Source: Methanosarcina flavescens
GTDB taxonomy: Archaea; Halobacteriota; Methanosarcinia; Methanosarcinales; Methanosarcinaceae
Assembly: GCF_001304615.2 (NCBI RefSeq)
Contig: NZ_CP032683.1
Location: forward strand, 868,001-932,000
Reading direction: 5' to 3'
DNA length: 64,000 nt
Shown here piece by piece: positions 1 to 64,000 of this stretch (within the stretch, counting starts at the first letter, position 1; each line of letters opens with the position of its first letter). The translations under genes were made by a program, and so were the position numbers. The notes under the pieces were generated by a model that ran no database searches, had not been told where the DNA came from, and saw only the letters and a list, made by a program, of their open reading frames with translations.

Positions 1-429
1 GGGATAGGGTTTTGAGTTTATAATATCGTCTCCCGTAACTACAATATCAAATATCCCGGGGAAAAGCTGGTTAACTATACTATGGACAATAACATGATCA
101 GAGCCAGATACTACAGAAAGCAGGAAACGCGTTTTAAGCACCTCAAGGCATTCTTTCATTCCTTCGAAAGCTTTTAGCTCAAAGACTCGTTTGAATTCCT
201 GCCTGTAAATTGAGGTAATAGCTTCGAAATCAAATGCTTCGGGTTCTTTCCTGGCTTTTCGGATAAGCAGAGGAAGACCATTTCTGGGATTTGAACCTTC
301 GATTGCAAAAATATCGCTGTCCTGAATTTCCATACCCATTTCAGAGAAAGCCTTTTTCCAGGCTGCAGCATGGAAGGGCATCGAGTCCACAAGAACGCCA
401 TCCATATCGAAAATCAATGCTTTTAACAT
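1..429 (-). CDS. HAD-superfamily phosphatase (beta-phosphoglucomutase-like), 3' end outside window
   Basis: The reading frame opens with ATG at 429 and runs off the left edge, so about 143 N-terminal residues are visible. It begins MLKALIFDMDGVLVDSMPFH, the HAD motif I (DxDGVLVDS) with the nucleophilic Asp and the acid/base Asp two residues later. A helical cap region follows, and a motif II region (LLSVVSGSD) lies near residue 105. This layout fits the beta-phosphoglucomutase/phosphoglycolate phosphatase branch, which dephosphorylates or isomerises small sugar phosphates in the cytoplasm. The substrate cannot be deduced. The gene is divergent from ftsZ, separated by about 1 kb. Confidence 0.85.
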   Translation of the reverse strand, partial: MLKALIFDMDGVLVDSMPFHAAAWKKAFSEMGMEIQDSDIFAIEGSNPRNGLPLLIRKARKEPEAFDFEAITSIYRQEFKRVFELKAFEGMKECLEVLKTRFLLSVVSGSDHVIVHSIVNQLFPGIFDIVVTGDDIINSKPYP

Positions 430-1465
430 TGTTCTGACTCCAGATTAAAACTGAATAACTTTGAATTCAAGTTCACTAATTTAAGATAACTAAATTCGTG
501 AAGACTAAGTTAACTGGAATTCACGGGAATTAATGTAACTCAAATCCCGGCAATTAAGGTAAAAATAGCTTTGAAGCCTTAAAGCTTTCCCGGAAAATCC
601 GGGTAGAATTATAGCTTAATTCTGTTTTCTTAGTTCTGATTTTATAGATTCGTTGTAGCTCTCATTAATTTAACATAGTTTTTATAAATAATGCATTTTC
701 AGAATTTTAGCGTGATATTTGTCACAGATTTGGCTTCAAGGCAAGTGCACTGGACAAATTAATTCGAATGAATTTAGACAAATGAATTTAGAAAGTCATA
801 CTGCTATTTATTGCCTGTAAATTATAATGTAGAGACATTCATATTAATTTAAAAATACATTAATCCAAAAATCGAGCAAGAGCCCCGAAATCTCGGGATA
901 ATACCGAAACAGTTTTTAAGAGGAGAATTCTACTTAAAAGTAATAAATATAAACAGTTTCATTAAATTGTAAGAATCCCAGATCGAAAGTTTTATCAAAA
1001 ACAAATCACAGGATTGCAGTCTTAGTGCCTGAAGTGAGACGTGGCATCAAAAGAATAAAGATAAGAGATAGAAAATTGCCCTGACTTGGATAATCAGGAG
1101 AGCTTTGCTGCAGGAAATAAAACTTTCGATAAAAAATTAAGTTGATATATATAAACATTTTGGCCGCTCCCAACCCTTCATCTTTAAGAATTTAATGATA
1201 AAGAAGTAAGAGAGTGAATATATGAGATTTATGGGTGATATATTTAAACTTAATAAACAATTTAAAATTGACGTTTAAATATGTCCGAAATATTTAAATT
1301 CACCAGAGTGTCAACTTATTAAAGATAACGTATGAAAAATCTTTGGTAGGTTTTGAAGGTTATCTCATAACTCCACTCAGAGCATTGAAAGGTATGTGAC
1401 CCCCGGTGTAAAGGGTGGGAAGTCAAATGTAACCATTGGATACAAATCCAGTCGAGGGGATAGAA
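430..1465. other. About 1 kb AT-rich intergenic region between HAD gene and ftsZ
   Basis: No convincing gene. A short CCCGAAATCTCGGG hairpin lies near 885-898. A TATA-like ATATATAAAC lies at 1147-1156, and several TTTAAATATNT tracts lie between 1240 and 1300. An 18-codon ORF (1222-1278, starts MRFMGDIFK, preceded by GAGAGTGA) could be a leader peptide, but it has no independent support. The long leader in front of ftsZ is notable. Confidence 0.5.
1145..1156 (+). promoter_or_regulatory. Possible TATA box for ftsZ transcript
   Basis: GATATATATAAAC is an archaeal box-A type sequence. Transcription would start near 1175 and give ftsZ a leader of roughly 290 nt. This is inferred from sequence only. 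Confidence 0.35.
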
Positions 1466-2647
1466 TTGCAATCTATAGTACAGGAAGCAATGAAATTCAG
1501 CGAAAAAGAGAAGGAATATCGGAAGAATTCCTCTTCTGATGATGACTTCGAAGAATTCGGGCAACCAAGAATCATGATTGTAGGATGCGGAGGTGCCGGG
1601 AATAACACAGTAAACCGTCTCTATAACATAGGAATAGAAGGCGCAGAAACAGTCTGTATCAATACCGATAAGCAGCACCTTGATAATGTAAGAGCTGACA
1701 AGAAAATCCTCGTTGGGAAAACCCTTACACGAGGACTGGGAGCAGGCGGTTACCCTGAGACAGGAAAAAAAGCTGCGGAGCTTGCGAGGGGCACCCTTGA
1801 AGAAGTTTTAAAGGACGTTGACCTTGTATTCATCACCGCAGGTTTAGGCGGAGGTACCGGGACAGGAGTTGCCCCTGTAGTTGCCGAAGTTGCAAAGGAA
1901 CAGGGAGCAATTGTTGTAGGAATGGTATCCAGTCCGTTCAGGGTTGAGAGAGCCCGGATTTTCAAAGCCGAAGAAGGTCTTGAGGACCTCCGCAGGGCAG
2001 CTGACACCGTAATTGTTCTGGACAATAACAGGCTACTCAATTACGTACCAAACCTTCCTATAGACCAGGCTTTTTCCGTAATGGATCAGCTGATTGCCGA
2101 GACCGTAAAGGGAATTACAGAGACAATCACAGTACCCTCCCTGATAAACCTTGACTACGCCGATATCAGGACTATAATGAGCTGTGGCGGCGTTGCAGTT
2201 ATGCTTGTAGGTGAGTCAAAAAGCCAGGACAAAAGCACTGAGGTAGTGCGGACTGCCTTAAACCACCCCCTGCTTGATGTTGACTACAAGGGCGCAACCG
2301 GAAGCCTTGTCCATGTAACTGGCGGGCCTGATCTGAGCCTCAAGGAAGCTGAGGAAATCGCATCCATGCTTACCTACGAACTCTCCCCAAGCGCCAATGT
2401 CATCTGGGGCGCAAGGATCAGGGAGGACTATGAAGGTAAGGTAAGGGTAATGGCTATCATGACGGGGGTTCAGTCAGCCCAGATCCTAGGTCCTCAGGCA
2501 GGAGCCGGAATCCTTGAACCTAGAACCGAAGCCGACTTCATGCAGGAAAGAAGGTTCGGAAAAATGACACCTGGAGACCGGTTAAGGAATAGCACAGGAG
2601 TTCTTAGAAAAAAGCATGACGAATCCATCATTGATTTTATAAATTAA
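1466..2647 (+). CDS. ftsZ: Cell division GTPase FtsZ
   Basis: Tubulin-like GTPase that forms the archaeal cytokinetic ring. The Rossmann-type start [17 protein letters not shown], the tubulin signature GGGTGTG and the catalytic T7-loop NLDYAD (NxDxxD) are all intact. The N-terminus carries about 35 charged residues before the GTPase core. The C-terminus ([14 protein letters not shown]...IIDFIN) is a plausible partner-binding tail. I place the start at TTG 1466 ([11 protein letters not shown]) because GAGGGG lies six bases upstream. The frame is open to another TTG at 1436 without a clear ribosome site. A strong terminator follows. The FtsZ anchor gene sepF is also in the window, 9.6 kb downstream. 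Confidence 0.96.
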
Positions 2648-2660
2648 GTCAGGCTCAGAT

Positions 2661-2699
2661 AAAAGCCCGGGTTCTCAAAGCTGAAAAGTTCGGGCTTTT
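2661..2699 (+). terminator. Hairpin terminator after ftsZ
   Basis: AAAAGCCCG at 2661-2669 pairs with CGGGCTTTT at 2691-2699. The stem ends in T residues 14 nt after the ftsZ stop. Confidence 0.7.
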
Positions 2700-2771
2700 C
2701 ATTCCCTGATAATTTTTAACCCACGCGTTTCAAACAGATACTCTTTTTTATTAGCGCTTCTATCTAAAAAC

Positions 2772-4253
2772 ATGAAAATTTTGATTGCAACTGGGCGGCT
2801 TGCGGAAAATACCGTCAGTAAAGCAGTCGGTGAAAAAGCTGACATCCTCGTCGCCGACATTGATATTGCCGCCTTTATCACCCCTAAAAGACTGATTAAA
2901 GCATTTCAGGAAGCTGGCCTTTCGAAAAATTATGATCTTATCTTACTTCCGGGGCTTGTAGCAGGAGATTTTTCAAAAGTTTCTGAGGAACTGGGGTGTA
3001 AAATCAGGCTTGGGCCAAAGCATGCCTATGACCTTGGATTTGTACTCCAGTTTGCCGGAGAAATCGAGTTTTCCGAAAAAGTCCCTGCCTGTGAACTCCT
3101 TGCTGATGTCCGAAAGGAGATGGCTCTTGAATTAATAAAGAAAACTGAAGAAGAAGCTCTCTCGCCCCTTACACTAAGAGGTGTGAAAATCGGGGGAAAG
3201 GCTCGCATGAAGGTGATGGGAGAGATTGTAGGAGCTATGGAGATGGATGCTCTGGAACTCCAGGCAAAAATCGAAGCTTTTATCGCCCGGGGAGCAGACA
3301 TAATCGATCTTGGGGCTACCCTCAATACCTCTCCGATGCAGGCTAAAAAAGCCGTATCCATTGCAAAATCCTTTACAGAGGCCCCAATAAGCATAGATAC
3401 CCTTGACCCTGAATTGATAAAAGAAGGAGTAGAAGCAGGAACAGACCTTGTCCTTAGCCTCAACAGCACGAATCTTGAGACAGCCGGCCCCATCGTTGCC
3501 AGGGCAGGGATTGCAGCTGTTATAATCCCGGATGAAGAAAGGAGCCTTGAGAGCCTTATCAAGAATGTGGAAGCTGCCCGCAGGCTTGGAATCGAGAAAA
3601 TTATAGCCGATCCCGTTCTTGATCCAGTAGGTCATAACATAACTGAATCCATTGTACGCTATTATAAATTTCACAGAATGTATCCTGAGATTCCCGTGTT
3701 TCTTGGAGTCGGCAATGTCACTGAACTTATGGATGTGGATACAATAGGAGTCAATGCCACGCTCTGTGGTATAGGAGCAGAAGCCGGAGCAAGCATTCTT
3801 TTCACCCCGGAGTTCAGCGATAAAGCACAGGGCTCTATAAGGGAATTGAAAAGGGCATCGGAAATGATGATGCTTTCCAGCATAAGGGAAAGTTCTCCAA
3901 AAGACCTCGGGCTTGACCTCCTCTGCATTAAAGAGAAACGCCGACGGCCTGATTTTCCACTTCCCGAAAATGCGATCCAGGCTAGGCTTTCAAAAGGCTG
4001 GCGTATAGACCCTGCAGGTCCTATACGCATCCGTACAGTACCGGATAGCATAAGCGGAAGAGGCGGATTAATTGTAGCCGAACACGAGAAAGCTTCAGTC
4101 GTGGGAAAAAACGCCAGGGAAGTTATGGACACCCTGCTTGAACTTGAACTGGTCTCCCGCCTGGATCATGCCGCATATCTGGGAAGGGAACTGGAAAAAG
4201 CCGAACTTGCCCTGCAGTTTAATAGAAGCTATGCACAGGACGATGTGTTCTGA
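2772..4253 (+). CDS. Dihydropteroate synthase-related protein (methanogen type)
   Basis: Protein of 493 aa. An N-terminal domain of about 130 residues (MKILIATGRLAENTV...) precedes a TIM-barrel pterin-binding domain of DHPS type, seen in ADIIDLGATLN, APISIDTLDPELI and VLDPVGHNITES. Methanogens and their relatives carry such long DHPS-like proteins instead of folP. Their proposed role is in tetrahydromethanopterin-type C1 carrier synthesis or pterin binding, but the reaction is not settled. Loss of some canonical DHPS residues cannot be judged by eye. It is cytoplasmic, has no signal peptide, and lies 36 bp before the next small gene, so the two are probably cotranscribed. Confidence 0.85.
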   Translation: MKILIATGRLAENTVSKAVGEKADILVADIDIAAFITPKRLIKAFQEAGLSKNYDLILLPGLVAGDFSKVSEELGCKIRLGPKHAYDLGFVLQFAGEIEFSEKVPACELLADVRKEMALELIKKTEEEALSPLTLRGVKIGGKARMKVMGEIVGAMEMDALELQAKIEAFIARGADIIDLGATLNTSPMQAKKAVSIAKSFTEAPISIDTLDPELIKEGVEAGTDLVLSLNSTNLETAGPIVARAGIAAVIIPDEERSLESLIKNVEAARRLGIEKIIADPVLDPVGHNITESIVRYYKFHRMYPEIPVFLGVGNVTELMDVDTIGVNATLCGIGAEAGASILFTPEFSDKAQGSIRELKRASEMMMLSSIRESSPKDLGLDLLCIKEKRRRPDFPLPENAIQARLSKGWRIDPAGPIRIRTVPDSISGRGGLIVAEHEKASVVGKNAREVMDTLLELELVSRLDHAAYLGRELEKAELALQFNRSYAQDDVF

Positions 4254-4289
4254 GCATAAGACATGTAGAAAAAATAGGGACGTGAAAAA

Positions 4290-4748
4290 ATGAGACTCGA
4301 GAATGATGATAAGCAGGCAATCTTTGAGATAGTGGCAGCCCGCTATTTCACAATGCAAAGCTGGAAATGGGTAAACTTGAGGAAAGATGCTAATAAAATC
4401 CTCAAAGCTTACGATGAGCTGAACGAGCAGTATGCTTCCTACTCTTATGTGAGCAGGGACTGGTATGTGGAAAACATGGGCTCCAAGAATATTCACATGT
4501 GCAATTCCTGGGAAGAACTCAAAAATCTCGTTGCCTTCCTGAATACACATGGAACTGCCTTTAATTTCCTTGTCAACACAGGAAACAGGAAATCTTTCTG
4601 TATTGTAAGCGACTCGAGGGATTTAACCGAAGCTCAGGCAAGTGCGATTAAAGAAGTTCAGAGACTCGGATACAATACTTTTATTTTCCTCGCCACGGTC
4701 CCGGATGAAATCGAGTTCCAGCTACTGCAGGTAAGGGGAGTTAACTGA
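4290..4748 (+). CDS. Conserved hypothetical protein, 152 aa
   Basis: I do not recognise the family. The start MRLENDDKQAIFEIVAARYF follows GGGACGTG. The protein is soluble, has no transmembrane stretch, and is rich in aromatic residues (YASYSYVSRDWYVENMG). The C-terminal half has an alternating beta/alpha feel (FNFLVNTGNRKSFCIVSDS, RLGYNTFIFLATVPDEIEF). It probably shares a transcript with the DHPS-like gene (gap 36 bp). Codon use resembles its neighbours, so it is likely a real genus-level gene. Confidence 0.7.
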   Translation: MRLENDDKQAIFEIVAARYFTMQSWKWVNLRKDANKILKAYDELNEQYASYSYVSRDWYVENMGSKNIHMCNSWEELKNLVAFLNTHGTAFNFLVNTGNRKSFCIVSDSRDLTEAQASAIKEVQRLGYNTFIFLATVPDEIEFQLLQVRGVN

Positions 4749-4979
4749 GCTCTCCTGACCTGTTCAAGCTTTAGCCTTTTTATTTCTTATTAATTTTCAC
4801 TATTCCTGTTATTCCCAATTCCCAATTAACCGGATCTGAACATTCGATATAGACGTCTTTGAAACGAAAGGTTTTTAATGGATTTCCTTCAAATAGGAAA
4901 GCGTATTCCTGTTAGATATAAGGTAGATTAAATACTTCTCTGATAGATTAAACACTGCTAACTTTGAAGAACTAACCTA

Positions 4980-5045
4980 ACTAGTAAAAAAAGAGAAAAT
5001 CAAAAAGAAAAAGATCAAAAAATAGAAAAAAAGGAAAAGTGGATA
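4980..5045 (-). terminator. T-rich termination tract after hppA
   Basis: Read on the minus strand this is a run of T tracts directly behind the hppA stop, as expected for archaeal oligo-T termination. No hairpin is needed. Confidence 0.5.
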
Positions 5046-7079
5046 TCAGACGATAAACAGAGGTGCAAACACAACCGCCACAATGCTCATGAGTTTTATG
5101 AGAATGTTGATTGACGGACCTGCTGTATCCTTAAAAGGATCTCCGACAGTATCGCCTGTTACACCTGCCTTATGAGCGTCCGAACCTTTTCCGCCGAAAT
5201 TTCCGGTTTCAATAAATTTCTTTGCGTTATCCCACGAACCGCCTGCATTGGACATTGTAATCGCAAGCGCAAAACCTGAGACTACAGAACCTGCGAGCAA
5301 TCCTCCAAGTGCGCCAGGACCGATTATGAGTCCAACAGCAAGAGGTGAAACAACTGCGAGTACGCCGGGTCCGATCATCTCTTTCAAGGCAGAGTGCGTT
5401 GAGATTGTGATACATTTACTGTAGTCAGGGTCAGCTTTGCCTTCCATAAGGCCTTTAATCTCCCTAAACTGTCTCCTAACTTCCATCACGACTTCTCCTG
5501 CCGCATTTCCTACAGCCAGAATGGTCATTGATGAGAAGAGGAAAGGTAGCATTGCACCGATGGTAAGCCCGATGAATACATCAGGGCTCATAACATCGAT
5601 AGCAGCGAGATTTACTGCAATGCCGTATGAAGAGAAGAGGGCAAGTGCCGTAAGGGCTGCTGAACCTATAGCAAAGCCTTTGCCGATAGCTGCAGTCGTA
5701 TTTCCTACCGCATCAAGTGTATCGGTAATCTCACGTACCTCTTTTTTCTGGTGAGACATCTCAGCAATCCCACCAGCGTTATCAGCCACTGGACCGTATG
5801 CATCAACCGACAGCGAAATCCCGAGAGTGGCAAGCATTCCAACGGCTGCAATGGCTATGCCGTAGAGGCCGGAAAGCGTGTATGCAATATAGATTGTAGC
5901 GCTGATGATGACAACAGGCCAGACGGTCGACTCCATCCCTTTTGCAAAACCTGTTATAATATTCGTAGCTGCACCGGTTTGACAGGAATCTGCAACAGTA
6001 CGGGTAGGCTTTTTTTCATACGAGGTATAGTACTCGGTAATCTGCCCGATAAGGAACCCGGAAACAAGCCCTGCAACACTTGCAAAGAAGACCTTTAATC
6101 CGTAATCTCCGAGAAGCTGAGATGTCACGAAATATGAGGCAATAACTGTAAGCACGATTGCTGCAATCAGTCCTATATTAAATGCCATATGAATTGCAGA
6201 TGCCTCGGTCTTGTTAGTGCGTACAAAAAAAGTACCTGCAACGGATGCAAGAATTCCAACAGCCGAAATCAACAGTGGAACCAGGATTACATTCTCAATT
6301 GGAACGCCGGGAAAAGTTGCTGCTGCGGTTGAGGCTGCAAGGAGCATTGTCGCTACGATCGAACCGACATAGGACTCATAGAGATCGGCTCCCATGCCCG
6401 CAATGTCTCCTACGTTGTCGCCCACATTGTCAGCAATTACAGCAGGATTTCTCGGATCGTCTTCAGGAATTCCGGCTTCCACCTTACCTACAAGGTCAGC
6501 CCCAACATCCGCAGCCTTGGTAAATATTCCGCCACCTACGCGCGCAAATAGAGCAATGGAAGAAGCTCCGAGTGAAAAGCCTGCAACGATATTCATAATG
6601 GTAGTATAATCGAGATCTGTATAATAGGTTGCAATAACTATAAATGAAGCAGATAGTCCGAGCAGGCCAAGACCCACAACGCTCATTCCCATAACCGTGC
6701 CTGATGCAAACGAAACTTTGAATGCTGGTCCAATGCCTCTTGTAGCAGCATTTGTTGTTCTGCCATTAGCTATAGTAGCTGTAAGCATCCCTACATACCC
6801 GGCTACTGCAGAAAACACTGCCCCGAAGACAAAGCATATTGCAGTGAGAATCCCATTTGGAAGAACTAATGCAATTAGAACTGAAAACAAAGCGACGAAT
6901 ACAGCAATTGCACGGTATTGTCTGTTAAGATAAACCATGGCGCCATGATGAATTGCCGCAGTAATTTTTTTGATAACATCGTTACCTTCGCCTTCTTTTT
7001 GGACATTTTTATAGGATATTCCTGCAAAAATCAAACCAATAACGGCACATATCGGTGCAAGGTAGATTAACACATCCAT
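5046..7079 (-). CDS. hppA: Membrane-bound ion-translocating pyrophosphatase (K+-dependent type)
   Basis: Integral membrane pump of 677 aa that couples PPi hydrolysis to Na+ and/or H+ export. The PPi site is intact: a [14 protein letters not shown] element followed by DDPRNP and [20 protein letters not shown], and near the C-terminus GGSWDNAKK and [11 protein letters not shown]. The [10 protein letters not shown] motif has Ala where potassium-independent enzymes have Lys, so this belongs to the K+-dependent class. Members of that class from Methanosarcina are known sodium pumps; specificity here is inferred. The frame is open to 7178, but ATG 7079 has GGAGGAAGG just upstream and is preferred. 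A decayed second pyrophosphatase lies divergently about 750 bp away. Confidence 0.95.
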
Positions 7080-7272
7080 AAATTTAACCTTCCTCCGGAA
7101 AACATCACAAAAATTATTTTTGATGTCGGATACTCGAAGTACTTTTTTATAATAGTTGATTAGTCTTTGTAAACTCATGCTAATATTTTAATCGAAATCT
7201 GCAGAAACCGCCCATTTCAACTTCTGAATGGTTCTCATTTTTCGATATGAGCACACACGTAGTTACAGTTAT

Positions 7273-7283
7273 CATATATAAAT
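7273..7283 (-). promoter_or_regulatory. Candidate TATA box for hppA
   Basis: ATTTATATATG on the minus strand lies about 195 bp upstream of the hppA ATG. A second TTTATAAATA lies at 7311-7320. Either could serve; no experimental start is visible. Confidence 0.35.
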
Positions 7284-7835
7284 CTACTTTCACAGTAATA
7301 CGCAACTAATTTTATAAATAACGTTTCTTTAGTCTTTTTTCTACCAATGTGCTCGTTGGAGAGTTATTGTTATAGAATCAGAATAAAAAACTTCGTTTTT
7401 CTACAACACTTTCCAGGAACCCGGAAACTTATTACCTTGCCGATTTAGTATATAAATAACTAAAAAAACACATTTTACAACTGAAATTTCCTTTTTCTAT
7501 CGGATTTTTACCGATATCTTTATAATTTATCGGAATTTAACTGAAAAAAAGTGGAATAAATTCATTAAAAGATAAGATCTCCAGAATTGGTTCTTGACAA
7601 GCTCTTATCTTTTATTATATAGTACCAGCTCATTATATTGCCTGAGTAATAAACTACGAATTTCGTATCTGGTTTGTGTTTCTTCTGGCAGAAAACATAT
7701 ACTATTAATAAAAAAGAAGGATTGCTGTAAAATAACCAGAGATTATCGATGGAAAACGGGCAAAGAGCTATATAAATAACAACTGTCTAAGCTTTTTGTT
7801 GAAATAAGGCTTCAATAATTAAAAATTAATTTATA
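7284..7835. other. AT-rich divergent intergenic region
   Basis: Apart from TATA-like tracts (7311-7320, 7447-7457 and 7770-7779) I see no gene. The first third of the pseudogene that follows would be expected here if it had been retained, but I see no recognisable coding remnant. Confidence 0.5.
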
Positions 7836-8289
7836 GGTTTTGCAGCCGGAGAATCCCTCGAAGCCAGTGCCTTACGTATTGCCGGCAGAATATTACCAAG
7901 ATCGCAGATATCGGCTCTGATCTGATGAAATAGTCTTTGGAATAATCCTGCTTACCTGGATTTTTGCCATGCGCATACTTATGATACTTACTTCCATATG
8001 CTCGTTCTACATCAATAGAGTTCTCAGCCAGGCACGCTTTGACAACAAAGACGATTTTGATTTTGAAGAACCCGATTATCAAGTTTACTACCCTGTTTGG
8101 CCTGCTGGCAATGGAGACTGCTATCTCGGAGTCATTCCGGAATATGGCTCTCTATGTAGGCGGCGTGTTCCTTGTGGTTACGCTATTCTTTGTCTGGCGC
8201 TCATTCTACGGAATGAGAATCCCTCTACGGGATAATAAGAGTCCCAGCAAAGAAGTATTGAAGGAGCCGACCGCCGATCAAGAATAATA
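7836..8289 (+). pseudogene. Remnant of a second membrane pyrophosphatase
   Basis: Pieces of a divergent pyrophosphatase can be read across three frames. The first is GFAAGESLEASALRIAGRI. After a one-base shift comes TKIADIGSDLMK. After another comes IVFGI joined directly to LLTWIFAMRILMILTS, so the region that should hold the DDARNP/DNxGD substrate loops is missing. The remnant then runs FYINRVLSQARFDNKDDFDFEE and, in a third frame from 8039, NPIIKFTTLFGLLAMETAIS and FFVWRSFYGMRIP to the stop. That is at least two frameshifts and two internal deletions, leaving about 150 of some 680 codons. In some Methanosarcina genomes two pyrophosphatase genes lie side by side; here one has decayed. The identification is by motif recall and needs alignment. 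Confidence 0.7.
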
Positions 8290-8299
8290 AGGAACCAAA

Positions 8300-8324
8300 C
8301 CTTACAATACCGGATGTTGTAAGG
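8300..8324 (+). terminator. Hairpin after pyrophosphatase remnant
   Basis: CCTTACAA (8300-8307) pairs perfectly with TTGTAAGG (8317-8324) and is followed by CTTTCT. It probably once terminated the pseudogene's transcript. Confidence 0.6.
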
Positions 8325-8635
8325 CTTTCTCCACATAAAAATGCAGATTGAGAATATTATATCATACGGGAATCTTCTGATAGGCAAGGGTTTCTTCTAA
8401 GCGAAAGAAGTTTGAAATCTCGTGCAGGCATTGAGCTTCTCTTAATACTGTAAGAATAAGTCTTTAAGATGTTATTTCTTCATTACCAGAGGCTGAAAAG
8501 AGAACTCGAAGGCTAAAGAATTAGCACTGAAGTTTGAGAAAGAGTACTGAAATTAGAAAGAATAGTGAGCTGAAAGCCTGAAAAAGTAAGAAAAGGATTT
8601 CTAATTCTAATTATTAGATTATAAGTAGAAGTAGT
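8325..8635. other. Intergenic DNA before the first MFS gene
   Basis: AT-rich, with no ORF of interest. The unusual G-rich block that follows is listed separately. Confidence 0.4.
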
Positions 8636-8712
8636 GTGAGCGGGTTGGGGAGTGGGGGGGGGTCATATGGGGAGTGGGGGGTATGGTATGTGAAAAAAAG
8701 TTTCCCGCTCAC
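8636..8712 (+). repeat. G-rich block inside a 9-bp inverted repeat
   Basis: GTGAGCGGG (8636-8644) and CCCGCTCAC (8704-8712) are perfect inverted repeats. The loop holds G runs at 8647-8650, 8654-8662, 8669-8672 and 8676-8681, which meets the usual rule for an intramolecular G-quadruplex on the + strand. The surroundings are strongly AT-rich. Confidence 0.7.
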
Positions 8713-8957
8713 ATTACTCACAATTATCCCTATTCAAACTAATTATATAAATAGCTATGCATTCTATCCGGATTATTATAATAAAAGCGTCATATTTCAG
8801 TAGCAAGCAATGTTTGGAAACAGGCCTAATTTTCTTAGTATAGATAAAAATATGTAAAAGATAGAAATCTTGTCAATAGTTGAATAAAGCCTTTAAAGGT
8901 TTGTCAGAGCTATTTTAGCATCAGGGAGACAGATTTTAGGAGCTGCTGTGACAAGAA

Positions 8958-8969
8958 ACTATATACTTA
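8958..8969 (+). promoter_or_regulatory. TATA box of first MFS gene
   Basis: ACTATATACTTA lies about 25 bp before the ATG at 8989. Transcription would begin at or next to the start codon, suggesting a leaderless mRNA. Confidence 0.4.
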
Positions 8970-8988
8970 ATTAAGGGTTTTTAGTGCT

Positions 8989-10116
8989 ATGAACCTTCAC
9001 AGGCTTTTGATTTATGGAGCGGCTTTTACGATAATGGGGCTCTCTAATGCTGTAATCCCTATCCTTCCGGAGCTTGCGGACCTGAGTAACCGCTACTCTG
9101 GAGGATTTGCCTCAAGCATGCTCTTTTCAGCCTATTTCCTTGGAGCCCTGGGTACAATGCTTCCATTTGGGATTCTCGCGGACAGGTTAGGAAGTTTAAA
9201 GTTTATAGGACTGGGTATCATTCTAACAGCCATCTCAGGATTGATTATTCTGCTCTCCGAAAACCTATGGATCCTTTTGATTGCAAGATTGATAGAAGGT
9301 TTTGCCTGTGGAGCTTTTTTACCTGCCGCCTTTACAGTGTTATCGAAACTCAGGAATCCGGGGCGCTATATAGGGGAGTTTGTTTTTCTTTTTAATGCCG
9401 GCCTGGCAGCAGGAGCCTTTCTCTCAGGGATGCTGGCAGATACATACCTTAAAGGAGCAATTGTTATCTTTACAGTCTTTGCTTTCCTTTTGACCATTTA
9501 TCTGATTTCCAAGTACAGAGGGCTGGTTGACCCTGAGAGCGAAGGGAAAGAAAATATATTTAAGGTCCCAGAAAATTCTGACCTTTTCAGAAAGCCCTAT
9601 AGGGAAATTAAGGAGCTCCTGAATCGTGGGAACTCAGGTCTCTGGCTCAGTTCTTTCCTGCTTAACGGAGCCATTGGAGTGCTTGTAGCTTACTATCCAG
9701 ATTATAGCCTCGGCACTATAACAAAAGCCCAGCTTGGGATCTCAATTTCCAGCCTTTATGTCTGTGCAATGGTTGCCTCCCTGCTTGGAGGGCATTTTAA
9801 GGTAAAGGAAAAAAACTTAATTCGAATCGGGATAGGATTTTCCACGCTTGGAGTCCTTTCTGCAATAAAATATCCTCTGTTTGGATTCTCAAGCCTTGGA
9901 GGAGGATCTGGAGTCGCAACAGTGGGTTTTGCACTGGCTGTCGCCAGAATGAATGCTGACAGGGGTCTTGCAATGGGGCTTTTTAACACAACTATTTATG
10001 CAGGGCTCTCTCTTGCTCCGATTATTGCAGGGCTTTTTACAGACGTTATGAGTTTTGAGAAACTATTTATCGTAAATGGATGTATCCTGGCAGGCACCCT
10101 TATGCTCAGGGAATGA
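8989..10116 (+). CDS. MFS transporter, first of a tandem pair
   Basis: Major facilitator superfamily protein of 375 aa, slightly short for the family. It is hydrophobic throughout, with the loop 2-3 signature GILADRLGSLK near residue 60, a second conserved LIARLIEGFACGAFLPAAF segment, and a central charged loop (GLVDPESEGKENIFKVPENS) separating the two six-helix halves. It is a secondary transporter in the cytoplasmic membrane; substrate unknown. The next gene is a clear paralogue that starts almost identically (GLSNAVIPxLPELA), so this is a local duplication. There is no plausible Shine-Dalgarno, in line with a leaderless transcript. Confidence 0.88.
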   Translation: MNLHRLLIYGAAFTIMGLSNAVIPILPELADLSNRYSGGFASSMLFSAYFLGALGTMLPFGILADRLGSLKFIGLGIILTAISGLIILLSENLWILLIARLIEGFACGAFLPAAFTVLSKLRNPGRYIGEFVFLFNAGLAAGAFLSGMLADTYLKGAIVIFTVFAFLLTIYLISKYRGLVDPESEGKENIFKVPENSDLFRKPYREIKELLNRGNSGLWLSSFLLNGAIGVLVAYYPDYSLGTITKAQLGISISSLYVCAMVASLLGGHFKVKEKNLIRIGIGFSTLGVLSAIKYPLFGFSSLGGGSGVATVGFALAVARMNADRGLAMGLFNTTIYAGLSLAPIIAGLFTDVMSFEKLFIVNGCILAGTLMLRE

Positions 10117-10258
10117 GATACTCTCAGCAGGCATTGCCCAGTTTTACACCCATAAGCACCCAATAGCTTTATTCTTGAAACAAGGATAAACTGAAAAACC
10201 AGGAAAAAGGTAAGTATCAAGTACAAAACCAGTACAGGGCTGAACACACAAAATCAAA

Positions 10259-11419
10259 ATGTCTATGAACCTTAAAAAGCCAGCACTCTATTCTTCAGTT
10301 TTTGCACTTCAGGGTCTTTCAAATGCAGTAATCCCTGTTCTACCGGAGCTTGCCGGAGGAAATAGTGGAAGTTCTGCTATTTCAACCTTTATATTTTCAG
10401 GATATTTTATGGGAGCTCTGCTTGCCCTTGTACCCCTTGGAATCCTGGCAGACCGTGTAGGAAACCTAAAGGTGTTAAGATTTGGAATGCTGCTGACTGT
10501 TTTTACAGGATCCTTTATCGCATTCTCAGACAACCAGTGGATTCTTGGGATCTCAAGATTCTTGGAGGGAGTAGGATGTGGGGCTTTTTTCCCTGCAGCT
10601 TTCTCTATAATTGCAGAATGGGAAGACAGCCAGCAAAGCCTTGGAGAATTTAATTTCTTACTAAACGCCGGGCTGGCTGCAGGCGTTTTATTCTCAGGAT
10701 TACTTGCCGGTTTTGGAATTAAAACTGCAATAATTAGCTTCACTTTCCTGGCAGTCCTTTCCTGTATTCTCCTCATATCAGAAGCTGGAGAACTGCTTGT
10801 TCCGAATAGAATAGGGAAGAAATTTACGCTGCCTGAAAATAGAAATCCTGCAAGAAATCAGCAGGATCTCTCATTACTCCACGAGATAAGAAGCTACCTG
10901 GAAAAAACTAGAGAAAGCCTGCTTAAAACCGATTTCGGGAGAATCTGGGGAATTACAGTGCTTCTTTATGGAGCTATGGGTCTGCTAACTGCAAACTATG
11001 CTGATTACAGTGCTGGCTTCCTGACAAAACCCGAACTTGGGCTGGCAATCTCAGCTTCTTATCTGGCTGCAATGTTGAGTTCCCTGATTGCAGGCAGGAT
11101 AGCTGTTAATTCAAAAAACATAGTAAAGGCAGGAATAGTCCTTGCATCAGCAGGTATCTTCCTGTCAGTAAAGCTGCCCTTACTTGCTTTCTTCCTGATG
11201 GGTGCAGGAGGAGGGACTGCAGTCGTAGGGTTGATTATGGCAGTTTCCAGAATCAGTCCAAGCGGCTTTGCAATGGGTCTTTTCAATACCGGAATTTATG
11301 CCGGGCTCGGGCTGGGCCCTATTTTCGGAAGCTTTTTCCTGGAGCCTTTTGGTTATGAGGCTGTGTTTCTCGGAAGTGCCTTTGTATTGCTTGCAATGCT
11401 CTTTGTAGAACTTGAGTAA
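10259..11419 (+). CDS. MFS transporter, second of a tandem pair
   Basis: Paralogue of the preceding gene (386 aa). It shares QGLSNAVIPVLPELA at the N-terminus, PLGILADRVGNLK at loop 2-3, FLEGVGCGAFFPAAFS, and GLFNTGIYAGLGLGP in the last third. The central loop is longer and more charged (about residues 183-225). The gap to the first gene is about 140 bp, so cotranscription is possible. Divergence in the loop suggests different substrates or a hetero-pair, but nothing in the context names a substrate. Confidence 0.88.
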   Translation: MSMNLKKPALYSSVFALQGLSNAVIPVLPELAGGNSGSSAISTFIFSGYFMGALLALVPLGILADRVGNLKVLRFGMLLTVFTGSFIAFSDNQWILGISRFLEGVGCGAFFPAAFSIIAEWEDSQQSLGEFNFLLNAGLAAGVLFSGLLAGFGIKTAIISFTFLAVLSCILLISEAGELLVPNRIGKKFTLPENRNPARNQQDLSLLHEIRSYLEKTRESLLKTDFGRIWGITVLLYGAMGLLTANYADYSAGFLTKPELGLAISASYLAAMLSSLIAGRIAVNSKNIVKAGIVLASAGIFLSVKLPLLAFFLMGAGGGTAVVGLIMAVSRISPSGFAMGLFNTGIYAGLGLGPIFGSFFLEPFGYEAVFLGSAFVLLAMLFVELE

Positions 11420-11567
11420 AATACCCTGAAAATGTCTGATTAAAAATGCGAAAAATACAGAGGAAAGAGGAATTATCTAAGAAATCCATAACGTTCCACA
11501 CAAGCTTTAAAAAGCACAAAAACCCTATGCTATAAACAACACATAACATTTGAAATCCGGTGATTAA

Positions 11568-12053
11568 TTGAAAGTAAAGTCAAGAGTTCAGCTGAGGAAG
11601 AGTGTCAAAAACAAAATGTTGAAAGACCTTGTATCCACTTTCGGCGAGGAAATATCAGGAATGGAAAACAAAATCCTGGAGAGAATTACACTTGAAGAAC
11701 ACTCTATTATCCTTGTGGATGGCAAGCCTTTGCTTTTCGAAATTGAAGGACATCTTTTCCCTACCGTTCGCGGAGCTCTTGAAATGGGACTTCAAAAACG
11801 TGTTGTAACCGTGGATAAAGGAGCTGTCCGTTTCGTTTCAAACGGTGCGGATATAATGGCTCCGGGAATCGTAGCTGCCGACCCCGAGATAAAAGAAGGA
11901 GACCTGGTAATTATAGTGGAAGAGACTCACAAAAAAGCTCTTGCAATCGGAAAAGCCCTTATGGGAGGGCAGGAAATGGCCGAAGCCACTTCAGGTAAAG
12001 CTATAAAATCAATAACCCATGTAGGAGATAAACTCTGGAACATGGAATTCTAA
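11568..12053 (+). CDS. PUA-domain RNA-binding protein (MCTS1-like)
   Basis: Protein of 161 aa with a TTG start at 11568 preceded by GGTGAT. An N-terminal alpha/beta domain (residues about 1-75: KVKSRVQLRKSVKNKMLKDL, then ILVDGKPLLFEIEGHLFPTV) is followed by a C-terminal PUA domain (residues about 78-155: KRVVTVDKGAVRFVSNGADIMAPGI through VVAADPEIKEGDLVIIV). This is the arrangement of archaeal homologues of eukaryotic MCT-1/Tma20, implicated in ribosome recycling and tRNA/rRNA binding. It is probably cytoplasmic and ribosome-associated. The next gene, sepF, follows about 175 bp later with its own promoter region. Confidence 0.85.
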   Translation: MKVKSRVQLRKSVKNKMLKDLVSTFGEEISGMENKILERITLEEHSIILVDGKPLLFEIEGHLFPTVRGALEMGLQKRVVTVDKGAVRFVSNGADIMAPGIVAADPEIKEGDLVIIVEETHKKALAIGKALMGGQEMAEATSGKAIKSITHVGDKLWNMEF

Positions 12054-12229
12054 TAGCCTCATAAAACAAAACATATTTTTATTAAACGAAACCCGTGGGC
12101 AGGGAGCGAAAACTTTCTGAGACAAAAAGAAAATCAGGACCAGCTTTATAATAGCAAAATTAATTAATATAGATCTCAATATAGGACAGTGCTATTCGAA
12201 TTTTAAAAAATACGAAAGGTGTGCACAAA

Positions 12230-12613
12230 ATGGCAAAACTCATAGACAAGCTCCTTGGCAGCAATGTTAATAAAGGTCCAACAAACCCTGAGGATTATAC
12301 TGAAATTGATCTCAGCAAGTATGAAGAAGTTCTCGAGGATGAGCCTGCAGAAACCTATGTAAAGATCGCAGAAGTCTCAAATCTCAACCAGGTGTCCCAG
12401 CTAAAGCAGGAAATTTATAACGGAAATATCCTGATGGTAGACATTTCGAATATCAGGGGCGATGACCTGTTAAGAGACAGAGTATTAAAAGAATTGAAAG
12501 ATGTTGTTGTCGATGTTCACGGGGATATCGCCGGTGTCAAAGGAAATACCGTGATAGTGACCCCAACAGGCATTAAAATCGACAGATCCAAAATAACTGG
12601 TGGAAAATATTGA
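12230..12613 (+). CDS. sepF: Archaeal SepF, FtsZ membrane anchor
   Basis: Protein of 127 aa. The first dozen residues (MAKLIDKLLGSN) form a likely amphipathic membrane-targeting helix. An acidic linker follows, then the compact SepF/DUF552 fold from about residue 50 (YVKIAEVSNLNQVSQLKQEI, then GNILMVDISNI, then DVHGDIAGVKGNTVIVTPTG). In archaea SepF recruits FtsZ to the membrane. I choose ATG 12230 because GAAAGGT ends nine bases upstream; a GTG at 12221 is in frame but inside that motif. Its last codon overlaps the start of the zpr1 gene, so the two are translationally coupled. Confidence 0.93.
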   Translation: MAKLIDKLLGSNVNKGPTNPEDYTEIDLSKYEEVLEDEPAETYVKIAEVSNLNQVSQLKQEIYNGNILMVDISNIRGDDLLRDRVLKELKDVVVDVHGDIAGVKGNTVIVTPTGIKIDRSKITGGKY

Positions 12614-13254
12614 ATCCGGATTTTTTAAAACAGGAAGAGTTTAAAACAAGTATCTGCTGTCCTCTGTGCCAGAGAGATCTTGTGATGAACTGGCAGAGAG
12701 ATAATATTCCCTATTTCGGAGAGATCATGCATGTCAGTGCAAGGTGCCAATGCAGTTTCCGTTTTGCAGATACCATGATACTCTCGAGTAAGGAACCCAT
12801 GCGCTATGAGATGCCAGTCGAAAACTGGGAAGACCTAGATGCAAGGGTCATCCGTTCAACCTCAGGAACAATCCGCATCCCGGAAATGGGGGTTACTATC
12901 GAACCCGGATCGGTTTCAGAGTCTTACGTAACGAACATAGAAGGTGTACTGCACCGGGTCAGGGATGTCCTTATGACCGCTAGCAGGTGGGTACAGGGAG
13001 ACGAAGAGAAAACCTCGCGCAGCAAGGAACTCCTGTGTATGCTCGAAGAAGTGATCCAGGGCAAAAGAAAAATCACAGTCATAATCGAAGATCCCCTTGG
13101 AAACAGCGCAATTATCTCAAAGAAAGTTAAAGCTGTCAAGCTCTCCAAAGAAGAAGCCGAGAAGCTAAACACCGGCATGATCGTTTTCGATGTTGATAAA
13201 TCCGAACTCGCACATGATGTTTCAGATAATGTTCAGCCCCTCGGAGGAGACTAA
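12610..13254 (+). CDS. ZPR1-family zinc-finger protein
   Basis: Protein of 214 aa with a single ZPR1 module. The zinc ribbon is CPLC (near residue 17) plus CQC (near residue 48) in the context HVSARCQCSFRFADT. It is followed by the double-psi barrel-like region (RVIRSTSGTIRIPEMGVTIEPG) and a helical hairpin. Archaeal ZPR1 proteins resemble half of eukaryotic ZPR1, an elongation-factor eEF1A chaperone; the archaeal role is unproven. The TTG start at 12610 overlaps the sepF stop (TTGA), which argues for coupled translation and stoichiometric synthesis with SepF. Confidence 0.87.
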   Translation: MNPDFLKQEEFKTSICCPLCQRDLVMNWQRDNIPYFGEIMHVSARCQCSFRFADTMILSSKEPMRYEMPVENWEDLDARVIRSTSGTIRIPEMGVTIEPGSVSESYVTNIEGVLHRVRDVLMTASRWVQGDEEKTSRSKELLCMLEEVIQGKRKITVIIEDPLGNSAIISKKVKAVKLSKEEAEKLNTGMIVFDVDKSELAHDVSDNVQPLGGD

Positions 13255-13635
13255 TTCCTTTTTTCTGATTTTTCACAGCCTGACAAATTCCGGGGATTTC
13301 CAATATAGTTATTAACTTTTATTCCAATAAAGGCAGGCATACCAGGGCTATGCAGGCAATTTCAATGAGGATGCCGCATAATTAAAATCCGCATATCTCA
13401 AGTATGTGCCGGTCTGGAAAAGTCTTTATACAGAATTTCCGAAGAGAAAGCACGGCTGCAGAAATCGTACCTATCTGAAGGCAAACCTTTAAATTAGCCC
13501 GATGAACTGTGTGTTTAATCAAAAAGATTACAATTGGCATTTAGAACGTAAAGCAGGAACTCGCATATCTTAAAGTTTGAAAGTTTAGAAGTAATTTAGT
13601 TGGCTTAAGAAATTATTTAACCATTCAAGAGTTTA
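13255..13635. other. Intergenic DNA after zpr1
   Basis: Nothing recognisable as a gene. It leads into the tandem repeat block. Confidence 0.4.
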
Positions 13636-13639
13636 TTCA

Positions 13640-13775
13640 ATCAATTTAAGGATGTATTTAACCCAATTTAAGGATGTATTTAACCCAATTTAAGGATGTA
13701 TTTAACCCAATTTAAGGATGTATTTAACCCAATTAAAGATGTATTTAGCCCAATTAAGGATATATTTAACCCATA
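13640..13775 (+). repeat. 22-bp tandem repeat upstream of proS
   Basis: About six copies of a 22-bp unit (core AATTTAAGGATG followed by TATTTAACCC) in direct orientation. The first four are nearly perfect; the last two are degenerate and shortened (AATTAAAGATG, AATTAAGGATA). There are no spacers. The block ends about 120 bp before proS. Confidence 0.9.
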
Positions 13776-13897
13776 AGGATTTATCTCACTAATTTAGAAT
13801 TTCAAATGAAGTTGACAGCTATTTGATGTACTCAAAATTTATTTTGGTAAGCCTAAGAATTTAAGGTTTATTCAAATTTCGATAACACGGTGAAGGT

Positions 13898-15340
13898 ATG
13901 GCAGAAAGCGAAAAAGAAGCAGCACTCCCTCCAAAAGAGGAATTTAGCGAATGGTATAACGAACTTCTGTGGATGGCCGAAATAATGGATGTCCGCTATC
14001 CTGTAAAAGGGCTCTATGTCTGGTATCCCTTCGGCTTTGCGATTCGCAGGAATACTTACAATATTATAAGGGAAATCCTTGACAACAGCGGGCACCAGGA
14101 AGCTCTTTTTCCACTACTTATCCCCGAAAACGAGTTCATGAAAGAAGCCGAACATATCAAAGGCTTTGAGGATGAGGTATACTGGGTAACTCACGGAGGA
14201 AGAGATCTGCTAGATATCCCTCTTGCCCTTCGCCCAACAAGTGAAACTGCCATTTACCCGATGTACAAAATGTGGGTCAGGTCTCATGCAGATTTCCCTC
14301 TCAAACTCTACCAGATAGTCAACACTTTCCGTTACGAAACAAAGCATACTCGCCCCCTTATAAGGCTCAGGGAGATTACTTCTTTTAAAGAAGCCCATAC
14401 CGTACACGCTACCTGGGAAGATGCGGAAGCTCAGGTTAAAGAAGCTATCAGGCTCTATACCGAGATATACCGCAGGCTTGGAATCCCTGTGCTCCGGTCA
14501 AGAAGACCTGATTGGGATAAATTCCCGGGTGCGGATTACACCGATGCTATTGACGCCGTAATGCCTGACGGAAAAACCCTTCAGATAGGTACGGCTCACC
14601 ACCTGGGAGACAATTTTGCAAAAACTTTCGACATTAAGTATGAAGCACCTGACGGAGAGCAGCTTTATGCCCACCAGACCTGTTACGGGATTTCAGAGAG
14701 ATCGATTGCAGCTACAATATCCATTCATGGAGACGATAAAGGGCTGGTTTTGCCCCCGGAAATCGCACCTGTGCAGGTTGTAATTATCCCGATTATCTTC
14801 AAGAAGGGAGCGGAAGAAGTGCTCGCAGCCTGCAGGGATGTGCAGGAACGCTTGAAGAAAGCTGGCATCAGAGTTGAAATCGATGCAAGTGACCTCCGCC
14901 CCGGAGCAAAGTACTATAAATGGGAAATGAAGGGAGTGCCCCTGAGGCTTGAAATCGGACCCCGAGACCTGCAAAACAATATCGCTGTGGCTGTCAGGAG
15001 AGACACCGGAGAGAAAGAGCAGATACCGCTCCATGAAATCGAGGCATCCGTATGCTCAAGATTCGAAGCCATCCACGAAAGCCTCTATCAAAAGGCAGAA
15101 ACCGAACTTGAAAACCGCATATTTGAATGTACGGAACTGGAAGAAGTAAAGGAGAAAATCCAGGAAGGTGTTGCAACAATCCCCTGGTGTGGAAATAAAG
15201 AATGCGGGCTTGTTATGGAAGACAGGATAGGTGCAGGTATCCTGGGAATTCCTCTTGAACAGAAAAACAGACGGAAAGAAAAGTGCCCTGGCTGCGGCGG
15301 AGAAACCGAAACTCGCGTGTACGTAGCAAGGACATACTAA
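13898..15340 (+). CDS. proS: Prolyl-tRNA synthetase (archaeal/eukaryotic type)
   Basis: Class II aminoacyl-tRNA synthetase of 480 aa that charges tRNA-Pro. The catalytic core carries motif 1 around residues 60-80, motif 2 as [17 protein letters not shown], and motif 3 in the [17 protein letters not shown] segment. The anticodon-binding domain spans about residues 285-385. The C-terminal domain ends in a zinc-binding layout (PWCGNKECG, later CPGCGG) and a final aromatic VARTY, both typical of the archaeal/eukaryotic form that lacks the bacterial editing insertion. The start follows GGTGAAGGT. Confidence 0.96.
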
Positions 15341-15650
15341 AGCTAAAAACTGTCCTGCATAACCAAGAGAGCCGACTACTAATCTGCCCCAGCTTTCATT
15401 TTTCTTTTTTACTTTACAGATCTTACAGCCTGAATTAACCCGAAAGGCTGTAAATACCGAGTTAAATTCAGGAGTTTACTCAACCGATCTTTAATTCAAA
15501 ATTTTCCTTGGCTAAGTGCTTGAGTTCGAAAAGAAAGAGAGATAAAGTAAATTTAACTTGAGTAATATTAAATTATATTTGTTGGTGGATAAATATTAAA
15601 TAGTAGGTTGAAGAATTCTCATTAGAATTCAGGAAGAATTGCTTTATTTA
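15341..15650. other. Intergenic DNA between proS and the hairpin array
   Basis: AT-rich. It includes a partial GTAAATACCGAG repeat-like stretch and no ORF of interest. Confidence 0.4.
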
Positions 15651-16100
15651 TCTCACAAACTTTTTCAAAAAAGAGCTTGACTGCAAGCTTTTTCAAAAAA
15701 GGTTTTACCGCAAACTTTTTCAAAAAAGTTTGAACACACGCCTTTTGAAAAAAGGCTTGAGCGAAAACAGCAAACTTTTAAATCTGAGAACCTTATCCCG
15801 AAAACTTACCCGGCGTGATAAACATAAACTTTTTACGAGAAGTTTGACCAAAAACCTTTTGAGAAAAGGTTTTATCGCAAACTTTTTCAGAAAAAGTTTG
15901 ATCAAAAACCATACTTTAACTAAAACAACGTGGTCGACGTGGTCAAGCGGCGCAACGCTTGGTGATAAACACAAACTTTTTAAGAAAAAGTTTGATCAAA
16001 AACAGCATTTTCGGTCAAGCCTTTTTTGAAAAGGGTTGTAGCGCAACGGTTTCGGTCAAGCCTTTTCGTAAAAGGGTTGCCGCTCAACGGTTTCGGGACT
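15651..16100. repeat. Array of imperfect hairpins upstream of cobT
   Basis: At least eight short palindromes of two related types are packed into 450 bp. One type is CAAACTTTTTC..AAAAAGTTTG (15711, 15879 and 15972). The other is CCTTTTGA.AAAAGG (15743 and 15860). Between them a GGTTTCGGTCAAGCCTTTT block with a complementary AAAAGGGTTG occurs twice (near 16009 and 16049). Weak ORFs through it on both strands are by-products of the repeats. Single hairpins of the same kind occur at 23814 and 61422, so this is a dispersed family. Confidence 0.8.
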
Positions 16101-16132
16101 AATTTGCACTTTATTCATTAAGGAGATACTAT

Positions 16133-17182
16133 ATGGCCTGGATCGAACCGGAAGTAACCAAAAAACCAAGAAGACCGATGTTCTTATGCGTGCTTTCCAA
16201 TACCAAAACCGCACATATCCCGAAGCTCTCAGCTGCAGGAAAAACGGCTGAACTTACGGACTATACACCTGCAGGAGATGCGGAACTTATGGAGACAGGA
16301 AATATTATCAGTGTGCCCGTTCTCCCCATGACTCCCCCTTACGATACACCTACTCCTGCGATTATGACTCGCTCAGCGCTGAAGCTCACGGATGTTCCCT
16401 ATCATTTCATTAACTCCGGCCTTATTGTAACTCCGGAAGTACCGTGTATTGACCTGAAGGCCAAACCTGGGGAAGACATAAGGGAACCAATTGCGGTCAG
16501 GGATGTACAGGGAATCTACGAGCGGGCAAAGTTCCTCGCCAAAAGGCTCAGAAACCAGGTAGACCACGTGGTTATCGGGGAAAGTATTCCTGGCGGTACA
16601 ACAACGGCTATGGGAGTTTTAACGGCCCTTGGATATAACGGAAGTGTCAGCAGCAGTGCCGATGAGAATCCTCTCGAACTGAAAAAACGGGTTGTTGAAG
16701 AAGGCATGAAAGCCTCAGGCCTGACCTTTGGCTGCCTGAAGGATGATCCCATGAAAGCTATTGCCTGCATGGGAGATCCGATGATGCCTGCTGTTGTAGG
16801 TCTTGTTGCAGGCTTCCAGGGCACTGATGTCAGTGTAGTGCTTGCAGGAGGAACCCAGATGGCAGCAGTGTACGCCCTGATCAAGCACCTTGGTTTAAAT
16901 ACGGAAAAGCTGGCAATTGCCACTACCCGCTATGTTGTGGAAGATAAATCCGCGAGCTTTACCGAACTTACTAGAGCGCTTGGCGTACCCGTGGTATATG
17001 TTGCGGATCCCGGGTTTGGAAAATCTGAGCTCAAAGGGCTACACAAGTATGAGACAGGTACAATCAAGGAGGGTGCAGGTGCTGGTGGCGCCATGTACCT
17101 TGCAGGTCTTTACGGAATCACCCAGGAAGATTTTAGGGCAGAAGTAGAAAGCGTATGCAAACTGCTCAAAGCAGGGCACTGA
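16133..17182 (+). CDS. cobT: Nicotinate-nucleotide:dimethylbenzimidazole phosphoribosyltransferase-like CobT (archaeal)
   Basis: Protein of 349 aa in the archaeal CobT/UPF0284 family, which acts in assembling the lower-ligand nucleotide of cobamides from nicotinate mononucleotide and a base. Methanogens need large amounts of corrinoid for methyltransferases. Visible features are a glycine-rich phosphate-binding segment [19 protein letters not shown] (residues about 140-160), a conserved [16 protein letters not shown], and a C-terminal GxGKSELKG followed by [14 protein letters not shown]. The start is ATG 16133 with AAGGAGATACT just upstream. A hairpin array precedes it. Confidence 0.87.
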
Positions 17183-17531
17183 GAAACAGCTTCCTTATAC
17201 GTTCTCTGACTGGTTTTAAAAGATTATACAAAAGAATATGCTTGTTTAACAAAACCAATTTATTTTTACTTTTTATTCAAATAAGCAATTTTAAGGAATA
17301 CTTTTATCTCTTTTTCAGCTTGAAAGCGTCATATCGGCTATAAAGTTTAAAACAACGAAAATAAGCGGTTGCTCTCACATAACAAATAGAGAAAGAATAA
17401 TAAGCAAAAATAGAATAAGAAGTAAAATTATTAGAGATTAAAAACTGATTATGAGCCATTAGCACTCTTTAAAAGCTAATTTTCCTCAACTTCTCTAACA
17501 TTAAACTCCTTTCTCCCAGGTCAGACCTTAA
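17183..17531. other. AT-rich intergenic region
   Basis: No gene seen between the convergent cobT and the small zinc-ribbon genes. T-rich tracts near 17250-17285 may terminate cobT. Confidence 0.4.
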
Positions 17532-17753
17532 TTACATTGATTTGGGCGTCTTCATAAAGCTTAAAGACGAAGCTGCCCTGTTTACAGATGTTGAATTCTG
17601 ATGTTGGAAGACTTCTACCCCCCCTGTCAAATATGCTTCCGAACTCACACACCCGCAGTTCCGGCAGTAATAAAATATGTTAGAACCAAGGACCTGGCGT
17701 TTCAACTTTGTCTGGCATACACTACAAAACATAGAAATACTTGTATTCCCCAT
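17532..17753 (-). CDS. Small zinc-ribbon protein, 73 aa
   Basis: Protein of 73 aa with CSVC (residue 9) and CRNCGC (residue 30) forming a treble-clef or ribbon type Zn site. A Ser/Thr-rich tail follows (HQNSTSVNRAASSLSF). GAGG upstream of the ATG at 17753 overlaps the end of the preceding small gene, so the two are one transcript. I recognise no family. Two paired CxxC ribbons in a row suggest a small DNA- or RNA-binding accessory or part of a larger complex. Confidence 0.6.
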   Translation of the reverse strand: MGNTSISMFCSVCQTKLKRQVLGSNIFYYCRNCGCVSSEAYLTGGVEVFQHQNSTSVNRAASSLSFMKTPKSM

Positions 17754-17763
17754 TGCAAAGTCC

Positions 17764-17925
17764 TCATCCGTAAATCATAATAGAGTCCAGTCTTGCAGTA
17801 CCCACTCTTGTCCAGTACTTACAAATACTACAGTACTGGGTCTCTCCATCTGAGCTCACTTTTAGTTTAGCATGGCATTTTGGACATATTTTTAGTTGTT
17901 TCGTAAATAAACCCCCTTGGATTTC
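17764..17925 (-). CDS. Small zinc-ribbon protein, first of the pair
   Basis: A frame of up to 82 aa is open to 18012. I prefer ATG 17925 (MEIQGGLFTKQLKICPKCHA), giving about 54 aa with CPKC and CSIC spaced like a zinc ribbon. The upstream extension looks like non-coding DNA read as hydrophobic residues, though it could be a membrane helix. It ends 11 bp before the next zinc-ribbon start. The product is unknown. Confidence 0.5.
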   Translation of the reverse strand, partial: EIQGGLFTKQLKICPKCHAKLKVSSDGETQYCSICKYWTRVGTARLDSIMIYG

Positions 17926-18012
17926 CATTTTTAAACTACAAGATTTAATGGTCAAAGCCAATAAGCCGAAAAGATACCCTGACAGTACATGAAAGATCTG
18001 AAAGGATATCAT

Positions 18013-18205
18013 CAGTTTGGGAAAGCAACTGACCCTAAATTTTGAGTTAAATTAAAAAGTCGTTTTTAACCTTTAACTGACAACACATTGATTCCCTCGG
18101 ACAGGACCTCAGATAAAGGCATTTTAAGCTAATGAGCGTCTTGCTTAAAAATCAGACCTGCCCGTTCTCGCTGCATACTATTACAACAAGCTAATCAGAT
18201 ATATT
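18013..18205. other. Intergenic DNA upstream of the small zinc-ribbon genes
   Basis: No gene seen. Confidence 0.3.
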
Positions 18206-18400
18206 ATTCCTGAAAGGATATAAGTTTTGGGTCGAAAAGAAGTGATTTTTATATGATTAATAGGCATAAGGTTGCCTGTTGGAAGGATAGGACGCCTCTA
18301 AGCGAAGGATTTTAAAAGAAGAGGTCGAAGTAGACATCAGTCGAAATCGAGTCAAGGTGATCAATGTCGATAATCAATTTAATTAATATCGATTAAATAA
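18206..18400 (+). other. Possible degenerate 23S rRNA 3'-end-like fragment
   Basis: Two stretches recall the archaeal 23S 3' region: CTGAAAGGATATAAG near 18210 (compare CTGAAAGCATCTAAG), and GCCTCTAAGCGAAG followed by AGAGGTCGAAGTAGACATC and GAGTCAAGGTGATCAATGTC at 18292-18368. The match is from memory, partial and degenerate. No intact rRNA is present. Confidence 0.3.
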
Positions 18401-18631
18401 TATTAACTTAACTTTATTAGTTCAATAAGGGTTAAAGAATATTAGTAGTAAAACAAGTTGAATGGCAATTAAATAAGGTATGTATTTAACGAACGGCAGA
18501 CGATTGAAGAGTAAAAATAAGCAAACTGGAAGAAACAGATGCTTACAGGGTTCATACTCCAGATTAACAAACCCTCAAGCTATCTGATCCTTCAGCCTGG
18601 ATGCTGTTTTGAAAACTGTTTCAAGCGAAAT

Positions 18632-18645
18632 ATATAAATAATATT
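18632..18645 (+). promoter_or_regulatory. Box A promoter of the first tRNA-Asn
   Basis: AAATATATAAATAA about 65-75 bp upstream of the mature tRNA would give a short, GC-rich 5' leader (18660-18705). Confidence 0.5.
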
Positions 18646-18705
18646 ATCGCTTTAGGAATGTTCGCGATAGGGTGGGCAAGACGGGCACATCCGCCGACAA
18701 CGTAA

Positions 18706-18778
18706 GCCGCTTTAACTCAGTTGGTAGAGTGTCTGGCTGTTAACCAGAATGTCGTAGGTTCGAGTCCTACAAGCGGCG
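18706..18778 (+). tRNA. tRNA-Asn (anticodon GTT), copy 1
   Basis: Acceptor stem GCCGCTT/AAGCGGC with discriminator G. The anticodon loop is CTGTTAA, giving GTT. The T arm is GTAGG-TTCGAGT-CCTAC. There is no encoded CCA. Confidence 0.97.
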
Positions 18779-18882
18779 TAAAATTTTTGCATTTTTTACT
18801 GTTCATCCCAGAATAGAAAGTACATATGCAAAAAATTTATTATTAAAGCCGTGCTAGATATTGCTAATAGTATAACCAGTAG

Positions 18883-18957
18883 GGGCCTGTAGCTCAGTCA
18901 GGTTAGAGCGCTCGGCTCATAACCGAGCGGTCACCGGTTCAAATCCGGTTAGGCCCA
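18883..18957 (+). tRNA. tRNA with anticodon CAT (elongator Met, or Ile2)
   Basis: Acceptor GGGCCTG/TAGGCCC with one G-T pair and discriminator A. The anticodon loop is CTCATAA and the T arm ACCGG-TTCAAAT-CCGGT. It is not the archaeal initiator, whose acceptor starts AGC. A CAT anticodon could also be the agmatidine-modified tRNA-Ile2; elongator Met is more likely. Confidence 0.93.
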
Positions 18958-19031
18958 TAAACTTTATATCAAATGAATCTTTTGTATAGAGAGATTCAAG
19001 GGTTAAAACATAATAAATCTCCTATCAGAGA

Positions 19032-19104
19032 GCCGCTTTAACTCAGCTGGTAGAGTGTCTGGCTGTTAACCAGAATGTCGTAGGTTCGAGCCCTGCAAGC
19101 GGCG
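19032..19104 (+). tRNA. tRNA-Asn (anticodon GTT), copy 2
   Basis: Differs from copy 1 at only a few positions (CTCAGCTGG in the D arm, and a T-arm CCTGC that leaves one G-T wobble). All other arms are identical. Confidence 0.97.
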
Positions 19105-19261
19105 TAAATTCCTTACTTTTTTAAGATATACAAGATTATATCATTTTCTTGCTATTTTTGCTTTCTGTTTATTGAAAAAAAGGTTTAGCATTTGTTTTTC
19201 CTAAACCGCATTAGTGCTTGTCCAATTGCCCGATCCTTGTCAAGGCTTGTTCTAACTGTTA

Positions 19262-19402
19262 AATTACTTTAGATTCTATTTTACCTCAATCTACTTTAGA
19301 TTCTATTTTACCTCAATCTACTTTAGATTCTATTTTACCTCAATCTACTTTAGATTCTATTTTACCTCAATCTACTTTAGATTCTATTTTACCTGAATCT
19401 GC
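19262..19402 (+). repeat. 27-bp tandem repeat
   Basis: Five direct copies of a 27-bp unit (TACTTTAGATTC followed by TATTTTACCTCAATC). The first four are identical; the last ends CCTGAATC. It lies between the tRNA cluster and the aldolase gene, with no spacers. Confidence 0.9.
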
Positions 19403-19404
19403 TT

Positions 19405-19654
19405 ATTGATTAAATTTTTAAATCTCCAGAACATACCATTTTTTAATTGAATAGTTTTTATATTCATATAGGGGAGCCAGAAATTTCAGGAGAAAATTAA
19501 CATATGCAATTCCTGAGCAAAAGTATCAATACTTAATAGAGAAATTATAAATGTAGAAAAGAGGATAAGGTACTAAGAAGGATTATAGATAAATACAGTT
19601 TCACAGTAATACTACCATCCAACTAATTGCTATCAATAAAATGAGGTTTAATAC
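19405..19654. other. Leader region of the aldolase gene
   Basis: No gene. TATA-like AAATTATAAATG lies near 19542. The start codon is preceded by ATGAGGTTTAATAC. Confidence 0.35.
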
Positions 19655-20578
19655 ATGGTTTCAATTAATAAAGAGGAAGTAATTGTACCTTTAGATGTCC
19701 CGAGAGCAATGCGTGAGACATACATCAACAACTATATGGAGATCACAAGGGGAACCGGCAGGTTAATGCTTTTTGCAGGAGACCAGAAGGTAGAACATCT
19801 CAATGATGATTTTTACGGTGAAGGTATACCTGAAGATGACGCTGATCCCGAACACCTTTTCAGGATAGCATCCAGGGCAAAAATTGGAGTTTTCGCAACG
19901 CAGCTAGGGCTTATTGCCCGCTACGGCATGGACTACAGGGACGTGCCATACCTTGTAAAAATAAACTCCAAAACAAACCTTGTTAAGACCGCGCAGGCTG
20001 ATCCCTTCAGCAATCTCTGGTACGATGTTGACCAAGTCGTTGAGTTTAAGGAAAACAGCGGGCTTAAAATTCTTGGCGTAGGATATACAATTTATCTTGG
20101 CAGCGAGTTTGAAGCCGAAATGCTTGTGCAGGCTGCTCAAATAATTTACGACGCCCACCAGCACGGCATGCTATCAGTGCTCTGGATTTACCCGCGTGGA
20201 GCTGCAGTAAAAGACGAAAGAGACCCACACCTTATAGCAGGAGCAACCGGAGTCGGAGCTTGCCTTGGCACGGACTTTGTAAAGGTCAATTATCCTAAGA
20301 AGGAAGGGGCTGAATCTGCCGAGATCTTCAAGGAAGCCATTAAAGCCGCAGGGCGTACCAAAGTGGTTTGCGCAGGCGGTACAAGCGATGAAGTCGAAAC
20401 CTTCCTGAAGAAACTCTATGACCAGATCCATATTTCCGGCGCTCAGGGAAATGCAACAGGGAGAAATATACACCAGAAACCTCTGGATGAGGCTATCCGC
20501 ATGTGTAATGCTGTATATGCAATCACTGTTGAAGACTCAAGCGTTGAAGATGCCCTTAAAATATACAAAGGCAAATGA
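19655..20578 (+). CDS. Class I fructose-bisphosphate aldolase, archaeal DeoC/LacD type
   Basis: Protein of 307 aa. Archaeal class I aldolases are DhnA-type TIM barrels using a Schiff-base lysine, here in GTDFVKVNYPKKEGA. Upstream conserved pieces are the active-site entry LMLFAGDQKVEHLND (residues 33-47) and YPRGAAVKDERDPHLIAGATGVG. The C-terminal phosphate-binding part is VVCAGGTSDE and HISGAQGNATGRNIHQKP. It converts fructose-1,6-bisphosphate to triose phosphates and back, serving gluconeogenesis and glycogen turnover. Pyruvate kinase follows 73 bp later, so the pair looks like a glycolytic transcript. Confidence 0.88.
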   Translation: MVSINKEEVIVPLDVPRAMRETYINNYMEITRGTGRLMLFAGDQKVEHLNDDFYGEGIPEDDADPEHLFRIASRAKIGVFATQLGLIARYGMDYRDVPYLVKINSKTNLVKTAQADPFSNLWYDVDQVVEFKENSGLKILGVGYTIYLGSEFEAEMLVQAAQIIYDAHQHGMLSVLWIYPRGAAVKDERDPHLIAGATGVGACLGTDFVKVNYPKKEGAESAEIFKEAIKAAGRTKVVCAGGTSDEVETFLKKLYDQIHISGAQGNATGRNIHQKPLDEAIRMCNAVYAITVEDSSVEDALKIYKGK

Positions 20579-20651
20579 GAAGGTCCCAGAAGACCTGATT
20601 AGGGGTATGAAGGCGCATTGATCAGAGTTTAAGCTTAAAGGCCGTGTAAAC

Positions 20652-22085
20652 ATGCAAATTCCGGACCATAAGACGAAAATAGTCTGTACCATAGGCCCGG
20701 CTTCCTCTTCCGAGGAAGTTATCAGGGAACTTGTGCTCGCTGGCATGAATGTGGCAAGGATAAATTTTTCTCACGGGGACTTTGAGAGCCATAGTGAAGT
20801 AATCCGGAGAGTACGCAGGATTGCAGCAGACCTTGACAGGCCGATTGCTATTCTTGCCGACCTGCCAGGCCCGAAGATCCGCATAGGGAAACTGGAAAAA
20901 GAGCCGATCATGCTTCATAAAGGAAACTTTGTGACCCTTACGGTTGACGAGATTCTGGGAAATGAGAAACGCATTCCTGTAAATTACAAGCAGCTTCCGG
21001 AAAGTGTAACCCCAGGAAGCCTTATTTACTTAAGTGACGGATTTATCCAGCTTCGCTGCCTGGAAATCTCGGGAAAAGATGTTATTTGCGAGGTTCTTGT
21101 CGGGGGGCAGCTTTATTCTCAAAAAGGACTTAACCTTCCCGGAGCGAAGATTTTCATTGATCCTGTAACTGGAAATGATCTCAAAATCCTTGAGTTTGCT
21201 CTGAGTGAAGGGATCGACACTTTCAGCATCTCTTTCATGGAAAGTGTCGAGGATATTCGTAAGGTCCGGGATTTTGCTGCAGCCAGAGGAAAGCCTGTAT
21301 ATATTGTTGCTAAAATCGAGCGCCGACAGGCTGTGGAGAATATTCAAGAGATTCTAAAAGAAACTGATGCACTTATGGTCGCCAGAGGAGACCTCGGAGT
21401 CGAAATCCCTATCCAGGAAGTTCCCTCAGTCCAGAAAGAGCTTATCTACAGTGCGAAACTTCTTGGAATTCCAGTAATTACAGCCACTCACATGCTGGCC
21501 TCAATGACCGATAATATAAGGCCTACCCGTGCAGAGGCGACAGATGTTGCCAACGCAATCCTTGACGGCACGGATGCGGTAATGCTTTCGGAAGAAACAG
21601 CAGTTGGCAATTATCCCGTAGAGGCCGTTGAGATGATGGCAAAAATTGCAAAAACTACCGAAAACTGGCGATCTCGGACAAAATGGGGTCTTGACACGAT
21701 AATCAAGGGAATAGCGGAAAGGGAAATGTCAGTGGACGAGGTAATAACTCTCCAGGTGCATGAAGCCCTGCAGAAATTGCCAGTAGCAGCCGTACTGACC
21801 CCTACAAGAAGCGGAGCAACTCCGCGCAGGATTTCACGTTTCAAGCCCGAGACCTGGATTCTCGCTCTCAGCCGCGTCCCAAGAACCTACAGCTTCCTTT
21901 CTCTATCCTATGGAGTTTATCCCGTTCTCGTAGAAGAAACAATAGAGAGCTGGGAAAAAGAAGCTACCGAAAAAGCTAAAAAACTAGAGTTTGTAAAAAG
22001 CGGAGATATTGTTATTTTCACCCAGGGTCCTTCTTTAGGAAAGCCCGGAGGCACAAATATGCTCAAAATTCTCACCCTTGAGTGA
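20652..22085 (+). CDS. pyk: Pyruvate kinase
   Basis: Protein of 477 aa catalysing phosphoenolpyruvate plus ADP to pyruvate plus ATP. Signatures are KTKIVCTIGPASSS at the N-terminus, NFSHGDFESH, DLPGPKIRIGKL, the catalytic IVAKIERRQAVEN and MVARGDLGVEIP, and the effector-side C-terminal domain ending GTNMLKILTLE. The length is normal and no disruption is visible. It is cotranscribed with the aldolase. In methanogens it probably serves glycogen breakdown or energy reserve use; regulation is not visible. Confidence 0.95.
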   Translation: MQIPDHKTKIVCTIGPASSSEEVIRELVLAGMNVARINFSHGDFESHSEVIRRVRRIAADLDRPIAILADLPGPKIRIGKLEKEPIMLHKGNFVTLTVDEILGNEKRIPVNYKQLPESVTPGSLIYLSDGFIQLRCLEISGKDVICEVLVGGQLYSQKGLNLPGAKIFIDPVTGNDLKILEFALSEGIDTFSISFMESVEDIRKVRDFAAARGKPVYIVAKIERRQAVENIQEILKETDALMVARGDLGVEIPIQEVPSVQKELIYSAKLLGIPVITATHMLASMTDNIRPTRAEATDVANAILDGTDAVMLSEETAVGNYPVEAVEMMAKIAKTTENWRSRTKWGLDTIIKGIAEREMSVDEVITLQVHEALQKLPVAAVLTPTRSGATPRRISRFKPETWILALSRVPRTYSFLSLSYGVYPVLVEETIESWEKEATEKAKKLEFVKSGDIVIFTQGPSLGKPGGTNMLKILTLE

Positions 22086-22311
22086 TAAGGACAAGGACGG
22101 CAGTTTTGCTCAGGGCAGAAGAATTCAGCTTTAACCCCCATTACCGGTCTGAGATTCAGGATCCAATTTAGAAGGAAACATTAGAAAACCTTTTCATTCT
22201 GCAGATCTCAAACCATTATATTTAGACAATATACTCAGATAATTTATATAGATATCAAATGCATGATCTTTACTGTCAGAAAAATTAACTTTGCGTTATG
22301 AGGTTTCATTG

Positions 22312-23220
22312 ATGAAACGAAAGGACCCAGCAACAAAAAACCAGAAGTTTCTGGCTGTTTTTTTGGCATTAACAATGCTTCTGTCAGCCTGCATGATATT
22401 CTTTACAGGCAGCTCAGATAAAAATAGCAATAATGATATTTCCTCTACAGAAAATGTAAAGGAAGGTCTCACAATTCCTTTTTCTCAAATTCCTGGTAAG
22501 CAGGTTCACAATAAGTTCAACTCCATTGCCGACGGGTTGAACATGACCCCCCAGGGAGCGATAAGTGCAACCTATGTAGACCTTCAAAAAGCGGCAGGAA
22601 CCCCGTTTGAACAAATTGTTGGAAATACAACCATGCTGGACTGGCTGTACGGAGCAGATGTAACAAAACTCTATGATGCAGCTTATGCTAATGGTAGCAA
22701 CGAGTTTGAACTTCACCAGATTCCGGAACAGAGAATCTTTGCACCCATAGGAGCAATCCCATACAATAACTACTATCTCCTTGCAAGGACAAACAGTACC
22801 TATGATGTCTGGAACGTAGTCGGAAGCCCTGTTATCCTTGGCTCCCGCCAGAGTGCGAAAAATGTAATAGATGTACTTGAAGGAAATGCAACTGCTACAA
22901 CAGAATATGATACCCTCCTGAGTCAAGCGAATCCTGAAGGGAGTATCTACCAGCAAGTAATTACAAAGACAAACTCCACAGATATCCCGGCCGATCAGGT
23001 CTACATGGATTTCAAAAAACTCGATGATGGAAGTTATACGCAGACGTCCCTTTATCTCAATCCAGAACCCGATTTCGCTGAAAAAATCGAGACTTTGCAG
23101 GCAAACTCCACCGAGCGCGGAGTAACCTACAACGTAACTACCTCAGGAAACATTACCAAAATTGTAATGACCTCCGATTTCGGAAGCTTATTGAACGAAG
23201 CACAGATGCTTGCACAGTAA
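22312..23220 (+). CDS. Secreted or membrane-anchored protein of unknown function
   Basis: Start chosen at ATG 22312 (MKRKDPATKNQKF) with GAGG just upstream; an in-frame TTG at 22291 is less likely. Residues about 10-32 are a hydrophobic helix (FLAVFLALTMLLSACMIFF) after a basic N-terminus, giving a signal anchor or lipoprotein-like signal. The remaining 270 residues are extracytoplasmic, acidic and Thr/Asn-rich with many NxS/T sequons (NTTM, NSTYD, NATAT), consistent with a glycosylated surface protein. I do not recognise the family. Confidence 0.75.
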   Translation: MKRKDPATKNQKFLAVFLALTMLLSACMIFFTGSSDKNSNNDISSTENVKEGLTIPFSQIPGKQVHNKFNSIADGLNMTPQGAISATYVDLQKAAGTPFEQIVGNTTMLDWLYGADVTKLYDAAYANGSNEFELHQIPEQRIFAPIGAIPYNNYYLLARTNSTYDVWNVVGSPVILGSRQSAKNVIDVLEGNATATTEYDTLLSQANPEGSIYQQVITKTNSTDIPADQVYMDFKKLDDGSYTQTSLYLNPEPDFAEKIETLQANSTERGVTYNVTTSGNITKIVMTSDFGSLLNEAQMLAQ

Positions 23221-23405
23221 GCTTTCAAATTTTTCATTTTTGATATTTCTTTTTAAACATACCGAATTCTTAATGTTTATGAAAATTACCTGATTTTATT
23301 TTTGATTTAATGTTTTGGGTTGTACTTTGTTTTTGTTATTTTATCCAAGAGAATAATTATTTATTTCTACCTGCCAGACAATCTTACAAATGGGAAGTGA
23401 TATCA

Positions 23406-23762
23406 TTGGGATTTTTGGACAGCTTATTCAAGAAGAAAGTGGAAGGCAAAACCGCAGAGGAATGGTATGCGCTTGGGGTCAGAGAAACCGATCCCGAAAA
23501 AAAAATTGAATATTTTGATAAGGTTCTGAAGCTAAAACCTGATTTCGCAGGAGTCTGGAACCTCAAGGGACTTGAGTTCGTAGTCCTCAAGCGATACGAA
23601 GAAGCTATTGCTTCCTTTAATAAAGCCCTTGAAATCCGACCTAGCTACCCGGAAGCAAGGTACAATAAAGAAGATGCCGAAACCGAATTAAGAAAAATAA
23701 GAGCATCCAAAGCAAAAGCGGAAGAGAAAGAAGAAACAACTGTGGAAAGGACAGAAGTGTAA
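23406..23762 (+). CDS. TPR-repeat protein
   Basis: TTG 23406 (MGFLDSLFKKKVEGK) is the likely start, with GGAAGTGAT upstream; the frame is open to 23310 but that extension is not convincing. Two tetratricopeptide repeats are clear (AEEWYALGVRETDPEKKIEYFDKVLKLKPD, then WNLKGLEFVVLKRYEEAIASFNKALEIRPSYPEARYNKE), described here as two 34-residue units. A charged helical tail ends the protein. It is a protein-interaction module; partner unknown. Confidence 0.8.
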   Translation: MGFLDSLFKKKVEGKTAEEWYALGVRETDPEKKIEYFDKVLKLKPDFAGVWNLKGLEFVVLKRYEEAIASFNKALEIRPSYPEARYNKEDAETELRKIRASKAKAEEKEETTVERTEV

Positions 23763-23813
23763 AGTTGGAAACCCGAATTCTCAGTTTATCACGCCGTCAC
23801 GTTGATTTTTGAT

Positions 23814-23836
23814 CAAACTTTTTTCTAAAAAGTTTG
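23814..23836. terminator. Hairpin between the convergent TPR and reductase genes
   Basis: CAAACTTTTT, TCT loop, then AAAAAGTTTG. It belongs to the same family as the hairpins at 15.7-16.0 kb. It can terminate both converging genes. Confidence 0.55.
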
Positions 23837-23839
23837 CAT

Positions 23840-25033
23840 TCAAGCTTTTTTTGCCCGGTTTAACGCTTGGAGCCCGAGTTTAACGGTAGCCGGGAGTTTT
23901 CCGCATTGCATGACTTTCATCTGTTCTGGGGAAATAAGTTTGAAAGCTGCATTCATGAGAGTATCGGATTTCATAATTTCATCCATAAGCTGCCTTGCCT
24001 GCACCGATATTTCAAGTGAAGACCCGAACTGAGCTCGCCATCGGCGGTCATATTCTTCAAGCCTGCATTTCCCGGCTGCAAATTCGGCTGCAGTTTCTCC
24101 TGCCACTTTTCCGGCAATCATTGCAGGAGGGATTCCGCCTCCGTTTGTTGCAAAGATCTGCCCGGCTGCGTCCCCTACAATTAGTGAGTTCTCAGTCGCG
24201 GTTTTTTCCGGAGCGCCATTGACAGGAACAATGCCTGCAATCACATTCATTATTATGCCATCTTTCAATTTCTTCTCTGCAAGAGGATGGCTCCTCATAA
24301 AACGGTGCAGGTATTCTTTTGCAGAAACACCTTTTTCAGCCAACCCTTTTCGAATCCCTATTCCCACATTTGCACGATCTTTACCTTCGGGAAAAATCCA
24401 TGCGTAACCGCCTGGCACAAAGTCTTTTCCGAAATACATTTCCAGAGCAGATGGGTCAACATCCACATTCCTGACCTGGTATTCAATAGCAACAGAAATC
24501 TCTTTTGATTTAGGCTTAAGCGCAAGCCCTCTTGATTTTGCGACAAGGGAATTGGGGCCGTCAGCTCCTATGATAGCTTTTGCTTTGATTCTGTGCTTTC
24601 CGAAGATTCCTGAGGTTTCAACCGTCGTGCCCTCAATTCTCGTTACGCGAGTTTTGACCATGAGTTCAGCCCCGGCTCTTGCTGCCTTCTCGGCAAGGAA
24701 CTGATCATATCTGCGCCGATCAAGGACTGCACCCCTGACAGCGAACTCTTTTATATTACAGTTAGGAGGGAAAATACGTTGTGTATCAATTCTCTGTAGC
24801 ATGCAGGAATCAGGATAGTTTTTCAGCGTATCCGGTAGCCTGGCGTCACGTAACAGGGCCTGAATTTCCGAAGCATCGGGCAGAAAACCAGCACATTGAA
24901 TAGGACTCCCAATCTCTCTTTTTTTATCAAGAAGAAGTACTGAAGCACCGTTTTTTGCAGCATAAAGGGCGGATGTAGATCCTGCGGGACCTGCGCCTAC
25001 CACAATTACATCATAAGAGGCATCTGGGAACAT
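23840..25033 (-). CDS. Geranylgeranyl reductase family FAD-dependent oxidoreductase
   Basis: Protein of 397 aa. The N-terminal FAD-binding Rossmann motif is VIVVGAGPAGSTSALYAAK with an acidic end LLLDKKREIG. The family signature YAWIFPEGKDRANVGIG and the second FAD contact LIVGDAAGQIFATNGGGIPPA are present. Such enzymes saturate the isoprenoid chains of archaeal lipids (digeranylgeranylglycerophospholipid reductase) or of quinone-like molecules. Several paralogues exist per Methanosarcina genome, so the exact substrate is unknown. It is membrane-peripheral by analogy. The methyltransferase upstream on the same strand is about 95 bp away. Confidence 0.86.
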   Translation of the reverse strand: MFPDASYDVIVVGAGPAGSTSALYAAKNGASVLLLDKKREIGSPIQCAGFLPDASEIQALLRDARLPDTLKNYPDSCMLQRIDTQRIFPPNCNIKEFAVRGAVLDRRRYDQFLAEKAARAGAELMVKTRVTRIEGTTVETSGIFGKHRIKAKAIIGADGPNSLVAKSRGLALKPKSKEISVAIEYQVRNVDVDPSALEMYFGKDFVPGGYAWIFPEGKDRANVGIGIRKGLAEKGVSAKEYLHRFMRSHPLAEKKLKDGIIMNVIAGIVPVNGAPEKTATENSLIVGDAAGQIFATNGGGIPPAMIAGKVAGETAAEFAAGKCRLEEYDRRWRAQFGSSLEISVQARQLMDEIMKSDTLMNAAFKLISPEQMKVMQCGKLPATVKLGLQALNRAKKA

Positions 25034-25128
25034 AGAAAGATCTTCCTGTTATTCATTTTTTGTTTTGCAATTTGCAGGGAACTGTTTATTAATCCTTTCC
25101 TGAGAATCTCAATAGTTATATTCAGATA

Positions 25129-26094
25129 TCACATCCTTTTTACAGCTTTCAGGATCGCTGCTCCTTCCATATTCTCAACCTCGACTGCGAAGCCGACATC
25201 CTCAAAAAGCGCTTTCCATTCAACTTCCGAAAACTGGGGACCGTGGTGGTGCTGATGCGCAAGCGGTTCTACCGCAATTAGCAAGCCGCCGTTTTTAAGC
25301 ACTCTCTTAATCTCGAACAGGGCAAATTTAATGTCTTCGAGGTGGTGAAGCATGAAGAAACAGGTAGCCACTTCCGCAAATTCAGATTCAAAAGGCAGGG
25401 CATAGGCACTTCCTGTCCTGAATTCCACATTCGTCACACCAAGGATATCAGCATTCATCTGTGACTGTCCGGTAAGAGAGTCATGAATATCGATCCCGTA
25501 AACCTTCGAATTCAGATTGTTTTTTGCAAGCTCCAGAGTAAGGCTTCCGAAACCGCTGCCAATATCGAGGATTGTTTCCCCTATGATGTCAGGAAGCACA
25601 GCAGGAAGCACCTGCGACCGGATACGAGCCATGCGGTCTTCAGGAAACGTTGCCTGTTTCGTTTTTTCCGCATCTATTGTCGTAAAGGGAAGGATGGCAT
25701 AGATTTTTGAGCCGTTAACCGCAATAAGCCCTTTTACATAAATCCTGTCGGTTTCAGCTACAACACATTCCACAACCGATACTCCGACATCCCTGCAAAA
25801 ACGCATATTCCACTCTTCCCTTTTCTCAGGGAACCGGATATCCAGGGGCGTATGTACCACGATATAATGGGAATATTCAGGCTTGAAATAATCTGATACG
25901 GACCCAGACTCGTTCAGGTGGATCTCACTGATGCTCTCTCTGAAAAGGGCGAGGATCTGCAGGGAAACCTCGTCAGCCTTATTTCTTACACTTCCAATTT
26001 CTCCGAACATAGCTCTGAATTTGTTTTCGAGGAATAAAAGCTCTCTCACAGCATAACCGGGAAAAGAAATCGAACTCATACAAAAACGCAGCAT
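25129..26094 (-). CDS. SAM-dependent methyltransferase with an N-terminal extension
   Basis: Protein of 321 aa. The C-terminal half is a class I methyltransferase: motif I ILDIGSGFGSLTLELA, then motif II-like YGIDIHDSL and FFMLHHLEDIKFALFEIKRVL. The first roughly 150 residues are unknown and contain a HIVVHTPLDIRFP-like beta segment. The substrate is unknown. The next gene on the same strand is the reductase, so a lipid or quinone modification pathway is possible. Confidence 0.8.
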   Translation of the reverse strand: MLRFCMSSISFPGYAVRELLFLENKFRAMFGEIGSVRNKADEVSLQILALFRESISEIHLNESGSVSDYFKPEYSHYIVVHTPLDIRFPEKREEWNMRFCRDVGVSVVECVVAETDRIYVKGLIAVNGSKIYAILPFTTIDAEKTKQATFPEDRMARIRSQVLPAVLPDIIGETILDIGSGFGSLTLELAKNNLNSKVYGIDIHDSLTGQSQMNADILGVTNVEFRTGSAYALPFESEFAEVATCFFMLHHLEDIKFALFEIKRVLKNGGLLIAVEPLAHQHHHGPQFSEVEWKALFEDVGFAVEVENMEGAAILKAVKRM

Positions 26095-26535
26095 GGTGAA
26101 GCCGCTTATAACGAATGAATTGCAGATAACTCCTCACTTTCAGTTTTATAATTTTTTTATATTTACACGGACAATGAGGGAAAGCTCTCTATATTAATAC
26201 ATTCAAGCGTACAAACTTTCGGGTTGAACTCAGTTAACTTAGGTTGTTGGCTGGATTGGAAATCTTGACTTCATAATCACATATAAAAGCAGCTACATTA
26301 AAGTCCTGTTTTTTCCTTGGAAATAAAGGAGATTAAGGGTTAAAAACGAAAACAAAAAACGTAGGTTTTACAGAAAAAACGTAGATTTTACAGAAAGCTG
26401 AGTTTTTATGGATAGTAAAAACGAATTCCATAAATTCGCGTTTCCTATCTTCAACTAGCCTATCCCGCATTTATTTGGTACTTTCTATTTTAAAAAGGTC
26501 AGGATAAAACCTAATTCTTCCTGTACACTTACATG
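26095..26535. other. Intergenic region with a 20-bp duplication
   Basis: AAAACGTAGGTTTTACAGAA and its one-mismatch copy (GTAGATTTTACAG) repeat at a 20-bp period in 26355-26396. No gene seen. Confidence 0.5.
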
Positions 26536-26865
26536 TTAACGAGGCACGTAGAACATTATCATCACACCTGCAAGTGCGATCAATGCCCCTATTATCTCGT
26601 ACTTATCCGGGTTTTTCTTATCTGCAAGAACTCCCCAGATCAGGGAAGAGACAATATAAATTCCACCGTAGGCAGCATAGACCCTGCCGAAGTGTGCTGG
26701 CTGGAAGGTTGGAATTATCCCGTAAATGGCTAATGTTAATCCTCCGAGCAGCCCAAGTGTTATCCCTTTGTTTTCTCTTAACCACAGCCAGACAAGGTAA
26801 CTTCCTCCAATTTCAAAGAGTGCAGCCAGGAAAAACAGAGCAAGAGAAATAGCAGGATCAATCAA
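26536..26865 (-). CDS. YnfA-family small membrane protein
   Basis: Protein of 109 aa with four hydrophobic segments (LALFFLAALFEIGGSYLVWLW, then GLLGGLTLAIYG, YGGIYIVSSLIWG, IIGALIALAGVMI). This is the YnfA/UPF0060 family, distant from the small multidrug resistance superfamily. The TTG start overlaps the stop of the preceding gene, showing translational coupling. An efflux role is inferred by family only. Confidence 0.85.
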   Translation of the reverse strand: MIDPAISLALFFLAALFEIGGSYLVWLWLRENKGITLGLLGGLTLAIYGIIPTFQPAHFGRVYAAYGGIYIVSSLIWGVLADKKNPDKYEIIGALIALAGVMIMFYVPR

Positions 26866-27238
26866 TTGTTATCACCTTCTCTTGGCCAGTAGTAAATAAT
26901 TGACACTCCAATAAGAATAATCAGGGCACCGATGATATCATAAAAATCAGGAGGAATTTTATCGAAGATCCAGCCCCACAAGAGGGACATAACAACGAAA
27001 ATGCCTCCATAAGTTGCATATATCCTGTGGAAGTAGGACGGTTGGAAAGTCAGCACGACTCTGTATAAAAAAGGATAATTGCCCCTACAAACGCAAAAAT
27101 AAGCTCCCTGCCCTCACGTAGCCATAACCACAGAAGGTATCCACCCCCAATCTCAAAAATGCCGGCAAGAATAAACAGGAGAATGGTATACACAAAGCAT
27201 ATTTTTCTGGAGACACATCTGGATTCGATATTAAGCAT
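26862..27238 (-). pseudogene. Frameshifted YnfA-family paralogue
   Basis: The N-terminal part ([28 protein letters not shown]) and C-terminal part ([26 protein letters not shown]) are both good YnfA. The frame breaks at a run of six A residues (27065-27070 on the + strand): one added base restores [16 protein letters not shown]. It is either a real mutation, slippage, or a sequencing error in a homopolymer. The C-terminal ORF still overlaps the next gene in the usual way. Confidence 0.75.
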
Positions 27239-27437
27239 GTTCTTCCAATATTGCTAGAAATATATATAAATACACTTATTTAGGTTATTCCCGATTTATT
27301 GAGGTGCCAGACCGCTTGGAATTCTACGATAGCAGCATACAGGTAAAGTCAAGAGAAATACAAGAGAAAGCAGAGAATTCTGAAGCCAGCTAATTTACAG
27401 GGCAAATTAGTCTAGAAATAGGCATAATCAAACAATT

Positions 27438-27494
27438 ATTTCAAATTGTTTTGAAATAGAAAACTTTATATAGTTTTCTTCAAATATATTTGAA
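27438..27494 (+). promoter_or_regulatory. Two ArsR-type palindromes around a TATA box
   Basis: ATTTCAA-N6-TTGAAAT lies at 27438-27457 with perfect 7-base arms. TTCAAATATATTTGAA lies at 27479-27494 and is a perfect 16-bp palindrome, also TTCAA-N6-TTGAA. The TATA-like TTTATATAG at 27466-27474 lies between them, so binding at both sites would block the permease promoter. Confidence 0.65.
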
Positions 27495-27516
27495 ATAACA
27501 ATTCAGGATCTGCAAA

Positions 27517-28569
27517 ATGAGTCTGGACTATTTTCTATATCTTATATCAGTAGGGGTTCAGTCACTGCAGGAATATCTGGCCCTGCACATCTTGATGTGC
27601 CTTCTACCTGCCTTTTTTCTGGCTGGAGCAATAGCCTCCCTCTTTTCCAAAGAATCCGTATTGAAGTTCTTTGGAGCAGACACACCTAAATATATCTCTT
27701 ATACCGTAGCTGCGGCTTCAGGCTGCCTTCTTGCAGTCTGCAGTTGTACGACTCTTCCTCTTTTCGCAGGAATATACAAAAGAGGGGCAGGTATAGGTCC
27801 TGCAACCACTTTTCTTTTCTCTGCCCCAGCAATCAATATTCTAGCAGTTGTCTATACCGCAAAAATCCTGGGGTATGACCTTGGAGCTGCAAGGGCATTT
27901 TCGGCTGTGCTTCTTTCAGTAGTTATAGGCATGACAATGTCTTCGATTTACGAAAGAAAGGAAACGAAGCGCAGCTCAATAAAGACTTTTGGGGAAGAAA
28001 AGCATAGATATAGTTCTCAGCTTTTCGTTTTGCTTATTATAGTGCTTGTAGCTCCGGAAATTATGTCCGGCTTGGGATGGAAATATATAACTCAGATAAT
28101 TGCCTGGATACCCTTGATAACGCTTACTGCATATCTGTCTATTAAGTGGTTCTCGAAAGAGGAACTTGAAAGCTGGATGGGAGAAACCTGGTTCCTGATC
28201 AAACAAATCACCCCTCTGCTTCTAATTGGGGTATTTTTCGCAGGCATTATTGTTGAAGTGCTCCCAAAAGAGGTTGTAGCATATTTCGTAGGGGGAAATT
28301 CCCTTGCTTCTAGCTTTGTTGCATCTATTATAGGAGCCCTGATGTACTTCTCCACTCTTACAGAGGTACCTATTATTAAAGCTCTCACCCTTCTTGGAAT
28401 GGGAGAAGGACCTTCACTTGCCATGCTTCTTGCAGGCCCTGCACTCAGCCTTCCGAGTATGATTGTAATTAACCAGATAATGGGAATAAAAAGAGGAATG
28501 ACTTATATTTTCCTGGTGGTATTGATTGCAACCGTTTCAGGCTATACATTCGGGATTATGATTGCATGA
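27517..28569 (+). CDS. Permease of the ArsP/SO_0444-like metal(loid) efflux family
   Basis: Protein of 350 aa, hydrophobic with about eight to ten membrane segments. The signature is a short CSCTTLP motif near residue 75, with an adjacent conserved GPATTFLFSAPAINILAVVY. A second half repeats the topology (GALMYFSTLTEVPIIKAL, MLLAGPALSLPSMIVI). Relatives transport trivalent organoarsenicals or soft metals; substrate is inferred, not shown. It is controlled by the two palindromes just upstream. The thioredoxin-like gene follows 116 bp later. Confidence 0.83.
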   Translation: MSLDYFLYLISVGVQSLQEYLALHILMCLLPAFFLAGAIASLFSKESVLKFFGADTPKYISYTVAAASGCLLAVCSCTTLPLFAGIYKRGAGIGPATTFLFSAPAINILAVVYTAKILGYDLGAARAFSAVLLSVVIGMTMSSIYERKETKRSSIKTFGEEKHRYSSQLFVLLIIVLVAPEIMSGLGWKYITQIIAWIPLITLTAYLSIKWFSKEELESWMGETWFLIKQITPLLLIGVFFAGIIVEVLPKEVVAYFVGGNSLASSFVASIIGALMYFSTLTEVPIIKALTLLGMGEGPSLAMLLAGPALSLPSMIVINQIMGIKRGMTYIFLVVLIATVSGYTFGIMIA

Positions 28570-28685
28570 ACAAAGATAACTAAAATAAATTAAAATGGCT
28601 TGCAAAGAAATGAGAAACATAGTAATCAATAAAAAGAACTGATAAACAGAATAAAGAAACACCGTTAAAAGTTGAGGTAGAAAAT

Positions 28686-28919
28686 ATGAGAATTGAAGTA
28701 CTGGGTACGGGATGCGCAAAGTGTAAGAAGACGGCAGAATTGGCTGAGAAAGCTATAAAAGAAACAGGGGTGGATGCTGAAATTGTCAAGGTAGATGACT
28801 TTGATAAAATCCTGGAATATGGAGTTATGATCACGCCTGCTCTTGTTATTGACGGAGATGTTAAGGTCGCAGGTAAAGTCCCAAGCCTGGATAATATCAA
28901 AAAATGGATTAAAAAATAA
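28686..28919 (+). CDS. Small thioredoxin/glutaredoxin-like protein
   Basis: Protein of 77 aa of the archaeal small redox-protein family. The active site CAKC lies at residues 10-13 in GTGCAKCKKT. The cis-Pro equivalent is in MITPALVIDGDV. This family accompanies arsenic or metal permeases in many anaerobes. It probably supplies reduced thiol to, or relieves oxidised cysteines of, the permease partner. It is likely cotranscribed with the permease. Confidence 0.88.
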   Translation: MRIEVLGTGCAKCKKTAELAEKAIKETGVDAEIVKVDDFDKILEYGVMITPALVIDGDVKVAGKVPSLDNIKKWIKK

Positions 28920-28952
28920 CCTGATCATAGAGTCGCAATCGAACTTGAAAAA

Positions 28953-29168
28953 CAGGCCTTTTTCAACCTCTTTAAGCCTGACTGATGCCTTTTTAACCGG
29001 TTTTAAGGTAGACTATTTTTATAAAATGAAGAAACTTGCAAATTTCTGAAGGGAAGAAAACAGGCCTTTTTCAACCTCTTTAAGCCTGACTGATGCCTTT
29101 TTAACCGGTTTTAAGGTAGACTATTTTTATAAAATGAAGAAACTTGCAAATTTCTGAAGGGAAGAAAA
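28953..29168 (+). repeat. 108-bp perfect tandem duplication
   Basis: Two adjacent copies (28953-29060, 29061-29168) starting CAGGCCTTTTTCAACC. Each copy holds a CAGGC..GCCTG hairpin and a CCTTTTTAACCGGTTTTAAGG near-palindrome. They lie between the thioredoxin gene and the small Cys-rich gene on the opposite strand and may be a duplicated bidirectional terminator. Confidence 0.9.
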
Positions 29169-29209
29169 TAGAGTGAAAAAAGCTAATTACAAGATATTTC
29201 AGGATATAC

Positions 29210-29368
29210 TCACTTGCAACAATCACATCCTCCGCATGAAGGAAAGAGATTATTGTTGCTGCTTTCCACTTCCCTGCACTCAAAGCAGAGCTTTATTGCC
29301 CCAAGTCTCCTGTGCTTTACTCTAAGCAGAGAATTTTCGTCCTTTCCACAAATATAACATTTAACTAT
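29210..29368 (-). CDS. Tiny Cys-rich zinc-ribbon protein, copy A
   Basis: 52 aa, too short for routine ORF calling. It reads KCYICGKDENSLLR, then RLGAIKLCFECRE, then CGGCDCCK. A homologue lies at 44514-44675 with the same CxxCGKxE, SLLR, LGAIKLC spacing. There are nine cysteines in two ribbon pairs plus a Cys-rich tail. A stop lies two codons upstream (TAA AAC) and there is no ATG, GTG or TTG; the aligned start is ATA at 29368, with GAGGG at the same seven-base spacing seen before GTG in copy B. Either ATA is used as a start, or the start has mutated. The gene lies beside a permease-thioredoxin pair in one locus and an ArsR-permease pair in the other. Confidence 0.65.
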   Translation of the reverse strand: MVKCYICGKDENSLLRVKHRRLGAIKLCFECREVESSNNNLFPSCGGCDCCK

Positions 29369-30248
29369 GTTTTAACCCTCAATCAGTGTTCTCAAAAATA
29401 CAATTTTAGCAGCGTTCAACAACTTAATCACGTTCAAAATTTCAATCAATGTTTTTCATAACAGGGATGTTCTTTATTATACTGTTTTTGTCTCAGTTAT
29501 TCATTAGCCGGACTTCCAATAGCATTTTTATGTTAGAAGCCATTGTCTGTTCAGCATACAACAATATTTATATAAAAATAAAGATAAAATCACTTTCTTT
29601 AAATATGCCTTTGTTATATTAATTATTGTAATAAATTGATATTATTTAATATTTATTTTGATCTTTAAATTTAAAAAATTACGAGATCCGGAGGCTATCC
29701 AACAGATAAATATCAGGAACAATATAAAAATAAACTAAAATCATTACGTTTAAATAGAGCTTTGTGCATGCTAATTTATAATACTTTAATAGTATACTAA
29801 AACTATTTAGTAGTATCTATTAGCATTTCATAGTATTTCCGACTATAAAATACAAAACAAGAAGAAAACAATAATTGGGGGCTAATTTGTCCATTATTCT
29901 TGTTAGTAATATAAAAGTAGAAAGGAAATCACTATCTTTAAATATGCCTTTGCTATAATTAAGAATTGGCAACGTGTCGAATTTATATCGACATTATTCG
30001 CAGATTATTATTTCTTGTAATTTTGATATAAGAATATTATAATATTTATGGATTATTAGTCCATATTCTTATATGCTCAGGAATTGCGCAGTTGAATTGG
30101 GAAATCGGTAATAAACCTTTCAGGAATATAAAAAATTGGTTATAAAAACGCTGTGTATATCTGATTTATTTTTCAATTGTGTAAATTCTACCATATAAGT
30201 CAGAGAATAAAACAGATCGGAGGATTAATAGATCGGAGGATACGCTGT
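29369..30248. promoter_or_regulatory. Long upstream region of ech with a duplicated 32-bp element
   Basis: About 880 bp of AT-rich DNA without a gene. A 32-bp element (starting AAATCACT, core TCTTTAAATATGCCTTTG) occurs at 29587-29618 and 29926-29957, differing at two positions. It contains a TATA-like TTTAAATATG. It could be a duplicated promoter or a regulator binding site controlling ech. Confidence 0.5.
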
Positions 30249-32171
30249 ATGATAGAAAACACTGTTATGCTATTAATTGCAGTACCCATACTGTTTTCGC
30301 TTTTATTCGTAGCCCTTCCCAAGTCGATATACAAGTATTTGGCCTGGGCTTTTTTCATAATAGGAGTAGCTTTATCAGTTAATTTAGTATTGGATGGTAC
30401 TGGAGTAGTTGAGATTAGCGAACCAAATTTCGCAATGTTTGAAAACATAGTCCTTATACTCGAAGTACTAGTGATACTATTTATTCTTGCCGTGTCAGCA
30501 AAATATAAAAACTGGCCTACACTTGCACTAGGAATAGTTTCAGCAGCTATATTTGCTTACACTTTTACCAATGTTCCTCATGCTGAAAGCGCTTCTTTTA
30601 ATATTGATCAATTTTCTCAGGTCATGATATTAATCGTTAATATAGTCGGTACTGCAATTATATTATTTGCAACCGGTTATATGGACGAATATGAAGAACA
30701 CAGGCATTTAAACAGACAAAAAACTTTCTACTTTACAATGAGCTTTTTCCTTGCATCCATGAATGGTCTGGTAATGGTTGACACACTTGGATGGCTGTTC
30801 CTTTTCTGGGAACTAACAACTCTGTGTTCTTTCGTGTTGATCTCATACAACATGGATGAAGAAGGAATTAACAACGGTTTCAGAGCTCTGGCTTTAAACT
30901 TGGTTGGTGGAATTGCTTTATCAGTAGGCATAATTCTTCTCGCTACTAATTATAATATAGGGACCCTTTCTGGAATTGGAACTTATGCTGGAACTGATGC
31001 AACAGCAATGGCTGCTGTAGCTCTTCCTGTTATCTTACTCTGTATCGGAGCCTTTGCAAAATCTGCTCAGATGCCTTTCCAGAGCTGGCTCTTAGGCGCA
31101 ATGGTAGCCCCAACCCCGGTTTCTGCCTTACTGCACTCAAGTACAATGGTAAATGCTGGTGTATTTTTAGTTGTTAAACTGGTGCCGGCTTTTGCAGGCA
31201 CGAGTCTTGGGACAGCTATAGCGGCTTACGGTAGCTTTTCCTTCGTTATGTGCTCTGCTTTAGCCTTATCCCAGAGAAATGCCAAGAGAGTCCTCGCTTA
31301 TTCAACTATTGCAAACCTGGGATTAATTATCGCAAGCGCCGGAATTGGTACACCTCTGGCTGTAGCTGCTGCGATTATGCTTATTCTGTTCCACGCAATC
31401 TCAAAAGCCCTCCTGTTCCTGTGCACAGGTGAAATTGAGCATACTATAGGAAGCAGAGATATCGAGGATATGTCAGGATTAATAAATAAGGCTCCCCTTC
31501 TCACCACGCTTGCAGCTTTGGGAATGGTATCAATGCTGTTACCTCCTTTTGGTGTACTGCTTACAAAATGGGTATCAATGGAAGCTGCTTCAAGCAACCC
31601 TGTCGTGATAGTGTTCCTTATACTTGGGAGTGCACTTACTACGGTTTATTATGCTAAATGGATGGGAACAATATTATCATCCACCATGGATAAAAAAGCA
31701 GTTCACCACAAAAAACCGGAAACATATTTCCCGCTGTCATTCCTTGGATTAGCCATAGTAGTTACAAGCATACTTGTGTTTACAGTATATGATTACTTCG
31801 TTAGACCCCAGGTCGAGATTCTGCTCAACGCTGTTCCTGCTATTTCAGGAGAGGCTGGACAATTTGCTTCCGAGATAGGGGCATTTGCTTACGCAGCAAT
31901 ATTTGTAGCGCTTGCTCTGGCTATCTTGATCTACTTCGCTACCAGGAATATGTTTACTCCCCGTAAAGCTGACTATTATATGTGTGGGGAAAACAACTTG
32001 GAGATGGACAAATTAATGTTCAGAAACGGACTTTGCACCTACGACAAAAGCAACGTCTCTAATATTTACCTCCATAATACCTTTGGAGAAAGTAAACTTA
32101 CAACACTCGGATATGCAATTTCCATAATTCTGATTATGATTGCATTTTTAGCAGGAGGAGTATTAATATGA
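30249..32171 (+). CDS. echA: Ech hydrogenase subunit EchA (NuoL-like antiporter subunit)
   Basis: Protein of 640 aa, the large membrane subunit of the energy-converting [NiFe] hydrogenase that oxidises ferredoxin and pumps ions. ATG 30249 has GGAGG nine bases upstream; upstream in-frame codons are unlikely to be used. It is hydrophobic throughout with the NuoL/MrpA core (QMPFQSWLLGAMVAPTPVSALLHSSTMVNAGVF), where conserved charged residues of the proton path lie. The C-terminal tail is longer than the antiporter core. It is the first gene of a six-gene operon and overlaps echB by four bases. Confidence 0.96.
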   Translation: MIENTVMLLIAVPILFSLLFVALPKSIYKYLAWAFFIIGVALSVNLVLDGTGVVEISEPNFAMFENIVLILEVLVILFILAVSAKYKNWPTLALGIVSAAIFAYTFTNVPHAESASFNIDQFSQVMILIVNIVGTAIILFATGYMDEYEEHRHLNRQKTFYFTMSFFLASMNGLVMVDTLGWLFLFWELTTLCSFVLISYNMDEEGINNGFRALALNLVGGIALSVGIILLATNYNIGTLSGIGTYAGTDATAMAAVALPVILLCIGAFAKSAQMPFQSWLLGAMVAPTPVSALLHSSTMVNAGVFLVVKLVPAFAGTSLGTAIAAYGSFSFVMCSALALSQRNAKRVLAYSTIANLGLIIASAGIGTPLAVAAAIMLILFHAISKALLFLCTGEIEHTIGSRDIEDMSGLINKAPLLTTLAALGMVSMLLPPFGVLLTKWVSMEAASSNPVVIVFLILGSALTTVYYAKWMGTILSSTMDKKAVHHKKPETYFPLSFLGLAIVVTSILVFTVYDYFVRPQVEILLNAVPAISGEAGQFASEIGAFAYAAIFVALALAILIYFATRNMFTPRKADYYMCGENNLEMDKLMFRNGLCTYDKSNVSNIYLHNTFGESKLTTLGYAISIILIMIAFLAGGVLI

Positions 32172-33037
32172 ATGCAACCGATATTTTAATAGCTGCTCTT
32201 GTTATATTTGTAGCTCCTATCATCGGCTGCTTATACGCAGGGGTTGACAGAATAGTTACTGCAAGATTGCAGGGTAGGGTAGGTCCTCCTCTTTTGCAGC
32301 CATACTACGATGTCAAGAAGCTTCTTAGCAAAGACAATATGGTTGTAAACACCTCTCAGAACTTCTATGTGGTAATATATGTAGCCTTCTTAATTCTGAG
32401 CCTCTTGATGTTAGTGTTTCAAGCAGATATTCTGATGATAATATTTGTGTACACAGTATCTTCAATAGCTCTTATTGTAGGAGGAATGAGTACTGGTTCT
32501 CCATACGCCAGGCTAGGAAGTTCAAGAGAAATCATGGCTATACTGGCTTATGAACCAATATTAATATTGTATGCTCTTGCAATATACCTGCTTACCGGCG
32601 CCTTTAAGCTATCTGCAGTAGTAAACGCATCGACCCCTCTACTGCGTTATACACCTCTTATATTCATAGCAATGTTTGTTGTTCTGAATATAAAATTGAA
32701 AAAATCACCATTTGATTATTCAACCTCTCACCATGCTCACCAGGAGCTGGTTAAAGGTATGACGACCGAATATTCAGGACCAGGCTTGGCCGGTATTGAG
32801 ATTGGGCACTTCTATGAATACGTGTTCTTGACAGGACTTATTTTCGTATTCTGGGCAGTAAACCCACTGATAGGTATACTTTTATCTGCGGCTGCCTTCT
32901 TTACTGTAACTCTTATAGACAACATTACTGCAAGAGTTTACTGGCAGTGGATGCTTAAACTGAGCTGGTCGGTTTTACTGATACTTTCCATAGTAAACAT
33001 AGCATACCTGTACTTTAGTGAAGCCACAATAGTGTGA
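32168..33037 (+). CDS. echB: Ech hydrogenase subunit EchB (NuoH-like)
   Basis: Membrane subunit of 289 aa, homologous to NuoH of complex I. Conserved features are GRVGPPLLQPYYD at the N-terminal quinone-site-like loop and KKSPFDYSTSHHAHQELVKG, whose acidic and His-rich loop contacts the hydrogenase module. It overlaps echA (ATGA) and precedes echC by 13 bp. It couples electron transfer in the soluble arm to ion movement. Confidence 0.96.
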   Translation: MNATDILIAALVIFVAPIIGCLYAGVDRIVTARLQGRVGPPLLQPYYDVKKLLSKDNMVVNTSQNFYVVIYVAFLILSLLMLVFQADILMIIFVYTVSSIALIVGGMSTGSPYARLGSSREIMAILAYEPILILYALAIYLLTGAFKLSAVVNASTPLLRYTPLIFIAMFVVLNIKLKKSPFDYSTSHHAHQELVKGMTTEYSGPGLAGIEIGHFYEYVFLTGLIFVFWAVNPLIGILLSAAAFFTVTLIDNITARVYWQWMLKLSWSVLLILSIVNIAYLYFSEATIV

Positions 33038-33050
33038 AAGAGGGAGACAT

Positions 33051-33521
33051 ATGAGTTTGGCAAAATCCCCATGGATTGTACATGTGAATTGTAACAGTTG
33101 TAATGGCTGTGATATTGAAGTAGTAGCCTGTCTTACTCCTCTATATGATGCTGAAAGATTTGGTGTTTTAAACATCGGTACTCCCAAACAAGCAGATATA
33201 ATGGTGGTTACAGGCGCGGTAAATTACAAAAATGTAAACGTGCTTAAAAACATATATAACCAGATTCCAGATCCCAAAGTTGTTCTAGCAGTTGGCGCCT
33301 GTGCATCCACAGGCGGAATATTCCACGACTGTTACAACGTGATAGGTGGAGTGGACCAGGTCATACCTGTAGACGCATATGTTCCCGGATGCACCCCAAG
33401 GCCTGAAGCCATACTTGATGGTGTAGTAGCAGCACTTTCAATACTTGAAAACAAGAAGAAAGGGAACATTAAAGGACAAGAGGTAAAATTGAAAGGAAAA
33501 GAGGTGGCATCGAATGCTTGA
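33051..33521 (+). CDS. echC: Ech hydrogenase small subunit EchC (NuoB-like)
   Basis: Protein of 156 aa with the proximal [4Fe-4S] ligands CNSCNGCDIEV, then GACASTGG and PGCTPRPEAILDG. It is the small [NiFe] hydrogenase subunit, homologous to NuoB. The C-terminal basic tail (KGNIKGQEVKLKGKEVA) is typical of the family. The frame overlaps echD by eight bases. Confidence 0.96.
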   Translation: MSLAKSPWIVHVNCNSCNGCDIEVVACLTPLYDAERFGVLNIGTPKQADIMVVTGAVNYKNVNVLKNIYNQIPDPKVVLAVGACASTGGIFHDCYNVIGGVDQVIPVDAYVPGCTPRPEAILDGVVAALSILENKKKGNIKGQEVKLKGKEVASNA

Positions 33522-33864
33522 AAACACCATAGACGCCACAGAGATAAAAAGCAGCGACGAACTGCTAAAAGCGGTTGAGGGCTTAAAAAATGATGGCTAT
33601 CGATACTCTACTATGATATGCCAGAAAGCTGACGAAGGTCACGATCTGATATATATCTTTGAGAAAGACAACAAATTAAAAAATTTAAGGTACTTTGTGA
33701 AACCAGGTGAGAAACCCAAGAGTGTGTCAGGAATTTATTTATGTGCACTTTTGATCGAGAATGAGTACCAGGATCTCTACGGACTGACCTTTGAAGGTTT
33801 AGCAATAGATTACAAAGGCCACCTTTACTTAACGCCAAACAGTCCAAAAGCTCCCTTGGCTTAA
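33514..33864 (+). CDS. echD: Ech hydrogenase subunit EchD (NuoC-like)
   Basis: Protein of 116 aa. It matches the short NuoC-like subunit, with the conserved YLCALLIENEYQDLYGLTFEGL. It helps dock the large subunit. No metal ligands are expected or seen. It is translated from a start inside echC. Confidence 0.93.
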   Translation: MLENTIDATEIKSSDELLKAVEGLKNDGYRYSTMICQKADEGHDLIYIFEKDNKLKNLRYFVKPGEKPKSVSGIYLCALLIENEYQDLYGLTFEGLAIDYKGHLYLTPNSPKAPLA

Positions 33865-33886
33865 AGCAATTTGAGAGGAGAATCAT

Positions 33887-34963
33887 ATGACAACCGTAAT
33901 ACCGTTTGGTCCTCAGCATCCCGTTTTACCCGAACCCATATCGTTAAAACTTGAGATTGACAACGAAGTTGTTGTTGGAGCACTTCCCTCACTGGGCTAT
34001 GTTCACAGAGGGCTTGAGAAATTCATAGATACGAAAGACTATAACCAAACCACGTATATTTGCGAAAGAATATGCGGAATATGCAGTGCTCTCCACGGTG
34101 TCACCTATACACGAGCAGTCGAGAAACTATTCGATACTGAAATCCCTGAGAGAGCGCAGTATATAAGAGTGATAGTTGGTGAACTCAATAGACTTCATAG
34201 TCACCTACTCTGGCTTGGCCTGTTTGCCGACGGTTTCGGATTTGAAAGCCTTTTTTACGAATGCTGGAAGTACAGAGAAGGAGTACTGGATGTACTGGAG
34301 AGAATCACTGGAAACAGAGTCATACATTCGATATCAAAAGTTGGAGGAGTCTCCAGAGATCTAACTAATGAGCATATTGATTTGATTCAGAAAATGCTCG
34401 ATAGATTGGAACCCCAAATAAAAGATATCGAGAAAGTGTTCGTAAACAATTACACCGTTAAGAAAAGATGTGTAGGATTAGCTACAATGTCAAAACAGCT
34501 CGCATATGAGGCTGGAACTGCCGGTCCTACACTTAGAGGAAGCGGGAACGCAATTGATGTAAGAAACACACCAGACTGGGATATCTATAAGGATCTAGGT
34601 TTCAAGACAGCTGTCGAACAAGATGGTGATTGTTACGCCAGAACTAAAGTAAGAATCGCTGAATTATATGAGTCAATTAAGCTGATAAGGAATGCGCTCT
34701 CCAAGCTGCCCAATGGGGACATTGCAACACGCATAAAAGGCTTCCCTACTGGTGAAGCTATTATGAGAACTGAGCAGTGCAGAGGTGAGGTTGTATATTA
34801 CGTGAAAGGTAATGGTACTAAAAACCTGGAAAGGCTTAAAATAAGAACCCCTACCTTTGCAAATATACCTTCGCTGTTACTGACGCTCCCAGGCGTAAAG
34901 CTCGCAGATGTGCCTATAGTTGTACTTACTATAGATCCCTGCATTAGCTGCACTGAAAGATAA
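33887..34963 (+). CDS. echE: Ech hydrogenase large subunit EchE (NuoD-like, [NiFe] site)
   Basis: Protein of 358 aa carrying the Ni-Fe active site: N-terminal RICGIC (L1 motif, residues about 63-68) and C-terminal DPCISC close to the end. GPQHPVLPEP near the N-terminus is the complex-I-like signature. The C-terminus stops four residues after the last cysteine, so no long processed extension is present. It lies 22 bp after echD and 12 bp before echF. Confidence 0.97.
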   Translation: MTTVIPFGPQHPVLPEPISLKLEIDNEVVVGALPSLGYVHRGLEKFIDTKDYNQTTYICERICGICSALHGVTYTRAVEKLFDTEIPERAQYIRVIVGELNRLHSHLLWLGLFADGFGFESLFYECWKYREGVLDVLERITGNRVIHSISKVGGVSRDLTNEHIDLIQKMLDRLEPQIKDIEKVFVNNYTVKKRCVGLATMSKQLAYEAGTAGPTLRGSGNAIDVRNTPDWDIYKDLGFKTAVEQDGDCYARTKVRIAELYESIKLIRNALSKLPNGDIATRIKGFPTGEAIMRTEQCRGEVVYYVKGNGTKNLERLKIRTPTFANIPSLLLTLPGVKLADVPIVVLTIDPCISCTER

Positions 34964-34975
34964 AAGAAGGGTGAT

Positions 34976-35344
34976 ATGATGGGTATGTTGAATCTTGTTC
35001 TAACAAACATTTCTCGTAAACCTGCTACCAGACTTTACCCCTTCGAGATAAGGGAACCTTTCAAAGAGTTTAAAGGAAGTATTACTTTTAATCCTGAGAA
35101 CTGTATTCTCTGTGGGCTGTGTCAAAAGAAATGTCCTCCGGATGCGATTACAGTTACCAAAGCCGATAAAACGTGGGAAATTAACTTATTCAGATGCATA
35201 ATGTGCACTGAATGCGTTGCTGGTTGCCCGAAAGACTGTCTATCAGTATCTAATCAAAGGACAAAAACAGGTGCAAAAGAAACTGTAAAAGTGTCAGTTC
35301 CGATAGTAGACAAACCAAAAGCATCAAAAGCATCATCAAAATAA
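34976..35344 (+). CDS. echF: Ech hydrogenase ferredoxin-like subunit EchF (NuoI-like)
   Basis: Protein of 122 aa with two [4Fe-4S] ligand sets: CILCGLCQKKCPPD and CIMCTECVAGCPKD. It is the ferredoxin-interacting electron wire of Ech. The start could be at the second or third residue (MMGML); RBS GAAGGGTGAT supports the first. It is the last operon gene, and a strong stem-loop follows. Confidence 0.96.
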   Translation: MMGMLNLVLTNISRKPATRLYPFEIREPFKEFKGSITFNPENCILCGLCQKKCPPDAITVTKADKTWEINLFRCIMCTECVAGCPKDCLSVSNQRTKTGAKETVKVSVPIVDKPKASKASSK

Positions 35345-35392
35345 GAATTTAATTTAAATTTATTCTTTTTGATAATGCTTTTAGCTTTGAAA

Positions 35393-35518
35393 GTAAGTAA
35401 CATGAAAAACAATACTGAACGTTCTCCGGTCTAAACATGGCAATTAAGGGATCCTTTTTCAAGGATTCCCTCAATAGCCATTCAAGCAAAAATACTTTCA
35501 TTTGCAATTGTTACTTAC
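35393..35518 (+). repeat. 126-bp inverted-repeat element downstream of ech
   Basis: GTAAGTAACA (35393-35402) is repeated inverted at 35509-35518. Inside is a strong hairpin, TGGCAATTAAGGGATCC (35438-35454) with GGATTCCCTCAATAGCCA (35463-35480). The inner hairpin may terminate ech. The outer repeats recall a small non-autonomous element. Confidence 0.6.
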
Positions 35519-35607
35519 ATAATGATATCTCGTCTACTCAATACGCTTTTTTACGGATCATTATTTTTCCTTTAGATTAGATTTTTATCCATATAGTGGT
35601 TACTTTA

Positions 35608-35800
35608 TCAGACCTCACAAACCTCCTTTCCTTTCTTCGGGTTCTTCAAGCTCTTTTTATTTAAAAAGAAAGCCATAAATATTTTTGTGTAAATGTTTGT
35701 CCAGCCAATCTTGAAGCTGGCTTTCATGAAAATAGCAACGGCGATAGCTTTTGCAATTTCCTGTTTGTTGATAAGCCTTTTACTTTTTTCAAGATTGCAG
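35608..35800 (-). pseudogene. Fragment of an AhpD/carboxymuconolactone-decarboxylase-like gene
   Basis: The residues KQEIAKAIAVAIFMKASFKI and IGWTNIYTKIF match the second half of the intact protein at 50688-51026 (KEEIAEAISVAMF, QIGWTNIY). The N-terminal half with the CxxC active site is lost: upstream DNA to about 35950 shows no consistent frame. It is a decayed paralogue, and the remaining C-terminus has drifted (FLNKKSLKNPKKGKEV). Confidence 0.6.
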
Positions 35801-36073
35801 TTCTCATTCCTGCCAAATCCATGCCATAGAAATGTCAGCTTCCAATCCACCAGTCATGCCAAAAATTCGTTTTTCAAGCCTGCCTTTAGCCCTGATGTGG
35901 AATTTCCTGAAATTGCGATCCCGCCAGAGCGAGCTGCAACAACCCATTAAAACAAGATAACATTCCAAAAAGATACCAAAAAAACAAATTAAAGAGCCTG
36001 TGAATTTAGTTAAGCTTTTATTCTTTCCTCTAGTATATTAATATAGAAAGAAAGCAAAGATGAACAACAGGAG

Positions 36074-36517
36074 ATGGACGGACTGACAAGCAGAATTCCG
36101 TTTTCCAATGCGGGCCCGGAAATTAATTTTGATAAGCAGTGGGCTTTTGAAATTGCTTACTTTACCCAGCGTGTAGGGACTGATCTCAGGAAGCTTGGGG
36201 ATCTTCTGAGCGTCAGGGATTATGTAGAATCACGCCTCCTGGTCTCAGAAATGAGACAGAGAGCAGAGTATGAAAAAACCATCCAGCCCGATTTCAAGAC
36301 TTCTGAAGGTCTTGTAAAGGCCCGCAAGCTGTTCAACAGTTTTCTAGATGAGTGCGTTAATTTTGCCGAGCTTGTGAGGGTCACGACAATACAGGAAGAG
36401 ACCGGGTGCGAAGAAGTGCTCGATAAACCCGAACAGATCCGGTATTCCATGAATAGGCTTAACCTACTTAAAGAAATGCTGACCGATGAACTTGGGTTCC
36501 AGGGCTGGTACTACTGA
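36074..36517 (+). CDS. Conserved hypothetical protein, 147 aa
   Basis: Start MDGLTSRIPFSNAGPEINFD with ACAGGAG upstream. The body looks alpha-helical and charged (FEIAYFTQRVGTDLRKLGD, LVKARKLFNSFLDECVNFAEL, RYSMNRLNLLKEML). There is no metal motif or membrane segment. It is likely genus-specific; I recognise no domain. It sits between ech and the RNA helicase on its own transcript. Confidence 0.65.
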   Translation: MDGLTSRIPFSNAGPEINFDKQWAFEIAYFTQRVGTDLRKLGDLLSVRDYVESRLLVSEMRQRAEYEKTIQPDFKTSEGLVKARKLFNSFLDECVNFAELVRVTTIQEETGCEEVLDKPEQIRYSMNRLNLLKEMLTDELGFQGWYY

Positions 36518-36909
36518 GCAAGCATATTGAAAACTTTCTACGATCCTGTCTGTAAGCATAGTCTTTAATTTTTAAACATTATCTGTAATCATGAGTATTA
36601 CCTGTATCTGCAATGTTGCTCATAATCAAACCGATACCTGAAAGATTTACCTAAAAACCAGAACCATCTGGCTCAAGGATAATTCCAGACAATAGAAAGC
36701 TTTATAATTAAGGACCTCATTAGAGGAGTAGCAATGGGTTATATACAGGAAAAAGGGTTACAGGGTAACTATCCAAGTTAAAGGCTATTTAACTAATATT
36801 ATTTAATCTAGTAATTCAGTCTGCCTGTATCACAGGGAAGAACTCAAAAAAGCGTCCGGAACTTATCCAAGAAATCGAATTTTTGCTGTATAAGTTTTAT
36901 GTATATGGG
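36518..36909. other. Intergenic DNA upstream of a candidate structured RNA
   Basis: AT-rich, no ORF. TATA-like TGTATAAG lies near 36888 and TATGTATATGG near 36899. Confidence 0.35.
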
Positions 36910-37055
36910 TTGTGAATTTCCCTGGTCCTTAGGCACCTTCTCGCATCCCGGGGATATTAACCATTTACACGGCGTGTTTACCTGTTTTTAGCGGTATCAT
37001 GTACCCGTTTGATAAGTGGCCTCTTCCGCAAAGGATACTTCCGGGTATGCGGTAG
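36910..37055 (+). ncRNA. Candidate structured RNA upstream of the DEAD-box gene
   Basis: A GC-rich island between AT-rich flanks (starting near TTGTGAATTTCCCTGG). It ends in a hairpin in which CCGC (37026) and ATAC pair with GTAT and GCGG (to 37052), with a bulge. There is no ORF. A TATA-like TGTATAAG lies just upstream. It may be a stand-alone small RNA or a long helicase leader; the strand is inferred from the promoter-like sequence. Confidence 0.3.
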
Positions 37056-37056
37056 A

Positions 37057-37064
37057 GTATATAA
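37057..37064 (+). promoter_or_regulatory. TATA box for the helicase gene
   Basis: GTATATAAG about 60 bp before the ATG would give a short leader that starts near the GCAGC..GCTGC hairpin (37065-37084). Confidence 0.4.
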
Positions 37065-37124
37065 GCAGCAGGTCTGCAAGCTGCATGATCTGTGAAAAAT
37101 AAATGTCAATATTAGAGTGAGTAC

Positions 37125-38810
37125 ATGGAAAAATTAGCAAAATTTAAGGCACTTGGACTTTCTGACAGTATGTTAAAAGCCCTTAAAAAGAAAGGATTTG
37201 AAGAACCAACCCCAATTCAGGAAAAAGTTATCCCGCTTTTTTTGAAAGGAAATTGTGATATTATAGGGCAGGCTCAGACCGGAACCGGCAAAACAACGGC
37301 TTTCGGAGCCCCCATTATAGAAAAAATCCCTGAAAAATCAGGTTATGTACAGGCAATAGTCCTGACTCCAACCCGAGAACTGGCAATCCAGGTTTCAGAA
37401 GAACTAAACTCCCTGAAAGGAGACAAAAAGCTGCATATCTTCCCGATATATGGAGGACAGTCCATGACCCAGCAACTCAGGATGCTAAAAAGTGGAGTTG
37501 ATATCGTTGTGGGAACTCCTGGAAGGGTTATAGACCACCTTGAGCGGAAGAGCCTGAACCTTGAGCACATTAAATATTTCGTATTGGACGAAGCCGACGA
37601 GATGCTCAATATGGGCTTTATTGACGAGATTAAAGAGATCTTAAAGGCAACCGGGCCTGAGAAGCGCATGCTTTTCTTCTCAGCTACAATGCCGAAACCG
37701 ATCCTTGGCATCGTCAAAAAATACATGCGGGATTATGAGCATGTCGCCATTGAAAAAGAAGAACTTGTTGCAAACCTGACCGAGCAGATCTACTTTGAGG
37801 TTCATGAAAATGACAAATTCGAAGCTCTGTGCAGGATTATTGATATCGAGGACGAATTCTATGGGCTTGTGTTCTGCAGGACAAAAACCGATACCGCCCA
37901 ACTTGCCCAGAAACTTGGAGACAGAGGATACGCAGCCGATGCCCTGAACGGCGATATTTCCCAGAATGAAAGGGAAAAGATCCTTAACCGGTTCAGAAAA
38001 CAGAAAATAAATATTCTCGTAGCAACTGACGTTGCAGCTCGGGGAATCGATATTATGGATCTAACCCATGTTATCAACTATTCTCTGCCCCAAGACCCTG
38101 AATCCTATGTGCACAGAATAGGAAGGACAGGCAGGGCAGGCAAGCAGGGAACTGCAATTACTTTCGTTACATCTACGGAGTACAGGCGACTAACCTACAT
38201 AAAAAAGACCTCAAAGTCCGAAATGAGGAGGGGCCGAATCCCCGAGATAAAAGATGTAATAAAAGCCAAAAGGGCAAGAGTAAAAGCCGAGATCGAAGAT
38301 ACTATAAAAGCAGAGGAATATGGCGACTGCCTTGAGATGAGCGAAAAGCTCCTGGATGAATATCCCGCCGAAAAAATTCTGGCTGCCCTCCTGAAGTGTG
38401 CTTTCAAGGAAAAGTTCGATGAAAGTATGTATGCGGAGATTTCTGGAAGCTCCTATGTTGACCGGAAAGGTAAAACAAGGCTTTTTATTGCCATGGGTAA
38501 AGCCGAAGGCATGACGAACCCTAACAGGCTGTGTGAGTTTATAAAAGAAGAGACTGGAGAAAATGATCTGAAAATAAGAGATGTCGAAATTTTCCCGCAT
38601 TTCTCCTTCGTAACATTACCCTTCACCCAAGCCGAAACCCTGCTCGAAATCTTCAAAAATAAAAAGAGAGGCAGAAAACCCTTTGTGGAAATTGCTCAGA
38701 AGTCGAAGAGAAGAAATTCCAGGAATGCTGGTGACACTCACAATAGCACTCGAAGCAATACAAGCTATACGAGAGATAGAACTACGAAGAGGAGATACGC
38801 TTCTTATTAA
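37125..38810 (+). CDS. DEAD-box RNA helicase with a DbpA-like C-terminal RNA-binding domain
   Basis: Protein of 561 aa. Motifs in order: Q motif (EEPTPIQEKV), AQTGTGKT, PTRELA, TPGR, DEAD, SAT, and in the second RecA domain VATDVAARGIDI and HRIGRTGR. A linker of about 60 residues is followed by a DbpA/RBD domain (SYVDRKGKTRLFIAMGKAEG, about residues 445-525). The C-terminus is Arg/Ser/Asn-rich (RNSRNAGDTHNSTRSNTSY), suited to RNA binding. It unwinds structured RNA; archaeal relatives are cold-induced. The GC-rich region upstream may carry its regulation. Confidence 0.94.
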   Translation: MEKLAKFKALGLSDSMLKALKKKGFEEPTPIQEKVIPLFLKGNCDIIGQAQTGTGKTTAFGAPIIEKIPEKSGYVQAIVLTPTRELAIQVSEELNSLKGDKKLHIFPIYGGQSMTQQLRMLKSGVDIVVGTPGRVIDHLERKSLNLEHIKYFVLDEADEMLNMGFIDEIKEILKATGPEKRMLFFSATMPKPILGIVKKYMRDYEHVAIEKEELVANLTEQIYFEVHENDKFEALCRIIDIEDEFYGLVFCRTKTDTAQLAQKLGDRGYAADALNGDISQNEREKILNRFRKQKINILVATDVAARGIDIMDLTHVINYSLPQDPESYVHRIGRTGRAGKQGTAITFVTSTEYRRLTYIKKTSKSEMRRGRIPEIKDVIKAKRARVKAEIEDTIKAEEYGDCLEMSEKLLDEYPAEKILAALLKCAFKEKFDESMYAEISGSSYVDRKGKTRLFIAMGKAEGMTNPNRLCEFIKEETGENDLKIRDVEIFPHFSFVTLPFTQAETLLEIFKNKKRGRKPFVEIAQKSKRRNSRNAGDTHNSTRSNTSYTRDRTTKRRYASY

Positions 38811-38829
38811 GCTTATATCTTTTTTCAGG

Positions 38830-38857
38830 ATTCCTGAAACCGAGTAGGTTCAGGAAT
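38830..38857 (+). terminator. Hairpin terminator after the helicase
   Basis: ATTCCTGAA (38830-38838) plus CC pairs with GG plus TTCAGGAAT (38849-38857). It overlaps the 3' end of the convergent TauE pseudogene. Confidence 0.6.
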
Positions 38858-39267
38858 ACCAATAAATTTTGACAAAGGGAATCTCAACAAATCTGAGAGC
38901 ACCATTTAGTTCAAATATGCCAAAAGCTTTTCTCATTATGTCAAGTGGGAGTGAAGTTGCCAATTGAGCTCCAAATTTTGCGCTAATAACCATAGCAATG
39001 CATTATGTCTGCGTATAAATCCGTATATCCTCTTATACAGTATTCAAAAAATGCAAGTATGCCAACAAGCGGAAGTAATACAACCAGAGAAGCAACCAGA
39101 GAAGTTCCCTGGGCTTTTAACTGAGAAAATCCTTCTAAAAAGACAAGTGCAGGAATAATTATAACCCCACCACCAATCCCAAAGAATCCACTTAAAATGC
39201 CTGCAGTAACGCCGATTAGTACATAGATTACTAAACCTTCCATAAACTCCTCCCAGACATATTTCAA
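38850..39267 (-). pseudogene. TauE/SafE-family permease gene with a frameshift
   Basis: The first frame (39267 to about 38983) gives GLVIYVLIGVTAGILSGFFG, FGIGGGVIIIPALVF and LKAQGTSLVASLVVLLPLV, the TauE N-half. Near 38998 the frame shifts by one base, and the true continuation is AMVISAKFGAQLATSLPLD then IMRKAFGIFELNGALRF, to a stop at 38850. The full product would be about 138 aa, a half-size permease of the type that dimerises. Removing one base would restore the gene, so it may be very recent. Confidence 0.7.
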
Positions 39268-39436
39268 AGAATATTCTTATTAACTTTTCACCACAAAAAT
39301 AGAATGCAGAGCCGATGTTAATACCATTTCATTCATAAAAATAAAAGTTTGTCTTATCGATCAGGAGGATAAGGCTAGTAACCTATGAATTGATTTTTAA
39401 AGCTTGTAAGGGAAGGATATAAACCTGTACAAAGGA

Positions 39437-39484
39437 AATCACTATAGGAGATCATTGTAGGAAATCATTATAGGAAATCACTAT
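39437..39484. repeat. Short degenerate repeat around GGAAATCACTAT
   Basis: AGGAAATCACTATAGGAGATCATTG and variants occur four times in a row at a spacing near 13-14 bp, overlapping the 3' end of the next minus-strand gene. Confidence 0.5.
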
Positions 39485-40182
39485 TTAATGCAGTAAAAGC
39501 CAGCCTGCATATAAGAGTACCAGAATATCTCCACGGCTTTGAATCCAGCATCTCTTAAAAGTTTAAGATGCTCTTCGACAGTTATAGGAAAATACTCAGT
39601 GTCAAAACGCTCCAGATACTCCTTTATTTCTTCCTCAGTCCTTCCGTGAGCTAACTGGAAATCGTGCAAGTACCTTTTTCCTATCATGATCCCCTCTTTG
39701 GTTAATGGCCTGATGTTCTCAAAGGTTATGTAAATTCCACTATCTTTTAGAAGCCTGTGACACACGCCAACGGCTTTAGCCCTGTCTTCGCGGCTAAGAT
39801 AATGGTGACACTGTATGGCAGTTACAACGTCAGGTTGTTCCTCCAATTCCTGCAAAAAATCCTGAGTAGGGGAAGCTTTTAGAAACTCCAGCCTGTCTGC
39901 AGAGCAGAGTGACAGTTTTTCCCTTGCCTGGTCCAGCATGCCTTCCGAAGGATCAAGCAAAAGAAATTTTGTTGTGGAAAATTCCTCAGTTGCCTTATTG
40001 ACCAGGGAACCTGTTCCACATCCGGTATCCAGCCAGATTCTGGGGCTGGATGGCAGAGATTTAACTAAATTGATAGTCTCCTGATGAAAACTGGAGTAGT
40101 AAGGGAGAATGCTGAGGATCCGGGCATCAAAATCCTCAAGAAGATTAGGAATAGCATTTTGAGCAGGTTTTGCAGGAGTCAT
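39481..40182 (-). CDS. Class I SAM-dependent methyltransferase
   Basis: Protein of 233 aa with motif I IWLDTGCGTGSLVNKA, FLLLDPSEGMLDQAREKL, and VVTAIQCHHYLSREDRAKA. The substrate is not apparent. The C-terminal region (YSYMQAGFYCIK) resembles small-molecule methyltransferases. The start follows CTCTGTTGTT with no strong SD. It lies divergent from the hydantoinase-family gene. Confidence 0.82.
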   Translation of the reverse strand: MTPAKPAQNAIPNLLEDFDARILSILPYYSSFHQETINLVKSLPSSPRIWLDTGCGTGSLVNKATEEFSTTKFLLLDPSEGMLDQAREKLSLCSADRLEFLKASPTQDFLQELEEQPDVVTAIQCHHYLSREDRAKAVGVCHRLLKDSGIYITFENIRPLTKEGIMIGKRYLHDFQLAHGRTEEEIKEYLERFDTEYFPITVEEHLKLLRDAGFKAVEIFWYSYMQAGFYCIK

Positions 40183-40207
40183 AACAACAGAGTCCTTTTC
40201 TTATAAA

Positions 40208-40306
40208 ATTATTAAACTAATCTTAAACTAATCTTACACTAGGTTAAACTAATCTTACACTAGGTTAAACTAATCTTACACTAGGTTAAACTAATCTTAA
40301 ATTATT
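40208..40306. repeat. 21-bp tandem repeat
   Basis: Three perfect and about two partial direct copies of a 21-bp unit (TTAAACTAATCT followed by TACACTAGG) upstream of the methyltransferase. This is the third such array in the window and is unrelated in sequence to the other two. Confidence 0.85.
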
Positions 40307-40515
40307 TTTATATGACTAAAGAAAGTTATCGTTTCTGATAATTTCAAATCATCTCGAAATAGATATATATCTAAGATTTTCAGATATTATTGTTTTAAGA
40401 TTGTATTTTTATTACAGCAATTATTAGTTTTGAGATTATTTTTTCCCCAGTTACTTGCAGGAAAAGCAAAAATCTGTCAAAAGTACTTGAAAAAAGCAAA
40501 GAGGGTGTTTTCATC

Positions 40516-42444
40516 ATGCATTATAGCCTTGGGATTGATGCTGGAGGCACTTATACCGATGCGGTGCTTATAAGGGATTCAGACGGAGAGATAATAGAGT
40601 CGAACAAAGCGCTTACGACCTATCCTGATCCTCTTGCTGGCATTAAAAACGTAATTGATGATCTCGATTCTGACTATCTCAAAGACGTAAAACTGGTTTC
40701 GGTTTCAACGACCCTCTCAACCAATACCATTCTTGAAGGCACGGGTTTTCCTGTAGCCTTGATCCTCATAGGAGCCCATCCACTTGAGAAGGAATTACCT
40801 GCCAAACACATACTTTTTGCTGCAGGTGGACACAACCATAACGGAGAAGAGGTTGCTAAACTTGACCTTGAAGCTATTGAGAAATTTGCACTGCGGGTCA
40901 AAGACCGGGTTTCAGCTTTTGCCATATCTTCTTACTTCAGCACAAGGAACCCTGAGCACGAAATAAGAGCAAGAGACCTGGTTCTTGAGCACACTGGATT
41001 GCCTGCGGTCTGCGGGCATGAACTTTCCCAGGAGTTGGGAGCTTACGAAAGGGCAGTGACAGCATTCCTGAATGCGCAGCTTATCCCTATAACAAGACAG
41101 TTTGTACAGTCAATTATTTCAGATATCGTGAAGCGCGGAATTGATGCACGGCTCCTTATGCTCAAATGTGACGGCTCGGTTGTGGGGATAAGAGATGCCC
41201 TGAAAAAACCTATCGAGACTATTTTTTCAGGACCTGCAGCAAGCCTTGTAGGGGCATCTTACCTCTCAGGACTTAAGACCTGTGCCGTAATTGATGTTGG
41301 CGGAACAAGCACGGATATTTCCTCGATCTGTATGGGAGTTCCTGACCTGAACAATGAGGGAGCCATTGTAGGGGGCTGGAAGACTCGTGTTCGGGCGATT
41401 CGGATGGAAACAACCGCTACAGGCGGAGACAGTCATGTCTGGATCGTGGACAGAGAACTCTTTCTAGGACCTAGGCGGGTCATGCTCCTGGCAATGGCTA
41501 CTGTAAAATATCCGACTTTTCTGAATAACCTCAAAAGGACACCCATGCCTCCCAGAGAAGATCTAGGCGAAAACATTCAGCCAACAAAATTCTTTGTGAG
41601 ATCTGACTACCTGGCAGGAGAATTGAGCAGGGCTGAAGCCGAAGTGCTGGAGGTTATCAGGGAAGAACCCGTTTCAGTGCCCGAAATCAAAGCTCTTATC
41701 CGAAAAGACCTTCATCCTCAAACTTTAGATTCCCTTATCAGAAAACGCCTTGTGCAAGCAATTGGTTTCACCCCTACTGATGCCCTGCATGTGCTTGGAG
41801 AATATACGGCGTGGAATGAGGAAGCTTCCCGAATAGGTGCAGAAAGGCTTGCAAGGGTCATGCGCATGCCCCCGGGAGAGTTCTGCACTGCTGTAAAAAA
41901 GAGAGTTGCAAAGAACATGGCACTTCATCTGCTTTCGTACATCCTGGAAGGCGTTCCATACGCAGCCATTGAAAAGATCCTTGACGGAAACTATCCAGCT
42001 AAATTCAAACTGGATATTCCGATTGTGCTGCTTGGGGGACCTGCCCGAGCTCACAGGAAAGAACTTGAGGGAATTATTGACGCAGAAATCCTGGTGCCCG
42101 AACATGCCGAAGTAGGAAATGCAGTCGGAGCGCTTGTAGGAAAAGGCATCAAAAGAGTTGAAATCCTGATAAGGCCAGCAAGCCTCATGTCACCAGATAA
42201 GGATTTCCTGGTCTTTGCCCCGGACAGCAGGCTAAAATTCGATACATATTCTGAAGCGCTCGAAACTGCAACCGAACTTGGGAAAAAACTTGTTGCAGAT
42301 TACATGCGAGACTGCGGCCTTAGCGGGAACCAGGTTGAAATTTCAGTTGAGAAAAAAACGATCTCACCTGATGGCTGGAACCATCCGCCCATGGAAACAA
42401 ATCTGCTGATAATGGGAGTAGGAGTGAGGGAACTACCCTTCTAA
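40516..42444 (+). CDS. Hydantoinase/oxoprolinase-family protein (HyuA-like)
   Basis: Protein of 642 aa, ASKHA-fold ATPase-type. It begins SLGIDAGGTYTDAVLI, with a second nucleotide motif CAVIDVGGTSTDISSICMG (near residue 258). The central oxoprolinase-type region includes ELGAYERAVTAFLNAQLIP. The C-terminal part (CGLSGNQVEISVEKK) is less conserved. Family members hydrolyse amide or lactam rings with ATP or carboxylate substrates; some methanogen members are of unknown role. A separated near-copy of part of its 3' end lies at about 54.06 kb. No partner HyuB is present. Confidence 0.87.
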   Translation: MHYSLGIDAGGTYTDAVLIRDSDGEIIESNKALTTYPDPLAGIKNVIDDLDSDYLKDVKLVSVSTTLSTNTILEGTGFPVALILIGAHPLEKELPAKHILFAAGGHNHNGEEVAKLDLEAIEKFALRVKDRVSAFAISSYFSTRNPEHEIRARDLVLEHTGLPAVCGHELSQELGAYERAVTAFLNAQLIPITRQFVQSIISDIVKRGIDARLLMLKCDGSVVGIRDALKKPIETIFSGPAASLVGASYLSGLKTCAVIDVGGTSTDISSICMGVPDLNNEGAIVGGWKTRVRAIRMETTATGGDSHVWIVDRELFLGPRRVMLLAMATVKYPTFLNNLKRTPMPPREDLGENIQPTKFFVRSDYLAGELSRAEAEVLEVIREEPVSVPEIKALIRKDLHPQTLDSLIRKRLVQAIGFTPTDALHVLGEYTAWNEEASRIGAERLARVMRMPPGEFCTAVKKRVAKNMALHLLSYILEGVPYAAIEKILDGNYPAKFKLDIPIVLLGGPARAHRKELEGIIDAEILVPEHAEVGNAVGALVGKGIKRVEILIRPASLMSPDKDFLVFAPDSRLKFDTYSEALETATELGKKLVADYMRDCGLSGNQVEISVEKKTISPDGWNHPPMETNLLIMGVGVRELPF

Positions 42445-42612
42445 ACTAAATCCTTCACCTAAGGGGTCTAAATATAACCAGGATGAATTGCTCATTGTTT
42501 AAGGATAGACATATTTCAAAGATAAACAGATGTACTTATATAAACAACTTAGTATGAAAATCTGCGAACCCAGATTCATATTAAAGGCTAATAAAATAAC
42601 AAATTAGCGAAA

Positions 42613-43374
42613 GTGAAGGCGATACCTGCGGATGCAAATGAGAAAAAGGATGTAATTAAAGAGAGATATGGAAAAATTGCAATATTAGGCGACTCGTGTT
42701 GTTCTAGTGGATGCTGTGGAAATTCAAATGCGGCAGATTTATCAAAATCTATTGGCTATTCTGAGAATGACATCAATGCTGTTCCAGATGCAAACCTGGG
42801 TCTTGGTTGTGGGAACCCAACAGCATTTGCTGGGTTGAAGCCAGGCAATATTGTTCTTGATCTTGGTTCTGGGGCTGGTTTTGACTGTTTCCTTGCAGCA
42901 AAACAGGTAGGGAGCTAAGGAAAGATTATAGGAGTTGATATGACTCAGGCTATGATTGAAAAGGCACAGGCCAACGCTTTGAAATATGGTTATCCAAATG
43001 TCGAGTTTCGCCTTGGAGATATCGAAGCTCTTCCTGTTGAAAGCAACTCAATAGATGTTATTATCAGTAATTGTGTAATTAATTTGGCTCTAGACAAAGA
43101 AAAAGTTTTTAAGGAAGCCTTCAGGGTTCTGAAACCAGAAGGCGAAATGTATATTTCTGATATTGTTCTTCTGGCCGAGCTTCCTGAAGATTTGAAAAAT
43201 GATAAAGATCTTCTGACAAGCTGCCTTGCAGGTGCCTTGCTTAAAGAAGAGTATCTCAGGCTTTTAAATGAAGCTGGATTTTCAGCTGAAATTTTGAATG
43301 AAGATCTGGATATAAGCAAAAGGCAGTATGGTGGGTTGCCTGCGGAGAGTTTAAAGCTTAAAGCCTGGAAGTAA
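42613..43374 (+). pseudogene. arsM: ArsM-like arsenite methyltransferase gene with an in-frame TAA
   Basis: Both halves are in the same frame. The N-half is [47 protein letters not shown]; the C-half is [40 protein letters not shown], ending KAWK. The break is a single TAA at 42916-42918 between QVGS and GKII. It is ochre, so pyrrolysine reading of TAG cannot rescue it. Intact ArsM methylates As(III) using SAM through the Cys residues. It is probably a recent nonsense mutation, or two short products. It is the first gene of the island. Confidence 0.8.
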
Positions 43375-43564
43375 GAAAAGCGTTTAGTTTTTCCACCATA
43401 CAGTTATAGCACTTAGAGCACAAAGAATAACATAGTAAACATCATTTCAAATTTTAAGTAATTTAATTTGTAACTTAATGTTTTTCACCAGGCTGAATAG
43501 TTGCTCATTTATAGATTCTCGTGCTGGATAGGTTTGGGCTTTAATTGAAGTGATAGCATAGAAT

Positions 43565-43867
43565 TTATTCTTCGACGGCTTCCAAAACCTTCCTGATTTT
43601 ATCGTTTTTTATGGAATAGAGTCGCATCTTTCCTTCTTTTCTTACTTTAATTATCCCCCAATCCTGTAACTTTGCAAGGTGCATTGAAGTATTTGATTGA
43701 GTTCTACCAATTAGCTCCGGGATCTCACATGCGCATAGCTCTCCTTTATAGGTGCCGCATTTATTCTCTTCGAATCTGCGCTCGGCCTCAAGAAGAACCT
43801 TGATAATCCTGTATCTTGTATCTCCGCTTAGTGCCTTGAAGAGTTGTACATTTTTTTCATTAAACAT
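43565..43867 (-). CDS. ArsR/SmtB-family repressor
   Basis: Protein of 100 aa. The winged-helix core (ALSGDTRYRIIKVLLEA, ELIGRTQSNTSMHLAKLQD) is clear. The metal-sensing cysteines could be in ENKCGTYKGELCACEIPE. A TATCAA-N6-TTGAAT site overlaps its start codon (43867-43884), suggesting autorepression. It is probably the sensor for the arsM side of the island. Confidence 0.87.
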   Translation of the reverse strand: MFNEKNVQLFKALSGDTRYRIIKVLLEAERRFEENKCGTYKGELCACEIPELIGRTQSNTSMHLAKLQDWGIIKVRKEGKMRLYSIKNDKIRKVLEAVEE

Positions 43868-43884
43868 ATCAACAATTATTGAAT
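43867..43884. promoter_or_regulatory. ArsR-type operator overlapping the start of the 43865 repressor
   Basis: TATCAA-CAATTA-TTGAAT; one arm differs by two bases from the TTGATA of the other island operators. Confidence 0.55.
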
Positions 43885-44120
43885 TTGAGAAAGTATATAT
43901 ACCTTCCTAAAGCTGAAATTTAGCATATTATCCGCAAAAGTAACAAAATAATGGCTGTTTGGAATAAAGCGTTTTTCTAATTTTGTAATACATTGACCTT
44001 TTGTTGTTTTTCAGACTTATTGTATTTTGAGAGAATCCTTCCGATTCAGTAACTCTTATACTCATATCGACATATCTTAATATAAGCATATTATGATATA
44101 TCAGAATAGAGGTGTTCTAA

Positions 44121-44426
44121 ATGAGTAAATTTGGAAAAAAACTGCTTGGAAAATTGATCGGAAATAACAAAAGTTGCTGCTGTAATGGCCCTTCTATCGT
44201 AAGCGTTAGAAAGATCAACATCGATGGCAAATAACTGCAAATTACCGGATTGGAAGAGGAATTTGAAAAAATTAGTGCTGAGGGCAAAACTCCAGAGAAC
44301 ATAAATAGCGAGGAACTGATTCAGAACCTTTCCAAAATAAATGTAATCCCTGAAGAAAGTTTAGACAAATTCAAAGCTTCAATACTCAAAGAATACGAAA
44401 TATATTGGCAGGAGAAAAAAGCATAA
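44121..44426 (+). pseudogene. Small CCC-motif protein gene with an in-frame TAA
   Basis: The frame begins MSKFGKKLLGKLIGNN, then KSCCCNGPSIVSVRKINIDG, then TAA at 44232-44234, then resumes as LQITGLEEEFEKISAEGKTP and runs to 44426 (about 100 aa in total). SD GAGGTGTT precedes the ATG. Three cysteines together suggest metal or arsenic binding. It is the second gene in the island broken by an ochre codon in an otherwise good frame. I do not know its exact family. Confidence 0.6.
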
Positions 44427-44447
44427 TTCATATCGATAATTATGAAT
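44426..44447. promoter_or_regulatory. Inverted repeat between genes (possible operator)
   Basis: ATTCATA-N8-TATGAAT: perfect 7-base arms, upstream of the Cys-rich copy B and the ArsR-permease unit. Confidence 0.5.
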
Positions 44448-44513
44448 ATAACACCCTATAAAATATGCCCTGTCTAATGCTCCAGATGCGAATATAGTCA
44501 AGAGGTTTCAAAC

Positions 44514-44675
44514 GTGAACTTTAAGTGCGCAATCTGCGGAAAAGAGGAGGACTCCTTGCTCAGGACTAACCATAAAAAGTTAGGAGCCATAAAGCTCTGC
44601 TTAGGGTGCTGGTCTAAGGAACAGGGTAAAAACAATCTGCTTCCTTTAGAAGGGGGAAACAGGTGCTGCGGATAA
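44514..44675 (+). CDS. Tiny Cys-rich zinc-ribbon protein, copy B
   Basis: 53 aa with GTG start and GAGGT seven bases upstream. It reads FKCAICGKEEDSLLR, KKLGAIKLCLGCWSKE, then CCG at the end. It is a clear homologue of the 29210-29368 gene. Its 3' end overlaps the long N-terminal ORF of the next repressor, but the SD-supported repressor start at 44702 lies after its stop. It may be a small metal chaperone or sensor accompanying the permease. The family is not known to me. Confidence 0.7.
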   Translation: MNFKCAICGKEEDSLLRTNHKKLGAIKLCLGCWSKEQGKNNLLPLEGGNRCCG

Positions 44676-44701
44676 ATACGATAAAACAAAGGAGATCAAG
44701 T

Positions 44702-45091
44702 GTGAATAAAAGAAGGTGTGAAGTAGAAACCGAAAGATTGAAGCGTTTTATCCTTGATAAAGATCAGTTTGAATCAAGGTCGCAAAAACTCAGTTCTCTG
44801 GTGAATGGGTTAGATGAAGAAGCTTTATCCTTGGAGGTCAAAATTTTTAAGGCTCTCTCAGATACCAATCGCCTCAAAATTATAAAATTATTAAAGGAAG
44901 GAGAACTGTGTGCCTGTGAACTAACGGTTGTCCTTTCTAATTCTCAATCGACTGTTTCTCACCACCTCTCAGTACTGAAAAATGCCGGTATGATCAAAGA
45001 AAGGAAAGAAGGAAAGTGGTCTTATTTTCGCCTCTCGGATGGGGCAATAATTGAACTGCTTAATCAGGCTCAATTGCTTACAGACAGATGA
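44702..45091 (+). CDS. ArsR/SmtB-family repressor with N-terminal extension
   Basis: Protein of 129 aa from GTG 44702 (MNKRRCEVETERLKR), with GGAG upstream. About 35 extra residues precede the winged helix (FKALSDTNRLKIIKLLKEG, NSQSTVSHHLSVLKNAGMI). The ELCACEL motif in helix 3 is the classical ArsR cysteine pair for As(III)/Sb(III). It lies 153 bp before the permease and probably controls it. Confidence 0.9.
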   Translation: MNKRRCEVETERLKRFILDKDQFESRSQKLSSLVNGLDEEALSLEVKIFKALSDTNRLKIIKLLKEGELCACELTVVLSNSQSTVSHHLSVLKNAGMIKERKEGKWSYFRLSDGAIIELLNQAQLLTDR

Positions 45092-45207
45092 ACCGTGAGT
45101 AGATTTTTGTTTAAGAAATTGAATCAGAGGATAACTGAGCTCTTAAAAAAATACTCTTTGAAAATATCGAGCTTATAAAGACACTATTGTGGTAATTTTA
45201 GAATTCT

Positions 45208-45223
45208 GAGAGTTGTAACTCTC
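45208..45223. promoter_or_regulatory. 16-bp palindrome before the permease
   Basis: GAGAGTTGTAACTCTC, perfect arms, 21 bp before the permease ATG. It is a likely operator or small leader hairpin. Confidence 0.5.
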
Positions 45224-45244
45224 ATTAAGTAAAAGGGAGTAAAA

Positions 45245-46144
45245 ATGTTCTGGAATAATTTAGTTATGGCAACCAATTACTTCATTGAAATAGCCGTAGA
45301 GCTTACTGTTTTATTTATAGGGATAACTTTTCTAGTGGGATTGATTCAAGAGTATGTTCCAGACGAAACCATAAAAAAGGCCTTGGGAGGGAGGCACAAA
45401 GTTATAGGCAGTGTTCTTGGAGCAGGTTTTGGTGCCCTTACGCCCTTTTGCTCCTGCTCTACCATACCGCTTCTTCTGGGAATGCTCAATGCTGGTGTGC
45501 CTTTTGCCGCAGCAATGGCATTCCTGTTCTCATCCCCCTTGCTAAATCCAGTGATAATATCTTTATTCATCATCCTGTTGGGATGGAGGGTAGCTGCTCT
45601 TTACTTTGTCATCGTCTTCGTAGCTACAATTCTCATTGGTCTCTTGCTCGATAAGCTAGGCTTCTCCAGTCATGTTAAGCCGGCAGCCGTTATGAGAAGT
45701 TGCTGTGACAGTCAACAAGCTACAGACACCAAGTCTAGGATACAACGGTCTACGGGATTTGCAATGAACTTATTTCGCCAGCTGATGCCTTATTTACTTA
45801 TTGGGGCTAGCATCGGGGCGTTCATTCATGGGTTCGTACCTACAGAGATCATCTCCCGCCTAGCTGGGCCGAATAATCCTCTTGCAGTCCCTGTGGCTGC
45901 AGTTGTTGGTATTCCAATCTATATCCGAGCAGAGACTATGATTCCAATTGGGCTGGCGCTCACTGAGAAGGGAATGAGTTTGGGAGCCATTCTGGCATTG
46001 ATTATCGGAGGTGCTGGAGCCAGTATACCCGAACTGACGCTTCTCTCAGCCATATTCAAGAGGAAACTACTGGCTGCCTTTGTAGTAACCGTTTTTTCCA
46101 TAGCTGTGCTTGTAGGGTATTTGGTAAATTTAATTGTATTGTGA
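45245..46144 (+). CDS. Permease of the SO_0444/ArsP family
   Basis: Protein of 299 aa with about eight membrane segments. The motif TPFCSCSTIPLL matches CSCTTLPLF of the 27.5-kb permease. The second half repeats YIRAETMIPIGLALTEKGM. The central loop carries a CC pair (RSCCDSQQATDT). Family relatives export copper, zinc or organoarsenicals; the substrate here is inferred from the ArsR and arsM context. It ends at a strong bidirectional terminator. Confidence 0.85.
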   Translation: MFWNNLVMATNYFIEIAVELTVLFIGITFLVGLIQEYVPDETIKKALGGRHKVIGSVLGAGFGALTPFCSCSTIPLLLGMLNAGVPFAAAMAFLFSSPLLNPVIISLFIILLGWRVAALYFVIVFVATILIGLLLDKLGFSSHVKPAAVMRSCCDSQQATDTKSRIQRSTGFAMNLFRQLMPYLLIGASIGAFIHGFVPTEIISRLAGPNNPLAVPVAAVVGIPIYIRAETMIPIGLALTEKGMSLGAILALIIGGAGASIPELTLLSAIFKRKLLAAFVVTVFSIAVLVGYLVNLIVL

Positions 46145-46163
46145 GAACCATCAAGAATAATTA

Positions 46164-46207
46164 GAAATGATATCAGGCAGATATGATACTGAGCCTGGTA
46201 TCATTTC
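46164..46207. terminator. Bidirectional terminator between the permease and the arsC-like gene
   Basis: GAAATGATATCAGGC (46164-46178) pairs with GCCTGGTATCATTTC (46193-46207) over 15 positions (one G-T). The right arm overlaps the last codons of the arsC-like gene. Confidence 0.7.
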
Positions 46208-46665
46208 TCAAATGTCTGCAAGATCCAGCCTTTTATCTCATCCCTGATTCGCCGGAAGACTCTGAGCCGCTCCTCTTCTGATCCCACAACCACGGCAGGA
46301 TCCTCAAAACTTTTGTGAATTATTTCTCTTGCTTTGGGAGATTTGGTCGAGAGCTTCAGATTCGTAGTGCAGATAGGGCAAGTCACTTTAGCCAGATCAC
46401 AAACCGTAACTACTAAGTCAAATATAGTGTCCTGAAATTCTTGCGGAGTTTTAGAGCGTTGACTGGAGATATCGATATCGATTTCCTTCATGACTATAAT
46501 AGCATAAGGATTAACAGTTGTGGCTTCAATGCCGGCGCTGTAAGCCTCGTACCGATCTCCATAAATAGCTCTTAAAAGACCTTCTGCCATCTGTGACCTA
46601 GCTGAGTTATGAGTGCATAGAAAAAGGATCTTCTTTTTTTCCTGTGGTCCCATGTTTGTTACCAT
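46201..46665 (-). CDS. arsC: ArsC-like arsenate reductase / low-molecular-weight phosphatase fold
   Basis: Protein of 154 aa with the P-loop LCTHNSARSQMAEG (CX5R) near the N-terminus. A second and third Cys (TVCDLAKVTCPIC) could relay electrons as in thioredoxin-linked ArsC. The C-terminal Asp is in SFEDPA. The start is ATG 46665 or 46653. It reduces As(V) to As(III) for the efflux pump, or acts as a phosphatase. It lies at the 3' end of the minus-strand dsr gene group. Confidence 0.86.
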   Translation of the reverse strand: MVTNMGPQEKKKILFLCTHNSARSQMAEGLLRAIYGDRYEAYSAGIEATTVNPYAIIVMKEIDIDISSQRSKTPQEFQDTIFDLVVTVCDLAKVTCPICTTNLKLSTKSPKAREIIHKSFEDPAVVVGSEEERLRVFRRIRDEIKGWILQTFEK

Positions 46666-46769
46666 TTCAATATTATTGCACTTGATAATAGATCAGCACT
46701 GTGATTGTTCCTGCACTCGGCCTTCTGAATATTCGACAGACAAGAAGATTTAGTTCTACTTATTTAGTT

Positions 46770-47063
46770 CTACTTATCATCTTTTAGCTGCACTCTTGCC
46801 TCTTTCATTATTTCTTTCATCATCTCCCCTACAAGATTTGCTTTTTCACAATGAGAAGCCTCTTTTGGCTTGCAGTTCAGGAGAACGCTCATAAGTCTAT
46901 CAGCAATCTGATAAAATTTTATATCCTCAAGTCTGACTAGAAGTTCTGATAAGCTTTCACTAAACTCCCTACATTTATCATGGTTACAGACAGCCTGCTC
47001 ATGCAACTGGCAGACCGATTGCAGGTCTTTTATGATCTCTTTCGGGATGTTTGTCTCAACCAT
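46770..47063 (-). CDS. Unknown protein, 97 aa, Cys/His-rich helical
   Basis: It reads QSVCQLHEQAVCNHDKCREF and VLLNCKPKEASHCEKANLVG, five cysteines and several His spaced as in small helical metal-binding proteins. It lies between dsrH and the arsC-like gene with no terminator seen, so it is likely in the same transcript. I do not recognise the family. Confidence 0.6.
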   Translation of the reverse strand: MVETNIPKEIIKDLQSVCQLHEQAVCNHDKCREFSESLSELLVRLEDIKFYQIADRLMSVLLNCKPKEASHCEKANLVGEMMKEIMKEARVQLKDDK

Positions 47064-47191
47064 AGGGATAGGTCCTTATCATCACGAATTCTCAATAAGT
47101 TCAAGAAAAAGGTTGAAAGTATAAAGTGAAAACTGGCACTTTTAACTGCAAAATCAAAAAGCGTAGTCTCAAAATTGTAATGTCAGATATT

Positions 47192-47491
47192 TTAAAACGT
47201 ATATTCATGCCTGCAGTGTTCCATTATATCCTCAATAAAATCGGAGTAAAAGTCATCCGGGACAGTCACTTTTTCTCCTGCCATGATAGCTCTGGCCTCG
47301 AGGTCTTCTTTACATGCATAAACGTCGCACTCTGGCAGTTTTTCTATTCCGGTAAGCAGATTATAGACTCCATCGCCTGCAAGGTAGATTCTGGCTTTTC
47401 CGGAGCGTGCAGCCAGTTTAAGGCATAACTCCGATCTCGGACTGAAGGGAGGCTTTGTCAGCAGAAACACATCCAATTTTTCTTGTTTCAT
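47192..47491 (-). CDS. dsrH: DsrH/TusB-family sulfur-relay protein
   Basis: About 99 aa. ATG 47491 has GGATGAT upstream; TTG 47503 is also open. Features are a VFLLTKPPFSP start, ARIYLAGDGVYNLL and DVYACKEDLEARAI, the usual beta-alpha pattern of DsrEFH subunits. It is the third gene of dsrE-dsrF-dsrH. The Cys in YACKED is the likely persulfide site of the subunit. Confidence 0.8.
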   Translation of the reverse strand: MKQEKLDVFLLTKPPFSPRSELCLKLAARSGKARIYLAGDGVYNLLTGIEKLPECDVYACKEDLEARAIMAGEKVTVPDDFYSDFIEDIMEHCRHEYTF

Positions 47492-47527
47492 ATTATCATC
47501 CAATTAATCCCTAATCAGCAACTAGTA

Positions 47528-47872
47528 TTAAAACGCGATAACATAGGTTGAGCTTTCCATCACTTCGAAAAAATCTTCTTCGTCTGCCAGTTCTATAGTC
47601 TCTATCAAAGCTTGCCCTAAAAGGTTTCTGTCCACAAGCGAGGGTTCGTGCACAAGCACTCTCAACTCCCCATATGCGTAAAAAATGTCTTCAAGGTTTG
47701 GTAATCCAAGCTTTCTGCTGTCTTGACCCGCAATTGTAAGATAGACTCCATCTCCATAAAGGCCTAGAGTCACATCCATCTCATTAAGGCTCACTGCAGC
47801 TGCATTCAATGCTCCAAAAGCATTTTCACTGCCATACGGGGCTGTATCCAGCAGATAGAAGACTGATTTCAT
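47528..47872 (-). CDS. dsrF: DsrF/TusC-family sulfur-relay protein
   Basis: 114 aa. It begins MKSVFYLLDTAPYGSENAFG, with VTLGLYGDGVYLTIAGQD and LVDRNLLGQALIETIELADE. It is the structural subunit of the DsrEFH/TusBCD heterohexamer and lacks a Cys in the expected active position, as is normal for DsrF. SD GGAGGGTAGGATACA precedes the ATG. Confidence 0.83.
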   Translation of the reverse strand: MKSVFYLLDTAPYGSENAFGALNAAAVSLNEMDVTLGLYGDGVYLTIAGQDSRKLGLPNLEDIFYAYGELRVLVHEPSLVDRNLLGQALIETIELADEEDFFEVMESSTYVIAF

Positions 47873-47914
47873 TGTATCCTACCCTCCCAAAAAACGGATC
47901 TCATTGTTAAAATC

Positions 47915-48295
47915 TTATCTTGAAAGTGAAATTACTCTATCACTCATACTCAGCATTTCCGACAACTCATAAAGGCTGGTGATTCTTATTCCAGGGAAAT
48001 AGTCTTTGCAGTTACTTCCTTGTATAATCTCTTTTTCTGGAAGGTAGCCCCTTGCACCAGCACATCGTGCACAAGCTCGGACTATCGCTCCTTTTCCAGC
48101 AAGTTCAGAAAAAAGCTGTCCTGCATTGATAAAGAAGGCTGGATTTTGATCTTTTTTGGGAATATGCACTGCATCCAGGTAAAGGAATATATTTACTTTA
48201 TATTTTTTAAGTGCAGCCTCAGTGAGTTTGTAGGCAATCTCAGTGTATTCAGAAATATAAGGGCCATCTGTAAGCACTATTGTTAGCGTCTTCAA
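47915..48295 (-). CDS. dsrE: DsrE/TusD-family sulfur-transfer protein
   Basis: 126 aa, TTG start with GGAGGA. The conserved acceptor cysteine lies in VRACARCAGARGYLPE. A TLTIVLTDGPYISEY beginning matches DsrE. With DsrF and DsrH it forms a sulfur carrier that in bacteria passes persulfide sulfur between Tus/Dsr proteins. I see no DsrC, SirA or dsrAB in this window. It lies 38 bp after the ArsR-FeS gene. Confidence 0.87.
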   Translation of the reverse strand: MKTLTIVLTDGPYISEYTEIAYKLTEAALKKYKVNIFLYLDAVHIPKKDQNPAFFINAGQLFSELAGKGAIVRACARCAGARGYLPEKEIIQGSNCKDYFPGIRITSLYELSEMLSMSDRVISLSR

Positions 48296-48333
48296 GGCTT
48301 CCTCCGATTAAATAAAACGTTAGTAACTGAAGT

Positions 48334-49131
48334 TCAAATGTATGTAGCCAGAAATTGTAGACGCTCCAGATTGGTTGCATAATCTGGCTTTTTAAGCTGT
48401 GTACACATATCTAGACTGACCTGTCCTGCCATTAACCTTATGGTAAAGCTGTAACAGCCCTGTTCGCCGCACTCTTGACAGTTGGTCTGAGGCAGGTGAT
48501 TATATATATCCATTAGCTCGACCTTTATCTTTTCCCTGGGAGGTGGAGCAACTCCTTTTTTGATAGCTTCATTGATAGTATTTCTGAGGCTTTCAAGCTC
48601 TTTTTTTGCTTCCTCCTCATTTTTAACCATTCTCATGACTATTTTTCCACTACCATAAATAGTTGTCATGATTTCTCCTTTTTGAACTATCAAACTATCT
48701 TTTCTATCCGAGTAATTGCCTCTGGGAAAGAGAGGCTCAAGGATCTTTAAGGTCCCACCCAGCGGGGGAACCATGTTTGCAGCTACTCTTAATTTTGTGG
48801 AATCTGCTATACAGGGCAAAACCTGCCTGATCTCAACAATCTCCACAGGTTTTGCCTGAGAGAGGTCTTTAATCTCCTCAGTTTCTCTTTCTTTCTTATT
48901 TTTCAAGAAATTTCTGCCGTATTCACTTATTTTTACAGTCCCTTCTTCCAATTCGACTAGGCCTGCATCTTGCAAAATCTTCATATGGAAATCAAGCGTC
49001 TTTTTCCCGACTAAGCCTTCAATTTCCTCAACATCTCTAGCACCGTTTGCAAGGAAGTTAATTATTCTCCTTCGAGCCTTATTGGCCATAGCAAAATTCA
49101 CCAATTTTGTCTCACTCGTACCTCCTGACAT
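48334..49131 (-). CDS. ArsR-HTH fused to a four-cysteine Fe-S domain, paralogue 1
   Basis: Protein of 265 aa from ATG 49131 (MSGGTSETKLVNFAMAN), SD GAAGGTG; an upstream open frame to 49176 is discounted by comparison with the paralogue. The N-terminal winged helix is ETKLVNFAMANKARRRIINF and DFHMKILQDAGLVE. A middle domain of about 100 residues (KPVEIVEIRQVLPCIADS) is unknown. The C-terminus carries NCQECGEQGCYSF...MC, the C-x2-C-x4-C-x16-C Fe-S motif found in RnfB and corrinoid Fe-S proteins. It may be a redox- or iron-sulfur-sensing repressor. A TATCAA-N6-TTGATA operator lies upstream, and it precedes dsrE. Confidence 0.88.
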   Translation of the reverse strand: MSGGTSETKLVNFAMANKARRRIINFLANGARDVEEIEGLVGKKTLDFHMKILQDAGLVELEEGTVKISEYGRNFLKNKKERETEEIKDLSQAKPVEIVEIRQVLPCIADSTKLRVAANMVPPLGGTLKILEPLFPRGNYSDRKDSLIVQKGEIMTTIYGSGKIVMRMVKNEEEAKKELESLRNTINEAIKKGVAPPPREKIKVELMDIYNHLPQTNCQECGEQGCYSFTIRLMAGQVSLDMCTQLKKPDYATNLERLQFLATYI

Positions 49132-49142
49132 TTTTACACCTT

Positions 49143-49215
49143 CTAACACATTAAAGTCTAATTCTGCCCTTTTCAATTCAGCACATTAAAGTCTAATTCT
49201 GCCCTTTTCAATTCA
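49143..49215. repeat. 36-bp direct repeat upstream of paralogue 1
   Basis: The unit CACATTAAAGTCTAATTCTG and following CCCTTTTCAATTCAG occurs twice head to tail, between the ATG and the operator. Confidence 0.8.
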
Positions 49216-49312
49216 GCACATTATAATCTTTCTTTTGGAGTGAAACCTAATTATCCTAAGTTATTCCTACGATTAGTTATGAAGTCACGTCTATAAAAAC
49301 TCAAAAGCCAAA

Positions 49313-49330
49313 TATCAAAAAAGATTGATA
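49313..49330. promoter_or_regulatory. Operator TATCAA-N6-TTGATA upstream of paralogue 1
   Basis: TATCAA-AAAAGA-TTGATA, perfect arms, in a context (ATAAAAACTCAAA upstream) shared with the second paralogue's operator. Confidence 0.75.
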
Positions 49331-49487
49331 TAAGAATATTAAAACATTAAATTCTGTTGGAAGTGAAGTATGAGAAGTGTCAGAAGAAGTAGAAAGGAAA
49401 GACTTATGCAAATTCCCCCCACTTAATTGTCTAATTATTCAGTAGAACTTTTAGTTACGTAGATTGTAATTTTTAATTAGCGGTAGC

Positions 49488-50294
49488 TCAGATATAAGCA
49501 GTTAAAACCTGCAAATGTTCCTGGTTGGTTGCGTACTTTGGCTCATTAAGAGGTGTACACATATCAAGGGAGGCCTCTCCGCTCATGATTTTTATGGCAA
49601 AAGTATAGCAGCTCTGATCACCGCATTTGCCGCAGTTGGTTTGGGGCAGGTATTTATAGAGCTCCATGGGTTCAACCCTGATCTTCTCCCTGGGAGCAGG
49701 GGCGACGCCCTTTGCAATAGCCTCATTGATGATGTTTCTGAGATTTTCAAGCGCTTCTTTGGCCTCATCCTCATTTTTTATCATTGTCATGGTAACTTTT
49801 CCACTACCATAAATCGTTGTAATGATTTCTCCTTTTTGAACTATTAGTGCGTTTATTTTTTCTGAGTATCTTCCTCTAGGAAAGAGAGGCTCAAGAACCT
49901 TGAGGGTTCCGACAAGTGGAGGAGCAATATTTGCTATTACCCTAAATTTCGAAGAGTCTGCTATACAGGGCAGAAGCTGTCGAACTTCTACAATCTCCAC
50001 AGGCTTTGCCTGAGAGAGATCTGCATTCTTATCAGCATTCTTGTCTTCCTTGCCTTTCAGGAAATTTCTGCCATATTCACTTAAACTAGCAGTTTCCTCT
50101 CCTAACTTAATCAGGCTTGCCTGTTGCAAAAGCTTGAGATGAAAATCAAGCATTGTCTTCCCTACTTCCTCTCCAACTTCCTCGATACTTTTGTCTCCTG
50201 ACGATAAGAAGTTCATTATTTTCCGCCGGGTAGCGTTGGCCATAGCATTGTTTACCAGCTTTATCTCATTAGGATTTCCAGGCAATTTTAACAC
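49488..50294 (-). CDS. ArsR-HTH fused to a four-cysteine Fe-S domain, paralogue 2
   Basis: Protein of 268 aa, clearly paralogous to the 48334-49131 gene: EIKLVNNAMANATRRKIMNF, a highly similar middle domain (KPVEIVEVRQLLPCIADSSK), and TNCGKCGDQSCYTF ...MC at the C-terminus. The middle-domain Cys (LLPCIADS) is conserved in both and may add a ligand or a thiol. Its operator at 50424-50441 indicates autoregulation. Two tandem copies of such a regulator before a dsr operon is unusual. Confidence 0.88.
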   Translation of the reverse strand: MLKLPGNPNEIKLVNNAMANATRRKIMNFLSSGDKSIEEVGEEVGKTMLDFHLKLLQQASLIKLGEETASLSEYGRNFLKGKEDKNADKNADLSQAKPVEIVEVRQLLPCIADSSKFRVIANIAPPLVGTLKVLEPLFPRGRYSEKINALIVQKGEIITTIYGSGKVTMTMIKNEDEAKEALENLRNIINEAIAKGVAPAPREKIRVEPMELYKYLPQTNCGKCGDQSCYTFAIKIMSGEASLDMCTPLNEPKYATNQEHLQVLTAYI

Positions 50295-50687
50295 CTACAA
50301 GAGTTATGAAAATTTGATTTTCATTATTTCTTGATTATTTATTCATGTCAGATATCTCTCTCTGAGGAAGTTAGTTTTCACTAATTAATTGTTAGTTTAC
50401 TTCATAAAAACTCAAATGTTGGATATCAAAAAAGATTGATACGAATTATTAATACACATCAACTATTCTTGATACCAACCACACGGGTTTTTAGAATTTG
50501 AATCTCTAATGTTGATTATATCGCCTTAGAATACAATGGGTTAAACAAATAATTAGTTTCTTAAAATATAAATGTTTGTAAATTTAAATTCTTATAAAAT
50601 TACAGCACAAAATAACTTGATTAGGAAATTTACCTTAATCTAAATTTTTATTTATATATTATACTTACCAAACAGGAGGAGATTTAA
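50295..50687. other. Intergenic region between two divergent genes
   Basis: Contains the operator at 50424-50441. No further gene. A second minus-strand promoter may be near 50340. Confidence 0.4.
50424..50441. promoter_or_regulatory. Operator TATCAA-N6-TTGATA upstream of paralogue 2
   Basis: TATCAA-AAAAGA-TTGATA; the spacer is identical to that at 49313-49330. Confidence 0.75.
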
Positions 50688-51026
50688 ATGTCATTTTTGA
50701 ACGAAATATTGCCTGAAACTGCAGAAGCTTTCAGACAGGTGAGAAATTCTATTTTCAAAGATGGTTTTCTGAATCTCAAAACTAAAGAATTGATTGCTAT
50801 CGCCTCTTCAGTACTTATGCGCTGTCAGTTCTGCGTTGACACGCATTCACAAAGAGCGATTACTGCAGGAGCCACAAAGGAGGAAATCGCAGAAGCTATT
50901 TCAGTTGCAATGTTTGTTGCTGCTGGTTCACAGATAGGATGGACAAATATATACGGAGAAAATATATATAAAATCTTTGAAAAGAATAAGGAAGAAAAGG
51001 ACTGCTGCTGTTGTTGCAAGGACTAA
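50688..51026 (+). CDS. AhpD/carboxymuconolactone-decarboxylase-like protein with a Cys5 tail
   Basis: 112 aa. The core is MRCQFCVDTHSQRAITAGAT, with the family CxxC plus His, and SQIGWTNIYG. Such proteins reduce peroxides or disulfides. The tail EEKDCCCCCKD, five adjacent cysteines, is unusual and could bind soft metals or arsenic. A decayed paralogue lies at 35.6 kb. Confidence 0.85.
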   Translation: MSFLNEILPETAEAFRQVRNSIFKDGFLNLKTKELIAIASSVLMRCQFCVDTHSQRAITAGATKEEIAEAISVAMFVAAGSQIGWTNIYGENIYKIFEKNKEEKDCCCCCKD

Positions 51027-51079
51027 AAATTCCATTTATTGTAATTTCTAAATCTTTATCTCTCTAATCTAAGTAAAGT

Positions 51080-51439
51080 TCATTCAGATTTTTTTTCTTG
51101 TAGATGTGCAATAATGTTAAAAATATCTACAAATTCAGGGTTCAACCTGTAAAAATGCCATTTTGATCTGCTGTAGGCTTCGACAACCCCACAGTCTTTC
51201 AGAATTGCCAGGTGGTAGGAAACCAAGTTCTGCATCTCGTTTAGTTTAAATATCAGTTCGCAAACGCAGTGATCTCTCTGAGTGAGAAAGTAAGCAATTT
51301 TTAGCCTTAACGGATGCCCAAGAGCGCTGAATACCTCACTTGCTTTCTTTATTTCATTGTCTGGAAAATCTATTTCCTGGAGCATCCTTTCTTCCCATTC
51401 CTTTTTTTTCTCTGGATCCACAGGACAACAATAGCTCAT
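51080..51439 (-). CDS. ArsR-family repressor
   Basis: 119 aa. It starts MSYCCPVDPEKKKEW, with CC near the N-terminus, and later FSALGHPLRLKIAYFLTQRDHCVCELIFKL (CVC pair, shown in parts). A recognition helix is LVSYHLAILKDCGVV. A TATCAA-N6-TTGATA site lies 39 bp upstream of the start. It is a thiol- or metal-responsive repressor of the redox genes nearby. Confidence 0.9.
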   Translation of the reverse strand: MSYCCPVDPEKKKEWEERMLQEIDFPDNEIKKASEVFSALGHPLRLKIAYFLTQRDHCVCELIFKLNEMQNLVSYHLAILKDCGVVEAYSRSKWHFYRLNPEFVDIFNIIAHLQEKKSE

Positions 51440-51477
51440 AAATAAAAGAAGTTAAGCCTTCTAAATAAGGTTTTTCA

Positions 51478-51495
51478 TATCAATTTTGTTTGATA
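51478..51495. promoter_or_regulatory. Operator TATCAA-N6-TTGATA upstream of the 51080 repressor
   Basis: TATCAA-TTTTGT-TTGATA. Same arms as the two dsr-side operators, different spacer. Confidence 0.75.
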
Positions 51496-51558
51496 TTTAA
51501 CATAATATTATTAAAATAGTCTAACTACTTCTAGACTTCTCAAGTCTTAAATAATATT

Positions 51559-51776
51559 ATTTCAAGAGAGTTCGCAAAAAAGTTTGGAGTAAGATCCATT
51601 CCAGATACCTGTATTATTGCGGATATTGAAGGCAAGAAATACATATATAATATATACGGCAGGACGGCAGCAAAAACCAAGAAAGAATAGGCGCAAGGTT
51701 CCTGGGTGTTACCGACAAAGAAACCCTTTCAGAAACTCTTAAAAAAGCTATTGAATTTAGGGAGGCAGAGGGTTAA
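51559..51776 (+). pseudogene. Decayed thioredoxin-like gene (C-terminal fragment)
   Basis: EFAKKFGVRSIPDTCIIADI is the cis-Pro region of a thioredoxin fold; the frame then shifts near 51680 to ERIGARFLGVTDKETLSET, ending AIEFREAEG and TAA at 51774-51776. The N-terminal half with the CxxC is missing. Three bases later the ccdA-like pseudogene begins, so this was a redox operon. Confidence 0.65.
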
Positions 51777-51779
51777 AAA

Positions 51780-52423
51780 ATGATTTCCAATTTTTTCCCA
51801 ATTGCAGCTTTTTTTGCAGGGATAGTAAGCGTGCTTTCTCCATGCATCCTGCAATAATTCCTGTAGTTTTTGTATACTCAACTGGAAAAGAAAAGCTTAG
51901 ACAGCTTGCGATAGTATCAGGTTTGTCCCTTTCCTTCACTTCCATGGAGAGTTATTAATTCAATTTTCGGGGCAACTCTTACAGCTTATCTAGGCTACCT
52001 CAACGTTTTGTAGAAGCGCTCCTTGTCACAATGGGCATTTCGCTACTCTTTGATTTAAATACATTCAATATTTTTGGAAATTTTTCAGCCCTCGCAAATC
52101 CTAAGCAAGAGGGTCTTTTGGGAGGGTTTCTACCTGGTCTCTCACTGGGGATTATCTGGCTACCATGTGTCAGCCCAGTACTTGGCTCAATCCTTACAAT
52201 GGTTGCTGTTTCAGGCAAGGCTGGTTATGGAGCACTAATGCTTTTCATCTCTATTCCCTTGGTTTTTCTGTTCCAATGCTTCTTGTTGCATATTCTGCAA
52301 GCTTTCCCTCATCAAAGCTTCTGAAAGCTTCAAGATACGGCTTTCCGTTAAAAAATTACAGGCTTTGTAATTCTGGGAGTAGGCCTCTATATGATCTATC
52401 AAAATCATTTTAACGGTTTTTAA
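51780..52423 (+). pseudogene. Decayed CcdA/DsbD-family thiol transporter gene
   Basis: MISNFFPIAAFFAGIVSVLS then PCIL opens the family's first helix (VLSPCILP). Later pieces in other frames are VFVYSTGKEKLRQLAIVSG, VTMGISLLFDLNTF, GLSLGIIWLPCVSPVLGS, and GVGLYMIYQNHFNGF to TAA at 52421. There are at least three frameshifts. The intact protein would carry reducing equivalents across the membrane. Confidence 0.7.
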
Positions 52424-52538
52424 TACATGAAAAGTATGGACCTTCGCACTCATAAGTTTTGCAAGTTCTGCCCCTTGAATACGGTGTTTTGACTACGCTT
52501 AGATCAATCCATACGATAACGGTCAGTAACTAAAACAA

Positions 52539-52571
52539 ATGAGTATATTTAAATAAAATATGAGTATATTT
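52539..52571. promoter_or_regulatory. Direct repeats before an ArsR gene
   Basis: ATGAGTATATTT at 52539-52550 and 52560-52571, spaced 21 bp centre to centre (two helical turns). They overlap the TATA region. It is probably a repressor site distinct from the TATCAA type. Confidence 0.6.
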
Positions 52572-52590
52572 GCATATAATCATATAGGCG

Positions 52591-52938
52591 GTGGTGCCTA
52601 CGGACATTGTTTATATATTTAAGGCCCTGGCTGATGAAAACAGGATAAGGATACTGAATCTTTTAAAAAACGGAGAATTATGTGTCTGTAATATTGAGGC
52701 GGTATTAGGCATTAAGCAATCCAACGCTTCCAGGCACCTGAACAGACTGAAAATGGCAGGAATCATCGTCTCTGAAAAAAAATCCCAATGGGTCTATTAT
52801 CGACTCAATGATCCATTATTTCTTAGATTTCCCTTCCTCTCAATGGTCATTAACGACGAGATTGAGAAAATAAGCGTTTGTAAAGACGATTTAGTACTAC
52901 TGGAAAAGCTCAAAGCGAGCGGTAGCTCTTGCAATTGA
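52591..52938 (+). CDS. arsR: ArsR-family repressor of the acr3 gene
   Basis: 115 aa. It carries the classic ArsR motif ELCVCNIEAVLGIKQSNASR in helix 3, a well-known As(III)-binding Cys pair, plus FKALADENRIRILNLLKNG. It lies 44 bp before acr3. Start GTG 52591 or 52594. Direct repeats upstream are its likely operator. Confidence 0.92.
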   Translation: MVPTDIVYIFKALADENRIRILNLLKNGELCVCNIEAVLGIKQSNASRHLNRLKMAGIIVSEKKSQWVYYRLNDPLFLRFPFLSMVINDEIEKISVCKDDLVLLEKLKASGSSCN

Positions 52939-52991
52939 TTAAGAAATATTTTCATGATAAATCAACTTACTAAAAATCGAGGGTGTTTGTT

Positions 52992-54041
52992 TTGGAAAAA
53001 TCAGTTGTATCGAAACTGTCATTTCTAAATCGTTATTTAACCTTGTGGATCTTTCTGGCCATGTTTATCGGCGTAACCCTGGGTTTTGTTTATCCGGGCT
53101 TTGCTGAGTTTCTAAAGAGCCTATCTATTGGCACCACATCCATTCCTATCGCTATTGGTTTAATAGTTATGATGTATCCTCCCCTGGCACGGGTTAAATA
53201 TGAAGAGCTGGGCATGGTATTCCGGAATCATAAAGTATTAGGCTTATCCCTGTTACAGAACTGGATCATTGGCCCAATTCTGATGTTTATTCTGGCGATT
53301 ATTTTCCTAAGGAATTATCCGGAATACATGGTAGGTGTCATTCTAATCGGTCTTGCAAGATGTATCGCCATGGTGATTGTCTGGAACACCCTGGCAGAAG
53401 GGGATAATGAGTATGCTGCTGCTCTAGTTGCCTTCAATTCGATCTTTCAGTTAGTCTTCTACTCTGTTTTCGCTTATTTCTTCATAACTGTGCTGCCTGA
53501 ATGGTTAGGGCTTAGTGGTATGGAAATAGATGTCTCTATGGGAGAAGTTGCCCAGAGTGTAGCAATCTATCTCGGAATTCCTTTTGCGGCTGGATTTTTA
53601 ACCCGTTATTTCCTGCGGCCCTCAAAAGGAGCTGAATGGTACGATAAAAAATTCGTTCCTAAAACAGGTCCAATTTCACTTTATGCTCTACTGTTTACAA
53701 TTATTGTAATGTTTTCTTTGAAAGGTGAATATATTGTTGCCTTACCTTTAGACGTTGTAAGAATTGCAATTCCTCTTCTGATTTACTTCGCAGTTATGTT
53801 CGGTATTTCCTTTTTTATATCTAAAAAAGTAGGCATTAACTATGAACAGACAACATCTCTTGCTTTTACCGCGGCTAGTAATAACTTCGAACTAGCAATT
53901 GCCGTAGCAGTGGCGGTTTTCGGCATCAACTCAGGGCAGGCATTCGCAGCAGTAGTTGGTCCTCTAATTGAAGTACCCGTAATGATTGGACTTGTCAATG
54001 TTGCACTCTACTGGAGAAGGAAATACTTTATTAAAAATTAA
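52992..54041 (+). CDS. acr3: ACR3-type arsenite efflux permease
   Basis: 349 aa from TTG 52992 ([20 protein letters not shown]) with GAGGG about eight bases upstream; GTG 52983 sits within the SD. It has about ten membrane segments ([41 protein letters not shown], whose Cys is the ACR3 catalytic thiol, and [19 protein letters not shown]). It exports As(III) using the ion gradient. It is the main resistance gene of the island. Confidence 0.93.
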
Positions 54042-54062
54042 GAAGCAGCTTGAGAAATAATA

Positions 54063-54095
54063 ATTGCGGCCTTAGCAGAAACCAGGTTGAAATAA
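54063..54095 (+). repeat. Near-copy of a hydantoinase-gene 3' segment
   Basis: TTGCGGCCTTAGCAGAAACC and following AGGTTGAAAT match 42312-42341 with two mismatches. It reads NCGLSRNQVEIK in the same frame as CGLSGNQVEISV in the hydantoinase gene. It lies just after acr3 and marks one end of the island. Confidence 0.75.
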
Positions 54096-54154
54096 AAGGA
54101 ACTGAGAATAAACACTTATGTCTTGATACAATATCAATTTTACCTACACAACAA

Positions 54155-54568
54155 TCAGGCTTCTTCTATAGCTCTTATAATTTTATCTACATATTCGAGT
54201 TTCAAATCTGAGGGTCTTGTTTTTTCAATCCCGAGCTCCGTTACCATCAAATATGCATCTGCTTTCATGCCGGCTTCCTCGAGCTTTTTTGTGGCACAGC
54301 AGTCCGTACAGCCATCAAGGGCTAAAATTCTGAAGTCGTCAGATATTGCATCCTCAACCGCATCAACCCCTTTTGGGGCAGCTGCGGCTCTGTACAGATC
54401 AGGTCTCCGGAAGGCAAGAGCTGATGCTGCCTGCATCGTAAGTTTTCCTGTGTTAGAAAGACCAGAACAGGCAAAAATGAGCGTATTTTTCCTTTTTCCG
54501 GATGTCTTTTCCGTTCCATCCGACCTGCCGGATAGAGAGTCTGAGGATTCCGTTCCTGATGGCTTCAT
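54155..54568 (-). CDS. DGC-domain zinc-binding protein
   Basis: 137 aa. The DGCTDCCATKK motif (residues about 85-95) with an earlier FACSGLSNTGKLTMQ matches the DGC (putative zinc-binding) family. A charged N-terminal extension precedes (SLSGRSDGTEKTSGKRKN). It is often found beside arsenic and selenium genes. It ends 114 bp from acr3, convergent. Confidence 0.82.
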   Translation of the reverse strand: MKPSGTESSDSLSGRSDGTEKTSGKRKNTLIFACSGLSNTGKLTMQAASALAFRRPDLYRAAAAPKGVDAVEDAISDDFRILALDGCTDCCATKKLEEAGMKADAYLMVTELGIEKTRPSDLKLEYVDKIIRAIEEA

Positions 54569-54822
54569 AGCTGTTACAACCCTAATGATAGATATAATCT
54601 TTAATGAGAGGTAGAAATTTTTTACGAGAAATGCAACCTTTAACGAGAAATTATTTCAAAAAAGGTTGAAATGGAAACTACGCGAGAACTGATATAATTT
54701 CCGGTATTGCCGCCAGATACCAGTTCAGTTTACCTGCCCTTTTTCAAAAAACGTTAAAAGTCCCAAGCACGCTAAAAATAATAGAGGAATAAAATTACTC
54801 AAGTTCAATCAGTTAAATTCAA

Positions 54823-55323
54823 TCAGTCAAGCTCAAGCTGTGTTATCTCAACATTAAGGTTTGCAATCTCAAGAATAGCAACCGTTGACTTTCCGGAAAG
54901 CACCCCTGAGGATTCTCCCGGATTTATTACAGGGACTCCTTCAATAATTTTTACATTTGGCTCATGAGTATGTCCCCGGATTACCACATCAAATTCCTCG
55001 GATTTAGCAATTGCTTTGACCAGTGCCTCGTTTGTCCCGTGCAAAAGGGCAATATGCAGCCCGTCAATAGTTAGGTCTCCAAAATCCCCACAGGAAGTAG
55101 CTCCGATTTCTTCAAGCCGCTTTATAAGTGTTACTCTATCTCCATCATTGTTTCCAAAAACAAAATAAAGTTTGGGCTTCAATTCCTTAAAGGCTCTCGC
55201 TGTAAAAGGAGAGATAAGATCTCCTGCATGCAGCACGGCTTTTACCCCCCTCTCATTAAAGAATTCTACAGCTTTCCAGAGGGCATTCATGTTATCATGT
55301 GAATCCGAAATTATCCCAATCAA
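54823..55323 (-). CDS. Metallophosphoesterase (YfcE/MJ0936 type)
   Basis: 166 aa. Five metal motifs are intact: GIISDSHDN, HAGDLISP, FGNNDGD, LLHGTNE, RGHTHEP. It hydrolyses phosphodiesters using two metal ions, and the natural substrate is unknown. TTG start, AAGGTGGGAT upstream. It lies beyond the island's end. Confidence 0.9.
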   Translation of the reverse strand: MIGIISDSHDNMNALWKAVEFFNERGVKAVLHAGDLISPFTARAFKELKPKLYFVFGNNDGDRVTLIKRLEEIGATSCGDFGDLTIDGLHIALLHGTNEALVKAIAKSEEFDVVIRGHTHEPNVKIIEGVPVINPGESSGVLSGKSTVAILEIANLNVEITQLELD

Positions 55324-55784
55324 GTAATCCCACCTTTTCGATTAGATTTCCCTATTTAGTATATAGTGGGGTTTACTAAAAAGAATTCGCTAAAATAGAT
55401 TTTTAGAATTTATATAGAGTTGAGATTTACAGTAGTATTTTAGGTCGAACTTGAGATTGGGATTTCACATTAAAACCTTGAATCGAGCTGTTCTCCAATG
55501 CTGCTGCATTGAGAGTTAATCTGAGGCAAAATAAAGCCAGAAGCTGAGATTTAAAAATCAATCATGAAAACAATTACTTATAAATACGAGTTATGGAAAT
55601 TACTGAAATATTCTGTAGAGAGTATCAGAGGAATACCCAGAGAATAAATTTGGGAAATTCTCTACAAGTTAAAATAACAAGAATGACAATTTAAACGACA
55701 GTGGTAATTCCCTGTTGAGTTTAAATAATCAGTTTAATCTGAGTTAAAATAGCAAGTTAAACCAGAAAATAACAGTGAGTAAAA
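55324..55784. other. Divergent intergenic region before queC
   Basis: AT-rich. It contains ATACGAGTTATGGA and TTTAAATAATCAG tracts. No gene seen. Confidence 0.4.
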
Positions 55785-56480
55785 ATGAAAGCCATAACCC
55801 TCCTGAGCAGCGGGCTTGATTCGGTTGCAGCGTTAGCAATTGCAGCAAAAGATCTTAACATTGAGATGGCTATTACCTTTGATTATGGGCAGAGAGCCAG
55901 AGAGAGGGAAATTGAATACTCACAGGAAATATGCAAATATCTTGGGATTGAGCATAGGATAATAAAACTGGATTGGCTTTCGGAAATAACATCCACTTCT
56001 CTTGTTAACAGGGATATTGAAATCCCTTCCTTATCTTTTGAAGACCTTGATGAAACAGTCCAGGCAGGAATTACAGATGCTTCAGCAAAGGCTGTCTGGG
56101 TACCTAACAGGAATGGAGTAATGCTCAACATTGCAGGAAGCTTTGCCGAAAGCAGGGAATGTGATTACCTTATAGTGGGCTTTAATGGAGAAGAAGCAGG
56201 CACTTTCCCTGATAATTCCCTGGCCTACGTGCAGGCAATGGACAGGGCTTTTTCCTATTCTACTCAGAACGGGGTAAAAATAATGGCTCCCGTAATCGAA
56301 CTTGGGAAAACCGAAATCGTCAGAAGAGCTCTCGAAGCAAAAGCTCCTCTCGAGTACAGCTGGAGCTGTTATCATGGAAGAGAAATTCCCTGTGGTGAAT
56401 GTGAGAGCTGCGTGCGCAGAGCACGAGCATTTAAAAATGTAGGTGTAAAAGATCCTCTCCTGAAAAGACTAGGGATTTGA
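55785..56480 (+). CDS. queC: 7-cyano-7-deazaguanine synthase QueC
   Basis: 231 aa. It makes preQ0 for archaeosine from carboxydeazaguanine using ATP and ammonia. The PP-loop [13 protein letters not shown] and [13 protein letters not shown] are intact, and the zinc site [16 protein letters not shown] is near the C-terminus. First gene of queC-DUF366-queE-queD. Confidence 0.95.
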
Positions 56481-56539
56481 ATCGGAAGAAAACAGAGAAA
56501 AATTACAAAAATTGTAGAGAAATTTAAAGAAGGAATTCC

Positions 56540-57100
56540 ATGAAGTGCATTGTTTTACCTGAGAAATTTGATTATGACGGGAGCCAGATTTCCTCTCTGT
56601 GGGCTTACAACAGTTTTGGAATTCAGGAAGACTCGATTGTAGTTTTCAGAGGGCTCTGCGACGTACAAATCGAGCATATGATTGACCTTGAAGACCGACG
56701 AGCAAACGAATCAATCTGGTCTGAAGATATGGTAAGCTTCATTATTGAACATTTTGATTCTACGGACCTGAAACTTATCTATGCCCGGCAGCGTCTTTTT
56801 ACAGCCCTAGTAAGAGAATACCTTGCAAATCTCGGGGTGCAGACAACGCGGGAAGGAGATGACCTTTTTCTTAAAGGAAAAAAACTGACAGTCTCAATTG
56901 CAAGCACCTCTGCAGTTTCTCAGAAAATCCATTTCGGCATTAACATTTCTCATGATGTATACGGAAATCTAAAAGAAGCCGGAATAGGTGAAGACAAACA
57001 GGTTGCAAATTTTATGAAGGGAGTAGGAGAAGCTTATGTCCGCGAATTTGAAGATATAGAAAAGGATCTGAGAAAGTCCAGACCCCTGGGGGTAGTATAA
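56540..57100 (+). CDS. DUF366 protein in the archaeosine operon
   Basis: 186 aa. It begins MKCIVLPEKFDYDGSQISSL; VFRGLCDVQIEHMIDLEDR and IASTSAVSQKIHFGINISHD are clear family pieces. It is known as an uncharacterised archaeal family; no reaction is established. It lies between queC and queE with a 1-bp overlap to queE. It may help preQ0 pathway flux or tRNA insertion; this is inferred from gene order. Confidence 0.85.
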   Translation: MKCIVLPEKFDYDGSQISSLWAYNSFGIQEDSIVVFRGLCDVQIEHMIDLEDRRANESIWSEDMVSFIIEHFDSTDLKLIYARQRLFTALVREYLANLGVQTTREGDDLFLKGKKLTVSIASTSAVSQKIHFGINISHDVYGNLKEAGIGEDKQVANFMKGVGEAYVREFEDIEKDLRKSRPLGVV

Positions 57101-57867
57101 TGTCAGCTTCAAAGTTTACGTCTGCTCCTATAAGGGAGGTTTTCTGTTCTGTGCAAGGAGAAGGTCCATATGTTGGAACAAGGCAAGCTTTTGTGCGCTT
57201 TTCGGGCTGCAACCTCAATTGCAATTACTGTGATACAGACTTTGCAACTCCTGGAACCTGTGATTATGAGCAGGTGGAAGGGAGCGGCTACTTTGAAAAA
57301 ATCAAGAACCCTATAAATGTTACCCATCTGGAAGCTATGCTGCAGCCTTTTAAAAAGCTCCATTCAGTCTCCCTGACCGGAGGAGAGCCTCTACTATATG
57401 CAGATTTTATAAGAAAGCTGAATATAGCTTCGCCGCTCTATCTTGAGTCCAATATGACTCTACCTGAACAGGCAAGGAAGCTGACCGAAAAGGTTGCTTA
57501 CGTGTCAGGAGATTTCAAACTTCCTGAAACGCTCAGGGGTATTGGACGTGAAGCCCGGAAGGAACACATGGAGAATACAGTAGAATGCTTCAGGCTTTTA
57601 AGGAAAAACCATTCAAGGGATTGTTTCTGCAAGATTGTAGTGGAAAGAGATATGGAACTGGGAGCCGTAAATCGAGCTGTAGAAACCATAGCTCCTTATG
57701 TGTCCTGTGTAATCCTCCAGCCTGAAACCCCGATTGGCCGTGACCTGATGAATCCTGGCGCTATACAAGCATCCGTAAAAAGTATTATGGAACTGCAGAA
57801 GAGCCTGCTTGAAATTATAGACACACGAGTTATTCCACAGACACACAGGATGTGGGGTTGCTTATAA
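57100..57867 (+). CDS. queE: 7-carboxy-7-deazaguanine synthase QueE
   Basis: 255 aa radical SAM enzyme. The CxxxCxxC equivalent is RFSGCNLNCNYCDTDF. It contracts carboxytetrahydropterin to the deazaguanine. SLTGGEPLLYADF is the GGE motif. The length is somewhat more than bacterial QueE. It follows DUF366 by overlap. Confidence 0.95.
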   Translation: MSASKFTSAPIREVFCSVQGEGPYVGTRQAFVRFSGCNLNCNYCDTDFATPGTCDYEQVEGSGYFEKIKNPINVTHLEAMLQPFKKLHSVSLTGGEPLLYADFIRKLNIASPLYLESNMTLPEQARKLTEKVAYVSGDFKLPETLRGIGREARKEHMENTVECFRLLRKNHSRDCFCKIVVERDMELGAVNRAVETIAPYVSCVILQPETPIGRDLMNPGAIQASVKSIMELQKSLLEIIDTRVIPQTHRMWGCL

Positions 57868-57947
57868 CTTGAAATAAGAAGGTAAAAGAGCATCAAAATT
57901 AGAAAAATGAATGGTAAAATGCTTAACTAAAACGGGGCGTATTAGGA

Positions 57948-58298
57948 ATGGCAAAAATGAGACTGGGAGTTATTGATTATATCGATAGTGCCCATTACCT
58001 TCCAGGGCATGGAAAATGCGGAAGAATACATGGCCATACATATAAAATCGAGGTCATAATAGAAGGAGAGGTCAGGGAAAGTGGGATGGTAATAGACTTT
58101 TATGACCTGAAGAAGGGAATCAAGGAAACCCTGCAAGAATACGATCATAAGCTGTTAAATGAAATCCTTGAATTTCCCAGCTCAGAACACCTTTGCCTGC
58201 ATATTCATTCCCGCCTCTTGGAAAAGTTTGGATTCCCCCTCCTGGTCAGAATCTGGGAAGGGGAAGGAAAATGGTGTGAAATGGACAATTTTTCATAA
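57948..58298 (+). CDS. queD: 6-carboxytetrahydropterin synthase QueD
   Basis: 116 aa. Zinc His residues and the catalytic Cys lie in AHYLPGHGKCGRIHGHTYKI, and the later DHKLLNEI and EHLCLHIHSRLL are conserved. It converts dihydroneopterin triphosphate to the QueE substrate. It lies 80 bp after queE. SD TAGGAAT. Confidence 0.94.
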   Translation: MAKMRLGVIDYIDSAHYLPGHGKCGRIHGHTYKIEVIIEGEVRESGMVIDFYDLKKGIKETLQEYDHKLLNEILEFPSSEHLCLHIHSRLLEKFGFPLLVRIWEGEGKWCEMDNFS

Positions 58299-58683
58299 TG
58301 AACAGATCTGATAATACTTACTTTGATAACGTTGCCTTTTGATAACGTTGCCCTGGAAGTATTAATTACTCCCGTCTACCCCGGAGATTTAATTAGAGTT
58401 GGGTTTAATGAAAATGCTATAGACTTACTGTATGTAGTAAATTCACTGAAAATCTGCAAAATTAAGTGAATATTATATAATTTGAGTGATTTTAACATAT
58501 AATATAAATTCTATAAACTCAAATGGCCAGGAGCTCCAGAGAGTACTTCCAGATTCTCCCGGATTCCTGAGAAATTCCACAATGTATATCAAGGGTCGGA
58601 TCATAATTTTGGTTAGATATCCTGAGACCCCCCTGTACTGAGGTTCTGCTGTACTTTTAAATTCCGAACGGAGGAAAACGCAT
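58299..58683. other. Intergenic region with a short duplication before nifB
   Basis: TTTGATAACGTTGCC occurs twice at 58321-58350. Two TGTAC motifs (CTGTACTGAG, CTGTACTTTT) lie at 58634-58658. I did not see the GGTA-N6-TACC NrpR site that controls nif genes in methanogens. Confidence 0.5.
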
Positions 58684-59652
58684 TTGCCAGAAGAAAACAA
58701 TCTAATAAGTGACATTGACAGCCCTAAATTTGAAGAGGAGCTCCTGAGAAAGATTGCCGAACATCCTTGCTACGACAGGAAAGCCCAGCACAAGTACGGG
58801 AGAATTCATCTGGCTGTGGCTCCATCATGCAATATACAGTGTAACTTCTGCGTCAGGGAGTTTGATTGTGTAAATGAGAGCCGCCCGGGAGTTACGAGCA
58901 AGGTTCTTACTCCACAGGAAGCCCTTGAGAAGACAAAGCAGGTCATTGCAGATTATCCATTCATCAAGGTTGTCGGAATTGCAGGCCCTGGCGACCCTCT
59001 TGCTAATAAAGAGACCTTTGAAACCTTTGAACTGATAAAAAAAGAGTTTCCTGATCTCACGCTCTGTATGAGTACAAACGGACTACTTCTTCCCGAAAAG
59101 CTGGAAGATATTCTGCGCGTGGGAGTTTCTACATTAACGGTAACAATAAACGCAATCGATCCCGAGATCCAGGCAAAAATCGTGGATCATATAATCTATC
59201 ATGGAAAGATTTATAGGGGAATTGAGGGCGCAAAAATTCAGGTAAAAAATCAGCTTGAAGGCGTCAAAGCGGCTATTGATGCAGGCATAGTTGTCAAGGT
59301 TAACACTGTGCTCATCCCGGGAATTAATGACAAACATGTAGTTGAGATTGCCAGAAAACTCAACGAACTCGGGGTTTATATAATGAACATCATGCCCCTT
59401 ATCAGCCAGGGAGCCTTTGCAAACATTGAACCTCCTACTGCAGAAGAGCGGAAAGTTGCTCAGCAGGCATGTGAACCTTACGTTCTGCAAATGCGCCACT
59501 GCAGACAGTGTAGAGCTGACGCTTACGGACTTCTTGCTCAGGACATGTCACAGATGAGCGAAAAACGCAGAAAGCTTATAAAAATCCAGACAAAAGAAGA
59601 TGCCGAAAGGGCAAGAAAAATCCTTAAGGAAGACGGAAAACAGAAAGCTTGA
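58684..59652 (+). CDS. nifB: NifB-type radical SAM protein (nitrogenase cofactor precursor synthase)
   Basis: 322 aa. The radical SAM Cys motif is APSCNIQCNFCVREFDC, followed by GIAGPGDPLANKETFET and the C-terminal CRQCRADAYG [4Fe-4S] ligands. It is the short NifB without a NifX domain, common in methanogens. TTG start, GGAGG nine bases upstream. It makes the NifB-co Fe-S core. No nifHDK is in this window. Confidence 0.93.
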   Translation: MPEENNLISDIDSPKFEEELLRKIAEHPCYDRKAQHKYGRIHLAVAPSCNIQCNFCVREFDCVNESRPGVTSKVLTPQEALEKTKQVIADYPFIKVVGIAGPGDPLANKETFETFELIKKEFPDLTLCMSTNGLLLPEKLEDILRVGVSTLTVTINAIDPEIQAKIVDHIIYHGKIYRGIEGAKIQVKNQLEGVKAAIDAGIVVKVNTVLIPGINDKHVVEIARKLNELGVYIMNIMPLISQGAFANIEPPTAEERKVAQQACEPYVLQMRHCRQCRADAYGLLAQDMSQMSEKRRKLIKIQTKEDAERARKILKEDGKQKA

Positions 59653-59827
59653 AAAGGGTAAGAGCCCGATAACTGCAATATCCCGCGATTACCGTCAGGA
59701 ATTCTAGCACTGGAATTGAAAAAGAGTCTCAAACCAGAATTCTGGATGAGAAGCCTTCGAGGCGGAGCAAGAGCACTCCGCTTCTCAGATCTTTTTTAAA
59801 GACGCACTTAAGTGTACTTAAAAAATG

Positions 59828-60004
59828 TTACTCAATTGTGATTGCATTGTTGGGGCAGGCGTCCTCGCATGCACCGCAATCAAGGCATTCGTTTTCATCT
59901 ACTGTTGCAATATCGTCATCGTTGAGGGAAATTGCAGCCGCAGGGCATTCGTCTACACAGCTTCCACAGCCGGTACAGGAATCGACATTAACTTTTGCTA
60001 CCAT
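59828..60004 (-). CDS. 2[4Fe-4S] ferredoxin
   Basis: 58 aa from ATG 60004 ([13 protein letters not shown]), AGGAGTG upstream. Two full motifs: [14 protein letters not shown] and [14 protein letters not shown]. It is acidic and low-potential. It could serve Ech, NifB or other ferredoxin enzymes in the window. Confidence 0.95.
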
Positions 60005-60013
60005 GTTTTTCAC

Positions 60014-60442
60014 TCCTGATCTTTTTAGTAAGAGATTTTTATATATTTGAAAATATATCAGGTTGCCTTAATAGGATACACGAACTTAATAAAAAGCTGT
60101 CGCTTATCTCTGTGAAACAAAGAAAAAAAGAGATAAAGGATAAGCTGAATAGGTACTCACCGAAACATCTCAGAGTATCTTTCACAGGGAAAGGTTTGTA
60201 AGCTATAGAGGTTCTCGATAGCTTAGCAACATTGTTATTTGTACCAGTATTCACACTTGAATCACTTATTTACCTGTGTTTGTGCTACTAATAGATTATA
60301 CCGGTAGTACTAATTAGCCATAAATATTTACTAATGGTTATTCGTACCAGTACTGATGATTGTTCTTACCTGTACTGCTGATTACCTGCATTTGTATTAC
60401 TATTTACCCGTATCAATTTAAAAAACAAAAGGAAGCCTGACA
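60014..60442. other. Intergenic region upstream of methanogenesis marker 2
   Basis: It holds the 8-bp hairpin TAAGCTAT..ATAGCTTA at 60199-60225 and degenerate TACCAGTACTGATGATT-like repeats at 60330-60415. A minor open frame up to 60201 (VKQRKKEIKDKLNRYSPKH) has no clear start and I do not call it. Confidence 0.45.
60199..60225. terminator. Perfect 8-bp hairpin
   Basis: TAAGCTAT / ATAGCTTA with an 11-nt loop. Role uncertain. Confidence 0.4.
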
Positions 60443-61423
60443 TTGAACCTGGAAGAGCTCGCAGAAAGGATAAAAACCTTTGAAGGGGTTACTCGAAAAA
60501 AACAGATTGAGGACATCGTTTCAATTTTTGAAGCCGTCCGTCCGGAATATAAGAACGCAATCGTTGATTTTGGAGACGATGCAGCAGTTATCGATATAGG
60601 AGGAGACGATGTTATCCTCTTTGCGGCAGATGGGATATGGGGAAGGATACTGGATGCCAGTCCCTGGTGGGCAGGCTACGGAGCTGTAGTCGTGAATGTA
60701 AACGATATTGCAGCAATGGGTGGGAAGCCCCTTGCTATGGTAGACGTAGCTTCCTCAAATTCCGAGACTGTTTGCAGAGAACTTATGGAAGGGCTAGCTG
60801 AAGGAGTAAGGAAGTTCGGGGTTCCGATAGTAGGCGGGCATGTCCATCCTGATACGGAGTACAATTCCATTTCAGTTGCTATTATCGGCATAGTCAAAAG
60901 AGACTGTGTGATTCGGAGCGACACCGCCCGGCCCGGAGACCTTGTTATAGCGGCTTACGATATGGACGGAAAAATTGGGCCGAATTCCCCTTACAGCTGG
61001 GACACGACCTCTTTTAAAGCCCCGATGGAAGTAAGGGAAACTTATCTCGTAACCCAGGAAATTGCAACGAGAAAACTTGCCACTGCAGGCAAAGACATAA
61101 GCAATCCCGGAATTATAGGTACGCTTGGGATGCTCTGTGAAACGAGTAAAGTTGGCGCAACCGTAGACCTCGAAACCATCCCAAAGCCCGATAACGTGGA
61201 TTTTGAGCAATGGCTTAAAGTGCATCCCGGAACAGGTTATGTATTTACTGCAAAAACGGAAAAATCAGAGGAATGCATAAAGGTTTTTGAAGAGGCCGGG
61301 CTTACCGCTGCCGTTATCGGAAAAATTGAAGCAGGCTCGAAACTCGATATATATGATAAAAGCGGTAAAGTAACGGTATTTGAGTTCTCAAAAGAAAGTA
61401 TTACAGGCATTGGTTCTGAATAA
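60443..61423 (+). CDS. Methanogenesis marker 2 protein (AIR synthase-related)
   Basis: 326 aa. ATP-binding GDDAAVIDIG and LLAAD-like DVILFAADGIWGRI of the PurM/ThiL/HypE superfamily, with NVNDIAAMGGKPLAMVD. The C-domain is LKVHPGTGYVFTA. This family is present in methanogens and anaerobic methanotrophs and its role is unknown; an ATP-dependent activation step is suggested by fold. TTG start, GGAAGCCTGAC upstream. A hairpin terminates it. Confidence 0.85.
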   Translation: MNLEELAERIKTFEGVTRKKQIEDIVSIFEAVRPEYKNAIVDFGDDAAVIDIGGDDVILFAADGIWGRILDASPWWAGYGAVVVNVNDIAAMGGKPLAMVDVASSNSETVCRELMEGLAEGVRKFGVPIVGGHVHPDTEYNSISVAIIGIVKRDCVIRSDTARPGDLVIAAYDMDGKIGPNSPYSWDTTSFKAPMEVRETYLVTQEIATRKLATAGKDISNPGIIGTLGMLCETSKVGATVDLETIPKPDNVDFEQWLKVHPGTGYVFTAKTEKSEECIKVFEEAGLTAAVIGKIEAGSKLDIYDKSGKVTVFEFSKESITGIGSE

Positions 61424-61444
61424 AACTTTTTCTTAAAAAGTTTT
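61422..61444 (+). terminator. Hairpin terminator after marker 2
   Basis: AAAACTTTTT, CTT loop, AAAAAGTTTT; same hairpin family as 15.7 and 23.8 kb. It overlaps the stop codon. Confidence 0.65.
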
Positions 61445-61570
61445 ATCAAAAAGCAATAGGGCGCTCCTATCCGTATTGCAATTCGAGATTTATTTTCCCC
61501 AGGCCACGGGCCTGAAGAAATTTAAAGAAGTAAACAGAATTCAACCGAATTGCCTGAAAGATTAGCAAGG

Positions 61571-61879
61571 TTACTGATTTTCTACCCAGGCCTTCATTTC
61601 TTCGTAGAGGAACTTTTCGGCAGCCTGAACCTTCTCCAGTGGGCCGCGCAAAACCAGGAGTTCTCTCTCTTCACTGTTTGCTATGCCGACAAAAACTTTC
61701 CTGGTTAAAGGTTCGAGATCGAACTCTTCAACAATATCATAAATAATAGATACAACCGTGCCTGGGGGGATTATAAGGTCGTATAATCCTTCAATTTGTA
61801 AATTATCGCTTTCTTCGGCTTTTTCTTTTTCAAGTTGCTTTGCAGCAATTAATTCTTCCAGATTCAGTGTTTTATGCAT
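61571..61879 (-). CDS. Conserved hypothetical protein, 102 aa
   Basis: It starts MHKTLNLEELIAAKQLEKEK with AAGGTGACCT upstream. The core is IIPPGTVVSIIYDIVEEFDL, then ERELLVLRGPLEKVQAAEKF. It has a possible KH-like or beta-alpha-beta fold. I do not know the family. It is likely present across methanogens given its position next to the marker gene. Confidence 0.65.
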   Translation of the reverse strand: MHKTLNLEELIAAKQLEKEKAEESDNLQIEGLYDLIIPPGTVVSIIYDIVEEFDLEPLTRKVFVGIANSEERELLVLRGPLEKVQAAEKFLYEEMKAWVENQ

Positions 61880-62386
61880 TTAGGTCACCTTCTTGTTTTA
61901 TTACTTATAACTTCTACCAGTTTTTATCAGTTTCAGTCAAAAGAAAACCGATTAAACTATAGCAAGCAGGGCTTTTTGTTTTTGTATTGTCAAAGCAATG
62001 CCAATATAAGTCACAAACGTACATCGGGGTAAGAGAAGTTAAGCAAACTTCTTTTTATATCAACTTATGATAAGCATAATCATATTTATGATTGATTCTC
62101 GAGGACATTATCTGTCATGGATCGAATATTTAGCTTTCGAAGTATAGCTCTGGAACTATAAATATACCTTAAAGATAAGCTAAATAAAATTCCAGATATA
62201 ATTGAATATAAATTGTTGAAAATAAGTCAGGAATAAACCTACAGAAAAGAACTGCAGATAAAAGAAGGATAAAAACAACAACAGATAAAGTGATAAAATA
62301 TAAGTTAATGCGAGGAAAAAGGTTCTAAGCTAACCTGTACTAAGCAAACTTTATCTGAGATGAAAATCTCTTATAAGAGGATAGAA
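61880..62386. other. Divergent intergenic region
   Basis: No gene seen. TATA-like AACTATAAATATACC lies at about 62153-62167, 220 bp before the DUF5611 start. Confidence 0.4.
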
Positions 62387-62701
62387 ATGCAACAGTATAA
62401 ATTAAAACGCGGTTTTAAACCTGATATTGACAGGATTTACTCGGTAATGGAAGAGTGCTTTCCCGGGAAGATCTCCAGAGACGCAGAAATCCTTGAGACT
62501 TCCTATGGAGCTATGTCAAAGATAAAAGTCTGGATTGATAATAAAATGCTATTTGTGGATACGGTTTCCGACAAAACTGTAACTGATGACGAGATTATCC
62601 TGCAGACAAATAAGGCCTTCAGGGATTTTCTGTATAAAGCGACTGGATACACAGCAAAAGAGCGCGTAAAAAATGCCAAGAAAGAGGTCGGAGGAGAGTA
62701 G
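62387..62701 (+). CDS. DUF5611-like small protein
   Basis: 104 aa from ATG 62387 (MQQYKLKRGFKPDIDR), AAGAGG six bases upstream; the frame is open to 62360. AMSKIKVWIDNKMLFVDTV is the best conserved region. It is soluble, and the function is unknown. It precedes the DUF98 gene by 76 bp. Confidence 0.7.
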   Translation: MQQYKLKRGFKPDIDRIYSVMEECFPGKISRDAEILETSYGAMSKIKVWIDNKMLFVDTVSDKTVTDDEIILQTNKAFRDFLYKATGYTAKERVKNAKKEVGGE

Positions 62702-62777
62702 AACTCCTGACGACTCAATCCTGTTTTGAAGTTTTGAGATTTCCGCTATTTTGCAATCCTTAGCTTGAGGTATCTTT

Positions 62778-63290
62778 TTGAGCACCGATTTTCTTGAAAA
62801 ACTAAAGGATTTTGAGATTCCAACCTGCCTGCGGGTCTGCTGCGGAACCGACGGTTCGGTGACATTCCTCCTGGAGATAATGACCAGGCAGCCGGTGAGC
62901 GTGACCACAGAGTCCCAGCACATCATCAAAGCCGATAAATCGATTGCTGATCTTCTCGATGTGGAAGAAGGCAGTGAAGTAAACGACCGGGTAGTACGGC
63001 TCTCTGCAGGCGGCACAGTCTTTGTCTATGCAAGATCCCTCTCTCCCCTAGAACGAATGCCTGATACCATGCGGGAACAACTCATGCGGGCGGACATCCC
63101 TATCGGCCGGATCCTTCGCAGCCACAATCTCGAAACCCGGCGCGACATGGGCGAACTTGAAATCCTTGAAGGCGAACCAACCTTCGGCGGCATATCTTTA
63201 CTTTCCCGCTCCTACAAAATAGTTCACAACAACCGCACCCTCATGTGGATCAACGAGCGCTTCCCGATCGATAAGCGCTGGTGCTTATAA
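62778..63290 (+). CDS. DUF98/chorismate lyase-like protein
   Basis: 170 aa from TTG 62778 with GAGGTATC upstream. PTCLRVCCGTDGSVTFLLE, then LERMPDTMREQLMRADIPIG, GRILRSHNLETRRDMGELE. This matches the chorismate-pyruvate lyase family fold. In methanogens 4-hydroxybenzoate made this way feeds methanopterin synthesis; the assignment is by family. It fits with the DHPS-like gene at 2.8 kb. Confidence 0.82.
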   Translation: MSTDFLEKLKDFEIPTCLRVCCGTDGSVTFLLEIMTRQPVSVTTESQHIIKADKSIADLLDVEEGSEVNDRVVRLSAGGTVFVYARSLSPLERMPDTMREQLMRADIPIGRILRSHNLETRRDMGELEILEGEPTFGGISLLSRSYKIVHNNRTLMWINERFPIDKRWCL

Positions 63291-63494
63291 AGGAAAATAA
63301 AAGATATAAAGAAAAGACCAGACTAAGCAATAAAATCGAAATATTCAGGCTTTTTTTGAAACTAGTTTCCTAAATTATTTTAATTTGCCCACATAATTTC
63401 CAGCAGGCATAAGAGATTTTCTAATGTTAATGATATCAGTCGAAAGGTTTATATCTCTAGTGTGATATTTTGGAGATGCTTTTAGAGCAACAGT
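63291..63494. other. Short intergenic region before tRNA-Thr
   Basis: AGGTTTATATCTC at 63447-63459 is the likely tRNA promoter. Confidence 0.4.
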
Positions 63495-63566
63495 GCCTTG
63501 GTGGCTTAGGGGTATAGCGCGTCCTTGGTAAGGACGAAGTCGCGGGTTCAAATCCCGCCCGAGGCT
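63495..63566 (+). tRNA. tRNA-Thr (anticodon GGT)
   Basis: Acceptor GCCTTGG/CCGAGGC with discriminator T. The anticodon stem is CGTCC/GGACG around TTGGTAA, giving GGT. The T arm is GCGGG-TTCAAAT-CCCGC. There is no CCA. Confidence 0.96.
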
Positions 63567-63689
63567 TAAGTCTATCAGTACAATGCCTTACAATTAAGTA
63601 AGGCATTAATTGATAAAAACATATTCTTTTTTCTAAAAAAAAATAATATTTTTTTTACAATTCTCTTTTCAAAAAAGTAAAATGCTTTT

Positions 63690-64000
63690 TTAACAAAAGC
63701 TCTCTTTTTCCCCAGGTTCTTCAGGGTCCACAAAGTAAAGTCTCTTCCTATCCGGACAATACATATCAAGTTCAAGCTGAATCCTCTCAATAAGTTCCCT
63801 ACAGCAGATTCCTGTAATTCCGTAATTCTCCTTCAGGATTCCGGCAAGAACTTTCACCTCAATCCCGTCATGAATGATTCTTTCGAGCCCCTGCAAAACA
63901 TTGCGGACAAGCTCTTCTTCTGTAAGAGTATCAGCTACTTCAATACTTTCAACCGTATACCTGCAAACCTCTTTCTCCCCTTCAAAATGCAAATGCTCCA
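63690..64000 (-). CDS. Unknown protein, N-terminus probably outside the window
   Basis: At least 100 aa. It ends MYCPDRKRLYFVDPEEPGEK; the core is LVRNVLQGLERIIHDGIEVKV and ILKENYGITGICCRELIERI. A TTG at 63992 could start it, but the frame stays open to the edge (EHLHF). No family recognised. T-rich downstream (63620-63690) may terminate it. Confidence 0.5.
   Translation of the reverse strand, partial: EHLHFEGEKEVCRYTVESIEVADTLTEEELVRNVLQGLERIIHDGIEVKVLAGILKENYGITGICCRELIERIQLELDMYCPDRKRLYFVDPEEPGEKESFC

Follow-up and report, generated by a model that had tools for sequence, protein, structure and literature searches.

What is a pair of ArsR-type proteins, each ending in an iron-sulfur motif, doing directly ahead of a dsrEFH sulfur-relay operon in a methanogen? 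The question arises in a 64,000-nucleotide stretch of Methanosarcina flavescens DNA (contig NZ_CP032683.1, positions 868,001 to 932,000), which we call the window and in whose coordinates all features are given. The two genes lie in tandem on the minus strand, both ORFs intact, and encode protein A (49488–50294, 268 residues) and its paralogue protein B (48334–49176, 280 residues from a TTG codon), which are 63% identical; orthologues place the likely true start of B at an ATG near 49131. Just upstream of B, at 49145–49220, is a tandem duplication of ~36 bp (attcagcacattaaagtctaattctgcccttttca repeated). A sequence-only reading of the locus had described each protein as an ArsR winged helix followed by a domain of unknown kind and an Fe-S motif, and had proposed a general redox, Fe-S or sulfide sensor that controls dsrEFH through a TATCAA site. 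Its account of the fusion was borne out. Its middle domain proved recognizable, and both its proposed signal and its operator need revision.

The proteins comprise three domains. At the N-terminus of A is an ArsR-type winged helix (residues 6–90; 50025–50279), which retains ArsR features, with 61% conservation in its recognition region against 52% over its full length, and contains no cysteine. The Pfam HTH_5 profile matches B with 24 bits, over the 22-bit cut-off, and A with 15.5 bits, below it. The C-terminal Fe-S domain (residues 210–250 of A, 49545–49667; 48391–48513 in B) carries exactly the motif C-x2-C-x4-C-x16-C and matches PF04060 strongly in both proteins, with 49.3 bits in A and 40.9 bits in B against a cut-off of 23. 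As the sequence-only reading held, this domain is of the RnfB and corrinoid Fe-S protein (CFeSP) type; its best match in a search of PDB sequences is the N-terminus of CFeSP gamma (4djd and 2h9a, E 2.7e-8 to 3e-7, the lower value for 4djd). Between the two lies a domain of ~95 residues (100–195 of A; 49710–49997) that bears the motif LPCIADS in both proteins, with Cys110 of A at 49965–49967. This middle domain is a half-repeat of the TATA-binding protein (TBP) fold: in A it matches PF00352 with 26 bits against a cut-off of 22.9, and both repeats of the M. jannaschii TBP (2z8u) align onto one and the same stretch of it. From the N- to the C-terminus, the PDB sequence matches are thus 1y0u, a putative arsenical-resistance repressor, then 2z8u, then CFeSP gamma. 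An AlphaFold2 model of A has a mean pLDDT of 78 and a pTM of 0.45, so that the placement of the domains relative to one another is unreliable. By structure comparison, modelled residues 6–89 superpose on CzrA with a Z-score of 12.4, and residues 102–193 on 2z8u with a Z-score of 11.9 and an rmsd of 1.8 over 87 residues. As Pfam, PDB sequence search and structure each found them independently, we regard the three domains as real.

The predicted resemblance to archaeal TBP is limited to the fold of one half-repeat. Unlike TBP, A and B have a single repeat rather than two in tandem, by both sequence and model, and they are not general factors. In our alignments, with positions placed by eye using what we take to be the TBP motif, the intercalating phenylalanine pair is not kept, the equivalent residues being I/K/M and Y/H. 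TATA-like binding by A or B is therefore unlikely. The model also shows an extra leading strand, residues 100–109, before the half-repeat, which may cap the edge where a second repeat would pack. In view of this strand and of the absent DNA-kinking phenylalanines, we do not propose a dimeric pseudo-TBP saddle, which we had considered.

A and B contain exactly five cysteines each, namely the four predicted Fe-S ligands and Cys110. Conservation of the C-terminal cysteines in orthologues, on which the novelty of the pair had been made to depend, is strong: each of the four occurs in 53 of 55 aligned sequences, the exceptions being truncated or decaying copies, and Cys110 occurs in all 55. Among the same 55 members, HTH_5 was matched by 44, PF00352 by 30 and PF04060 by 53. 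The fusion occurs in nearly all Methanosarcina species examined, in Methanothrix and in some Methanolobus-like genomes; conservation across these groups indicates that the fusion is not a chance event. A and B derive from a single duplication in the Methanosarcina lineage, and Methanothrix has mostly one copy. Individual copies have broken, with A disrupted in genome G266, B in G359, and Cys229 replaced by arginine in one B (locus L042), as might be expected if the proteins were decaying or ordinary ArsR paralogues whose Fe-S tail is a passenger of no special role. We consider this very improbable, given that all five cysteines persist unchanged across wide divergence and different architectures, and that linkage to dsrEFH is strict.

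Downstream of B, on the same strand, follow dsrE/tusD-like (47915–48295), dsrF/tusC-like (47528–47872, identified by profile searches) and dsrH/tusB (47192–47503) genes, with gaps of 38 bp from B to dsrE, 42 bp from dsrE to dsrF and 24 bp from dsrF to dsrH. The next gene after dsrH, here and in most Methanosarcina, encodes a 97-residue protein with no Pfam match (46770–47063, minus strand). Only the TusB model (TIGR03011) scores above its cut-off, the TusC and TusD models falling below their equivalog cut-offs; we assign the genes to the DsrEFH/TusBCD family on the presence of the three subunits in order and of the sulfur-carrying cysteine, Cys78, of DsrE. The residue corresponds to the one characterized biochemically in A. 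vinosum DsrE (PMC3397948). In the window protein it is the first cysteine of a CxxC motif (CARC), the second having no counterpart in A. vinosum DsrE.

The linkage between this relay and the TBP–Fe-S module extends well beyond the window. Across 80 genomes, which are related to one another so that the counts are not independent events, dsrE occurs in 41, none of which lacks the module, 40 having the fusion and one a stand-alone protein whose gene overlaps dsrE by a single base; 35 genomes lack both, and in the remaining four, of which one is a fragmented draft, the fusion occurs in the absence of dsrE. In G290, one of these four and devoid of dsrEFH, an intact A is followed by a 51-codon ORF (6472–6624 of locus L121) in which the beginning of DsrE runs into the end of DsrH, a dsrE–dsrH deletion scar. 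In the named loci, A or B lies no more than 200 bp upstream of dsrE in 40 of 41 copies, the exception being at a contig end.

The surroundings point to arsenic. From 44663 to 54568, the window is an arsenic-resistance island throughout. On the plus strand, a canonical ArsR (ArsR1, 44663–45091, found by profile searches) precedes an ArsP-type permease (45245–46144, PF03773). An ArsC-like low-molecular-weight phosphatase, an arsenate reductase of the thioredoxin type scoring below its equivalog cut-off, follows on the minus strand (46201–46665). Beyond the dsrEFH and A/B genes lie CMD, a second canonical ArsR with the motif DHCVCEL (ArsR2, 51080–51439, minus strand), a third (ArsR3, 52591–52938, plus strand, also from profile searches), the arsenite efflux transporter acr3 (52983–54041, plus strand; TIGR00832, 465 bits against a cut-off of 282.8) and a DGC-domain protein. 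The acr3 gene, the ArsC-like enzyme, the ArsP-type permease and all three canonical ArsR genes thus fall within 10 kb. Most of the genomes with A have only one or two acr3 copies, and yet in 27 of 36 the distance from acr3 to A is no more than 20 kb; in ten, acr3 is the gene immediately preceding A. Methanothrix has the operon order arsR (with a CVC motif), exported rhodanese, acr3, A, dsrE, dsrF, dsrH, and another species has A, dsrEFH, ArsC, ArsM. In Thioalkalivibrio, DsrE/F-like genes respond to arsenite (PMC6620896). Arsenic or sulfur stress accordingly fits this setting better than the general redox, Fe-S or sulfide signal first proposed. The rhodanese-domain protein between arsR and acr3 in Methanothrix, apparently exported (L123:5161–6054, checked against Pfam; also L058:7898–8905 and L069:5441–6532), adds a second sulfur-transfer protein to that operon.

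The same setting bears on the operator. Motif searches place the palindrome TATCAA-N6-TTGATA in the promoters of A (50424–50441) and B (49313–49330) and 39 bp upstream of ArsR2 (51478–51495), with a second copy, carrying one mismatch, at 50457–50474. Exact copies number five in the complete 3.28-Mb genome, three of them in the A/B locus. In the promoter of A, a TATA-like TTTTTAT (50404–50410, minus strand) lies 13 nt downstream of the palindrome, and the B promoter has a TTTTTAT at 49293–49299 (minus strand). In Methanosarcina the spacing of 13 nt between the palindrome and TTTTTA(T/A) is conserved, and the palindrome stands in the A promoter of essentially all loci. We at first favoured the palindrome as the site of A and B, as had the sequence-only reading, since both genes have it upstream. 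Its distribution extends beyond dsrEFH, however: it is found also ahead of ArsP, CMD, ArsR1-like and ArsR2 genes, and in eight copies, taken from seven genomes, the distance to ArsR2 is exactly 39 bp. Moreover, in L048 and in G194, a genome with A and B intact and ArsR2 missing, the promoter of A has TTTCAA in place of TATCAA, yet the recognition helix of A in both is nearly identical to that of TATCAA species. The spread over several island genes, the fixed spacing to ArsR2 and the change of operator beside an almost unchanged helix together indicate that the palindrome is probably not the A/B site. G194 is the main discriminating genome for the link between ArsR2 and the palindrome; G266 does not discriminate, as its A is broken, its palindrome degenerate (one mismatch) and its ArsR2 absent too. 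The simplest reading of this circumstantial evidence is that canonical ArsR proteins, ArsR2 being the likely binder of TATCAA, bind these palindromes and hold A/B-dsrEFH in their regulon.

Among palindromes of the form NNNCAA-N6-TTGNNN, TATCAA (61) and TTTCAA (44) dominate these islands across Methanosarcina, the next class numbering 4. The window itself has a member of the second class, TTTCAA-N6-TTGAAA, at 54654–54671, 85 bp upstream of the DGC-domain gene (54155–54568).

These observations weigh on the role first assigned to A and B, that of primary, direct regulators of dsrEFH which sense sulfide, redox or Fe-S status and bind the TATCAA palindrome. Their near-constant position beside dsrE and the palindrome ahead of A would suit such regulators. 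The distribution of the palindrome, including its fixed place before ArsR2, the TTTCAA promoters with a hardly altered A helix, and the arsenic context do not, and we judge this role decidedly unlikely.

Relatives without the winged helix cast further light on the family. Other lineages of the same phylum encode proteins of ~180 residues that consist of the TBP-like and Fe-S parts only. In L097 such a gene stands directly before dsrEFH; in L109, from a further family, it closes an operon of acr3, a permease and thioredoxin. An alignment of 18 sequences that takes in both types, with identities down to 23%, shows the same five cysteines and Arg118 in every member, which identifies the TBP–Fe-S unit as the core of the family. 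It has a role of its own, as the relatives without a winged helix indicate, and the winged helix is probably an addition to it. In other archaeal groups (L098, L100, L101 and L104), stand-alone genes adjoin TauE/SafE exporters or universal stress proteins, the neighbour in L098 being TauE. We asked whether a TAG codon concealed a winged helix of the L097 protein and found none upstream in any frame. In L106, a stand-alone TBP–Fe-S gene is followed by a 70-residue winged-helix protein, suggestive of a Rosetta-stone pair; its match scores weakly (E 0.039) and is truncated by the contig end.

The relatives raise the main rival to a regulatory role, in which A and B would serve above all as protein partners for DsrEFH. 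The Fe-S domain would then donate or accept electrons, as do the PF04060-type domains of CFeSP and RnfB, and Cys110 would accept sulfane sulfur or As(III) in the handling of thioarsenic species or persulfide, with the winged helix serving for dimerisation or local DNA tethering. The stand-alone genes beside dsrEFH, in the acr3–permease–thioredoxin operon and beside TauE are consistent with such a partner, as is the conservation by part, which is higher in the TBP (63%) and Fe-S (65%) domains than in the winged helix (52%). Against it, Methanosarcinales have retained the winged helix throughout, with its recognition helix intact, and the duplication included it along with the rest; we also identified no enzyme active site in A or B. 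We regard a partner role as possible but, on balance, doubtful.

Several known systems resemble A and B in part. By layout, the nearest methanogen regulator is the redox regulator MsvR of M. acetivorans (PMC3729527), which likewise joins an N-terminal HTH to a C-terminal, cysteine-bearing sensor domain and whose DNA binding is redox-dependent. MsvR differs in having a V4R domain and neither a TBP fold nor the C-x2-C-x4-C-x16-C motif; A and B gave no Pfam match to V4R and scored 13.4 bits with the MsvR model NF053755, whose cut-off is 220. The predicted winged-helix fold of A is close to many ArsR/SmtB proteins (Z-scores of 10–12), including the sulfide sensor SqrR and As(III)-sensing ArsR, but its lack of cysteine leaves A and B without a classical, CVC-type ArsR site, and the NCBIfam metalloregulator model gave them 23–26 bits, below its cut-off of 55. 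Any sensing must consequently lie in the added domains. Like A and B, factors of the SufR/IscR type combine a winged helix with a cysteine-bound Fe-S cluster as a switch, but they have a different Fe-S domain with other cysteine spacing and no TBP half-repeat. With CFeSP gamma (CdhE/AcsC), RnfB and PF04060, A and B share cysteine spacing and sequence over ~40 residues, the Fe-S domain alone, and they lack the corrinoid and Rnf parts (56.8 bits, where the cut-off is 306). Other proteins, small archaeal ones among them, are known to contain single TBP domains; TBP-fold domains outside TBP are few, and we know of none that forms part of a winged-helix regulator or is fused to an Fe-S domain. The genes downstream of B are relatives of DsrEFH/TusBCD, with the sulfur-carrying DsrE cysteine (PMC3397948), but here they belong to arsenic islands, have a three-domain partner of their own and lack dsrAB alongside. 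The component kinds are already known, and it is their combination that is unusual: in agreement with the sequence-only reading, we found no description of an ArsR–half-TBP–Fe-S architecture in the literature searched.

We propose, at about even confidence, that A and B are second-tier Fe-S/thiol sensors within an arsenic-induced sulfur-relay operon. Their cluster content, DNA binding, signal and direction of regulation we infer as follows. The island's canonical As(III)-sensing ArsR repressors would induce the A-B-dsrEFH operon. The winged helix of A and B would provide DNA binding and dimerisation, and the CFeSP/RnfB-type domain would hold a [4Fe-4S] cluster that, with the invariant Cys110, may report thiol state, the signal being As(III), persulfide or cluster damage by oxidants. 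A and B would then adjust expression of the DsrEFH relay, which may move sulfur during arsenic stress, and of neighbouring genes. The winged helix would have been added, in Methanosarcinales, to an older stand-alone TBP–Fe-S protein. Three observations speak against second-tier regulators: the stand-alone proteins of L097 and L109, by which the core function need not be transcriptional; the obvious operator, which seems to belong to another ArsR; and the mid-operon position of A in Methanothrix, unusual for a master regulator. A bolder proposal, which we think unlikely, is that the half-TBP and a low-potential Fe-S cluster form one sensor–effector module of a transcription factor, modulating archaeal transcription under thioarsenic or sulfane-sulfur stress, possibly through TBP/TFB contacts, and obligatorily coupled to a DsrEFH relay that would itself belong to arsenic detoxification.

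The linkage of A and B to dsrEFH, usually near arsenic-resistance genes, points to an arsenic–sulfur stress system not studied before. Methanogens take part in the arsenic cycling of paddy soils, and the strict pairing within arsenic islands suggests a testable role for DsrEFH in these organisms, which are not sulfur oxidisers, as a relay in their arsenic, perhaps thioarsenic, stress. Methanosarcina is genetically tractable, so that this role can be tested directly.
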